From contig AP031353.1 in NCBI GenBank assembly GCA_037833965.1, positions 2,668,501 through 2,732,500 on the forward strand: a stretch of DNA of 64,000 nt, read 5' to 3'. The position numbers and the translations under genes were made by a program. The DNA is from Marchantia polymorpha subsp. ruderalis (taxonomy: Eukaryota > Streptophyta > Marchantiopsida > Marchantiales > Marchantiaceae). The notes below the pieces were generated by a model. It was not told where the DNA came from, did not search any database, and was given only the letters and a program-made list of their open reading frames with translations. Of this stretch, positions 1-64,000 are shown piece after piece. Each line of letters opens with the position of its first letter. The stretch's first letter is position 1.

Positions 1-1256
1 AACGTGACTGGACGGTTCCCATTATTTAAATATGCAGCCAAGATCCATGAGAGCAGAGCAGGCGACCTGGCTTCCTTCTGCCATCGGACAATTTTGAACA
101 AATGACTGACGGGTTGTCTCTGTCTTCTAAACTCTATAATGCATGGTTGCAGACGAATGTCATTAACACTAACTAAGACTTTGTGACCGAGTTTGTGGTC
201 CTCTGCCAGGCAACAAGGTGCAGTACGCCCTTTGCGTACTGCATCTTCTGTTCCCAGAACGGAAGACAAAACGAAAGATTTCGTAACTGCTGATAATTGT
301 AGCCATAGTCTGTGGCAAATCAGCACACAGTCACGAAGAATACTTTTTATTTGTCGTCTAAATCCTGATTCCTGTCCGTTCGTTCTTGGCCTGGGTTTCA
401 TACGAGAGTAGTTCACAGGTCGATTACCCTTGAGAGAAACTTTGAGGTAGTGTCTAGCAGACGCCATTGCTGCAGTGCTAAGATCCAGTTCCTACATGGC
501 AATGAACCAGAATATTTCGACGAAAATTGTAAGTCCTTGACAGTTTTCTGCAGCAAATGTGGAGGTAGTGTCTAAAGCTTGGGAAGCAGAACTCGTGGTC
601 TTACGGAAAAACATTCATTCAAATCACTCGCTTGCCCAGGAATCATTGCTCAAACAGTCTGCTTGAGATACAGTGATAAAGAGTAAAATCCATCTTGAAT
701 CCTGGGATGACTGAGTGACCAGGATGCGCGTGCTCTCTCGATTAATATATAATATTAATCGAGAGTGGCGGCAGCAAGCAGCAGAAGACGTGATTTACTT
801 TGCAAGCACTTCTGCTCTACTTTGCGGCTCTGATTCGTCAACGTTTTAAATCTTGGAACAGGACTTGATTTTCTCCAAGCCATCTCTCGGAGGTCATCCA
901 TCCCATTCCTTAGTGAGTATCTTGTTACGTAGGAGTCTGTCAGTCTGATCAGACAGAAGGCGATCGACTTGGTCATTCAAGCAAACATGATTCCTCAATC
1001 AATCAATGCTGCATGCACCTCCCGATCTTTTACTAATAAACTTGTGTTCCTCAACAAAAGTGCACCATCCTTTAAGAATTGGAATTCTCCTCCAGCCACC
1101 CTTCCATTTCCGTTCCCTTCCCTTCCCTTTCATCCAATTCAGAATATTTAGTCTCGTCTTTCGTTCAGCAGCGTATTGTTATAACTCCTTTATCCGACCG
1201 CAGACTGAGGCTCGCGAAGCTCACAGAGTGGTGGTGGTTTATGACGACATTGACAG
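1..1256. other. No gene recognised upstream of the P450 exons
   Basis: I looked here for the N-terminal half of the P450 (membrane anchor, proline-rich hinge, helix C WxxxR) and found none on either strand. The open frames are short and have no recognisable content. The one clear structure is a perfect inverted repeat at 735-765, listed separately. The sequence may be intron plus intergenic DNA. The missing P450 exons could lie before the window or be lost. Confidence 0.5.
735..765. repeat. Perfect inverted repeat, 14-nt arms, 3-nt loop
   Basis: The arm CTCTCGATTAATAT is followed by a 3-nt spacer and its exact reverse complement. The core is AT-rich, so it could extrude or fold as a hairpin in RNA. 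No T-run follows and no gene is attached, so it is not called a terminator. Confidence 0.8.
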
Positions 1257-2739
1257 GACTGCCTGCAGACGATCGTGGAGATCAGCAGAACTCTGATCCG
1301 GAACTGGGACATGCAACTGACGGAGGCTTCCACGAGCAGAGTGACCGTCGAGGCCAGACGCGAAATCAAAAAGATCAGCATGGAAATGCTTCTGACCAAC
1401 TTGATAGGCTCCACCATGACCGCTGATCAGCTGGAAGAACTGCACTCCAACTTCGGCGAAGACGAAGAAGATCCCGTGACCACCACCGACCTTCTCAAAG
1501 CCCACTTCTCGCGAATCAGGTAACCTTCAGAACAAGAATAGATGAATTCTCTCTCCCTTTTTTTTTCTTCAATTCATCTCAACCTCCACAAAATTCGGCC
1601 ACTGCCGAGTTACAGTCCGCGAGAATTCATGAGCTGACGGCCGACGAGGGTGGAGTGCAGATCGAGCAGGGAGAGCTGGCTCATCGGGCTGCTGACACAA
1701 ACGTGCAAGGCGAGGCTGCAGAAGCGCGGCGACGAGGGCGACGAGCGGGAGCGGCAGGCAGGGGCAAGGGCTGGGGCTGCGGGAGGGGCAGGGGCAGGAG
1801 GGGGTTGGGGCTGGGGAGGGGCAGAGGACGAGCAGGACGAGAAGAACCGGGACCTGCTGGACCTGATGATCTCGGCGTCCGGCAGGCGGTCGTCGACGCT
1901 GGACGTGCAGAAGCTGGTGGCCGACTGCCAGATGATGGTCGCGGCGCAGAAGGCCACGACGCAGCTCATCTCGCAGACGCTGCAGCTGCTGGCGCGCCAC
2001 CCCGACTGGCAGACGCAGGCGCGCGCCGAAGTGCTCGAAGTCCGTCCGCTCGACTCGCCGACGGACGACGACGGCGACAGCATCCCCAACTCCACGTACC
2101 CCAAGCTCGCCAAACTGAAAGTTGTAAGTATAGACGGACCTTTTTCTCCATCCATTATAAAGTTCAAGTTTCCGAGAGAATGTGTCGCCGGAGAGAGAGG
2201 GAGGGATGGACGGAGTACTGACGGAGTACTGACGGAGTGGTGGATTGGATGGATGGATGCAGATGAACATGATTCTGAACGAGTCGCTAAGGCTGTTCCC
2301 GCCGATTCTGTCGACGGAGAAGCTGTGCGAGAAGAGGCACCGGCTGGGCAAGTACACGGTGCTGCCGGGGACGTTCGTGCAGGTGCCCATAGTACTGCTC
2401 CACCACAGCCCCGAGCTCTGGGGCGACGACGCGCTCTCGTTCCGGCCCGACCGGTTCGAGCACGGCGCCGGCGCGCGCCGGCCCTTCGCGCTGCTGCCCT
2501 TCTCGGCCGGCCCGTCCGTCTGCCTGGGCTACAACTTCGCGCTGCTCGAGGCCAAAATCGTCCTGGCCTCCGTCCTCCGTAGCTTCCACTTTAGCCCCGC
2601 GCCCTCCACCGACCCCAGCCCCAGCCCCAGCCCGTCCGCCGCCGCCTCCAGCTGCCTCCTCATCCGCAAGCTCGCCAGCGACGACGTTGCCACCGCTGCC
2701 CGCCAACGTCTAACCCGAAGGCACACCAGCTTCCTCTAG
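1257..2739 (+). pseudogene. Cytochrome P450, CYP72 clan, 3' half only; probable pseudogene or 5'-truncated gene
   Basis: Three exons encode the C-terminal half of a P450. Exon A is about 1257/1269-1519 (IVEISRTLIRNWD, donor GTAACC). Exon B ends at 2123 (donor GTAAGT) and carries HPDWQTQARAEVLEV. Exon C is 2263-2739 and carries the K-helix ESLR (2281-2292), FRPDRF, and the heme loop FSAGPSVCLG (2500-2529). HPDWQxxARAEVLEV and NFALLEAK place it in the CYP72 clan. Several key residues are off consensus. The I-helix reads AAQKAT (1941-1958) where the family has AGQETT, so the acid-alcohol pair is lost. The heme-loop Arg before Cys is Ser. The end of exon A and the start of exon B do not join in a clean frame, and the stretch expected around RFLPT is absent. 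The C-terminus is a low-complexity Pro/Ser run. No N-terminal exons were found. A family-level name is not possible. Confidence 0.65.
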
Positions 2740-3679
2740 CCCCACCCCCCGATCCGGGCAGGGCCGCAAACGGTAGCATTGTTCCCCCTCGTTACCCCCT
2801 GCCCCTGCCCCGTCGTCGTCGTCCTTCTTCATCTCCCTCCTGCTGCTCCTGCTCCAGCCGCCAACAAAGCCTCCGACTACTAGCGCCGCATAGAACGAAT
2901 GATTCATCGATTGGCCGGGCGAGTTCATCGATTCCTCACTCCCTCACTGACTCAATTCACTGACTTTTTCACTCATCCACTAACGCATTCGGTTGCACGA
3001 TCGTCGCTCGCTCGTGGAGCGAATTGGCCCGTGCACGCTGTCGATCAGGCAACGGGCAAATTTCACGTCCGAAGACAAGGAACAGGCTCTCGCCGCGCAG
3101 TTCAAGTGCAAGTCAAGCTTCACATTTCGAAGCGAGAGTCGTCACTTTTCTCAAGCATCAGGAAGATATGAAACGATCGAGAAATCTTCGGGCCCTCGAC
3201 AGCTGACCGCAAGTCCTGAACAGCAGGGACTCCGATGGACATCAGAACTAGAGAGTAGAGTTTCCAGATTAGAGCAGCTGACAGACGACCTTGTAAATGT
3301 ATCAGTAGCAGTGGCGCTAGTACCAACAGGAGCGGCTGATTGTAAATGTAGATCCAGTTCCCTCAGGACCCCGACTCAAATGCAATGTAATGCGACAGTA
3401 GACTCCGCCAGGCCGTCCACACTTGTGTATATCTTAAACTCAGATACAGTCGAGTTGTGACACTACGAGTGAAAACGCAACCAAAATTTTTTTGCAACCT
3501 CGGTGTACTCCTTTCCCTCCTCCACACTCTCTTTATCTCAGTCTACTTTCTCGGCCAATGAATTATGGAAACACTCGTTCCACACAATGTTACCTTCACT
3601 GAAACTAACCCGAATACAGACACTGCCTGCACCCTGGAGCAGACAGAAAAGCTTGCTAGATTTTACTGTGGAGTGGGAG
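2740..3679. other. Intergenic, nothing recognised
   Basis: C/T-rich sequence follows the P450 stop, then mixed sequence with only short, overlapping open frames on both strands. No splice-consistent gene, tRNA or repeat was recognised. Confidence 0.5.
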
Positions 3680-4792
3680 CTCACGACCCCTCTCCTCCTC
3701 GTCTTCCAGGATCACTATTTAGTCGACATTTGTTTAGAGGAGCGAGGAAAGTCGCAATTCGCAAGGCTGTCCTCTTTGTGACGCAACACACAATCCCTGC
3801 AGCTGTCGAGCACAACCCCCGGTCTGTACGTCCTAAGAAAGAAAGCAAGAGAAGGACAGCAAGCTTTATCGGTCGATGGTCAAAGCGGTCATGTCTTGAG
3901 CATTGCGGCATCCTGGTCTCACCTCGTTGGCACACACAGCCCGGAGACTCAACACGAAGTTGGATCGACGAAGTTGGACCGACTTAGTCTGTCGTTCTCT
4001 ACTCCTCGCCATCACTGAAATGTAGTGATCACGAATGAACGTACAAATTGGAATGAACGTACGCAGCAAAGTTGTGGGCTTCAAGCTCGGTATTATTTGC
4101 AAGAATGGTGGGCAAGACGACGTTTGCACCCCGTCACGATCAGTACGAAGCACCGCCACGAGTTGCTTTACAGCCTCACCCACCCACGGCTCGAAAAGCG
4201 CATTGCACTTCGAGCAAAACGAGTCGTGGCTAGCGAGTATTTGCTACTTTCTTGTCGCAGCTCACGACCCCTCACCTCCTCATCTTCCATGCTCATTAAT
4301 TAGCCGACATTTGCTTAGAGGAGGGGGGAGAAACGCAAATCGCAATGCTGCCCTTTGTGACGACACTCACAATCCCTGCAGCTGTCGAGCACAATCCCCG
4401 GTCTGTAACTCCTCTTTCTTGTAAGAGAGAAAGCAGGAAAAGGACAACAAGCTTTATCGGTCCAGGGTCCGGTCATGTCTTGAGCATTGTGGCATCCTGG
4501 ACTTACCTCGTTGGCACACACAGCCCGGAGACTCGACACGAAGTTGGACCGACTAAGTCTGTCGTTCTCTACTCCTCGCCCACACTAAATGTAGTGCGCA
4601 GAATTTGGAATGAACGTACACAGCAAAGTTGTGTGCTTGAGGCTCGGTTTGCGCCTCGTCACGATCAGTGCTGGACAACGCCACGAGTTAGTTCCAGTTT
4701 GCATCCTCATCCGCCCACGGCTCGAAAAGCGCATTGCACTTCGAGCAAAACAAGTCGTGGCTAGCGAGTATTTGCTACTTTCTTGTCGCAGC
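3680..4792. repeat. Direct tandem duplication (units about 581 and 532 bp)
   Basis: Unit A is about 3680-4260 and unit B about 4261-4792. Both start with CTCACGACCCCTC and end with TATTTGCTACTTTCTTGTCGCAG. They share long blocks in the same order: CTTTATCGGTC, TCATGTCTTGAGCATTG, GTTGGCACACACAGCCCGGA, and CGGCTCGAAAAGCGCATTG. Differences are substitutions and small deletions; unit B lacks part of the middle of A. Open frames are not conserved between the units, so the repeat looks non-coding. Its origin (segmental duplication or two copies of an unknown repeat) is open. Confidence 0.85.
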
Positions 4793-4818
4793 TGCAGCGG
4801 CAGCTGCTTGGATCCGAC

Positions 4819-5040
4819 ATGAGTGCCCCTTTGAAGAAGCAGTCAGTGACTCGGAGTGCTTCACAGCACAGGGACCTCTCCTCCGATAGGATTGCCATGG
4901 AGCTGCAAGGCCACAAGAAGATGTATGCATACGATGAAGATTCTGAAATCCGAGTGTATAATCTCGTGTCCGCCATGCTGAACCTTGAAGACGATGACAC
5001 CATCATGGGCTCAAAGAGAGAGATGAATGCCCAGACTTGA
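4819..5040 (+). CDS. Possible short ORF, 73 aa, unknown
   Basis: An ATG at 4819 opens a 73-residue hydrophilic frame ending at 5040, starting just after the tandem duplication. It is Ser/Lys-rich at the N-terminus (MSAPLKKQSV) and acidic near the end (LEDDDTIM). No signal peptide, membrane segment or known motif is visible. The AG at 4791-4792 could also act as a splice acceptor, so this may be an exon of a larger transcript rather than a complete gene. It is not recognised and may be a chance ORF. Confidence 0.18.
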   Translation: MSAPLKKQSVTRSASQHRDLSSDRIAMELQGHKKMYAYDEDSEIRVYNLVSAMLNLEDDDTIMGSKREMNAQT

Positions 5041-8000
5041 CAAAGCGCGGAAATAGGGCTAACTCTCCACAAGACAATATTATCCAGCACATTTTGAATC
5101 TCAATGATGGTTACCTCTCACCATGACAGAAGATAAGATGAACCAAAACAACGAAAAACAGTAAAGTAAACTGCATCGAGCCTGAACGCGCCGCAATCAA
5201 ATGACACCGGAGCAACAGACTTATGCAATAGTGCACCCATATAGGATGGAGCGTAACACCACTCGGTTTCGAGAAGAAAACTGCACGCTTTCTGCTGATT
5301 GGACTGAGCTCCCAGAGTGCATGTATTCCACTCGGAGCATATATTTATCTCCAAAGATGCGAGTAGAAACTGATTGATGTGGCGAGTTAGGCCCACATAT
5401 GGGCAGACTGTAGCTTATTTCAATCCCCGACCTCTGGGCAGAATGATGGAGTGTACGCAATGACAGGCTCGTCATTCACATGTTTCTCGATATTGTAAGA
5501 TAAAGTCGATTGCTTAGCGAATTCCGCATCTATCCTACGAAGGGCCCAGCCATTTGCTGTCATCAGCTCTATAATGCGTTAGTTTGGAATCTCGTGTGAC
5601 AGGCAGTTGAACATGATGTGCGGAGTGTTTTCTGCAGAATATGATGCATGTCTGGTTTCAGGGCCAATTTTAAGGCTTTTAAGCGTCAACTGCTTTCGAA
5701 CTCGAGGCTCGGTTCCACTCTCCCACCGCCAGTGAACCATCGTGGGGATCAGGTCGAGTTTGTTTCAATTCTTTCTGTGCTGCCACCTCGCTTTCATTAT
5801 CCAAGTGCAAAGTGTTTTGCTGATCTTCTCTCATGTGGAAGGGAAGGGTGGTCTGAATACCGGTGCAACAGAATGCCTTGAAGAACTAGTGACCATCCAC
5901 ACCGACCACGAGGTGCTTGTGATCACGGACCGTGAAGACAGTAGCTGCCTTCTCGATGCGGACAAATGGAGAATCAATCTCCACAAGTGCAGCAGTTCTA
6001 CATTGCAGTGGAATTCTTCGTAGTCCACATTTCCCGATCATCCATCTCAGTTTTCTATTGACAAACTCCACCGCAAGTGGGCTTTTCTACTGACTGTGTA
6101 TCCCATCCAAGACATAAGATGTAAGAGGGCGACTCGTAGAATGATGAACCATCCAGTCGATCTCGTCTCCCGGAACGCCTGCCTGCGGTTGACTTGAGGA
6201 TTGATGCCAGAAACTGGAGGAAACAGCAGTTGCAGAAGGAAAGAAGGAATGCCACAATGGCCTCCGAGCCGACTCACCTCTTGCAGGTTGCTCGAGTGCA
6301 TGGCCGGCATATATATTATTCAGTTAAAAACAGCACGAGCCCATGATAGACAGACAGACAGACCGACCGACATGTGACTGATGGGAGACCGCAAATGAGA
6401 ACCATGCCCATCGTACATGGCTTGTACCGAAACGTCAGCACTCGGTAGCACTCAGTAAGGCCAACAGTGTGATTGATAGCCAAAAGTCTCTCTCGCGGGG
6501 TTGTAGAAGCGACTCGGAAGATAATAAACTCATCACTCTGTACGTTCGGACGAAGTGGACACGGACGAGCTCGGACGCCACTGTGCGGACAGCAAACTGC
6601 TGCAGAGGACATCAGCGGCAGATCAAAAGCCTTGCACAGTGAATCAGAGGTGCGTCTGGACCAGATCACGAATTGGTGCTCGAGCGAGGCATTCTGATTC
6701 GAACCGAGTGTGCATGGCTCGGGCTCGGGCAGACGGGGTCCAGGCTTCCAGTTCAACGCTCGCTGTAGTCTGGCCGCTGGTCGACATGCCCAACTTGTGT
6801 CGAAGGCAATGGGAAGCTCATAGATTTGGCGAATCGAGCAGAAAAGCAATAGTAGATATGTGGCGCGTGCAAAATCTCACTGTACACGACTGTCGAATGG
6901 ATTTGAGAGATATGAACATTGAATGCAAGCGAGGAATGCTCGCATTGTTCTCGGAACTCGCGCAGTCTCGTTACTTTCTCTCCATTTTACAACAACAGTG
7001 CTCTACTTCCTATTCTTATATATTTCCACGCGTGTTCTCGGTGTGACATTCTATCCGAGTCCGAGAGCAGTCGACATGTGAGTGAGTGAGTGAGAAAGCT
7101 GGCACGCAGCCAAGACATATGATGCTGGCAGCCCCGCAAGGCCTATATATTATACACCTGAGGCGGACCCAGCAAAGATGCTCCAGCAACTGCGAGGTAT
7201 GGGAAAGTGAGTACATAGGAGAGAGCTCGGGAGCTCGAGAACGGAGACCAAAAGTAATCAGAGCACGGGCCCGAGACAAGAGGCCTGTGATGGCGAGAGA
7301 GTGATCGTGATGCACTGAATTCTGCAGGCATCGTCGAAGGCACAAGAGCTGAGCAGGGATGATGCTCGAAGGGCACAAGATTTTCTGCTATATGGATGGT
7401 TCAGGAAAAACAAAACTGTCAGAGCGTGTCATATGTTTCAGTAACCGTCCCTCGCTCAGCTAACTGTCTGGTACAGCGGCAAAAGCTGAGGATGGATGAT
7501 GGGTGAGACCTTTTCTGGTCCCGTGAGGTCATTGGTGGGGAGATAAATTGAACTTTACCCCATGTACAACTCTAGCATCGCGCAGGTAGGGGATTGTCTG
7601 TTTGGATGTTTCGCTCGATCGTCGAACGATATCATTTGAACAACTGTCAGGATGACGATCAAAATATCTCGCTATCACCGCTAATCATGACTTCGATATC
7701 CCCGATCCATTCAATACTATAATATTGTTATTTATAGTGTATCCCAACCCACCGGTGCAGCCGATGCTCGAAGATCTTTCAACTACCTACTCGACGGTGT
7801 TGCGATTTTCGTGAGAGAGAGAGAGAGAGGCTATTTGACCTACCCAATGAGAAGATCCAAACCAGTGTCCGATTGTGGATTCCATGATGAACTTGTCGAG
7901 CTTCAAAGGCGAGACAAAAGCTTCGTCGACAATACTACTCGTTGAGGTCAGTTGCAAAAGCCTAGTGCGCGTGATCTCGACGGCCGATGCAGACAAGCTC

Positions 8001-9600
8001 TCAAGTAGCTTGCAGGTCCGATATTATCGGCTACGAAGGGCACTGCCATGGAAACTCGCTGTTAAACACGACATCCATCATCGAGGATAAACTCATCAGA
8101 AACCAACTGCTCCCTTCCCTGCCCCTCCCTTCCCCTTCCCAACCCCTCCAACGCCTCATTCACAGTCGCCAAACAGACAGACTCATGGCCAACGATTATT
8201 CAAAGGAGGCAGGTAACTGTGACTTGGGCAGAATCTGATGAGATGTTCGCATAAACAAATCGTGTTCATTTGGAGAATTGCACAGGAGCCCTACCTCCTC
8301 ACCAGATCTCACTAGAACTGCACACCACCACCTTCAGAGTCCTCTCTACGATCTCCCATGCTAGTAAAACAAATACTTGTCTTCGCTGTTGGAGACGACT
8401 CTCCGAATGGCGTGCTCAACCCCCCGTATCCAGTTCATGTCGAAGTCCAACCCCTTCAGATCATGAATGGGGTAACATGAATGGGGCCATGTTACCCCAT
8501 TCCTTCACGACAACCAAATGACGCTCGATCTGTGAACCAGGTGAAAGCAACAGCACCAGCAGCAGGTGAAACTCTCGGGTTCAGTCGTGAGCACTTCAGG
8601 CAATTAGCAGTCGGGTTAAGCGGCCCCGCAGGCTACATGGGCACAAGGGCACATGGGCACGAAAGGGCGTGATGCGAAGTTTGTGCAACCCGTTCCCGAT
8701 TCGATACCATGGCCGGAGGTCGATATTATTATTGTGCACGGCTGGTCCCATTGCTGCTGGGCTCGTATACGAAGGATCGGAATCCGGTGCGAATACATAG
8801 TCTATGTGCAAGGGACGGAGCCCGGTCAACTGGAAGCTTGATTCGGATGGCATCGTTCGTGGCATGGCAGAGGGATTTGATGTATGGAACTTTCGGAGCT
8901 CGTAACAGTAAAGATTGTGGTGCCCAGAGGTAGACCAGTGACGTTCGAGATTCGATGGAAGCTTGAGTCAAACGGTTGCTGTCATACATACATCCATACC
9001 TTGTACCATTCGAGACCCACTGACTGGCCCTGTGACCACAAGGCCGATTCTCAGATAAAATTAGCTCAAAGCTGTGATTGAAAAAGCTGGATTGCATGTA
9101 GTTTCAAGAAGGTCATGAATGCCGCAACCGTCGGGTGAACATATCTATCCAGCTGTACTATCTTATACGTGTGGACCCTTTAACTCGAGTTCATCATGTC
9201 GCGGTCCATGATCTGAGCCGAGCTCAAAAAAGTCGCATCTTGGGATGCACACAGTCGACGAAACCACGGTGGGCTGCTGCTGCTGCTGCTGATTGCCCGG
9301 GCTGTAAAGTTGATGATTAACGTTCCAAGGTTGCAGTTTATCTAGATTGACAGGCATGTAGGCAGCGATAAATGTTTGCTGGAAGGGCAAAGCTGAAAAG
9401 TCGGTCAAAATACACTCAACAACCGGAGCCCTCGATTTTACTGCCGGGTATATTGGACGAAGTACCGAGAGTACTTTGTGGCAGCCCGGCAGCCCCTCGC
9501 AGACTTTTGAGTTCCAGACCGAACGATGGTGTGGGTGCAACTGAACCGCACCGCACTTGAGATTCATTTCTCTGCAGCCGCTGCAGGCATGGCTGCTGCA
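5041..9600. other. Intergenic stretch, no supportable gene
   Basis: Open frames are short, overlap on both strands and show no family motif. Visible structures are a GTGA microsatellite near 7079-7093, a GA run near 7818-7830, a hairpin at 8465-8502 and a GCT-triplet run at 9273-9291. No tRNA-like B box with matching acceptor stem was found. Confidence 0.5.
8465..8502. repeat. Inverted repeat, 15-nt perfect arms, 8-nt loop
   Basis: The arm GAATGGGGTAACATG (8465-8479) is followed by an 8-nt spacer and its exact reverse complement (8488-8502). The spacer itself repeats AATGGGG from the left arm. It is GC-richer than the other palindromes in the window and would form a stable RNA hairpin. The arms are too short for a typical plant microRNA precursor. 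Confidence 0.8.
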
Positions 9601-12480
9601 GAGTCATGAGAGAGGCCAGGGCAGGGCAGGCAGGAGTTTGTCAGAAGTCTGTTGTATTTTGGTTGAGTCGGCCTAGGGGGGAATTATTTCTCGATTCAGA
9701 TGGCTTCGATGGGATTTCGTCTCTTGAGATCGTTCCGTTCGAAAGCGAAAAGTGCCTCGTCTCCTCGTCCTCCGGTGCCTAGACTTCGACGGGAGCGCAA
9801 ATGAATGAATGCCTGAATGAATGTATGATGAGAGGAGGAACACTGTTGGAGGGCTCAGGGTTGTCCACCTAGCAAAGTCGGTGACAGATTGACACACACC
9901 GTCTATTCATGATCAAAGATCCACGTCCAGTTGTCGACCATGCTTTTTGCAGGGCTGAGTAATACGGAAGGGGGCCGGGCCGGGACACCCTCTCCAGCTG
10001 CTGCTGCAGCAGCAGCAGCTGCAGCTCAGTCTCAGACTCAGAGTCCCTCACTCTCTCACTCAAGCGAGTCCCGTATCGTGGGCGAGCTAGCGAGGAAGGA
10101 GTTGGTGATCCACAACACGCCCCAACCGCAATCGTACACAATCGTAGAGATTCATTGAGAGAGAGAAAGAGAGAGAGAGAGAGGGGGGTGGGGGGGGGAT
10201 GGGGGAGGGGGCAGTCAGAGGCGCTCAGAACAGACACTCTCATCGCTTCACATGTTCCCCTCTGAACAGCCTCTGGACTCTGCCCGGGGCTGGGTGGCTG
10301 GGTGGCTGGCGGGGGGCTGGGCTTGGGCTTGGGGCAAAAGGCTTATGTCTGCCAGACAATGTCTGGCCGTCCGGTCCGTCGTCCGGGCCATGGGCGCCCA
10401 GTGCCACACGCATGGAAATCAGAACCCGCCAGCCCCCGCCCGCCCCCCAACGGGCCCGAAGAGCGGCACGGTGACGGCATCGCTCTCGGCATTCGGCACC
10501 AGGTCCCGACGTCGGCCCCTGCCCCTTCTGGCCTCCTCCCCCGCAGTCCCCACGTTCGCTCGCTCCCCCCTCACGCCAAAGCCCCCACAAGGCCGACCGG
10601 CTCCCCCAACCCCACCCCCAGCCCCCGCTCCCCCTCCCCTCCCCCTCCGCTCTGCCCCTGCCTATCATCGGCCGTTGTACCAGAGGCCCGCCACAAGTGC
10701 GACAAGCCCGCCCTTGCCCGTCAGCCCCCCGCCGTCCATCGTCACCGGTTCCGTCCATGCGTGCCACCGGCTGTTCTCCGCTTATGCGACCGAGATAACA
10801 ACAGCCCCCAAGAACCGTGTTCTGTTACGCTTGCGAGTCGCGCTTAATGTTCCCCCGCCGGCTGGCCCGCCCGCCCGTTGGGTGCGGCGTATATTATCAT
10901 CTTGTGCATGGATCTCTCCCTGTATCACCGGATACGTATAAAGTACGTATTCATATGAGAAATCGTCAGGCACGGCGTGGGAGAAAGGGGAAAGAGCGTC
11001 GGATGGGTTCATGAAGGTGACGAACCGAAGGAAGCGAGAGGTTTTGTCGCTTTGTCAAGGGGGAGAAACGAACGATGCCCCGCTGCTTTCGGATGTTCAA
11101 TCAGAGCCGAGTAGCGGACCACTGGACCCCCCTTCGTCACCAAATTCTGGCGTGCGAAATGAGGTCGGGTCGGGTCGGGTCGGGTCGGCAGGGCAGGGCT
11201 GTAATTTATCTCTAAACCCCTCTAGGGAGCCCCTGCCTCGAGCCCCAATCCACGGCCACAACATCAGCCTCAGCCTCAGCCTCCTTCCCCTTGCTGGTGC
11301 TGTTTTCATGGTAGGGTTGGCAGCTAGTACTCGCGCAGCGACCTCATCCTACTCCATAAGTCTGTCCAGACCCCACTGCATTGGACGGAGCTGGCGTGGG
11401 GCGAGGAAAATCTCGGATCTCGTTCTGGCGGAAGGAACTTTCCGAGATGGATGGGTGGGTCTGTCGATCGATCGATCGAATGCACGCGCGCATAAATCTC
11501 ATGGACGCGCGCGGACGAACGGACCCTGGAAATCGGCCAGCTTGACGCATACGGTGGACGAGACGGGACGGGACGGGACATACTGTCTGTCGTTTTTGTG
11601 AGCTGGCTAAAGTTCTATTCCGTAGAGATTCGTGCTGTCCTGCTGTCCATTTTGCTCGTGTTGTCTGAAGTATGCGTGGGTCAATAATGCTCCTCTACAA
11701 GGACGGTGGGGTTGGGGTTGGGGATGCGGGTGCGGTGGGGCGGGGCGGGGTGGGTTGTGGGAACATCCTCCTTCCACCTCCTTCCACCTCCCTGCCCTCC
11801 TTCCTCGCCTCGGGTCAAAGATGGCCTACTGCAAGCTATAAAAAGCTGTGACCGAGGATAAGTCGTAGTCCCTCAGTCTCAGTCGCTGTCCATCTATCTG
11901 CCTTAGGCAAATCGAGCCGCGATGCTCGAACCCAGGTGGTCGGCAATGGCAGTACTCTCCCTCTCTCCCTCTCTCTCAACCCTCCCCATTCAGCTCCATC
12001 GATAGACCAGGAAAGGACGACGGGTGAGTGTAATCCCGACCTCTCAGTCGAGAGTCAACCAGATTTTAGCCAGACTCCATCTCGTGATGCTCACTCCTGC
12101 TCCTGCTCCCGCCGCTGCTTTGTCATTCTTCTCACTCCACAGTTTTTCATGAATCAAGCCGGATCATCAACGATCCACCAGCCACCTGCTCTCCCTCCCA
12201 TTGATCTGGAGGATTTCATGTAATTTGTCGTGTGACACTCTAGCTTGACTCGCGCCGTTGATCTCCTCTCGGTTCGATGTGCTTGTTGGGCTTCGTCAAA
12301 GGGGGAGGGCAACAGGACCTCGTCCTTGCATGGACGAACGTGTATTCATGCGGTTGGTAGTCCGTGTAGCTGTTCCTGAGGGGCCGGGCTAGCACCATGG
12401 CTGTCCTCCTTAGCACTATATATGTGCACCGCATTTTCCTCTTTCCTCATTCCATCTCACTTCCACTTTTCTCTGCAGGC
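9601..12480. other. GC-rich, microsatellite-laden region without a clear gene
   Basis: Low-complexity tracts are dense here: CTG/CAG triplets near 10000-10025, a GA run then G run at about 10152-10205, C-rich DNA at 10430-10660, GGTCG pentamers at about 11164-11188, a GATC run near 11467-11480 and GACGG pentamers at about 11562-11580. TATA-like motifs lie at 11838 (CTATAAAAAG) and about 12416 (CTATATATG). The long proline-rich frames come from composition. It could be promoter or UTR of an unrecognised transcript. Confidence 0.45.
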
Positions 12481-15400
12481 TCGGCTTGCTTTGATGTGCT
12501 TCGCTTGTGTTCTCATGTAAGGTACCCTAAGTGGGCTATCTGATCACCTCCGCGATCTGCTTGCAGGTCACGGTGAGTCGTTGCTCCTCAAAGTCAGTGA
12601 TGATGTTGTTGTTTTCGTTGTCGATGTGTTTATGGAGTGGCTTGGATTTGGTGATTGGTCACAGCGGCACAGCGGTGTAGAGTGCAGCGAGGGACCATGA
12701 CGCGAGTGAATCTCGTTTCTGTAAGATTCAGATTTAATGACTGCATGGAGGTTTTAGGAGGCTGACGCACGTCGCAGTGTATGCAATCTAGGTTTTAGAG
12801 CTGAAGATCTCATGCTTGGATTCTTCTGTCTCCTTGTCGCCGAGACGGCCAGTCGTCAGCCGAGCATGAAATGGTCTGTCCTCCTGGGGTCCCACTCGGG
12901 ATCCGCGGACACATACATCGACCTGGTGCTTTGCTTCTCGTTCCTTCTTGTCCATTTTCTGACTTCTTTCATGTATACCTCCCGAGTCTCGCCTGTTATC
13001 CGAAGAATTTTGCATCAGACGCTGTCCAGGATGGAGTAATTGTTGCTACTAGGCAGTCGGATGGAACTGTTCAGGGTTGTGAAAGTTGCCTCCGGCAATG
13101 ATGATCCTGCGCTGGTACCTCCATCCATGATGCTTGCAGTGAAATCTTTTCTCTAGCTCATGGACGTGAATCTGGATTCCATCTTCCTTTTACTGCTTCC
13201 CATTCAAATGCGTTTATCATGCTTCGACGAGATCAGAATGCAAGCTTTGAGACCTATGTGGCAACTGGATTGCCGACAAGCAGCTGCAGACCTTGCGGCT
13301 CGCACGGCTCATTTTTTTTCTCCAGCTCGGGAGCCGTCACATAGGACGTCCAGTGCTACTTACCTGCTCCCTCTTGTCATATATCTATCTATCAAGCGGT
13401 GTGAGTGGACTGAGGTAGTGCTCCAAATTGTGAACTCGTTAACATATCTCATCATTGGTACAAATGGCACACAATGTACCAGATCGACAGGAACTGTTGT
13501 ATCGACCGGGCCGATGTGCCTGTACATGAATCTTCCTTCGTGAAGATCGTCGAGTGTTAGTCCCCGAATGCGTGTGGTATGTGCTCAGAAAAAGAGAAGG
13601 GAGGGATCATCACTATCCTGGGATGCCTGCAGAACTTTGTTCGGGCCTGAGCCTTGGATCTTTATGAGTGGAGAATCTGGTGTTACTTGTTCATCGACAA
13701 CAAAATTGCCTTTGACTCGGACCCACATTTACATGGGGAAAGGCCAGTTCCCATGGATGAGGATGTTCCAAAAGGTTGGTTTGGTGTTATGATGTGCAGT
13801 CCATGTTCATTGCAATGCCATGCCAATCTTCGGGCCATTCTTATTCATGTGAATAGGGCTTTTTCCAAGTCATTGTGGCTCCAATTTAAAGGCTGCAGCC
13901 TCGAAATTCGAGGTCCATCATCATCCTTTCCATCATCGGGATAGGACATTGTGTAAGTGATCTTCTTCCTTCTGATTTATAGATATGTACGCTGCGAAGA
14001 TCGAGCTGTTCGACACTTTATGATTTTAAGAGATTGAAAGGACAAAGTAGGAGCATTAAGGGCCTTTTTAGCGATCTGACAGTTTCAGTACACACGCTGT
14101 AAGAGATCGGAAGTGGAAAACAGGAGGAGAAAATGTCTCATTCAGTGAACAGAAAGAAAGTGCATATGTTGGTCTGGACAAGAGGGACGAGAACTCTACA
14201 TGATGTGATTGTTGATCAAGCGGGAGTCGTGTAAAAGGATGGAAGACGTAGTTCAACAGCTGCTGCAGTTTCTAAATTTCACGTTAGTGAACAGACAACC
14301 CGAAGGGGGAATGACAGTACCTACATATCCTCTTGTCTAGATCTGATTAACAGCCGGAATATATATATTGTTCTGTGAAAATTTTTTTCTGACATAATCG
14401 GTTCCTTCTGAATTTGAATATATGAGAGAGATTGGACCGGAGATCCCTGTTTATTTGAGCTTATTCTTCATAGCCAAAATTGGTCGAAGCGTGACTGTAC
14501 ATGATTGGTAGACACTCGAACATCAACGGTAGAATCTGATTTACAAAGCATGTTATGACTACTGCGGAATGTACAGAGAAACTCTCGTTTTGATCACTCA
14601 TTATGTTATCGTGCTCAGAGATTGGTGTATCTTGACACCTTGTCGTGTCTATGGATGAAGGATTTAAAGGACCGTATCCTCGGTGCTTTATCGCGTCTGT
14701 ACGTCTTGAGTCCATGTCATGTGGCATTTCGAGTTAAACTGTGCTATGGCTGGTGCTCTCTGAACACCTGTCGCACATTATTCAGTCTCTTACTATAATA
14801 GTACTACTTTCACACTTAAAATCACTGTCTGTACTTGTTGCTACTGCATAATGTATGATCTAATTCTTAAGCTGTATCGACTTTTGGAATATACACCCTA
14901 CACCCAAATCTATTCGTCGTTATTGTCGCAGGTCATTATAAATTATCATAAAAAACTGGATTGGACATATACACAAACATTCAAGAGAGAGAAAAATGAA
15001 TATTGAAAACTTAAATTTGGACATTTATACGTTCAAGTGAAAATATTGAAATTCTGAAATTGAAAGAGAATGTTTAGCATGGCTGAAAATCATATAATAT
15101 TTTTTGTTCTCCCTGAAAATGCGAGGAGAAATCTTCCATAAAAAAAATGATTACAATCTTCAGTGAAATGCACAGTTAAACGACATGAAGTACACACCAG
15201 CTCATGTACATCAGTACCAAAACATCTTAGTATAAAACTTACTCGAAGATAACGATTGTAATCACAACTATAAACGTACACATGAAAGAAAAAAAAAAAG
15301 TATTCACTACTATAGACGAAATTTACATACTAGTAGACAATTAATTCTGTCCACAACTTTCAACTCATCTAGATAAACGAAATCTAAAAAAAACTGTTAA

Positions 15401-15741
15401 AATACACTTTCAAATATCGAATGGAACATAATGTGTAAATTCATATTCATCAAATTTTTAAGTATGGTAGTAAATGTGAAAAGGATATTGTATTGAGAAA
15501 TTCTTATCATCAGTTTTGATCTCTAGTATTTGATAAGTTTGCAATCAAATTGTTGAAATTTTCGAAATGCAATGGTAGTTTTCATTATACAAAAAGAAAT
15601 TATATACTTTTACAATAACAAAATTGAAAGATGATATGTGAAATCTAGGTTTAAATGATCTTCGTGATTGTCAATTGGCACTTACATAATTTTAAATGTT
15701 ATCACACACGTTTCAAATACAGTTGTAGAGAACCAACATGC
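12481..15741. other. Intergenic, grading into AT-rich DNA
   Basis: From 12.5 to 14.0 kb the DNA has balanced composition with several 70-130 codon open frames on both strands. None carries a motif I recognise or joins into a spliced model. From about 14.3 kb it becomes AT-rich up to the copia 5' LTR. I see no RNA gene. Confidence 0.45.
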
Positions 15742-15947
15742 TGATCATAGTATTTAGTTACAAAGTGTAGTGTAGTAATAAGATTAGGATAATTTGTGGT
15801 GTTAGATCTTCTTTGCTTTCTTACCCTTCTTTGTACAATAAGTTGGTACATTGACTGTCGATGTTCTCGATCATACTTATCACCTTTGCTACTTAAGGTA
15901 TACTTCTCTCACTAATCTAATATTGAGTTCAGCCCTTACTTTCAACA
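15742..15947 (+). repeat. Copia 5' LTR
   Basis: It aligns along its length with the 3' LTR at 23712-23909, sharing GTTAGATCTTCTTTG, ATCACCTTTGCTACTTAA and TTCTCTCACTAATCTAATA. It starts TGATCATAGTATTTAG where the 3' copy starts TGTTAGTATTTAAT, so the first bases have changed. It ends CTTTCAACA, as the 3' copy does. Confidence 0.92.
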
Positions 15948-15960
15948 TGGTGGTAGAGCA
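15948..15960 (+). other. Copia primer binding site (initiator tRNA-Met type)
   Basis: TGGTGGTAGAGCA begins at the first base after the 5' LTR. The usual plant copia site is TGGTATCAGAGC, complementary to initiator tRNA-Met, so this copy has mutations in the middle. Position and remaining match support the call. Confidence 0.75.
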
Positions 15961-16080
15961 AACTTCTTCGTTCTTCTTTTGCTAGCGAACAACGATTGGA
16001 TATATGCCGGTCTTGTTACTTTCAGTAAGCATATGCCTTCCTGTTAGAAAAGAACTTAGGTTTTAGCACCTTAGCTAGCA

Positions 16081-18778
16081 ATGAACAAAGTTCTAAACTT
16101 TCATGAGTCTATGAAACTTTCGGGCGTGACAATTATCTCAATTGGACTATCCGACTCCAAACGATTCTTTGCACCAAAGATTGATGATTTGAGATCATCC
16201 ATCAACTTGATTTTGTTGTTATCACTGAGTACAATCCAAATCTTGCAACTATATCGCTCATTGACACAATAACCCTTTGGCATCATCGACTTTGTCACCT
16301 GAATTTCCAGACAGCACACCACATGTCGTCCAAATGTCTTGTGAAAGTTTTGCCTTACTTATCATCAGGTCGTGAACATAAGTGCATCACCTGTGTTTTG
16401 TCTAAGCAACACTACGTTCACAAGAGTAAGAAGCCTGCCAAGCGAAGTACTCATCTTCTGGAGCTTATCCATACCGACATCTGTGGTCCAGTTGTAGCAA
16501 GAACCTAATTTAAGTATATGATGACTTTTATCGATGACTATTCATGGTATACATGAACCTACTTACTTTGAATTAAGAGTGCTACTTTCGATTGTTTTAA
16601 AAAGTTTGTCACTTTAGTCAAAAACTTGTTTCCACATAAAGTAGCTGCCATCAATACTTGGCAGAATGACTTGGACTTCAAAATCTCAAGCATGTGTTCG
16701 GACAGATGATTAGAATATTTGTTTCAGTACTTCAAAACCTATTGTCTTTAGAAAGGCATACAACGCCAACTCACCATTGCTCAAAATCCGCATCAAAATG
16801 GAGTTTCAAAGCGCAAAAACTGTACGCTGATTGAAGTTGCGCAATGTCTGTTTACTTCTCAAAAGTTTTCCGTACAAATTTGGATTGAGTGCACGCAAGC
16901 TGCAAATTTTATGCTCAAGCGGTGTGTCATTCGAGCATTGAACTTGACAACTCCGTTTGAGAAGTTATTCGACATTTCTATAGACTTATCTCGTCTTCGT
17001 GTGATTGGTAGTATGACATACTTCCACATCTCAATAGAACAGCTCACTAAATTACAAGTGAAGTATTTTCGCGTTGTTTTGTTGGGGTATGATGAGCAGT
17101 CACAAGCTTATCGATGTTGGGATCCGCATAACAAGCGCATAGTTGTATCCGCATATGTTATTGTATTTGAATCTATCATAGGTGATTTTTGGTTGGATCA
17201 ATCATTTGTGGATATTTTTTCCTACCTTCTCGATGACGATCCTCGCTTCCTACTCCGTCACCGATAGAACAGAATAACTTTCATCAATCTGATTTCACGG
17301 CTCCCTCGAATATTCACCAACCAGATCTACTTCAACCTCAAGCATTGCCTACGACTTCTCCTACGAGGTCTAACATTGCTCCAATTTTCACAGTCTCAAA
17401 CATTACTAACCCAACTACAAAATTCATCAAAGATGCGACGTTTACATGCTCGTTATGACGATTATTCATCTCTGCACCTCACCAACTCAATGCTTTTAAG
17501 ATGATCCACCCAAATTATTGATCAGATTTCATTCCACCAAGCATAGCTTCAATCCAGACCGGTGGAAAGCAATGCAGGAAGAATTCGATGCTCTTATTAC
17601 GAATCTCACTTGGGAACTTGTTGAACTTCCTCGAGGTTAAAAGACACTAACTTCACATTAGATCTACAAAGCAAAACAGGAGTTGATTCTTACACACATT
17701 TGTCTGAAATCTAGGCTTGTTGCTTGTAGCTTGGAGCATACGTATGGAGTGGATTACAAGTAGACATTTGATCCTGTGGTCCGGTAGTCTACTCTTTGAG
17801 CAATGATAACACTATCTGTGACTCTTGGTTGGACTTTGCATCATATGGATGTTATCACTGTTTTTCTGAATGAAAAGCTACAAGAACATATCTACATGCA
17901 TCAGCCTCCAGGCTTTGAAGAACTAGGAAAGGAGCACTTGATGTGTCTAAAGAAAAGTTCTTTATCAGACTCAAATCTCCTCGTCAGTGGTTAGAGGAGA
18001 TTGACACATACCTTCGTTCCAACAAATGGACCATAAGTTAGCTAGATCCTAACTTATACTTTTTACATGCACATAAAACTGTTGCTGTACTTTTACTCTA
18101 CGTCGATGTCATGCTAATTATTGGTAATAATTATTCTTGTGTCGTTAAGATCAAATCTCAACTTAGCTTACCTTATAAGATGAAAAATTTAAGTAGAGTC
18201 TCTTGATATCTTGGAGTGTTCATCGTGCATACCACTACTAGTGGAAGTTTTATGCATCAAACCAACTACATCACGGACTTACTCAAAGAGTGCATCTCGG
18301 ACACATCCCTCATTGAATCAGTTGCGCTTCCGGCTGAACTGATTCTCGAGGCAGATACAAATACGCCATACTTTGATAGTTCAAAATATTGTCACCTCGT
18401 CGGTAAGCTCATCTTCCTCTATCACAATTGTTTTGATAATTTGTCTCTTGTTGGACTTCTTAGTCAGTTTATGCATAAACCGCAAATGGCCATTAGACTG
18501 CAGTTCAACCTCTCCTCGGATATCTCAATGACATTCTGAACTATGGTTTACTTTACCAAAAGGGAAAAGCGCATATTCAAGACTATACTGACGCAGATTA
18601 CCTTAGTTCTACAAACACTCTTTGATTTGTTGGAGCTTATATTTTTAAGCTTTCAAGCGGACCTGTATCTTGGTCGTTCAAGCAACAGCCCACAGTTTAT
18701 GATAGCACAACTGAAGCTGAATACAAGGCCTTATCAAAAGGGGACAAAGAGGTTGTGTGTCTCAAGAGGTTAATGGCT
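16081..18778 (+). pseudogene. Copia gag remnant and pol (integrase, RT, RNase H start), degenerate
   Basis: A short gag-like start (16081, MNKVLNFHESMKLSG) is followed by the pre-integrase zinc region (CITCVLSKQH) and LELIHTDICGP near 16400-16490. The integrase core follows (FIDDYS, then NGVSKRKN), then RT from about 17550 (RWKAMQEEFDAL, HHMDVITVFLNEKL, HQPPGFE). The RT catalytic motif reads YVDV (18099-18110) instead of YVDD, losing one catalytic Asp. RNase H starts near 18570 (TDADY) and includes TEAEYKAL. It breaks off after RLMA at 18778, where the LINE begins. Stops occur throughout. The span between the 5' LTR and integrase is only about 0.4 kb, so most of gag and protease has been deleted. 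Confidence 0.88.
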
Positions 18779-18780
18779 GG

Positions 18781-19240
18781 AGTGTAAACAGGAGCTGAGA
18801 TTTGGTGGGCTTGTTCACGACGGCCGGGCGCACATACCTGCAAATTTTCAGCCACAACGGAGCTGCTGTCAAGAAGTTGTCATTTCGAAACTTTGAGTTT
18901 AGGGGTTTGAGCATGAATCTTGCGGGGGCCATATCTTCTTGCTTGAGTGTCAACAGGAGCTGAAATTTCCTGGGCTTGTTCACGACGGCTGGGCGCACAT
19001 ACTTGCAAATTTTCAGCCTCAACGGAGCTGCTGTCAAGAAGTTGTCATTTCGAAACTTTGAGTTTAGGGGTTTGAGCATGAATCTTGCGGGGGCCATATC
19101 TTCTTGTTGGAGTGTTAACAGGAGCTGAGATTTGGTGGGCTTGTTCACGACGGCCGGACGCACCTACCGGCAAATTTTCAGCCTCAACGGAGCTGCTTTC
19201 AATAAGTTTTCATTTCAAAACTTTGAGTTTGTGTAACATC
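18781..19240 (+). repeat. LINE 5' region: 165-bp tandem monomers, about 2.8 copies
   Basis: Monomers start at 18781, 18946 and 19111, each with AGTGT(A/C/T)AACAGGAGCTGA. The first two are 165 bp and the third, about 130 bp, runs into the ORF1 leader. Each contains GGGCTTGTTCACGACGGC and CGGAGCTGCT, and the first two end GGGGGCCATATCTTCTTG. Because 165 is a multiple of 3, a long minus-strand open frame is produced; I regard it as spurious. Placement before ORF1 suggests an internal promoter array, as in rodent L1, which is inference. Confidence 0.9.
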
Positions 19241-19259
19241 TTGCAAAGTTGGGTTCATG

Positions 19260-19994
19260 ATGGATTCTGAAAACAAACTTCTCAATCTTGTGCAAACGGT
19301 TTTGGAGGAATTGAAAGTGCTACGCCAAGAATTCAAGGCACAAAATGTTGCCTTGGCTGCTGCAAAGAATGAAATCCGGGAGTTGAAGATTTCTCACAAA
19401 AGTTTTGAGAAGATCATGTTCCAAATCTCTGGGTTTGTTGAGGACATTCAAGACAAGGTTGGTTCTCAAGCTTCTACTGTTACTACTCCTACTTTGCATG
19501 AAATGGTTGAAACTCTTGGGGTGAAAATGAAGTCCTATGCTGAAGCTACCAAGTCTGCTCATATCTCTTTCTATCAAGAGCAAGAGATTGAAAAGGCTAA
19601 TCAATTTGCTCGTATGAAGAATGTGAGGATTTCGGGTCTACTTGAATCTGAGAAGGAAGAGGTGAAGAGTGTGGTCACCAAGTTCTTGACTGAAACACTT
19701 GATGTTCCTAATCCGGAGTTGGCTCATGCTTACCGTATTGGCAACAAAGACGCACAACCTCGTGCCATTATTGTTAAGTTTGTGGATCAAGCTCAACGTG
19801 ATATGGCTTTAGCTAACAAGGCCATTCTCAAGGGACGGAGAATTTGGTTAGATCCAAATCTTACACCTCTTCAAGTTGAAGCAAGGAGGAAGGAGCTTGC
19901 AAAAGTCAAAGAAGCTCAAGATGCAGGTCTTGTAGCTTATCTACGTGATAGTCAAACTATTATCACCAAGAGGAGGAGACAATCATCAATCTAG
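19260..19994 (+). CDS. LINE ORF1 protein (RNA-binding chaperone type)
   Basis: The intact 244-residue frame starts at 19260 (MDSENKLL; an alternative ATG is one codon upstream). Residues about 1-60 are heptad-like and charged, predicting a coiled coil for trimerisation. Residues about 115-195 match the L1 ORF1p RNA-recognition region: MKNVRISGL, then LAHAYRIG and RAIIVKFVD. The C-terminal domain follows (IWLDPNLTPLQVEARR). No CCHC zinc knuckle is present, unlike most plant L1 ORF1 proteins. In the family ORF1p coats LINE RNA and helps reverse transcription. It is the only uninterrupted reading frame of the element and ends 24 nt before the ORF2 ATG. Confidence 0.87.
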   Translation: MDSENKLLNLVQTVLEELKVLRQEFKAQNVALAAAKNEIRELKISHKSFEKIMFQISGFVEDIQDKVGSQASTVTTPTLHEMVETLGVKMKSYAEATKSAHISFYQEQEIEKANQFARMKNVRISGLLESEKEEVKSVVTKFLTETLDVPNPELAHAYRIGNKDAQPRAIIVKFVDQAQRDMALANKAILKGRRIWLDPNLTPLQVEARRKELAKVKEAQDAGLVAYLRDSQTIITKRRRQSSI

Positions 19995-20018
19995 CAATCC
20001 AAGAGATTGAGGGTGTTG

Positions 20019-23000
20019 ATGTGGAACATAAGAGGCCTATCTACAACTAAGTATGTGAATGCACATCCAATTTGGAAGATGGCGGACATCCTCAACATTG
20101 TTAAGACTTGGGAGCATGAAAGTAATGTTATTGGAGAGATACAAGGGTTTACTCTAGTGGGATCTACTTGGAACCATAGAAATCGACGAGCATGAAGAGG
20201 CTTTGGAGGCATTGCTACTTTCATCAGATCTGAACTTCTTCCTATGATACATTTGGAAAGCCAAGATATTGGGAAACAATATCATTGGCTTCGTCTCGGA
20301 TTGATTGAAGGATCTTATAGTTATTTGGCAATTTGTTACTTTGCACCATTATCCATGCAAATCTACTCGACAAGCACTTGCAATCGAAGTCAACTATTCC
20401 ATCGGCTCATAGGAGATGTTTTCAAATATCAAGACAAAGGTGAAGTTTTTCTTGTTGGTGACTTCAATGCCCACATACGTTCCGCTCAATTTACACAATT
20501 TGATAGTTCCTTGTCTTCTCACTCTTTTGAAGAAAGTAGAGATAGTTTGTGGTCTAGAGTCTCTTGTGATCCTTGTACAAATGATTTGACTGAGCATTTC
20601 TTGACTTTTGGAGCCACTTGTAATCTGAAAGTTCTCAATGGTGTTTCTTTCTTTCCCAACTCTCACTCCAATACATGTTTTTCCTCTACTGGTGTTAGCA
20701 CTATAGATTATCTTTTGTCCTCTGCCACTAATAGTTCATTTATCTCAGCGTTTGATTTTCTAGAGCCTCAATCAGAATCAGATCATACACCTCTTTTATT
20801 TACTCTTTTGTTGTCAACGTCAATCCCTCTCCCTACATGTCACTATGTTTCTACTTCCCCCAAGTTTTGTTTAGATGCTAGTAAGAAGCAACTTTAAAGT
20901 GAACATTTCTAAGACCTCTTGACTTGTACTACTTGGAGCCTTGATCCACATACATCTAGTTTGCAACTAACAAAGTTGCTCCAAAACTCTGCTTCTAAGT
21001 TCTTTTTGAGACATAAGACCAGGAGAGCTAGAGGTCTTCCTTGCAATGGATGGTTTGACTTTGATTGCAAGCAAGCGAGGGCGAGATCACTTGATAAATC
21101 CTTGGATCTTCACAATCGGTTGATTATGACAAGACTTTACAAAGACTTGATGAAGTCCAAGAAACAAGCATTTTTGAGGCAGAAGCAAGAGTGCTTGACA
21201 AAGGAGCTCTTGGAGAATCCCAAATCCTTTTGGAGGCGGTTGGCAGTACGATCTTCTAAACCTACTATTGATCCCAAGTCTTTGATTTCTTTTGCTGAAG
21301 AGCTTTATTTCTTTCCCAATGTTGCATCTATGTCACATGAAGGAAATCCAGGCTTATTTTCAGAAGTTGAAGTGATGACTCAACTCAAACAATTGGCAAA
21401 TGGTAAATGTGAGGATTTGGATGGGCTTTCCATTGAACTTCTCAAGTGGGGAGGAGATGTTATTGGGCCTATACTCACGAAAGTGTTAGAGGATGCTACT
21501 ATTCATGGCTTTCCTTCATCTTGGTCTCTACGGAAGATTCTTCCTATTCACAAATCTGGATGCAAGGCCTTGGTGACAAATTATCGCACTATCATGGTGG
21601 GTAGTATTTTTGCCAAGTTATTTGGCAAATTGGTGGAGTCAAAGTTGAGTACATGGGCTGAATCTTGTCAGAAGAGAGCTCGGTTCCAAGCTGGTTTTCG
21701 TCCTACATTCAACACTATAGATCATATCTTGGTTTTACGTGTTCTATGGGAGAAATCCAAGGGTAATGGAAAAGCTTTGTTTTGTGCCTTCATTGATTTC
21801 AAGAAAGCTTTTGACACAGTACCTCGTGAGCTTTTATGGCAAAGATTGCAAACCATTGGAGTACCATCAGATCTCTTAGCAGCGGTGGTTATATTATACC
21901 ACTCAGTTCGGGCCAAGATCAACACTGCTCAAACCGAAGAGATTATCAACACCATTGGAGTCATTCAAGGTTGTCCTCTCTCTCCTACTCTCTTTGGAGT
22001 TTTCATAGATGATATAGAAAGGTGGTTGGAGGATTGTGATAGCAAAGGTGTTAAACTTGGAGGCTTTGTCATCAAAGCTCTTTTGTATGCAGATGATGTC
22101 ATATTACTAGCACGTGATGCCACTAGTTTACAAAAACACCTTGATTCTTTGACTAGCTTTTGTACTCAAAATCAGATGGAAGTCAATTTGGAGAAGTCCA
22201 AAGTCATTCTTGTGGGCACTATATCCAAGCTCTCTTTCTGTTACAAAGGATTAGAGTTGGAACAAGTGAAAAGTTACAAATATTTGGGCATTGATTTCTC
22301 TTCTGATTATAGTTGGGCACTTTGTGTGCAAAAGAGGGTAGAAGCTGGTTTCAAAGCTCTATATTCATTGCTAAATTGATGTAGAGGAGCTCATCTACTG
22401 TCTTGGAGTCTTAGGAAATTCTTATTCATGAGCTTAGTGTTTCCCGTTATCTTATATGGAACACAAGTGTGGGGTCCTGGTTGTAAGAAGACAGGTTGGC
22501 AGCGTTTGGAGAGGGTGCAAAAGATCTTCTTACAAGAAGAATTGGGTGTGAGGACCCAAACTTCTTATGCAATTCTTCTTGCGGAAACAGGTTGTCTACC
22601 TCTTGAGGCTGAAGCTATCTTTTTGACTATCACTCATGTCAAAAGAGTGAGATCTCTTGATGCTTCTCGACTTCCTCTTGAAGCTTTGCGTGCCACACGT
22701 CCCAATGGTTGGTTTGCAGATGTGATGACTTGGTCTTTGAGGTGGAATGTGACGGAACTCGATTGGAATTTGCAACCTATTGCCCTACGCGAGCGTATTA
22801 AGGAGGAATTTCTCAGCATTATGTGGAGCAGACGAGGCACCAAGATGCAGTTTTATCAACTTCATGTGAATCCTATGCTTATTTATTGTGAGCAAGGGTA
22901 CCTTGTTGCAGAGATCGCTACATCTTTACGTCATATTATTGCCAGACATAGAACAGGATCTAATAGGCTTGGAATTGAGGAAGTACGTTGGTTGAATATT

Positions 23001-23216
23001 GATAGGAGTGAACGGATTTGAGGGCTATGTGATGGGAGAAATGTTGAGGATGAAGAGCATGTGTTTATTACTTGTACTAGATATATAGAGATTCGAGTGG
23101 CGCATAAAGTTGATGTCGAGAATTTCTTTTCTTTGCTTCAACTCGAGCCTTATGATTTAGATTGTTACATTAGAGATATTATTAGTTACCGTTCTAGTGC
23201 TTTGGGCACTAGCTAG
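20019..23216 (+). pseudogene. LINE ORF2: APE endonuclease, reverse transcriptase, C-terminal Cys/His region; five nonsense codons
   Basis: One continuous frame of 1,066 codons starts at 20019 (MWNIRGL). The APE-like endonuclease occupies about 20019-20800, with VGDFNAH, STIDYLL and SDHTPLLF. The RT spans about 21380-22350, with QAGFRPTFNT, FIDFKKAFDTVP, GVIQGCPLSP and an intact catalytic YADD in LLYADDVILLA. A thumb/connection region and a C-terminal Cys/His motif (LCDGRNVEDEEHVFITC, about 23025-23080) follow. In-frame stops lie at 20193 (TGA), 20895 (TAA), 20910 (TAA), 22377 (TGA) and 23019 (TGA), with no frameshift. Each stop is one C-to-T change from CGA or CAA. In the family this protein nicks the target and primes cDNA synthesis. 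Here it can no longer be made in full. Confidence 0.9.
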
Positions 23217-23331
23217 AGGGTTCTTTTGGTTCTCTCCTAGTTTGGAGTTGGATTGTTTGTATTGTGTTTTTTAGCCTTTTGACCCTTTGGATCCCACGGG
23301 CTTGATCTATTTACCATTTACCATAATATAA
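23217..23331 (+). other. LINE 3' UTR and tail
   Basis: About 115 bp from the ORF2 stop to the junction with copia at 23332. It ends in short ATTTACC-like repeats and a brief A/T tail rather than poly(A). The segment 23206-23320 has a close second copy at 34245-34359, fused to U6. The RT of this family presumably recognises this 3' end, an inference from how LINEs work. Confidence 0.85.
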
Positions 23332-23711
23332 GAATTGGGAATCCTTCCTTTAAAGATACACTTTCTTGCCTTGATTCTACTGTAGTTTACAATTTAAGAG
23401 ATGCAGCAACAACAACCATAGCAGATCTTCACCTATTTTGCGACAATCAAAGTCCTATTAAGCTAGTCAAAAATCTTGTGTTTCACATCAAGACCAAACA
23501 CATCGAAAACAAACACCAATCCCTTAAGTAAATTCACATTGAGCAAAACCTTGCAGACTAATTCACATAGTCACTACCAACACATATTTGAAAAGCATAA
23601 AAAGTCTATTGAAGTATGCTCGTTATCTGACATTCAAGCTGTCTCTTTATAAGATTGGAATCCACTGCTCTACCATTAGAATTTTCCGGTACTACCCTCA
23701 AGAGGGAGTAT
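23332..23711 (+). pseudogene. Copia RNase H, distal part, and polypurine tract
   Basis: The RNase H frame resumes at 23332 with ELGIPSF and runs through CDNQSPIKLVKN and FHIKTKHIE, standard copia RNase H motifs, before stops. The purine-rich AAGAGGGAGTAT at 23700-23711 lies directly before the 3' LTR and is the polypurine tract that primes plus-strand synthesis. With 16081-18778 this forms a single gene split by the LINE. Confidence 0.88.
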
Positions 23712-23909
23712 TGTTAGTATTTAATTGTCGAGTGTAGTGCAGCGATCACACTAGGATAATATGTGATGTTAGATCTTCTTTGTCTTCTTACCCTTCATTG
23801 TAGGCTAGTATACTGGTGATCGATGTTCGCGATCATCCTCATCACCTTTGCTACTTAACGGATACTTCTCTCACTAATCTAATATTGAGTTCAACCCTTA
23901 CTTTCAACA
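23712..23909 (+). repeat. Copia 3' LTR
   Basis: A 198-bp copy of the 5' LTR running from TGTTAGTATTT to CTTTCAACA. It is followed by CATCC, matching four of five bases of CATGC before the 5' LTR. Confidence 0.92.
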
Positions 23910-26900
23910 CATCCGCCCGTGTGTACTTGGCTTTCATCCTATCCATTGATACATCGCGTGTTGTCATAGCATATTTCAATCTCTTCTTCAAGCCATGATC
24001 AATGGTTTAGACCTAATGGACATCTTCACTACAATTTCTGGTTGTTTTGTGTTTGAAGAGCTCCGAATTCATTGCTTGCAAATTTTTGACTTTACTGCCG
24101 TCAACTTCCAACGCAACATTTTCTAAGTTTGTGGCATTTGAATGGAGGTATTTACTTGATGGTATCTCATGTGAACCTACAATTCTTGCTGGAACACATC
24201 AAGTTTTGTTTTATCCAATAGTACACCTCCAAAGATACACGTCAGGAATGTTCTAGTATGAACAGACGGTGCCAATAGTGGAACTGTGAGAGCAAAACTA
24301 ACTCGTCATCCTCATTGAATCGCTCAAATCTCCACTTAGTTCAATTGGACGCGGATATTTCTTCGTCCGAGACTTTTACATTGCATCAAAATTTGTAAAA
24401 TTACCTAACATTTGAATTCACAAGTTCTCCGTTTTGTTCCCTTTGAAATTCTGCCATAGATTTCACACATCCGCTATTGCTCAATGAGTCTAATTTTTGA
24501 CAGCTCCAAAGTCAAAACCTCTGTGCACTTGTGACAATGTCACAGTTCATCGATCTGAGATTTGTGATCGTAGAGATTCATTAAAGTTCTTATATGATGC
24601 GAGCTTTAGTGTATATGAACAACTTTCAGATATTGAAGACGGAGCGCTGTCAGTGGAGTACTATAAAGTAAAATTAAACTTGATCGGTCCCATCAAGCAA
24701 TTTTGATTTCGATGAGATCCCATCAAGTAAATAGCTTCATTTGAATGTGAATTGGAATTCCCACGTTTTTCATAACAGAGCAAATTTAAATTGAACAATA
24801 TAAATTTGTTCAAGGTACACTCATGTGTTTTTTTATAATTATTGATTCAGCTAGTTGTTTGCAGTCCATGGAATTTGAAATATATGTTACAAATTCCGCT
24901 TGCGGAGATATAGGATCAAATTGCGAACGTTATTCATCCACTGTGATATCACCGACCAAGAGGGCAGGGCAACGGATGTGATACGTTGTTGGCCGGTACA
25001 CTTACACATTAACACTTTAACTTCGATTTTTCAAATTTCAGTGGCATTATTATTTTTATGATGCCTCGTATCCCACGATCCGAAATATATACCTATAATT
25101 AGGCAGCAGATGAGAGATGTGCATATGTATCAAATGTCAGTCTATCCATATGACAAAGTATTTCGATCCACATTAAAGTTCATTGACGCTAAATTCCATT
25201 CTTAGAAATGTGTTGGTTATGTTACATATATTTTTCAAAAGGGTGGACTTTTTCAACTTGTTTTGTACACCGAATGATTGATTATTACATTGTATCTTAA
25301 ATCTCACTTGTAAAGCTTTGGAATATTGTTCACTTACAAACAATGAATTGGTTAAGTTTAGGAAAAATCCCATAAATAACTTTATAAATCAATGTGTGTA
25401 AATCATTCTTGTAATATATTCGTCTCAATCGGAGTGGCTTCGGATCGTACTTTCGGTTGTAGCGGTACACTTCCTTTTAGCTGTAGGTAAGATATTCACG
25501 ACTGTGGAAAAGCAAACTGAAAAGGCTACCCCATGGATTATGATCGGCGGCGTTAAATCTGCGCTGAACAAGTATATTTGTTTGAAAGCTTAACGCAACA
25601 CAAGAAAAATGAATACGATAACTTATGATAACTTATAATACGATAACGATAACACGTTGTTTTATTATTATTAGTTTCAAATGACCATTGTGTTCTTTCA
25701 AATAACTGTAAATTTAGACATATCAATACATTTGATTTCACAATGTTTATTGTGAGATTAATAAAATTTTATATAATTCTAAGTTTTCATGATTGAATAG
25801 TCAACCGTTGAATTGAATCAATAAGATGATGATATGAAGAAAGTTTTATTTGAAATCTTTCTTAACTTTTGTAGCGGATAAATATCATTGTATGAGATTT
25901 TAAATAATAAACGGACAATGAATGAAAATATAAACTAAACGATATAATCAATCAATTAATTATACCTTTTATGCTTAAAGCTATGTTGTGAATGTATGTT
26001 CATAATTTGTGTATGAAATTTTGTAAATTATGAAAATTATTCATTTATACAACATAGTCTAACATTAATATCTTCAAAATATTACTCCACATATATATAT
26101 ATATATATATATTCACATTTATAATAATTTATATATTAATTTTTCATCAAATATCAATCCATTACAAGACAAAGTACGATTGAAATGTTTTTTATCAAAT
26201 CATAAATAATGCATATACATATATGTCGTATAATTTGTATCTTCAATGGCTATTATAAAAAATTTCGGAGACAGATGAATTAACGAAATTTATTAAGAAA
26301 AAGACTATGCAAACATATTATGCTTGAATAAATCTATAAGAAGCAATGATAATTTCAAATTATTCAATATTGAAATAAATAATCGTTTTTTAAAGAATTA
26401 ATAAATGATATAATTATATCAAAGTCACCAGATTATGTTTCTTTTGTATTGAACCATCTACATATATGTAAGATGTAAAAGTATGTGAGATTCATGATTT
26501 ACACAAATGATATATGCTATGAGATTGAAATTCATATTTCATTATAAAATATTTATAAATAAAAAATTCATTCACTTTATATAATCAATGAGGATTTTTA
26601 AATGTAGGAACAGTTTAAAATTATGTTTTCTTTAATATGATAAAAATTTTGAATAATAATTTGATCCTTTCTAATTTGAAAAAATAGAAAATATTTGGTT
26701 AATGAATCAAGATGAAACATATTTATTTAGAGATAAATAACCGATTCGTTATTTAGATGATTATAAGAACATTATTATGATTGAAAGATATTTTTTGATC
26801 CACAATAAGTTATTATTTTTCTCGAACATTCCACTGAGTAAAAATTTCATCCAAGTTTGCTGAATTTTTTTGAAGATTTTATCTAACGGTTGAAGTTATT

Positions 26901-28500
26901 TTATCAGAAACATACAAAATTTTGTATTTTGATAATAAAATTTAATATTATTTGTAGGTTGATAGAAAATTATTTCTTCATACAATCTTTCTTCTTATAG
27001 CGTATATTATTAATTTGTATTAGCTATGTATATTAAATTCAAGAGGATATGTACATACATTCATCTTTGAAATTAGAAGAAGACCAGAAATTTGGAGTCC
27101 CTGCATTAACTGTTCATATTTGAAATATATTGATATCTTAAACATAAGCATAAAATATTTATTTTATACAATATAATCTGATATTTTGTAATAGTTAAAT
27201 ATAACACGAGTCTCTATAAGTTATCATTGTTGAAGGTGATGTATGGAATGTAATATAATAACATCTTCAAGTTTATAATTTGTTGAATTGGTTGACGTTC
27301 TTTTTTGAATTTGGATTTTGATTATTAGAGTAAAAAATTATTGTATATTAAATTCATAGGACGTGATATTAATTTTATTTTTATAAACAGACATTTTAAT
27401 TAATTTAATTGCAAAACATGTCAATATTGTTCGATGCACTTAAACCTTTGATTTGGAAAAAAATAGTTCGTTGATATTAAGATAAGCATGTTAATTTGTA
27501 AGTAGATATCTATTCTTTATATTTAAAATAATTCTAATTAAATTATTTGTTAAAATTAAATACATCAATTTTTCATTACGTTTATTATTAAGTTTAATCA
27601 TGGACGATTTTTTATACAAAACAGCAAACTCTTAAACTTAAGAAGTTTTTAAGCCTCTGGTCTTTGCATACCATGCTCTTCTGATTTTAATTTTTTTTAT
27701 AAAATAGGAATCGAAGTATCAATGACTATAGTTTATTTACTTCAAAATTTTGTTAAGTCAATGATGAGAAATTCAAAATAAACGATTTTTTCTTAAAAAA
27801 TAAGGTGGTTTTTTCCTGATTGTTTAGAATTTTTTTATTGAAGAATTATATTAATATTAATATTTCATTCATTCTAAAATTATACAAGATTATACCACAT
27901 GATGATCTCTCGATGAGTTAAAGAATGAATTGAATGCTTTTGATAGTCAAACTTTGAAAGGCCTGGTTAAAGTATAAGGAAATGATATTAAATTCGATCT
28001 ATATCTTAAATGAACAGAAAAATGGAAGAAAATTATCAACTTATTAAAATGAATCCTTTGATTGATATTATTTTTAAATTAAGAATAATAACTTACATAA
28101 TAATAATAATTCTTTTTTTTACATATAGTTGTCATCTTCCTTAGCTCATATATTAACCTAAATTGAAAAAAAATACATGATGAGTGAATGAATGGAAATG
28201 TATAGCTGAACATGACTATATTCTTTTGTAACACTGTATCCGCGGAATAGGAAGAAGTCGCAAAACAGGTGAATTCAGCTTAATTTAAGTGCAAGTCAAG
28301 AAATTGAGCCTATATTCTCTGTGCGGGACTGGGCCCCAATTCTGTTTGACAATCTCACTGGATCTTTCACAAGATTCTAGCTTCAATGTAGCATGAAATT
28401 CTCAAGATTGGAAAAATGAATCAGAATCTGGGAAAGTAGGCAAGATTAGATTCAAGAATCGGGTCAATAGCTCTACGAAGCAAAGCTAACTTAAGCCATG
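23910..28500. other. AT-rich intergenic DNA
   Basis: Very AT-rich with no convincing coding frame. It contains one arm of a dispersed inverted repeat (about 25156-25615), short GATAACG-like repeats near 25615-25655 and an AT dinucleotide run at 26090-26113. It is probably decayed transposon DNA, but I recognise no domain in it. Confidence 0.55.
25156..25615 (+). repeat. Dispersed repeat copy, inverted relative to 32805-33323
   Basis: This segment matches the reverse complement of 32805-33323 over its length with many small changes. Shared blocks include TGTGTTGGTTA(T/C)GTTACATAT, TGGAATATTGTTCACTTA and GAACAAGTATATTTGTTTGA. It has no coding frame and its ends are not sharp. It may be a solo LTR or a non-autonomous element. 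Confidence 0.75.
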
Positions 28501-28555
28501 GGCAATATCATGAGAGTATCCCTTCTGTATGATCATCCCGGGTAGTGAGATTTCT

Positions 28556-28872
28556 CACGTGGGCGGTCCTATGGTGGTAGCCCACGGTGCCCGCCAAGGG
28601 GGAAAGTGGAAGTTAATAGCGTTTGTCACGTGGTAGAAGAAGCCACGCTGACCCGGGGAGAACCACGTAGGCGAGAGGAACTGCAATGTGGATAAAGCAA
28701 AGCAATGGGCTATATGGCAGACTCTCGTGGCCAGGGTTTGTCAAATGCATCACCATATCCACCTTATCTTCAGATCGCTGCCGGTCCTGCCATCTCCCGA
28801 TCGACCCAAAGTACCCAAAACAGAGCTTCAGCTGCAGCAAATTCTTAGTGTCGTATGCAGAGGTTGAGAATT
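28556..28872 (+). promoter_or_regulatory. Promoter region of the chloroplast bL19 gene
   Basis: Two CACGTG G-boxes lie at 28556-28561 and 28627-28632, with a further CCACGT near 28663 and a CCTTATC (GATAAGG, I-box-like) near 28762, all within 320 bp of the bL19 ATG. G-box plus I-box combinations are common in light-regulated nuclear genes for chloroplast proteins. The function here is inferred from motifs alone. No strong TATA box is evident. Confidence 0.5.
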
Positions 28873-31702
28873 ATGGCTGCCACCTGCTTGCAGCAGGTAA
28901 GTGCTTTCGATGTTTGAAATGTCATGCGTGTGTGTCGATGGCTGCCTGTCGCTCGTATGCCTGCGTGGGCAATGTATGGAATTTCGGGAGTCCAGAGATC
29001 GCTGCGCATATTGTCGAAGACGATTTAATTGTGTCCGGATGGACGTAGGTGTGTGTGTTTTCATCTGTCTGAATTCCAAACATCTCTAAGATATGCCATC
29101 GTCGGCTGCTTGCCGAATTGTCGTTCGAATTCGACGTCTGAGAACTTTCCGCAATTGACTTCTTCTAGGTGGAAGGACACGGATGAAATGTTTCGGTTGC
29201 AAAATATACCTGTAGGCCGAGTGCTCAGCACTTTGTATCTTTACTTTTTCGAATGAAGAGAGTTGTGTAGCTGTCGGAGGTTTAGGCTTAGGGTTTTTCG
29301 GACTGTATGCCTTGTCCCGTTCGATAAGGTGTTTGCTGATTGCACGACCATATGATACTGCAGATTGCTTGCTCATCTTTGAGCAGCAGCAGAGCTTTGG
29401 CAGTGGTGCCTGGAAAGGTTGAGGGGCTCCGCAGTCTGTCAACATCGTCCTCCGTGCTAGTGAAGCCGTGGTGGCGTCAAAGCGGGGGCTTGCCATTGAG
29501 AACTGTCACTGCAAGGCCGGCTTTCATCGCCACTCGAGGAAGGTTCAATGTACAGGCACAGGCTGTGAGCACTACATCCGAGACTGAGGCAGAGGCTGCA
29601 CCAGAGGCCACTACCGATGTGACAGCTATTGAAGCCGTAAATGGAGACTATGCCCCCTCCCAATTGAAGACGAAGAAGCTCACGAAGCAAGTAAAACATA
29701 TCATGAACGTGAGTTATTTTGTCTGGTTCCTCACATTCCATCATTCCTTTCAAACGCGCTTCTATTTTCACCTGTTAGCTACCAAGTTTGCTTGGTGGCG
29801 TAAAGATTTCTCCAGAATGTCTGCATGAAGGACCTCTAGGCTAGCGCAGCATCTAGAACTTTTTGTCTTTGAAGTTGAAATGAAATGATTCTTTTCCTGT
29901 TGACGTTCTCCTGCAGCTTTTGAATGCTGAAGCTCTTGAGGCCGCATCGAAGGACAAAGTTATTCCAGTACTCCGACCTGGAGATGTCGTGCAGCTTAGA
30001 GTTGTAAGTTTTTCTCTATCACAGTTGCCTTTCAGAATAGATTGAATGGATCTGAATCCCGGAACTCTCCTGCGTCGTTAAAGCTACCAAGCTCGATGTC
30101 CGAAATCTAAGGTACTAGTGTATGCAATTTAGAAGTGGAGGTCTTGTAGTTATCAGTTTACATCGACGATCAGAGAACGGTACGGAACAAGAGAGTAGAT
30201 TCAGGGCTCCTCCAGTAGAGCTTCTCTTGTAACTTCGTGCGGATTACATGGGCTTTGATTTTATTTGTGGCTTGAAAACTGGAGTCTACGTCATCTGAAG
30301 AAATTTTGGGTTTAGTCGGGAAGACATCACTCAAATCATTCATAAACACGGTGCAAACTTACCTTCGAACGATGTTATACGGACGGCTTTAATTGTTTTT
30401 CAAGAACTATGCCCGTCCTCACGAGGATGGGTTCTTGTTATTCATGATCGTTGTAGGGGTTAACTGACATTCCTGCCCCTAGGCAGCTTCAATCTGAAAC
30501 CCCCTATACTTTGTGCCCCCACTTCAAGTACTCCCTGTCCATAAAGAAGTGTCGGAGCAGCAGGGGGTGCTTCACTTGTAACACTTTCTAGGAACCGAAG
30601 GTACCTTTTTCCTAGTCCACTAACTTGAAGTTTTTAGGGGAAAATAGGATCAACGAGCATTCAGCAAGCCTAAACACGAAATCTTCCTAACATTCGTAGG
30701 AACGATTTCGTGTCAACCTCCCTTCATTTCCTTCCCCAATTCCGGGAACTTTGGCAAGGTCAGAGAAAGACCCGTCGACTTGTGAAACCAAACAGGAGGA
30801 CGATTTTGCGGAGCCGATGGAGATCCATCTACATACATTACTGCAATCATTTCACAATCCTTGGGTGTTGTCTTTGAGGGATTTTCCCACTTGTAAGTCT
30901 ACGTTTGTACTCGTAGACTAAATGTACGCCGAGATAGCTCAGACCTATCCTCTTACTGCTGTCACGACCTCGGAATAGTGTGCTGTGGGTGTATCTTGTG
31001 GAATTAATTTAAGGTGCCAAGTAGAATGCTGGAGATCGGAGTATAAACAGAAAACTTAATCACTAAATCGTGACATGTCGAGTTGCTATTATCTCTACAA
31101 TCTTAGACGTTTTCTACTCGTATCCGTTCTTGAATGTACACAGTTTCCTATTGGGCTGCTTTACGTAAGCTTTGTTTCGTTTACTTTGCAACTCACGTTG
31201 AAACAATTTTTCCAATTCTTATACTTCCTTACTCAAAAGAGGCTGCTGGAAAGCTACCTGCTGTTCATTGTGTACGTTCACCGACTTCGTTTAGTCAATA
31301 GTTATGGTCTGCATTTCTTTGACACCATTTTTTTGATGATTACAGGAGGTGCCCGAGAACAAGAGGCGTGTGTCATTGCTTCGGGGAATTGTGATTGCTA
31401 TCCACAATGCCGGAATCAACTCTACATTCAGGATCCGAAGAGTTTTGGCTGGGGTTGGTGTGGAGATGATATTCCCACTGTAAGTGAAATCTGCCTCGAC
31501 TTCACTGTCAAAGTTGTTGGCGCCAGTTCGTTGTCAATCACTAGGAGGAGCTGTTTGTTTGGTTGTCTGACGTTATTCCTCGGTATTGGTTTCCAGGTAC
31601 TCTCCAAACATCAAGGAGATGAAAGTGGTCGACAAGAGAAGAGCTAGGAGAGCAAAACTTTATTATTTGCGCGACAAGATTGCTAGGCTTTCTTCATGTT
31701 AG
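28873..31702 (+). CDS. PRPL19: Chloroplast 50S ribosomal protein bL19c, nuclear-encoded
   Basis: Five exons: 28873-28896, 29364-29708, 29917-30003, 31346-31479 and 31597-31702. All have GT-AG introns and consistent phase, giving 231 residues. Residues about 1-60 are Ser/Arg/Ala-rich with few acidic residues, a plastid transit peptide. An acidic Ala/Glu/Thr linker follows. Residues about 130-231 are the bL19 core: [42 protein letters not shown] and the basic [14 protein letters not shown]. bL19 sits at the 30S-50S interface of the plastid ribosome. The first exon encodes only eight residues (MAATCLQQ). Intron 1 contains a telo-box-like TTAGGGTTT at about 29288-29296, a motif typical of plant ribosomal-protein genes. 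Intron 3 (1.34 kb) holds no gene. Length and domain order match other land-plant bL19c proteins. Confidence 0.93.
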
Positions 31703-34141
31703 GTTAACAAACACGTTGAAACCGACATATAAAGTCTGGTTCAGTAGCTAGTCTCCTTAACAGTTTTCAAAATTCGCTTTTTATCAGCATCAAGGTCCCG
31801 GCCAATTTGGCTATAATTTTTTTTAATCAATGTCATCCCTTGCCATTGAGGCCCAGTGCTTGGTCATGCTATGAACGGGCTCTTGCAGGGAGTGCCTTCT
31901 GGCGACTGATACAGATTGAGGAATGGTTCTGCACAAATCAATTCGTAATGTGGTACATGAGGCCTAGATTGAGTATAGTTGAGAGAGGGACCGTGTGTAT
32001 CTATCACTCTTATTTTAAGAACCTTGTAATGAATGCTTCTGGCAAGCAGTCAGCACACAGATGTTGTTCGTTGTCATGAGGGCTGTCTCTAAGAATCAGC
32101 TCATCACTTCTGTGGTCCTATTTCCAGGTCGTCGGTTGCATGCATTTCAAGGGGAAGGAAAGGAAGGATGGGAGAAGACGATCGTAGTTTGTAACTAGGT
32201 CAACAGATTTCTATTTGTTTGTATTTTCTCTATTCCAGGGTCTATGTACTTGTTTTACACATGCTAGAATGTGAGTTGGTTGTCCACAGCGTTGTCAGTT
32301 GGAGTGGGGTATCAGTATCCCTCCAAATGAAGAGATCTTGCGGAGTCGGCTGCTCGCGAACTAGATTAAGGATGTCATGTGATGAGCTTAGTTGGACGGG
32401 TTCATCAGGCATCCAGCTTTCTCATTTCATTGATAGGTCAGCGAAGGAACATCGAGCATTATGATGGTTCGAACTCATCATAATAGTGAACGCGAACGTG
32501 AGCATCTGCAGTTGAAATGCCGGACGTAGAAGAAAGCTTGTTCTATATTTCTGAGTCATGTAGCTCAACAGTTATTATTATTAAAAAGGACCAATTAGCT
32601 CGAAAACAGTACTGTCTATATTATTTTGTAGTGACGGGGTCCACTTCCGATGAACTGAGCCGACGACGCCACCTCTTGTCACTTAAGTTTTTTGAGCAAT
32701 CCTGAGTAAACGGGGTGCAGTGAGGATATCTCCCCTGTCTGTGTCGGCTATATCGAAACTGCACTATCTAACCAAGAGATGAAAAACAAGGTATCGTATA
32801 TAATGTCCTTGTGTTGCGTAAATCTCTCAAACAAATATACTCGTCCAGTGCAGACCATGTCAGTTTGCTCTTCCACAGTCGAAAATATCTTACCAACAGC
32901 GAAAGGAAATACCTCAATGTGTACCGCTCCAACCAAAAGTTCGATCCGAAGCAACTCTGATTGAGACGAAAATGTAACAGTAATGAAAACGTGTAATCAG
33001 GAAGGTTCATAGACACACTTATAAACTTTCTTTATAGATTATCTCTCTAATGTAATTAATTCATTTCCTGTTGTTAAAAGCTATTGTTTACGCTTCAAAA
33101 ATATTACACTGTAGATATGTCAAAATCATCTACAAGAATAGAGTGTGTTATAAGTGAACAATATTCCAAAGCATTGAAGTGAGGTAAAAGTTAGAATATT
33201 AATTAATCATTCGATGTATAAAATAAATTGAAAACGTCCACCTTGAAACAAATATGTAACGTAACCAACACAAACTTTAATTTTTGAAACATTAAATTTT
33301 GCGTCAATTAACTGGATCGAAATATTTTATCTTATATTAACCGATTAAATGGTAAGTTGAATGCTTCTATATGAAAATTTATTTATGAAGAAAAGTACTT
33401 GTGCTAATCATCGTCAATTAGATATGAATACTATATATACATCATATACAAAGAGATTTAGATCATCAGACTTAAATCATTAAAAATTTAGATATCCCAG
33501 ATCTTTAGGATGTCTAAAACTCAACATAGGTTGAAGCAAATCTTGGTTAAGTAGAACTAGGTTACTATTGTACAATTGTACTTGAAAATGCTACACTTGA
33601 CATAATATTGAAGGAGTGATTGTTCAGATTTGGCGTGACAAGGTGAGAATCTTCAAATATAAGGTTATGGTGAAAAGAGTAGCAATTCTGGCACACCATA
33701 CTAGATGAAGTGGACATCACTTTTTTAAGTTTTAGAAATGTATTGAAAATGTACATAGAGGAGTATATGCATCGTCCTATACATAAAAAATCATGTTAAA
33801 TTATGCTTAATTGGATGTTCTAAGTAGTAAGTAGATCCTAGTATATCTTAGTTGCAATGTGACATAATTTACATTTCCATCGTCACCTTGTTGCGGGCCA
33901 GCCCCGTCCTTACCATTGATTTCAACCTTGTAAGATATGATGGGCTTATACTCTCCTTTTTTATAAATCCCTCTCCTTTAATCTTGCATCTTATTATCTT
34001 CGTCTACTCGAATATCAATAAGTATCTTGGTTCCGAAAAATGTTCTATGGACCCACGCAATTATCTTTCATCGATCATCAAAATGAGGAGAGATTTCTAT
34101 TTCTAACTCAAGCGAATGAGTCGTCATGTAATTTCATCATT
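31703..34141. other. Intergenic, AT-rich towards the right
   Basis: No gene is supported. The first few hundred bases are probably the bL19 3' UTR and downstream DNA. It includes the second arm of the dispersed inverted repeat (32805-33323). The 270 bp before the U6 copy has no upstream sequence element or TATA at the spacing required for a plant U6 promoter. Confidence 0.5.
32805..33323 (-). repeat. Dispersed repeat copy, inverted relative to 25156-25615
   Basis: The reverse complement aligns with 25156-25615. The two arms lie in opposite orientation about 7.2 kb apart and flank the bL19 gene. Apparent open frames in it are not conserved between the arms. Confidence 0.75.
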
Positions 34142-34243
34142 ATCCCTTCGGGGACATCCGATAAAATTGGAAAGATACAGAGAAGATTAGCATGGCCCCT
34201 GCGCAAGGATGACACGCACAAATCGAAAAATGGTCCAAATTTT
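34142..34243 (+). ncRNA. U6: U6 snRNA retro-pseudogene (5' part of a U6-LINE chimera)
   Basis: A near-complete U6 copy of about 102 nt runs from the 5' stem-loop (TCCCTTCGGGGACATCCG) through ACAGAGA, AGC and the 3' end CCAAATTTT. Compared with the usual plant U6 I see three changes: the first G is A, GGAACGATAC reads GGAAAGATAC, and CGAGAAATGG reads CGAAAAATGG. The splicing-critical ACAGAGA and AGC are intact. No USE (TCCCACATCG-like) or TATA box precedes it at the required spacing, and the 3' T-run is directly followed by LINE sequence. It is therefore a reverse-transcribed copy, not a working U6 gene. Homology tools would call it U6 and could mislabel it functional. Confidence 0.93.
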
Positions 34244-34244
34244 C

Positions 34245-34359
34245 GCACTAGCTAGGGGATTCTTTTGGTTCTCTCCTAATTTGGAGTTGGATTGTTTGTA
34301 TTGTATTTTTTAGCCTTTTGACCCTTTGGGTCCCACGGGCTTGATCTATTTACCATTTA
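34245..34359 (+). mobile_element. LINE 3' end fused to U6 (3' part of the chimera)
   Basis: These 115 bp match 23206-23320 of the nested LINE with only a few substitutions: the last ORF2 codons (ACTAGCTAG), then the whole 3' UTR to TTTACCATTTA. They start one base after the U6 3' end, in the same orientation. Because the piece ends where the LINE's own 3' UTR ends, the insertion was primed at a LINE 3' end and then switched onto U6 RNA. I see no clear target-site duplication. Confidence 0.93.
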
Positions 34360-35529
34360 ATTGTTTTTTCAAGATGATGCCTGGACCGAGAACACGATGA
34401 AGATAAACCTTCAATTAGAGAAACGTGGAGGCGGAGTAAACCGCGGGATCGATGGGCAAAATCGGTCCCTTGATTCATCCAACAGACTTAGTCCCGAAAG
34501 CTGACAGACCTCTGGACAAAGGGGTCATGAAACATAACTCCCAAAACGGGCGGGCAGATCTCGTCACATGGAACCGGCTCAGGGTGCCTGCTCAGGGTCG
34601 AGGCACGCAACGTGAGCCTTCCGATGCCGGCCACCGGAAACAGTCACGGGACGCAAGAGCAAATCTCACCGGCTAAAAGGGAGGTCGAAATCTTCAGATC
34701 CGATGCGAACGATTCCCTCCACCCATCGCCACCGGCCTGACCTGCCCCGGCAGCGAAATTAAGAGTCACTATCCAGCCAGACGACCACTATTCTTCCAAA
34801 GCCATCGAGCCCGGAAAGGACCCGCGACCGCCGGCGGGCGTGCAGAACCCGATCTGAATCCGAAGACGAGAGCTTCCGGGGACACGCCGCTCGGTCGCCG
34901 GGGGCGCGCGCCTTCGATCCTATCCGAACGTCCGAGCGCAGGAGCGGCCGGCCCGACGGCGTCACCGTGACGCCGTCTCAAGAGGCGCAGCTCATCTCGA
35001 GCGGGGCGTGGGGTCATTTGTTGTCGTCGGCCGAAAATGGGGTGTTGAGAAATTTGCGGGCGTTTTTCGGGCGATTTGTCGTGGCGCGAGATGACAGTCG
35101 GAGCGCGAGGGGCCCCGTCGTCGCGTGCTGGCGTGGGGGCCGTGGCTCGCTCGCTCGCAGGTCCGACCTCGATCTTGTCGTGCCGCTTCGTCTCGGCGTC
35201 GAGCTCGTCAGCTTGATCTGGGAATGCTGTTGTGGATGGCCGAATCGAATCTGCGCCGCTGGTCGGGCGCTCGACGAGCAGATGTATATTCTGCCGAAAG
35301 CCTCACTGAGAGCGGAGCCGAGCAGAGCAGAGCCGAACAGAACGAAGGCAAGTGGAGCGGAGCGGAATTGAGCTGATTGGGGTTTGGAAGCGGATTTGGT
35401 GTGGATTGCGTTTACGACATTTTTTGGAGGAGTGGAGGTGTGGAAAGTGGAAGATTGGAAGATTGGAAGAGGAGAGGGAGGATTTTTGCATGAGACGTTC
35501 TTTTGGGGCGGACGGTGGGAAATTTTGCG
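34360..35529. other. Upstream region of the PIRL gene, GC-rich
   Basis: From about 34.8 kb the composition shifts to GC-rich. Purine-rich GAGC/GAGCAGA repeats near 35310-35375 and GGAAGATTGGAAGA repeats near 35450-35480 precede the start codon and are probably promoter or 5' UTR. The long open frames on both strands are composition-driven. No other gene is supported. Confidence 0.45.
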
Positions 35530-37584
35530 ATGGCAACTGTGGCCAGTGTCGCCGAGCGACGAGCGATGCTCAAGTCTCTGGGCCCTCGGCCAGGACGAGA
35601 TGCTGTTGAAAAAGCGCAGCAGGCGATCAGGAAGATTGATTTGCAAGTGGAAGAAAGTCTGGAGAATCTTTCCTACGCCACCGTGCCCGCGGGGATGAAT
35701 GTCGAAGAATGGCGTGATGCTCAAGTGAGTGGCAGTATTTCTGTTTCTGTCGATCGATTGCCGTCGCCGCCCGATTTGACTCTCAGTGAGCTTTTATCGT
35801 CTCCTTGTTTGGTTCAGATCACTGGTTACTCTCCCGCTGAATGAGTTCGTTCTCTTTGACACAGTCGACGCACATGATCGAACCATCACTCGCGTCGAAT
35901 TCATGTGTTGAGTTTTACCCCTCGTGCTCGTGCTCGTGCTCACCCGATTAGTGGCTACATGTCGAAGAGAATTCGAATTTAGCAGGAGTTTAGTCGTTCA
36001 ATTGGTACTGCCAGTGTTTCTGAGTCGTCTTTAGGAGCAACTCTGTCAGTTGGATTGCACCAAAGCTAAACGACCGCGCTGTTGCGGAATTTAGGATTGC
36101 CCTAGAAGTTGTGGGCGGCATCGTTGTACCTGGGATTGCTCCGAGGTGTCCCTTCTCAAGCCGTCTCGTGCTTGTGGTCATGTTGCAGGAGAGTGAAACT
36201 CGTGAGACCGCCGAGAAGGAGAAAATGCCTTACAAGGCGGTTATCCAGCTCGACGAGGTACACCAAATGTATGAAGACGTGCTCAAGATGGAAGAGCTTT
36301 CTTTAGATGGTCGCTCTGAGACTGTCAGAGAGAAAGGAGTTGTCGAGTTGGACGAAGGAACCGAGGAGGATGTGGGTCGACTATTGCGAGATGCACTTGA
36401 GAACAATCGAACCGAATTGGACCTCAAGGGTCGTAGTATGGTGCATGTGCCGGAGTTTTTCGGTCGAATTAAAACTCTGAGGGTTCTGGACCTGTCTGGC
36501 AACCAGCTTGTGGTAAGCAGCGTTCCTTTGTTCGTCAAGAATGTATCTGTCTCCTCTGTTCAGCCAGAATTTTGTCTGACGGCTTTCCTCCATCCGCTGA
36601 TTGTGCAGACGCTTCCGGATGCTATTGCCGGCTTGGAAAATTTGGAGGTGCTCAAGCTCCAAAGTAATCAGTTGAAGACTCTGCCCGATTCCTTAGGGCT
36701 TTTGACGAAGATCCAGCATCTGGACATATCCGCCAATCAGTTGAAGTTTTTGCCTGAAAGCATCGGGCGTTGCAGGTAATATCCCTGACCTCGTTTCTTC
36801 GATTGGGGTGCACAGTTGGCCCTCTCGTTGGTTCTTTAACTGGAGAATCTGATGGGAGCTGTGTGCCGTGTGCAGCTCATTGACGTTCCTGGACGCTAAT
36901 TTCAATCAGCTTGAGTATATCCCAACCAGCTTCGGAGTCTTGTTGAATAAGCTGGAAACATTACACCTTCATTTGAACAGTCTTGGCGGGCTTCCCTCCT
37001 CAGTAGGCGAGCTGAGGGCTCTTAAATATCTGGATCTACATTTCAACAAACTCAGGAGCCTCCCATCCACAATAGGCAATTTACGGAAACTGGAATTTTT
37101 TGACTGTAGCTCCAACTTCAACGACTTGTGCTCTTTACCGGAGTCGATCGGGGATCTGATATCTCTCACCCACTTAAATCTGAGTTACAACCAAATCAAA
37201 GAGCTACCCGACTCCTTCGGGCGGCTGGAAAAGCTTGTTGATCTTAAAATCGATGGAAACCCTTTGATTGTGCCACCCATGTACGTGGTACAGCGGGGGA
37301 CACAGGACGTGCTCGAGTTCATGCGTGAACAATTGAAAGCCCGAATTGAAGCTGCTGAACGAGCGACTGAAGCAGCAACCGCCGCAGAAGCCAGTGAAAA
37401 TCAGAATGGTTGGGTTCCTGGCTGGGCATCCGCATCGTGGGTGGGCGAGTGGATCGGAAGCGTGTACACCAACGTCGGAGGTCTGTTGGGTGGTGCCAGT
37501 CCTCCGAATCAGTCTCATGTCGGTTTCCAACAGCATCGGAACGTGAGTCTGAGTAGGGAGGACTTCCTTGAGCAGCAGCTCTAG
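35530..37584 (+). CDS. PIRL: Plant intracellular Ras-group-related LRR protein (PIRL)
   Basis: Four exons: 35530-35724, 36189-36512, 36609-36775 and 36876-37584. All have GT-AG introns and matching phase, giving 464 residues. Residues about 1-135 are an Ala/Glu/Lys-rich helical N-terminus typical of PIRLs (MATVASVAERRAML; EKAQQAIRKID). Residues about 138-360 hold nine or ten 23-residue leucine-rich repeats of the Ras-binding SHOC2/Sur-8 type (LPDSLGLLTKIQHLDIS; LPSSVGELRALKYLDL). NPLIVPP closes the array. A glycine/tryptophan tail (about 407-440, NGWVPGWASASW) fits the PIRL C-terminal GVYW region. There is no signal peptide or membrane segment, so it is intracellular. PIRLs are plant-specific and implicated in gametophyte development and signalling; the partner is not deducible here. 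The ATG was chosen because it starts the conserved helix. Confidence 0.92.
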
Positions 37585-40537
37585 GTTTTTTGAGTGGTAG
37601 AAAAGGCGTTGGTTTTACGTTTTACTTATCAGCGTATTTGCGCCTGCAAGGTCTTCAAGTCCATTATTAGCAACACCTGTAGGCCTCTGGAACAGAGTCG
37701 TTTGATATCGACTTTATCTTACCAGCCGTTCGAGGTACTTGTATATCATCAACACCATGAGACAGAGGTGTAGGATACGAAGAGTTTGTGTATACAGAGT
37801 CTCTTTTTCACCTCAGAAGGTACAGCCGCAGCTGGGTCTCCAGACCGAACGAGTTTGAGATGAGTGTAGTGTAGAGCAATAATTATCTTGCCAAGAGAGG
37901 AAATTAATTGTACATACTGTGAGAAGGCCAAAGAATGATTATAGTAAAGTATATTTCAACATGTTTCTCCTTGCTTTACGGCATTGCTTTCATGACAAGT
38001 TGGGCCTCTGCACAGTCTAGGCAAAATGACTGCTGATTTCATGTTTTCTTTCAGTTGTCTATCACGAGACCTGCCTTCATACGAGCAGTACTTGAGTACT
38101 TACTTCAGAGGCATTAGAAATTATCGACCTTTTGAAGGTTAACGGACGTAGTACTTGTTTACTGTAACGAATGTCGGGGTTAAAGCAGATTGGAAACAAT
38201 CATTGGAACGAAGCCTTCAATGGCACCCTGTTACGTATAGTCACGCATAACAGGTCTCAAGTCGTGATTCCATCTGACATCCGACGGCATGAATCAACTA
38301 AAGAAACTTGTTTGAATACCACACGCAGGCAGGAGAAGACATAGAAAGAAGCCGTACCCAGGTAGAGATGAAGTTTGTATCATAATATAGAACAAGATGA
38401 AAGATGTCGCGCCAATGTTTCATTATCACACAGGTGAGATTTTAACGTTGAATCTTGCTGAGTGAAATCGGCGGTAGGCTTGAAAGTTGAACCAAGAGTG
38501 GACAATTTTGGCAGTATACGTTCACTTTGTGTGGGTAAAGAGTTGATTAGAAGCGCAGAAATGCACCTGTTAGGAACTTCTGTAGCTTCGTTCTACTTGT
38601 GATGGTATTCCTTATTAACGTTTACTTCACAGCTTAACGAGGATACTATGTCTAGATATGTTCTAATGAACAAAACTTTGTTTGGAGTGGTCGTTGTCGT
38701 AGTCTCTTGTCCACAGTTCAGAAGATTCAGGTCTGTTCTTAGTATGATTCTTCCTGCAACTTCGAGCTTATCGAGCTTCGAGATGGAGTACTTTGGAGAA
38801 ATGTAGGTCGTGGATCCTCCCGAAGGGGAATGTGATAGATGTGTACTTGGATACTAGCTACACAGTTTTAGTCTCCTTCGACTTATATGAGGCGATCATG
38901 ATTGTAAGTTGGTGGATTTCCCTTGGCAATGGGACTTGAGTTATAACCCTACGTTCTGCGATCCGCTGATTCTGGGCAGGTTAACTGCAAAGCATAAAAT
39001 TGAAACTTCTCCCTTCCAAATATACAGCGAAAAGTACTCAAACAAAAAATCTTCAACGTCGTAGTGTAGATGGTATCTGAAATTGATTTGTGTGTGAAAC
39101 TCAAATGATGAAAATCAGCGTCAAATAACAATAGATTGTGCTAGATACGAAAACAAGAAAATAATCAAAACAACTCGAGCATGTCGGTTTAGAACCTAGG
39201 ATTTGCTGCCAACTGGAAAGTCCTGAAGCTCGAACTAAATAAAAAAACAGCAACTATTGTTTGTCGTGAAAAAAAAAGTATGGGAGAAGAATTGAAGAGA
39301 CGAGAGAAAATCTCAATGTAGAAAAAATTGACGTGCTTGTAAAGTTTCAGACTGGACATCACGTTGAACAGCTAAAGTTTGTAGTTGATTAGATTTATAA
39401 TATCCAAGGCAGTTGGGAATCATAGAATTGACAGTTATGTGCCTCAGCAGCTTTCCGCACACAAGAGTTATATTCCCTAAGAATCAGATGTTCCTCAAAA
39501 CTGTAAAATACACCTCTTTATGTTTTAGATTTCCAAATCCATACAGGAACAGAAAAGTGAGTTATATTGCCAATCTGGCTAAGAGACAAATTTATCTTAC
39601 CAGAATTTTATTTTTGACAATATAATATAATTATGTCAATGTTAAATCATAATAATGATAATAATTTTAGAAGTTAATTAAAAACCTCTTGCTAAAGATA
39701 ATTAAATAAACGTTGATCTATATTTAATGTGAGGTTCTAAGATCTAACTATATGCATCTAATGTTTATTTCAATTCATGCATTAAATAGCTTATATTTTT
39801 CTTCACAAATTATATACATAAGTTTTAGAAAGATGATATATTACTTTCTACTTTTTAGTATCTTTTAGTATTGTATATATTCTACAAGTCAAATCTCAGA
39901 CTGAAAGGTGAAACATGACTGAAACGTGTAAACAGACATTCCTTCCGAATCATGGTGTCCTTTTCTTCCAGTGTTAGGATGTACAGAAACAAAGTTTGAT
40001 ATAGGTTTTATTTGTTTGCAAGTCATTGAGTACAAATTGGGGATGGTAATTTTTTCTTGCAGATGCACAGAATTTTTCAGTATGATTGACCTAGCATAGC
40101 AACGCACAACCTACATAAGTACAGCCATGGTACATCATGAAAGAGTCCAAAGTGACAAGATTGCCTAAGGACTCGATGGTCAGTCTACCAGACAAACTTC
40201 AGTATCTCGATATTCGATTCCCATGCGCAGATTCCTGCAGTGGAATGCTGTGCCAAACTTGGAGGTGGGCGAAGAAACAACAAAAGCTAATGGCCTGCTG
40301 AAAGAAAGCCCATGAACATGAAAGAAAACCTTCATCAGTACAGGACAGAGCAATACTATACTGTACTTAGTGTGTTGTGGAGGTAGGCAGGCAAGGAGGC
40401 AGAGCGGATGAATTCGACCCACGGAACGAAGGATTGAAGAATCAATTGTCGACTGAGGCCACGCCCACAGCTCAGCGGGCCAGAAAATTGCCTGCGGGAG
40501 TGAGAGCATTGCACCGACTGGAGAAAGAGAATCAGTC
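37585..40537. other. Intergenic, nothing recognised
   Basis: The first part is probably the PIRL 3' UTR. The rest is AT-leaning DNA with scattered stops in all frames and no repeat or RNA gene I recognise. Confidence 0.5.
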
Positions 40538-40708
40538 ATGCCTGCCACTCCACTTCAAGCCTTCTCCATCGTGGCTGGATTCTCAGCTCTGTCTGCGTGG
40601 TACGGCTACATGTTTGGCAAGGAATCGGCACGCAAGGAGCTGGAGGAGAGGATCAACGAGTTAAGGGATCTGAACAACAGGTTGAAGAATGGCGTCGATG
40701 TCAAGTGA
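40538..40708 (+). CDS. 56-aa single-pass membrane microprotein
   Basis: An ATG at 40538 opens a 56-codon frame. Residues about 5-24 (PLQAFSIVAGFSALSAWYGY) form one hydrophobic segment. A strongly charged helix with heptad pattern follows (about 28-50, KESARKELEERINELRD). The layout of short N-terminus, one membrane helix and basic/acidic coiled coil recalls small organelle-membrane proteins conserved in plants, but I cannot name a family with confidence. The compact amphipathic design and clean codon usage argue for a real gene. No intron is needed. Upstream 5' exons cannot be excluded. Confidence 0.55.
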   Translation: MPATPLQAFSIVAGFSALSAWYGYMFGKESARKELEERINELRDLNNRLKNGVDVK

Positions 40709-42302
40709 TTGAGAGAGAGAAATAGAGGTAGAGAGATGTCTCGCAGTGGCTCAAGCAGGGTTACCATCAGCCGGTCAGCGAACCTAGGACCTCATCGCCT
40801 TCCAATGTCGACATCTACTCACGAGGAGGCAAGCCCTCGAAAAACAGCAGGCGCCGGTGATGAGAGCAGAGAAGGTTCTCAATCACTTGGGATACAGTCG
40901 AAGATTGGCCTGGTGCTGTGAAGCAACTTTGATCCTTGCATCTGTCTGCCCTTGGCTTGGATCGAGGGAGGACGTAATGCTCATAATCTGTAAGCTTCAT
41001 AAATCGCTCTACATCGCTGCTGCTCATTCGATAGAAGCTTTTGTGATGATTTAGGGCTCGTGACCAGACCAGACTCATTGTCATCTTGTACAATTAACAC
41101 TGAGGCAGCAATGTATTTCACTCTCCATCGAAAGCAGACATCTTCAGCGAATTGCATGGAATCGTCAGGCATCATGGTTTTGTAATTGTTGCTTCTGGAA
41201 ACCGAAGGCAGGGAGTGCAGGCTTTTGATCTCCCATATGATCGTCCTCCATGTTACAGAGTAGTCACGTGAATGATGTATCGGTCACCGAGACACTCAAC
41301 TCAGAAGTTTGTGTGTACTGGCAGATTGGACCTCGAGGATGAGTGTTGCTCTTCTGCGTAAATGATCGGAAATCTCTATTCCTCGGTTGAGCTGACAGGC
41401 GGTGAGTTGAGTAGGCAGTGGCGTCCTGTATTAGTTTAGCGACCTGAGGAGGTTTGATTCAACTCTTCGCTCTTTTGTGCAAGTTTGTTGTCCGTGGTTG
41501 CGTGGAGTTGTCCTTTAACTGAATAGAATGCACGGCATTCTAGTTTAAGAGCTTATTTCTCCTCTGAAGGTTTTAAAGCTCTGTTTCTCTATAACATGAT
41601 GATGCATAACAGTGATGCGATGACTTGATGGACACAATGCTACGGAAGAATCTTGACCCAGAAAACTAGCATATGGATCTTGGGGATTCACTAGCGATCT
41701 CATTTTTTAAAGCGTATTAGAGGTTGACGTCGAAGCTGTAGATCGACATGTTTCGCAACTAAGCTGAGGCTAAAATTGAAATTCTCGAGGTTAGTACTTA
41801 GCTGCTTGATTATGCTTAACTAGATCCACACAGATGTGAAGTTGATATATTGTTGCATATTTCTTTCATATCATGATTGAAAACTTGAGAAATGAAAGTA
41901 AGGTACGAAAGTCTTCATTCATATATCTGTGCCTTTGTCTGTGAACTTGTGTTCACGTTATCACGTAGCCTTCACCAATCCAACAATACAAAGACACGAT
42001 TACTGGATCCAATGTACGAGTACACTCTGAAGTCCCTAAGGGATCGACTTTGCGAATTCCATGATCTGAGGATATGGGCTTATTTACAATCTAGAAGAAA
42101 AACGATTAAGATAAAGAAATTAAACAAAACCATCAGTCACGTCAGGTGGGTATGTCTAACATGTGCGCTCCGACTCAATGTCTCTTCTCCGACGCCCTTA
42201 GCTAATTTGAGTACTCTACCTCACTCCTTACACACTTGTACGTAACAAATGATTCTGTAATTCAATGCGCCGGAAGGATTCTCTACCTTCGTCGCATGGA
42301 GC
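40709..42302. other. Intergenic, nothing recognised
   Basis: Presumed 3' UTR of the microprotein gene, then DNA with stops in all frames up to the 3' end of the minus-strand MYB gene. No repeat or RNA gene recognised. Confidence 0.5.
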
Positions 42303-44853
42303 CTACAGGTGTAGTAAGTCTTCTTCAAATGATTCGGCTTCAGAGCTTTCTTCCGCAGGCAAGGTGTCTGACAGAGGAGATCGTGTCGCTGTATCAACCT
42401 CATTTCCCATCGCGATTTCACTTCCAAAGTGAGAGCTGCTGTCTTGGTCCATGAAGGATATATCCAGTGCGTAGATAAAGTCTCTCACCTGTGCAGTTGA
42501 CTTCAATATTTTAGGATGTTATTGTAATACAACTTTATGCCAAAAGTTGGCTTTGAGACATAGAAAGTATGTCATGGAAACCATCAAAATTAGGATTGGG
42601 AAAACAACCACTATCAAGTAAACACGGTTTACAAACTTGAGTCTCTTGCATGCTTACATGTTTTACATAGAACAAACTAGGATGACACACATAAGAGTTA
42701 TGTATCCGAAGTAGATATTGGGTGCAGTCTGCGGCAGTATTGAGTCTTGGAGTTACCTCAATCTCAGAATAGTCGGCACTGATGTCAGCAGTTTGGGATG
42801 ACGGATTCAAAGCCTTTGCGTCTTCCAGTTCATGTTCCAAAACTGCAAAGAACATTTTGGGAAGTTCATGTTTCACATCAGATGTTTTTTGATTTTTGAG
42901 AAAGGATTCCTGTAAATCAACATCTGTTGTCTCTATTTGTAGAGAGCAGTGACAAAGGGATGTTGGGGCGGTATGTTCAAGGGTACAGTAAAGAAGTGTG
43001 TTTTCCGGTCACCTCACAAGTAACACAAACCATAATCTGCCAGATGAAACCGCAGTGTGAATACCACACTTCTGTACCTTGGTCCACGAGTTCACTCTCG
43101 CAGATATCGGGATAAACGCAGATTGCTGACGACCAATCATGACCAGTCTGACCTCCCTTGTGTTCTCTTTCGGCGTTCAGCTCAGACATTGATCTGCTTG
43201 GAATTCTCACCCTACGATTGAAATCTTGCCCGACTTGTGAAATTGGCATGATCTGTAAGAGAAGTAAACCTCCGCTGCAGCAAAGCGAATAATAGGGTAG
43301 ACGGTCAGACACACTACATTTCAAGGAGTGACAGCTCAAGAAAAGCTTTTGCAATTACTATAACCAAATGCAGTCCGAGAATGACTCCAGTGTTGTTTCT
43401 AAGTATCGGAGTTTGGGTATCATATCATTGTATTGCATAGACTTATAGTATAAGGTGTATCACAAATCAACTGGAATTTGTGAATCAACTTGTCACTGAA
43501 AGATTAGTTAATGAAGAATGAAAATAAAATGGTGTAATCGTACAACTGAAAAGCATTAGGTTTGCCCAGTTGGATGTGAACCGATCCTTTCTAGCAGCGG
43601 GTTCCTTCCAGTGCAGAACATTTAAACATAGATAGATGTGTATAAAACAATTGACCGTTCTCGAAGTAATCTACATTTAGTGGAAATAATGAAGAAAGAC
43701 AATGAGCGTAGGATCCAAAATACTCATAACAGCAGAGCATTACTAAATGCTTTGCTGAAAGCCTTAAGGAAATTAAAAAGAACAATCGGCCACTACGAGC
43801 ATGGATATTGCACCCATTGTATATGAGAGCTTAGTCAGTGCTGAAATTGCACCGACGAAAAAGGTATTAAAGACTTATAGTACAAACTCATCCGGAACAA
43901 ATATATATTTATTCTATAATCACATAGTTCATGCCAATTATGTAGTACTTATGTCCCGAAACTACTCCCGCATATCTCGAAACGATTGTTTTAACTTCTT
44001 GACATGAACCTTAGTAGAATCTAAATACTCATCACGGTGCCAAGGTATTTGAGAGCAGGTAGAATCACTCCTGGTCATGATATTCCACCTGATATGCAAA
44101 TCATTGGTATGATGAATTCATCATTCGAAGGCTATAAGACTTGATGAACAATGTATCCTAGGAAGATCCTTGAAGACTGGAGGTAAGCGTTGTAGAATTG
44201 CAGCCTTCTCACATCACAATCGTTACTCACTTATCACATTGATAACGCCAGGTATATACCCCGAAGGGTGTTCGTACGTACCCTTTGTGTCCAGCTTGAT
44301 AATCTTCATTCTCACCGTATCCGAATTGCTCGGTTGATTTGAATGTAGGTTTCTTCGCAAAGGGCTGAAGTTTGGGATAAACTTTCAACGCTTGAGATGC
44401 CTGTGTCATTTGATGAAATAAGGTGAGCTTTGGTCAACATGATAAGATATAGATCTTACTACATGTGTGATAGCATGACCCTCAAAATCTTGTTTAAATA
44501 CAATACTCACTAATGTTACCCACTAATTGTAACAATTGGTTTTCCTATTTATTTGATTCTGTTGGGGGGATTATTTGGCATGTGTTGTTATAATGTTTGT
44601 AGCAATGTCTAGTCAAAAGTCTTCGCAACTCATTACCACCTACTTATGCTGCTAACGACCAGGAAGACTAATGAAAATAAGGTTTTCATTTTATCCATCA
44701 GTTGATTTTGTTTCAGCATGAATTCTTTTAGCACCGGCGTGGCAAGCAAAATACTAACCAAAGAATCAATATCCAATCTCAGGAGTCGTATATTGCTTCC
44801 GATCTTCTCAAGATTTTCCATTATGTGCTGAGGTTTTGCTTCTGATTCTGAGC
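42303..44853 (-). other. Predicted C-terminal exons 8-12 of the MYB gene
   Basis: These five exons carry no motif I recognise and are assigned to the MYB gene only because donor/acceptor sites and phases chain without error. Exon 7 ends in phase 1 and exon 8 supplies the completing two bases; the remaining junctions are phase 0. Exon 10 encodes an 80-residue segment with NRRVRIPSRSMSELNAE. Exon 12 ends in an acidic tail (EESSEAESFEEDLLHL). If they belong to a separate transcript, the MYB protein would instead end at 45029, reading through the exon 7 donor. Confidence 0.6.
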
Positions 44854-47800
44854 CTTCGTAAAATTCAAGACACAATAAGGTAGTTAATTGCAGTACATAG
44901 TCATGAAATCAAATTTAAAGATTTCAGCGAGTCAATATTGGTTGGTTCAATGAATGGTCAGTTGAATAGATATATCCGTACATAAGATATTTCAAGCATG
45001 AAAATGAATTAATATTAGCTTATTGTTCCTAGGGTATTTCCGATATTGGAGCTTCATGATAAGTTGTATAAGTACCTGAAATACAACTCCAAATGATCTT
45101 CCGCCTCTGATCCCTCATTGTATGTCCTACTAGCTGCCACTGCTCATCAGAGATGATGTAGTGAACCTTCGGAGGGATCCCGCTACCTTCTGAATTTTCT
45201 TCATAATCAGCAAAAAAATCAAAACTCAGTACCTCATGCTCCTCGTTATTTTGCTCGTTGGAAAGGGTCATTGGGATGCATGTCGAAGAAGATGGAATAT
45301 GAATATCATGAGGTGTGTTGATACTCTTATATTCTGAATTGATGGTTTCTGCATCTGTAATGTTCCACAGAGACAGGTTCTTTGACCTATGGTGATTCAT
45401 TTCCTTCTCAGATATCCATGTTGAGGGCTCAAATACTGGTCCATTCACTATTTTCTGTGCCTGCATGAGACATGTTCTTCTGGCCGTGGGGAGTCCTCGA
45501 ATCTGCTCTTGGTTACTCACTAACTGCTCCTGTTTCAACAATTGTTGCTCATACACCTCGGAGACTATCATCTGAGATCCGCCAGCTACCCTCATATGTA
45601 ATTGACCAGACTGATGAGTAGCTGTATCCTGGTGCATCTCACCGATGGAAGGCAAATGCTCATAGCTGACCGTTTTACCTTTATTCTCTGCGACAAGAGT
45701 TTGTTTGAATTCTTCAAAATCTCGCAAGATGTCTCTCCCTTGATATGCAGCTCTGGACATCATTGCCGTGATATCTCTTTCTTCCCACCACGTAAGCAAA
45801 TCAGACATTGCTCTTTCTTGAGAAAAGTAAGAACGTGGTAATTCCTCTTCGTTCGGTAAATTCCACGGTACGTTACTCACGGTCGATGGTTTCTGGCAGC
45901 CCATTAGTTCATTACTTGCGTCAACTACCTTCAGTCTTTTGGATTGCTGAAGACTCTCTACCAAAGGTCTTCGATTATGGCTCGACGAATCATCGCATGC
46001 CGATGGTTCTTCATACATCGCAAGAACTTGCTCAAGATTCTCAGCTGAAGGTCTATCTTGATGGATCGATGAAAAATCTGTTGCAATTCTTTGTTCCAGA
46101 AAACTGTTCTCTGCAGCTGCTCTAGGGTGACCAGACAGACTCCCTTCAAGCAACTCCGAATGGCTGTTAACATCATATACTGCAGATAAATATCCTTCAG
46201 AGGGCTGCGTGCCTCCCTCAATTAGTGGTTCCGGGTAGTAATATAATGGGCCAACTTGACTACCTTCAACTGTCATACAGGTGTTGTGAGCTTCTTGAGC
46301 ACACTGCAGAGAGTCTTTACAAGTTTGCAGATCGGATTCGAATGAATCCCTGAGTCTTTCATTCATGTCTGATAAGGAAGATGTAGGTTCCTGTTGATTC
46401 AGGTTTAACAGCCATACGCGACGTTCCAGATTTCTCCATAACTTCAACGTCTCCTCACTTGGCTCCGAGGTCCTGATTAGAACGTTTAAATTAGTTCCTT
46501 TGCCGATAGACACTGCCAAAATGCTCAAATTTATTTCAGAATTTGGTCATCTAATACATTCTCATGAATTTCAGACAAACGCAGTGGGATTCACGTAAGT
46601 TCAACCTTACCTTGCCCCACCAATTGAACCGGAATGTACATCTGTTCCATGATCTCCGTATCTTCCAACAAGAGGCCGCTCGGTATCTCGAGTTTGCTTT
46701 TTGCAAAGGACGCTGTAACGATTCTTCACGGCGTTATCCGTTCTGCGGTTTAGTCCAAGCAAATATGAACTGCTATGAAGTATTTGATTCTGATTCGTCA
46801 TCATGGTATCGAAGTAGCCGGACAGAAGAATCAGTACTCTTCGTCATTAGTTTCTACATCAATCAAGAGTAGGGGCAGAAATGATGCATTGAGTGATGGA
46901 ATCATCGACAAGGTAAAATAGTACCCGAGATAACCTCATCTTTCCTAAAGAGAGATTTTATTGAGATCGATAGAAATTTTGTTCGATGCTAACCAGTGGC
47001 ACTAGATTTCCACTGCGATTTCGTAGTCCGACGTGGATGCTCGACCGTAAATTTGGTCGACATTTACATCAGTTGATCAGATAAATGATAAGTTTACAGG
47101 TACAAGGCCCCAGGTGGTTGGAACTAACACTAAGCTAGGAACAAAATACAGAACATTAGAATAGCAACTCTAACTCGACAAAAGCTAAGGGAAACTCAAG
47201 TGTTTAGACTAGCCTTGATCATTAGTATGTACGCACGAGGCGCTTGGCTGGAACACTCGAGCAGGCTAAATCGTGATGACTTTTAGTCGGCAAATATGAT
47301 GCGAAAAAAGACAGATTTGTAGCAGCTAAAACCATGATCGACTATAGAAGCTATTTACAGTGAGCTATTTTGATAAAGTGTATAAAAAGTCTTAAACAGC
47401 GAAAACTTAAACAACAGCGAGAATGAGAGCAATAAGGCCATACCTAACAGAGGATAAGAACCTGAAGGGACGAAATTATGAGCACTTGATATACTCAAGA
47501 CACAGGACAATATTCGGATTTATTGTAGACTACCAGAACGTTTTCCTAGATTAGTGAAAGATCTTGCACGAGTCTACGAAGGAATCATTGAAAGGCTAAG
47601 CTGATTATAGTGATGACGAGATTTTTCGGTTAGAGAAGTTGCAAAATGTTGCCGCCTGGGCCATTACAATTTTTGAAGTATTAAGCATCGACACCCCTTT
47701 CAAGGCAGCTCAGTAGACAGAAACTGCAAAGATTCTGACTAGATGTGTGTGAATACACCACATCACAGTTACATATCCGAGTATGCTCCATACTTACTAC

Positions 47801-50800
47801 AACATAAAACATAAATAAATAGAAGCTTTTCAAGCCTAAAACAGACGTCGGTTAGATTGCAAACGTTTACGTTTGCAATCTAACCGTCAGTTACGTCAGT
47901 TTTTCAGGGAACATGGTTTACCATGTAACCTTAAAAAACACTTTCGATCTACCTACAAGACAGGAAATGAGCAAGGGCTGGAAAGCAACAACATGTTTTG
48001 CTCATGAACGACTTGTCAGAACACCAATCCAGGATCAGTCTTACGTCGCAGAACCTGAGATTTTCTTTTTGTAAACGCGAAATGGCCATTGTTCAATCTT
48101 GACAGACGGCTGACCGATGAACAACATGATTTTCAAGCCGGTTTGATATACTATTCTAGATCTAGAATGTGAATACAGACTAAACTGAAGGAACTTATCG
48201 AATTAGGGATAGTATGTGACATGAAAAGGAAAATACAGTAAAATCATTAACACCTCTACTCATTTTTTTGCCAGAGGGCCATCATTGTTGCATCAAACCA
48301 CCCACATTCGCGTCATATGAGAAGACGGTAAATGAAAATTGTTTCCTACAGTGAGGTGAGAGAATTTGTCCTTGCACATAAAATGTAAAATTCACAAATT
48401 GGAAAAGAAAGAACAAAACACACAGGAACCTTGTTCGAGATGAAGTGATGTTCGATCGTCAAGTCCGCCTCTTACAGGATCTTCACCTTTTAGATGTAGC
48501 CAGTTTTAACCCAAGCCTATCTTCAGAGTACGGTTATGGAAGCAACGAGCTTGAAGCAAAACCATGAAATTCGATGCCGCTGCGAACCGAGTTGCTTGAG
48601 GGCTTTACATTCGCATGATGTTGCAGAATTATAAAGAATGAAAAATCAGAAGAATTCCTATCATTAAAAAAGTTAAGTGACTTGAATATTTATTAGAATT
48701 TTAACTTAAGATAATAGTCTAATCAGATAGCCCACCATACGCGCTGTCGGAGTCGCCAAGAAATTATTCTCGGCTTGTGAGAGCAAGAGTGTGTATACAA
48801 TCAGTCAATGTGACATGTAGACTGGTAGCTGGAATGATGCACCTATGAGAGGTGCCCCTACTTTTCCGAAAGGCTGATCAGGGCACGAAAGGGAGTTGCT
48901 CGTCCAGTTGTGAAGAAAGAAGAGAAAAAAAAAATAACGAAAGCATGTGACAACATGCTGCGATTAAGTTACCAAATTGCAATCCTTGGTAGCCAAGAGT
49001 GGAATTATACTTCTACAGACTGTCTCGCAGAAATACAGACGCCAAGCTTTCCCACAAGGTCAATTCTTAGTTATCCATCAAGCGAGCTAATAATTTGTCA
49101 GGTACCTTCGACTCGATCCATGTTGAACTTCCTATTCCATCGCTACAGGGCAGATACTTCTGATGATAAACTGGTTATAAGCGACACATTATAATTCCAA
49201 ATTCCATTCTTGTTCACTCATAAGAGACGGACTCGAATATACCTGCCGGGCAGATTCTTGGCAATTTCTGTCCACCGGTTGCCAAACCTATCATGGTTCT
49301 GAAAACACAAAAAAAACGTCTAATCTGCATTAACACTTGAGTAAACACCTTGCTGACATCAGATAAAACAATACATTACGGAAAATCAAAGGCCATATGC
49401 GTATATATGATATTTTCACCTCCAGCAAAAGGTTGTCTTCCTCATCTGTCCATCCTCCACGTTTGCTCACGACGTTGAGAAACATATTCCATCTGTTACA
49501 GACCGTTGGGACAGAGGGTGTTTTTCTGTTAAACACACTTTCAGACCGAGATGTGTGTTTGATCAAGCCCTTTCCAAGCGTCAATTGCTTGACGAGAGGT
49601 GTTTCATACAGTCGTGGTAAATATAAACAGCCATGCTGAGGTTATGTTGAGGCTGATCTTATCCAAAATCAATGAAACTTTGAATATCTCACCGTACATT
49701 GCGCTCTAATCAAACGTTAAGTTTGATTAGTCACAATTACCATCAATTCAATTTTTGGATCGACATTTTTCATGAGACTTAATACAAATGGTAAAGGCTG
49801 AATGTATAGTTACTTTGTGTTTCATATTCTTATGAAAGATTCTATGACTGATGATCATGTCCAGAGTAAGGAAGTTAGCGACGATGAACTTTGTGTATTC
49901 ATCTTTGGCCATCTCATAAAGCTTCTACAACTGTCAATAAATTTATCTGTGAAGCCGCAATCCGATGGAGATACCATGATCGGTAGGGAAAGGAAGGTCT
50001 CTACATGGGAAGAGATTAATCTTTGAACTTGTTCCAAGAAGAGAAAAATATTATGCATGGGGTTTCAGGTTTTGATTCATCGGTAACTACTCATGGAAGT
50101 ACCAACGTATCTAGGATGGATACGCAACTCTGATCTACAACACGCTCAAGCAAAGGATGGGCAGCTGCAAGCTTCTCAAATCGAAGGAGAGCTGATCCCA
50201 ATGGCATATCGATCTATCTGATGAATCAATTTACTTCGTTTGCAGATGCTCACTTGCGCTGCCGAAAAGGTTGCATTCTGCTTCTGCAACTTCATCTGTT
50301 TGTCGATTTTTGTCCTACCTGTGCAATTAGTAGTCCTATCTATCTACCTCTCCAAACACAATATCTTGAGTACCTATGATGGTGACAACATCTGCTAGCA
50401 TGTTATGGTCGACCAGGGGTCTCCCACCTGGCCGCCAACTCAGAACCGTACGTGACAGTTTCCAAATAACCCACTAAACTTAAGTTCCTGCGTTGGAATC
50501 ATTTTTCCAATCGCCTATAACCTGTGTGTTATGTGTCAATTCGCCTGCTCTGCTAATGAGGCCATCTCAACAGGGATATATTGCAGACTTGTGTGTTATT
50601 TATCCCAACTGAAGACGGTGGTGTGGATATCTGTCCTTCCTTGTGAAGGCTCCCACATCCTGCCAGGGGGCAAAACAATTAAAAAATATACTTTGTATAT
50701 TTATAACTAGTATATGCATGAAACCATTTTAAATTTATAACTTAAAAAAATTTGCTGTATTTGCCGTATTATTTGTACCTTCTACATTGAGCTGTCTTCA

Positions 50801-53800
50801 CGAACCATTTCGAGAAATTTCAAGAACACTTCTCGAACCATCCTAAAGTAAGAGGCAGCCTAGGATCCAAAGCTTCAATTATCTCGTATTGAGAGAAGTT
50901 AGTAGCAATCAGAGAGAAAGACAACGAAGACGACAATTTTGATTCCTCCTCCTAAGCAGATTATAGATGAGAGGAGGGTTGCTGTCTAGTTTCAAAAATC
51001 TCGAAAGTAGTGTCAGTAATGGGATTCAACACTTGAAACTAATGGTGGTGCATACTTTGCTTCATTTAATTGCAAATTCATGACATAATAAATTTCTGTT
51101 TCCATGGGATTTATGATCGAAAATCAATATTTTGGGGGTACCGAATGTAACTGAATTAGGCTGCATCCTGTTCTCTGATGGGCAGTGTTTACTCATGTGA
51201 AATGTGCAGTTCTTGGACCTTTTCGATTAAAGACCTTCGAAGGAGGACCGGATTATTGACAATGTATGTGCGAATGAATCTGTCGCCGCTGCTTGATGCG
51301 GAACGATTCAAGATCTGGGTTTGAGTGTAATAGGGATGCTGGATGCACCTCGTTGGAGAATACATTAATTTTGTCTATATAAACAGTATGAGCCTACATA
51401 AACCTAATTGGATTTGCAACAAAACGGACTTTCAAAGGAACGAGGGATTCTATTGTAGCTGAATGTAGCAGATATCAAATAAAAACTTGTACTCACCTGC
51501 GCCTGCATTGTCTGCTTGTTTTGCCAGGTAAACCTTCCGCGACTCTCGCCCACCTAGAGGATTCATCAATAACGAAATTACGTCAGGACACAACTTTGAT
51601 TGACCAAAATATTTTAGTAAGAAAAGACCGATCAAGTATCTGAGTGGAACACAAAATGTATCATTTTCTTCCCGGCTAAACATGAGATAACAACTTTCAG
51701 AGAACTCAAATTTATTACCATAAATGGACAAGATGAGATGTTCATGCGTGTTTTTTCAAATTCTTGAACAATGATTACTATTGAGGAAAGCCAAAGTGCA
51801 TACCTTTCAATGCCATATACTCTCACTTGCTCTCTCAGCAGCTCGTCCTCCTACATGATACGCGTCCTTGTTAGTCACAAACCAATTTTGGATAGTACTC
51901 AAAAGGTTGCGTAAGTCCTCAGTACGAACATGATATCTTTTTTGATAAAGATTGGCATGACACATCTACAACGGAGAAAGTTGAAAATAGGTTGACCATT
52001 ATATTAACTTTCTAACATAATCTGCCCACACGCCTATTGGCTGGACAAGGTCTATTCAGTAGTGTAAAGAGAGACAATCGACGCCACCTTCAGTGCTTCC
52101 AGACGCTTCCATCCTTTGTTTTGGGGCCGAAGCATAATTAAAATCGACCGACCCGCGCCGACCAATTGAAAGATTGCATCTATGTGTCTATTGACCAAGA
52201 TGGAATGCACATGGACGTAGCTGGAAAGCTAGCTACTTCTACAGGCATGGGTTAATTTCTAGAGCTAGAGAACATGGTTTTTGGCTATAGCCTTGCAGTA
52301 TATTTTGTAGTGTGCATGTTATAATACTCTTTTTCTTCATTCCTACGGACTATGTATATAAACTTAAGATTCCCTAAAGTTTTTCTTAAAGCCAAAAATA
52401 ACCCTAAACTTATGTGGATGACTTATTGGAGAAGAGGAGATGGCCTTTTTGGTGCAAATTAGAGTACAGAATTAAGCAATTGATAGTTGGTGATAAACAC
52501 TTAAAACTGGACTGGATTTGAATCTGGATTAAATACATGATAGTAAATTATTACAGTAATTATGAAGCCCCCAATATCTTCTAAATATAGCAGCCAAAAG
52601 AACATATAACTATGTCCATATTATGAATATCAGTTTAACAAGGTTGAACTTGCAATGATCATATGGAGTCCAGACAAAGTACCCAAACTTGAACTAAACC
52701 CAAACGACCATTCTTTACATCCCGTAAAGAAAATAAGGTCTAATGAGGGGAAATTAATCTTATAATCATATATGACTGAAAACTTTCTTTTCCATTTAAG
52801 TTCAACAGCATACATACGAGGTCAGTTCGAAATTCTATTACAATTCTAGTCATCAGTCATCCTGACCTTATGGATTGAAGACACACTCAAATGCTTCGAA
52901 GGGACCTCGAAGAACTAAGGAATTGAGTAAGTAACTAACGCCTTTACATTATCAATAGATTGACTGCTTCCCTTGCACATTTCCATTTCTTGTTTGCTGA
53001 ATTTCTGATCCTCTACCGCAAGAAATGCTCATTTCTTTGACGGACGAACGTATTCTCATCCTGGGATTTCTAACTGTTATAAGAGTTAGCCTTTTCTTCG
53101 GAAACCGATCTGTTGCATCAGGATTTAGCTCAAGTTCAGGAAAAATAAAATAAGCGGTAACTGTTCTCCCTGTCTACGTAACCTTGATTGATAAGTCAAT
53201 TCTGTACTTACAAAAGTAGGGTCGGTATTTCGATCTCTTCACCTTTTGAGCGTTTAACGTCAATGTGAAGGAAGTACAAATGAAAGACTAAGAATTTCAA
53301 AGCCTCGTCGAATCCTGAGACAGTGCCCAGCAAATCTATTCTGTCTAATAATAAACTTGTATGTTTAATGATTCTCCACAGATATCTTCAGAATGACACG
53401 CTGTTTGGAAGAAGTAGAAGAACTATGCTTGGAGACTCACTTCATGCAGGGAGACTAGTTAATAAGTCGTTCCGAACGTTCCAAAACCATAATAACCACG
53501 AAGTACAATATATTTCAAAAGTCGGAATGATGTTTCGATTGTAAAATATTGTATAATGGTACATAATCGCTCAAAATCAGATGAAGCAACAATCGTACTT
53601 TTAACCAAATGTATGAAAGCAGTAGCCAAGCTGTAGATCCCGTGGTCTTAGGAAGGTTGACTTGTCACAAAGTATATTGAGATAGAGATATTTTACACTA
53701 GAGTATAAGAAAGTCCAACACGAAGATAAAATATGAGGCACATCACATAGCTGGGGATCCAACTGCAGCACTTTGCCAAAAATCCTCTAATAGCTTCTAG

Positions 53801-54165
53801 AGCCTGAATATTTTGGATCACCATACCAGGTAGCGAGATTAACATTTGGTCTCTTTGTAAGTAAGTCAACTTCGTTTACCATCTAAGCTTGGTAGCCCAT
53901 ATCAATGATCATTCAGCTGAACCTAGACAGTTGGTTCGCATTTTAGCTTTAGACTAACATTCCTCCATCTCACTCCATAATTAAAACTTGGAAGGATTGT
54001 GAGTTTGCTAAAATCCTCACTAACAGTGCTCGATCGTTTCCTCTTCAAAACTTACTAGAGATCTAAGAAATCGAATTTTGCAATTACCTCCTGACTCCAC
54101 ACGACCAGAGGGCGTCCGCGCCGAACTTCATTGTTGTCAAATCGACGAGCTCCAGATGGTTTCAT
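42303..54165 (-). CDS. FLP/MYB88-like: R2R3-MYB transcription factor, FOUR LIPS/MYB88 class
   Basis: Twelve exons read on the minus strand: 54165-54088, 51850-51804, 51553-51497, 49492-49420, 49298-49243, 46742-46611, 46523-45076, 44853-44759, 44400-44278, 43252-43013, 42909-42757 and 42488-42303. Phases agree at every junction and give about 895 residues. R2 (about 20-68) has W-x19-W-x18-W spacing, with VVWSQEED, ERWARVAEGLPGKTSRQC and RRRWNMFLN. R3 (about 70-119) has GGWTDEEDNLLLE, GNRWTEIAKNLPG and RTDNAVKNRYSVLCKK. The third aromatic of R3 is Tyr, and TDNAVKNR(F/Y)xxLCKK is the FLP/MYB88 signature. The MYB domain itself is split over six exons, unlike ordinary R2R3-MYBs. Residues about 408-425 contain a helix (ILRDFEEFKQTL) resembling the FLP region VLQDFLNK. 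In Arabidopsis FLP/MYB88 bind DNA and stop late divisions in the stomatal lineage. The acceptor of exon 7 (GAG) and the exon 9 donor are the weakest calls. Confidence 0.85.
47849..47886. repeat. Perfect palindrome, 18-nt arms, 2-nt centre, in MYB intron 5
   Basis: The arm CGGTTAGATTGCAAACGT, a central TT and the exact reverse complement. It sits within the 2.5 kb intron between exons 5 and 6 of the MYB gene. The rest of that intron shows no structure I recognise. Confidence 0.9.
49706..49730. repeat. Inverted repeat, 10-nt arms, 5-nt loop, in MYB intron 3
   Basis: CTAATCAAAC, a 5-nt spacer and GTTTGATTAG. Short enough to be chance in AT-rich DNA, but perfect. Confidence 0.6.
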
Positions 54166-54970
54166 GGTGAAACCTGCAAGTCCATACATTGAATTCCTTG
54201 TCTCTGAAAGTCTTGGAGGACAAACAATATATGCTTCCAATGAAATAAATGTCAATCGCTTAGAACCGGGTAGAGTTAGGAAAAGGGTTCATATACGAAT
54301 CCAAAAAGAATTCGGGCCACACTCACGTGAGTTTTGTAGATTGTAACTTTATTCCCGATCACTCCTTCAGACCGAGAGACAAACACGAATCAGCTCCAAT
54401 TCGTTCTTGAATGTGTGTTCAAACATGGAGAAAAATGATCAAAAATGTCCTCTTGAACTCTGACAAACTTTAGTGGTTGGATTGAACCATTCAGCATTCA
54501 AGTAACTTGGAAGATGGAGGGGATCTGTATGTTCAAGAATCTTGTCAAATGACTGCAATGAAAGTACGGCAGAGACAGGAGACTGTCGTCAAGAGTGTAA
54601 AATGGTGGTCAAAATGGGGTCTTAGAAGCACATGTGATTTACAAAACACCTCGTAAAATTACGTGCATGTCTGCATCAGTACATAGACAATTCCTCCTGT
54701 CGCCAGCAGGAATCTGAAGAACCTTCAGATTACAATTACAAGCTACACAGCGTTCTCAGGCAGAGAATAGAGAGGAATTCTCTGATCTTCTTGCTGCAGC
54801 CCGGGGAGCTTCTCACGACGATTCTGCGATTGTGTGACCTCCGTTTCCATTCAAAGAAAGAGTCTCCTGCACAAGAGCAGCGAAGGAGACACTGCTCCGC
54901 GCACAAGTTCAAACTGATTGCCAAGTGGAATTTGAATTGAACTGCTGTGGGTTTTTTTAAGTAAGATGAT
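54166..54970 (-). promoter_or_regulatory. 5' flank and probable 5' UTR of the MYB gene
   Basis: A TTGCAG acceptor ends 8 nt before the ATG at 54165, suggesting a 5' UTR intron. Moderately GC-rich sequence at about 54770-54930 may hold the non-coding first exon. No TATA box was identified with confidence. Confidence 0.3.
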
Positions 54971-55300
54971 TTTGAATGTGCGAGTGCCTTCTTTAACATT
55001 ATTGAGGATGATATTCAAATTGTTACGCCGGTATTTGAATGTGCGAGTGTCTTCTTTAACATTATTCAGGATGATATTCAAATTGTTACGCCGGTTTTTG
55101 AATGTGCGAGTGTCTTCTTTGACACTATTGAGGATGATATTCAAATTGTTACGCCGGTATTTGAATGTGCGAGTGTCTTCTCTAACATTATTCACGATGA
55201 TATTCAAATTGTTACGCCAGCATTTGAATGTGCGAATGTCTTCTTTAACATTATTCAGTATGACTTTCAAATTGTTACGCCAGCATTTGACTGAGTCATA
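54971..55300. repeat. 63-bp minisatellite, five units plus a partial one
   Basis: Units begin at 54971, 55034, 55097, 55160 and 55223 with TTTGAATGTGCGAGTG-type sequence, and a partial unit begins at 55286. The spacing is exactly 63 bp. Each contains TATTCAAATTGTTACGCC. Since 63 is a multiple of 3, both strands stay open and yield artefactual ORFs. Substitutions distinguish the units. Confidence 0.95.
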
Positions 55301-56525
55301 ATCTCTTTTATCAACTATTAACTATAAAATCTTGCTATAAGTTTGTATTTATTCTAATGTCGTTTTTAATATTTTGAGTGATATTCTTAGTCAATTGTAA
55401 AAAAAAATCTACAGCAAAACTCCTAGATTTATTTGATATTACTCTGAAACCGTTATAACCTCCAGTTATAGTGTATCATTTTACCTATCAAATATTGGTG
55501 AAGTGTAAGAATTTATAACAATACAACTCAAATTTCAGAAAATATTAATAAACTGATAATTATCATCTCAAAAATTTAAAATCAAGATTATTTTAGCTCT
55601 AACTCAAATTATAGGTGCATATATTTTTGATTTCAAAGCTTGATATAGATAAAAAATAAGAGTCAAATCATGTACATATATAAGTGAATCGTAATTTCAA
55701 AATAATCATAATAAAGTACTTTTAATGTATGTATATAGAAAAACTTCAACTTGTAACGATACTTTTAAATATAGAAGCTTTAATGAGATAAAATAATTCA
55801 GTATGATTTCATTTAATATAGCAAAACATATCAAATTTAGTTAAATTTAGTCATATTGTTAGTCTACCTCTACTTCTATATAATACTGGTTGCAATCTTC
55901 ACCAAGGCTAATATTTGATTAATAAAGCTATTAGTATGTTTTTATGACAGGGTTCTCAATTAAATAAAGCAACATGTTTGAAGAGGGATGATAAAAAAAG
56001 AGAAAGTCATGGAAGCACATTTTTTCTAGTTATTTTTGCAAAAAATTTTCATAAAAAAATTTCAAGATTGACTGAAGTCAAGATGTTTAGAAACTTTCCC
56101 AAGTAAGTTAGAATTTTTGAACATTTAAAATAATATTCAGATTGAAGATGATGAAAATGTAACTATGATGATGAATGGAAAAAACAGACTTGTTTTTATT
56201 TAAAAGATGAAGAACTTTTCAATAAACTTGAATAAAATATTGCTCAAGTGACGGAGCTGCAATCTTTGATGGGTAATAAGACGCTAAACCTAGTGAAGCT
56301 TTCAAGCAATCAACATTTGATTGATAGCAAATGTATATACACTGAAGATTAATCTAGCAATTGCTTGGAAGCTAATGTTCAGAGTCAAATTGATGTCAAG
56401 ATGTTTCTTACCAGAGAAAATTTTGAACTGTAACAAATTTTGTTCACTTGTAGCAAAATAAGTTAAAATCAAATTGATATCTCCACTTTTTACAAGAATT
56501 AGTTTGGTTATGAATTAGATGTATG

Positions 56526-56571
56526 TACTTATTTTCAATAGAAGTTTGGAAACTTCTATTGAAAATAAGTA
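56526..56571. repeat. Perfect palindrome, 22-nt arms, 2-nt centre
   Basis: The left arm (56526-56547, ending ATAGAAGTTT), a central GG and the exact reverse complement (56550-56571). There are no mismatches in 22 pairs although the surrounding DNA is heavily decayed. Confidence 0.92.
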
Positions 56572-57041
56572 GTGGACTTTGAAAAGTAAAATAAAAGAAA
56601 GTTGATTGGTACTATATCATTATATGCATTGAAACAAATTCTTCTACAATATAGTGAAAAATTACATAAGGAATTTCACCAAAAATGTATGATACATATG
56701 TATATATGAAAAGTTGATATATAAAATCTTTGATCTTATTATATTGATACTCTATGTTAAAAATGTTTATTTTGGCAAAGAATCATAGATGCAAAAAACT
56801 AATTGAAATTTGTATTGAAGATGAAATTTTTGTATCAGCAACTACATTTCAAATGTAACAAAAATGCATTGAAAAGCTGGTAAATGGATTCTCATATATC
56901 TCAAGAGTACTATAATTTATGAAAAAAAAATTATTTTATTAGACAATGTCAAGTCTTTGCTATGATATGTTGATGCTAATAATGAAAAAATTAAATTAAA
57001 AATATATCTTCAATTATTTATGTATTTACACTTGATAGTGG

Positions 57042-57350
57042 ATGCATTACTTGAAAACAACCTGTAAGATCTGTGTAGCTAAATATATAAATAAAGTTGA
57101 ATATGTTGTGACAGTAAAATTAGCAAAAGAAACTATTTGTTTGAATAGATTTATCTTCAATATAAAAATAAAACATAAGGTTGTCAATCTTCTTGTCAGG
57201 AAACATCTTGCTGAAAATTCAATGATGTACAAGAAACTGAAACACATACTCATCAAATATCAAATTTTTGAAAGATATAACTTTCATGAAAAACTTGAGC
57301 TAATCAAGATTGACGATGAACTTAATTAAGTTAATATGTTAACCAAATTT
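57042..57350 (+). pseudogene. Fossil Ty1/copia RNase H fragment
   Basis: The frame lines up with the copia RNase H consensus: KVEYVVTVKLAKETICLNRFI sits where the family has (T)EAEYxAxxxAxKEAxWLxxFL. Further on, HLAENSMMYKKLKHILIKY matches the HLxKNxxxHxRTKHIxxxY block. After one stop, VNMLTK matches the terminal ADMLTK. The catalytic CDNQS-type Asp block is gone. It is a different, older element than the one at 15.7-23.9 kb. No LTR could be identified. Confidence 0.65.
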
Positions 57351-58888
57351 TTTTATTTAGAATGTTCCAGTTATAGTACACTTTGCAAGTTTTACATAAA
57401 GTAGAGAAGTTTAGATTTTCTATACTTTTTTTACCACTTATTTATTTATTTATCATGTTTTGATTATAAATTAAGTCTTATTATTTCTAGTTTAAAGTAT
57501 GGTATTCGTTAGATTTTTTCTAAATTTTACCGTAGATTGATACTTTAGATTCTGAAACTTACAATATTGAAGACATGATTTAAAACTGAGATTGTTAGAA
57601 ATTTACTCAGATTTTATGAAAATTCAAGTTAGCTAGATTATGGTTTAAAAGTTAAGTTTAGGTACACCCTAAACAATTAAAATTAAATATGATTGAGACT
57701 AGATAAGAAAACTCACGAAAGTTTTCAATGCAGATAATTAAGGTTTTTACTTAGTGTTACCTAAGTTGTTCACTTGGAAACAGCTTGTAGTATGAAGCAA
57801 ATATTTAACTTGTTTCAAGATTCTAGATTATTACCAAGCAATATTAAAAGTATCACTTACTGTATCCAACTTCTAACAAACTCTTTTTGCAAAACTAATC
57901 TTAAAATATGAAGATTCTCTTAAATCTAATTATCTTATTCATATGTCTATATTTTCATTTTCATGCTGAATGAAGAAACTTTTAGACATCATACTAGGAT
58001 TTAAAACAACAAAACCAAGAAAAGCCACACTAGCTAGTTAGTTTGATCACGCAGCTATTTAGTAAAAGGTAAGCGGAAACGTTATCATAAAATGAATTAT
58101 GGAGTCAATCATTACGTTAAATGAACTTGTACATAAAATTCTAGCCTCTAAAATTCCAAAAGACATTCTAAAAGTCAGGCTAAACATATTATATCATATC
58201 AATACATCCTAAATGATGAACAAAAGAATAAACTGTATGTGTTCATACACATTAAAAAATATCACTATCATTGAACTCCGTCACACAATCATCTTGAATG
58301 ATACAATCATAATGTTTATATAGTTTTCATATTGCAAAAGAGAAGACATACACGCCAGACATGTCGTATAAGTAGAGTGTCTACGTTCTTTATAATACAC
58401 TACGGCATTTATGACATTTCAATTTACAAATCACAATAATTATAAAATCACAAATGAATGATAATTATCAAGATAATTTTAATTTTTATCATTGACATTT
58501 GACATTCTAAAATAGAATGAGAGTGAAGAAATGTATCATAAATATCTAAACTATGCATAAATTTCGATACCACTCAAATTAGATAATCCAAAAAATATTG
58601 TATAAAATCTCACTTTTTTGACAAACTATAAATTGACTATTGAATAACTCTACCGTAGTTGAACTCGCGTCGCGTACTCCTCGGATTGTAGGTTAGCATT
58701 CGGAGGGATGCAAGGTTTACAATGGTCGCTTGACGTCGGAGTAGGTCGCGCGACCTTTCCCACAAAGGCGCAGGCCTTTCCGGGTGTTGGAATAAATCGT
58801 TCCCATCTTGCTTGTCAGTCTCAATGAATGATGCTTTTCGCTAAGCGCACACGAAATCGAGCCTGAAGACGAGAATTGGTCGCTAGGA

Positions 58889-60279
58889 ATGGGAGGAATT
58901 CAGAAGGATGAGCCGCAAGGGGGCGCCGATCTCTTTCAGTTCTTGAATTCTATGCTGCAGGAAGTAAGTGTCTCTCGAGTTCCGGCTTGATTTATGTTCC
59001 GATCTTGAAATTTTTGCTAGTTTCTTCCAGTCGGTCGAAGACTTCGAGCGGAGAAGTTAGGAGAATAATGCATTCTACCCTGCTCAAGACGCAGTTCAAA
59101 ATGCCTGTATCTTTAAAATGAATAGCTGAGGGATCTTCATCTTCTATTGGTCTTCATTCCTGTGTTATGGACCATTCAATTTTGTTCACAGTGTGACGTA
59201 TTCATTCTCAATCCCTAGTACTTCTGCTTTTGGCGCAGTTTACGTAGGCACTGTGGATAGACTAAATTGTGGAAGCATTTCCGTACAATACAGACAATCC
59301 AGATTGACTGCAACTGGAAATTAGAGGTTTTTCTCCTCTCCTTCAGATTAACGCACTCACGGTTATGAGAGCATGTACAAGCTTTGTATGTCTTACCTCG
59401 GTAGTTGATGACATCTAGTTGAGCTTCAAACCGCAGCTGGAAAGTACCTGACATAAATTACACAGAAGGAAACTGCATGCCGTGATCTCGGTTTCGTGAG
59501 TTCACACTTTCAACGAGAGTGAAGTCTGTCGTTTGTAGTCCTTTATTGATGAGTTCGGTGATTTCGGAATGACATTACTGCAGTGGCGGATCTGTTGGTA
59601 TGAGTTTCTCAAGTTAAGTAGATGCAAAGCTTGAAAATGGTAAACCGCAGAAGTATTAATATCATACGAGTTTCCAGACCGAAGGAGGGTCAAACAATTC
59701 AAGGAAATTACGTTCAAGCAGCTCATAACTCTACTTTCCTTTTGATAATGGAACTCAGCTTGCAACATGATTTCATCGTTGGTCGTGGTGGTCTGTAGGT
59801 GGAGGGTGAAAGTGGGATTCCAGATGTAGAATTGCGCTCTAAGATCGAGGCTTTGAGGACAGAAACTCAGAAGGTTCCTCAAGCATCGACGAGTGGCGTC
59901 AATGAGGTGCTCCCACCTTACGTAAACACCTGATTATCGATTTCATTGGTTTCAGTAAACTTTCAAAAGATACTGTTCTCTTTGTGCATCTGCTCTGCGT
60001 ACATTGTCCGTCACGTGTAGAGCAAGTGGAAAATTTTGCCGTTGACAAAGGGTGCGTTACTGTGATCAGAGGGAAGTAAACAACAGTTTGGAGTTTGTAT
60101 CAGCGAAATTGGCCAAAGTGAAAGCAATGCTGGAGAATGTGGAATCTGATCCAGATGTTAAAGCAATTCTTCAAGACAGTGCTGCCCTGTGGATGCCTGT
60201 TATCACCGCCAACGCTGACCAGCGTCGGGCTGCATCATCTACATCTCCTGGACATCAAACCCCACCAAGCACTAAGTAA
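58889..60279 (+). CDS. Small three-exon gene, 130 aa, unknown function
   Basis: Exons 58889-58963, 59799-59906 and 60070-60279 all join in phase 0 with GT-AG introns, giving 130 residues. The sequence starts MGGIQKDEPQGGADLFQFLN. The middle part, PDVELRSKIEALRTET, and the third exon (REVNNSLEFVSAKLAKVKAM, then DPDVKAIL and ALWMPVITANADQRRA) are amphipathic helices rich in charged residues. There is no signal peptide or membrane segment, and the Ser/Thr/Pro-rich C-terminus is probably disordered. The consistent phases and codon content make it a convincing gene. It resembles small uncharacterised plant proteins, but I cannot name the family. Confidence 0.65.
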
Positions 60280-61954
60280 ATAGTTAAAAGGATCACTTAT
60301 GATCTTCATTGTGCAAAGCGTCTGTTGTGGATAAACAGAGTACGTCTATTTATCATATGTACATGGCTTGTATGTAAGTATATTGTGTGCATATATCAAA
60401 ATGTGCTACCCTTCATGAGGATGTGGAATTTGACACATGAAGCTTTCCGACTCCATCAATGGTATAAGAATTCGACCTGCTCATACGAGACTAAGTCCTT
60501 TTTCCGGATTACCGATTACTACCATAGACAGTCCCTTATAGGAACTTTTCATCACAACTCCAATATCGTGTAAGCACTTCGAAATATCATGAGATGCAAA
60601 GAAATCTCAGAGGCTTTTCACACAAAGCCGGCAAGGTTTATGGAGAGTAAACCAGTCGAACCAGAACAGTTTTCTGAAGGGTAGATGGAGGCGGCCGAAA
60701 AAAACTAAAGTTATTCGACAGCTTTCATGCCATACTCTTGCACGTGAGTTTCGCGAGTTTTGCTTGTGGCGCTTCCGAAATCGAAGTCACGCTGATTCGA
60801 GTGTTCACGAAGGGGGTGACTACACGTCTTCATAGCGTAGTTCAGGACTTTGTCACAAGGCATTTGTAGCGGCACGTGCCCAGGAGAGGGTTATGCCGAA
60901 ATTGTTACATGAACAAGTCGTTCATGTCTGCGTTTAGCTCCGGCACACTTGCGTTTAAACTGCACGTTTGCTACTAGAGGTTTGTCGATATTGGGGACAT
61001 TCGTGATTAAATGTGGAACAATTACCTTATTAAACTGTACGAGGGCAGGCAAGAAGAGATGTGCAGCGAAACAATTTTGACCCTCGCTTACATTGCTAAA
61101 CCCAAGGGATGACCTCGTGGGAATCACATGCGTAACACTCGCATTTTCCAATATCACAAGCTCTACTTGGTAAACTTCAAAGAGATACCGTAGAACCAAC
61201 CGGTAACATATAATAATCACGAGTGCACTCCCAATTAACGGTTTGCATGGCTCAAGTGCCTTTGTCAGTGAGCTCATTAGCATGAGAAGTTCACGCCTCC
61301 CAACGAATAGTTGATAATCTCCATGCCGAGCTCACCTACCGAATATATACATACACATACTCGTTCTCGGTAAATCTTCTCAGTGTCAAACGCTAACGAC
61401 CTTCAAAGTTCCAAAAAAACAAATTCGTGCGTATAAATTGCTGTACATTGCGCTGAAATCTCCTCAAGAAACGTGGCTCAGCTCAGTCTCCAGCATGTCA
61501 TAACTCTCGACACCGACTCAAGAGTTCCAAAGATCACTAGAGAACAAATTTCGCCCTTGAAGTCCAATTCCCTTCAAAGTTAATTAGTCCTCTTTCCTCT
61601 CTAGTACTAATTCGTGAAAAGTACATGTTTTGAAGTTTCCAAAACTTCCGAAGTGAGAACTGGTGCAGCGCTCGTAAACACGCTAGGCTGCCCCTCTCGT
61701 AATCATTGTTGGGTATAATCTGAATGAATCAATATGTGCAGAAAGTCGTATGGTCTGACGAGTTCGTCTGATTCTCTACATCATAGTTACTTGGATTATG
61801 TACTCATTCATACTACGCTCCAGAATTCCTGTGCCCAACTCCAGTATCTGTCCACTACAATGGACATATGACACCACACGGCTCACGGGTGCACAAAAAG
61901 CTAGAAAATAAGAAGAAACTGTCAAAAATTTTGAATCAGGATAAACCAGCTCCC
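60280..61954. other. Intergenic
   Basis: This is the 3' flank of the 130-aa gene followed by unrecognised DNA. A 130-codon minus-strand frame at 60891-61283 has an ATG and a hydrophobic stretch but no motif and no splice context. I do not call it a gene. Confidence 0.45.
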
Positions 61955-62743
61955 CTACCTCGACTTCTTCACTGAGACGGATTGAGCTGCTTGTTTTGCC
62001 CTATCCTCAATGTATCCCCCGATCGGAGGGGTGAGAGAAGCAGGAATTCTACTTTTAGGAAAAGGAGTGAGATCTGGTACCATTGCGGCCTCTCTAAGGT
62101 GCGGAGGCAGAGCAGCCAGCGCTTCCTTCTTCAGCTGCAATCTGATCGATTCGCCCTTGGCTCTTTCTCTGTCTTCCTTCAACATAACCCGACTCTGTTC
62201 TTTCGCCAGCCTCTTACCTTCCTCGGCAGTCAGCAACATGGGAGTCTCAGCGGTGGGGGTATCGATCTCTGCGTCGCCCAGGTCAGTCTCCTCCACGGGC
62301 TTTGCTTTAGCAAGCTTCTTTGCGGCATTTTTGGCAGCCTTTCCTTTTGCCTTTTCCTGCTCAATTTCCCGTTCTCTCTCCTTGGTGATCACACCAAGCT
62401 TTTCCATTTCAGCTAAGCGAATCCTATCCTTCTCCTTCAACGCCCTGACCGGGGAAGGGGCGTTCAAGCAAGCGTCGATTAGGTCATTGAATCGCTCGCG
62501 GTGATCCTTCTTCGATTCCTTGCCATCGGTCTTCGCGGCCGATTTCGCCTTCGAGGCCTTGGCAGCATTGGGAGCCGCAGCCTTCTGCTCGGTGGGGGCA
62601 GCAAACCATCGCCGCTGCTGCGAACCCAACCATTCCCAGCGCTGGGGCACAATCCGCTCGGGAAATCCGATCAATCCACCTGCCTCGCGTTGGAGAACAG
62701 CGCTGGAGCTCCGCCAGCATCTGACGGCCACCTTAGACGCCAT
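61955..62743 (-). CDS. Predicted mitochondrial protein, 262 aa (possible mitoribosomal large-subunit protein)
   Basis: Single exon, with the ATG at 62743. The N-terminus (MASKVAVRCWRSSSAVLQ; later RWEWLGSQQRRWFAA) is Arg-rich and lacks acidic residues, a typical mitochondrial presequence with likely cleavage near RRWFAA. An Ala/Lys-rich linker follows. Then comes a long charged helix region (RALKEKDRIRLAEMEKLGV; EREREIEQEKAKG) and a distinctive C-terminal segment, AALPPHLREAAMVPDLTPFP followed by LTPPIGGYIED. That Pro-rich end recalls the mL40-type mitoribosomal proteins of plants; this is recall, not a search, and is tentative. High Lys/Arg content fits an RNA-associated protein. Confidence 0.7.
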   Translation of the reverse strand: MASKVAVRCWRSSSAVLQREAGGLIGFPERIVPQRWEWLGSQQRRWFAAPTEQKAAAPNAAKASKAKSAAKTDGKESKKDHRERFNDLIDACLNAPSPVRALKEKDRIRLAEMEKLGVITKEREREIEQEKAKGKAAKNAAKKLAKAKPVEETDLGDAEIDTPTAETPMLLTAEEGKRLAKEQSRVMLKEDRERAKGESIRLQLKKEALAALPPHLREAAMVPDLTPFPKSRIPASLTPPIGGYIEDRAKQAAQSVSVKKSR

Positions 62744-64000
62744 GAAATCCACCTGTGATCCACCGCGATCGGTTCTCGCGACAATTGAAACAACTTCCGG
62801 AGCCCTGTGAAGCTCGAGGCTTCAAGCTCTCCTCCCCCTCGACGGATCCATCGTCACTTCCTCCCCGTCTCTGTTTCGCCTCGTTGCTGCTCGGGGCTCT
62901 CGTCGCCCTTGACCTCGCTTTGATCTTTGTCGTTAGCCGGCATCCCTCAGCGTTAGGTCCTAAACCCCCTGGGCCTCCGCTCTACTGCCCTCCCCGCTTT
63001 CTACGCTCGAATCGCAGTCGCAATCCTCAAACTACGTCGTACATGGACTAAAGATGTTGGTAAACACATTACTGTACCGAGTTGCGGAGGAGTACCGCGT
63101 TAGAAGTGACGGAATGAGACTCAGCACGCTTTGAATGATTCCGCATCGTGTACAATAATTCGATGTCATGAAACTCCAAAGGAATCACTGAAGGAATCCC
63201 GGCAATATAGACAAAAATACTGGAATGTGGGATATATTGGGTAGATTCCATAATATGTAAGTTGAATGACGTATGAGAAGTTTTACATTTGTATTTGTAA
63301 TGATTGGTGCCCTATATAGATTACTCCAATAATTTTTCTATGTATAGCTGTGGATATACATTGCACATATGATATCCAATATGCTAAAATAAATTATATT
63401 TCATATTTTTTACTATCATATGTTCAACGTCAGTGGCTTCAAACAATGTGAAAACAAACTTTCATAGTTATTTAAAACTACAAGACTATAAAGCAAGTTG
63501 ATTATCATTATGCACATCCCAACACTTAGATACATCGGTTGTTTTTGCTCCACGTGTTATCTATCTTCATATAAATATAATTGTCTTCTAAGTTTATCCA
63601 ACTTTTTCCGTCATAGTCACATCTCTAATGTTACAATAGTTAGTATTATGTATACATACTAATTTTAACTCACCACATTCACAATTGAGAAATAAAGATT
63701 GGATCTACGAATACAGGAAGTAATTAAAACAGTGATTGTTATCAAATGGAAATTTCTTCATAAATTTTTAATCAAGATCCATAAACTTTCTTCATTACAT
63801 GAACAAGAAGGTAGACAAGCCATAAAAAGACAAGTATAGGTCAAATGTGTTCGAAAAAAGACTAGAGATTATACACATACATACAATAATTGTCTAGTAA
63901 TACTAAACTAAACTTCTAGTATAATGTTGATCATAGTGAGGTTATAACCTCTAAAGCATTGTAGCTTGATTGAAACTCTAAAAATTGCATAACTTGAAGC
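62744..64000. other. 5' flank of the mitochondrial-protein gene, then AT-rich DNA
   Basis: The first 300 bp is C/T-rich and GC-rich, consistent with promoter and 5' UTR of the minus-strand gene; open frames in it are shadows. From about 63.25 kb the DNA is AT-rich with no feature I recognise. Confidence 0.45.

Follow-up and report, generated by a model that had tools for sequence, protein, structure and literature searches.

A U6 snRNA-LINE chimera in Marchantia polymorpha and recurrent inverted extensions at the 5' ends of U6 retrocopies

The window analysed here, a stretch of 64,000 nucleotides from Marchantia polymorpha subsp. ruderalis, contains a block (positions 34142 to 34359) that is best read as a chimera of U6 snRNA and a LINE 3' end formed in one event. 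The main pattern in the genome, absent from the sequence-only reading that had singled out this block, consists of tailless 3'-truncated U6 copies together with a probable 5' snap-back, and the recurrence of the latter is the most interesting feature and was unexpected. It is very probable that a LINE retrotransposition chimera, starts of reverse transcription inside U6 and 5' snap-back together give the right account of these loci.

Results

The U6 retrocopy occupies positions 34142 to 34244 of the + strand, where cmscan places Rfam family RF00026 (U6) with 102 bits and an E value of 2.3e-25, the sole Rfam match over the gathering score in the window. Alignment with the genomic U6 gene covers U6 nucleotides 2 to 102, the initial G being missing, with 99 identities in 101 (two substitutions). 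A single unmatched base (C) separates this part from a LINE 3'-end segment (34245 to 34359) joined to the U6 3' end, which aligns over 115 bp with positions 23206 to 23320 of the window at 95.65% identity; both parts lie on the + strand and have the same orientation. The covariance-model search and the alignment thus agree with the sequence-only reading, in which a near-complete U6 meets a 115-bp LINE segment of the same orientation at a distance of no more than one base: its observation was real, its coordinates, orientation and junction were correct and its interpretation was right in kind, although overstated in detail. The target-site duplication is ambiguous and can be read as 0 to 3 bp, the possible 3-bp copies (TTA) lying at 34140 to 34142 on the left and at 34357 to 34359 on the right, both on the + strand. 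In a genome search with both flanks joined, the left and right flanks overlapped by 2 nt, and neither a second copy of the flanks nor a paralogous empty site was found. Comparison of the flanks by eye found no TATA box at the usual distance from the window U6, unlike in U6 genes; the TATA box and upstream element of the gene-like loci, which would mark a functional U6 gene, are both lacking.

The LINE of the window lies entirely on the + strand. Tandem 165-bp units (2.8 copies, 18776 to 19230), which form more extended arrays in L052 and other cluster loci, stand upstream of its open frames. These comprise a first frame of 245 amino acids (19257 to 19994; no Pfam match at 0.001), an endonuclease part (20244 to 20897; Exo_endo_phos_2 / Exo_endo_phos), a reverse transcriptase part (20919 to 22379; RVT_1) and the C-terminal frame of this interrupted copy (22428 to 23021; no Pfam match at 0.001). 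The 3' end homologous to the chimera tail (23206 to 23320) finishes in TTTACC repeats. Among the matches listed, the named relatives of the reverse transcriptase come from liverworts, a fern and Taxus, the closest named being Marchantia polymorpha, and the relatives of solved structure are R2-type and L1 proteins. The places of the LINE tail (the first 100 of 394 listed) include, among the matches listed, clusters at 3.31-3.52 Mb of C1, 14.12-14.37 Mb of C2 and 14.91-15.09 Mb of C3, with further LINE-dense stretches near 20.0 Mb of C4, 12.0 Mb of C7 and 10.4-10.7 Mb of C9. On each chromosome seen the LINE copies gather in a dense cluster, nested in one another and perhaps centromeric; a centromeric LINE has been reported in poplar, in the part of PMC11288735 available to us.

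A genome search with window positions 34100 to 34400 listed 47 matches, with 40 of 1502 first-look candidates scored. Among the matches listed, the window's own place alone spans both the U6 and the LINE parts, and the remaining 46 start no earlier than query nucleotide 137, which places them in the LINE tail or no more than 9 bases ahead of it. LINE tails elsewhere match the chimera tail at up to 98%, again among the matches listed, and one LINE copy (L004, on C6) has in common with it the GGGGATTC variant, which the window LINE does not carry. Because other copies match better and one of them shares this diagnostic variant, the window LINE is ruled out as the donor that it had been taken to be.

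The recurrence of the chimera was examined with a U6 core pattern that, at up to 3 mismatches, gave 101 matches genome-wide, 100 of which were listed and read. Eighteen loci were gene-like (TATA box, full 3' end and shared gene flanks) and 6 duplicate rows were dropped, which leaves 76 distinct retrocopies, the gene-like class and the duplicate rows having been assigned partly by eye. Three events among the 76 are U6-LINE chimeras: the window (L033), L021/L022 on C3 and L137/L150 on C9. L021 and L022 appear to be duplicates of one event; in both, the final 25 nt of the LINE come directly after U6 at an exact junction, and the unit interrupts another LINE, a single host copy, at LINE positions 21182|21179, with a target duplication of 3-5 bp. 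In L137, which has its duplicate (L150) 41 kb away, U6 precedes about 435 nt of 73%-identical LINE that reaches the LINE 3' end, the homology being certain from 33 nt past the U6 end, since the first 33 nt align poorly and are not confidently LINE. There is no clear target duplication, and this event is older than the other two. In all three the LINE part reaches the LINE 3' end from a different start point, U6 is sense to the LINE, and the U6 3' end is complete, at nucleotide 102 in the window, 103 in L021 and 102 in L137. To catch 5'-truncated chimeras as well, the U6 3' end was searched for with up to 3 mismatches allowed; this gave 40 places, five of them new and fetched (one being L150), and no additional chimera event. 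Hence the expectation of recurrent U6 junctions at varying LINE positions is borne out by the window, C3 and C9, but not in the large number foreseen, with three events against 899 LINE 3' ends found genome-wide at up to 1 mismatch. The proposal that this plant LINE shares the U6 association is upheld by the same recurrence at different LINE positions. An exact U6 3' half (nucleotides 58-103) was also seen at L146 (C4:26624060-26624420); a U1 match, at C4:26624368, lies some 160 bases downstream of it.

A U6-headed SINE was considered and rejected, as amplification was not seen: instead of many copies of one composite, the C3 and C9 pairs each resemble one duplicated event, and no second copy of the window composite appeared among the matches listed in the window-query search or in the 100 U6 loci read.

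Most U6 retrocopies have no LINE tail and are 3'-truncated. Fifty-six of the 73 non-chimeric copies end at nucleotides 79-99, with 22 at 89-91 and 17 at 96-99, whereas 5 end before nucleotide 79, 2 at nucleotide 100 and 10 at nucleotide 101 or later; all three chimeras, in contrast, end at 102-103. The pattern fits starts inside U6 at short target matches, as in the mammalian 3'-truncated class described in the available part of PMC4476161. Eight of the 100 U6 loci (6 distinct events) sit in LINE clusters, which together occupy 0.46% of the genome under bounds chosen after the clusters had been seen. Within the seven loci of U6 inserted in a LINE, short target duplications were read in L021 (given above) and L071 (2-3 bp), L034 has none with a 1-bp loss, L076 is ambiguous, and L030, L028 and L110 show no readable duplication. 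LINE-in-LINE insertions, picked by eye, numbered 11 (14 candidate junctions minus 2 without coordinates and minus L052, which is not a simple insertion), and their target overlap is 0-9 bp, being 2-4 bp in 7 of the 11. The sequences would tie the U6 copies, short of proof, to the window-type LINE or a close relative. Where the active LINEs recognise their 3' ends specifically, Doucet et al. (PMC4476161, in the part available) detected no 3'-truncated copies of U6; some of the tailless copies in Marchantia may therefore derive from another LINE. Genome searches with U1, U2 and U5 gave at least 41, 36 and 44 matches (42, 46 and 47 candidates scored, which puts the counts close to the scoring cap), with genes and retrocopies unsorted, and by eye none of the 121 listed places falls inside the LINE cluster bounds. 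A good dozen weak U2 matches, all 122-123 bases long among the matches listed, hint at a repeated U2-derived family.

The 5' ends of the retrocopies carry a distinct signature. Among the 46 that begin at U6 nucleotide 4 or before, or that have the extension itself, 14 have in front of them U6 sequence from nucleotide 15 on, copied exactly in inverted form over 7-33 nt; the remaining 32 have only 0-3 matching bases, and none of the 18 gene-like loci has more than one. The 14 copies share one register on the U6 5' stem, and in one of them (L027) the hairpin loop is inverted too. At up to 3 mismatches the extension signature gave 26 matches genome-wide at 25 places, one palindrome being counted on both strands, and the reversed control pattern gave 0 at the same tolerance; eight further copies found in this way were read (L140-L145, L151 and L152). 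Exact inverted U6 pieces of at least 8 nt within 45 nt upstream precede 21 of the 76 retrocopies, against 3.8 expected from shuffles, although some of the 21 lie away from the U6 start and may be due to chance, and one of the 18 gene-like loci (L122) has such a piece too. Three U6 copies without the 5' hairpin (L134, L086 and L098) are nevertheless preceded by inverted U6 pieces, and fold-back may consequently occur at other points as well. The C3 chimera has a 33-nt exact inverted extension at its U6 5' end. Upstream of it lies a further short inverted U6 piece, TCGGATGTC, which suggests a second fold or jump within the same event.

The U6 5' end, GTCCCTTCGGGGAC, forms a hairpin, which allows the end of the cDNA to fold, serve as its own primer and be lengthened, and the inverted extensions are best explained by such snap-back self-priming. 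In the literature searched, which left most subscription journals outside, no report of a snap-back or self-primed inverted 5' extension of U6 was found.

Discussion

The block at 34142 to 34359 would be the outcome of a single retrotransposition by a LINE that ends in TTTACC repeats. Its endonuclease would nick the target and reverse transcription would begin at the 3' end of the LINE RNA; after 115 nt the reverse transcriptase would move on to U6 RNA, entering at the 3' end either through a template switch or because both RNAs were already ligated, and would then copy U6 as far as the 5' terminus. This machinery, or that of a close relative, may also start within U6 where the nicked target offers short matches, producing the tailless 3'-truncated copies. 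Finally, the cDNA terminus GTCCCCGAAGGGAC could fold back, prime itself and add the inverted copy from U6 nucleotide 15 on. From the products we infer the enzyme as well as the steps of switching and folding.

How U6 and LINE came to be joined admits other accounts. In one, which is a sub-case of the account just given, an RNA ligase would join the U6 3' end to a LINE RNA fragment before retrotransposition. The complete U6 3' end of all three chimeras is what ligation would require, while the plant tRNA ligase is unlike the animal enzyme, which counts against this order of events, and we hold it to be possible but rather doubtful. For mammalian U6/LINE-1 the available part of PMC13174262 names RNA ligation alongside template switching and leaves both possible. 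As ligation leaves the same product, template switching as such, which the sequence-only reading had asserted, does not follow from the anatomy. Two separate insertions, with the LINE tail arriving first and U6 landing directly upstream or in the reverse order, would be helped by the abundance of LINE tails and by the fact that U6 copies do insert into LINEs. However, the window junction is precise to one base and that of C3 is exact, all three chimeras present the U6 3' end to the LINE in sense orientation, which makes coincidence unlikely, and the C3 block, with only one short duplication, lies inside a single host LINE; successive insertions are accordingly very improbable. Least credible of all, to the point of being nearly dismissed, is a segmental duplication or a recombined U6 gene in place of retrotransposition. 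The C3 and C9 pairs do each resemble copies of one event, but the flanks of the window chimera were found only at the window, which disfavours segmental duplication as the source of its junction, and the LINE part stops at the LINE terminus. A U6 gene lying by chance beside a truncated LINE is likewise disfavoured, as no gene-type promoter is seen by eye and the C3 unit is a single block in an otherwise continuous LINE.

A different alternative concerns only the 5' step and is irrelevant to the chimera itself. The host could have repaired a broken cDNA end by fold-back synthesis, with no participation of the reverse transcriptase. In the available part of PMC11724301, inverted duplications at yeast breaks are mostly 5-34 bp long and arise by fold-back with Pol delta, a range close to the 7-33 nt seen here; the constant register on the U6 5' stem in the 14 copies would be possible for either polymerase. 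We regard host repair as a real, though less than even, possibility for this step. A bolder proposal, which we put forward as speculative and rather unlikely, is that LINE reverse transcriptases favour U6 as a partner because its 5' hairpin provides the cDNA with a self-primer, so that the finished cDNA would acquire a double-stranded end of 7-33 nt that aids second-strand synthesis or joining to the target. If this were true, Marchantia would preserve the fold-back step in the form of the inverted 5' extensions, including that of the chimera L021/L022.

The U6-LINE association is hereby extended from vertebrates to a land plant, and to a LINE that carries a short repeat, not poly(A), as its tail; this suggests an association that is either old or readily formed. 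Moreover, the inverted 5' extensions preserve in the genome a trace of the way in which a LINE-type cDNA may terminate, a step about which little is known in target-primed reverse transcription, and Marchantia would be a tractable model for both matters. No earlier plant U6/LINE chimera was found in the literature searched, most subscription journals being outside it.

Relation to known systems

In vertebrates, U6/LINE chimeras have been described with L1, L2 and RTE elements (PMC4476161, available part). The mammalian U6/L1 chimeras resemble those of Marchantia, according to the available parts of PMC4476161 and PMC13174262, in that a full-length U6 stands on the 5' side, in sense, joined to a 5'-truncated LINE 3' end. 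They differ in the LINE tail, which in Marchantia consists of TTTACC repeats and not of poly(A), in the LINE target overlaps of 0-9 bp and in the 5' inverted extension of one chimera. The mammalian tailless 3'-truncated snRNA retropseudogenes, in the same part of PMC4476161, are like the Marchantia copies in being truncated in single-stranded purine-rich stretches, most often at nucleotides 89-91 in Marchantia; inverted 5' extensions, present in Marchantia, were not found described for them in that part of the paper. Outside vertebrates, the chimeric retropseudogenes of Magnaporthe (PMC2104539, available part) are likewise LINE-linked chimeras of cellular RNAs, but in a fungus. The platypus U6-L2 chimeras, as far as the available part of PMC4476161 describes them, share with Marchantia a simple-repeat tail other than poly(A), a short LINE segment and small duplications (1-9 bp in platypus). 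Nevertheless, the platypus U6 parts are nearly all 5'-truncated, whereas the three chimeras of Marchantia reach U6 nucleotide 1 or 2, and the tailless truncated U6 copies, undetected in platypus according to that part of the paper, are abundant in Marchantia.
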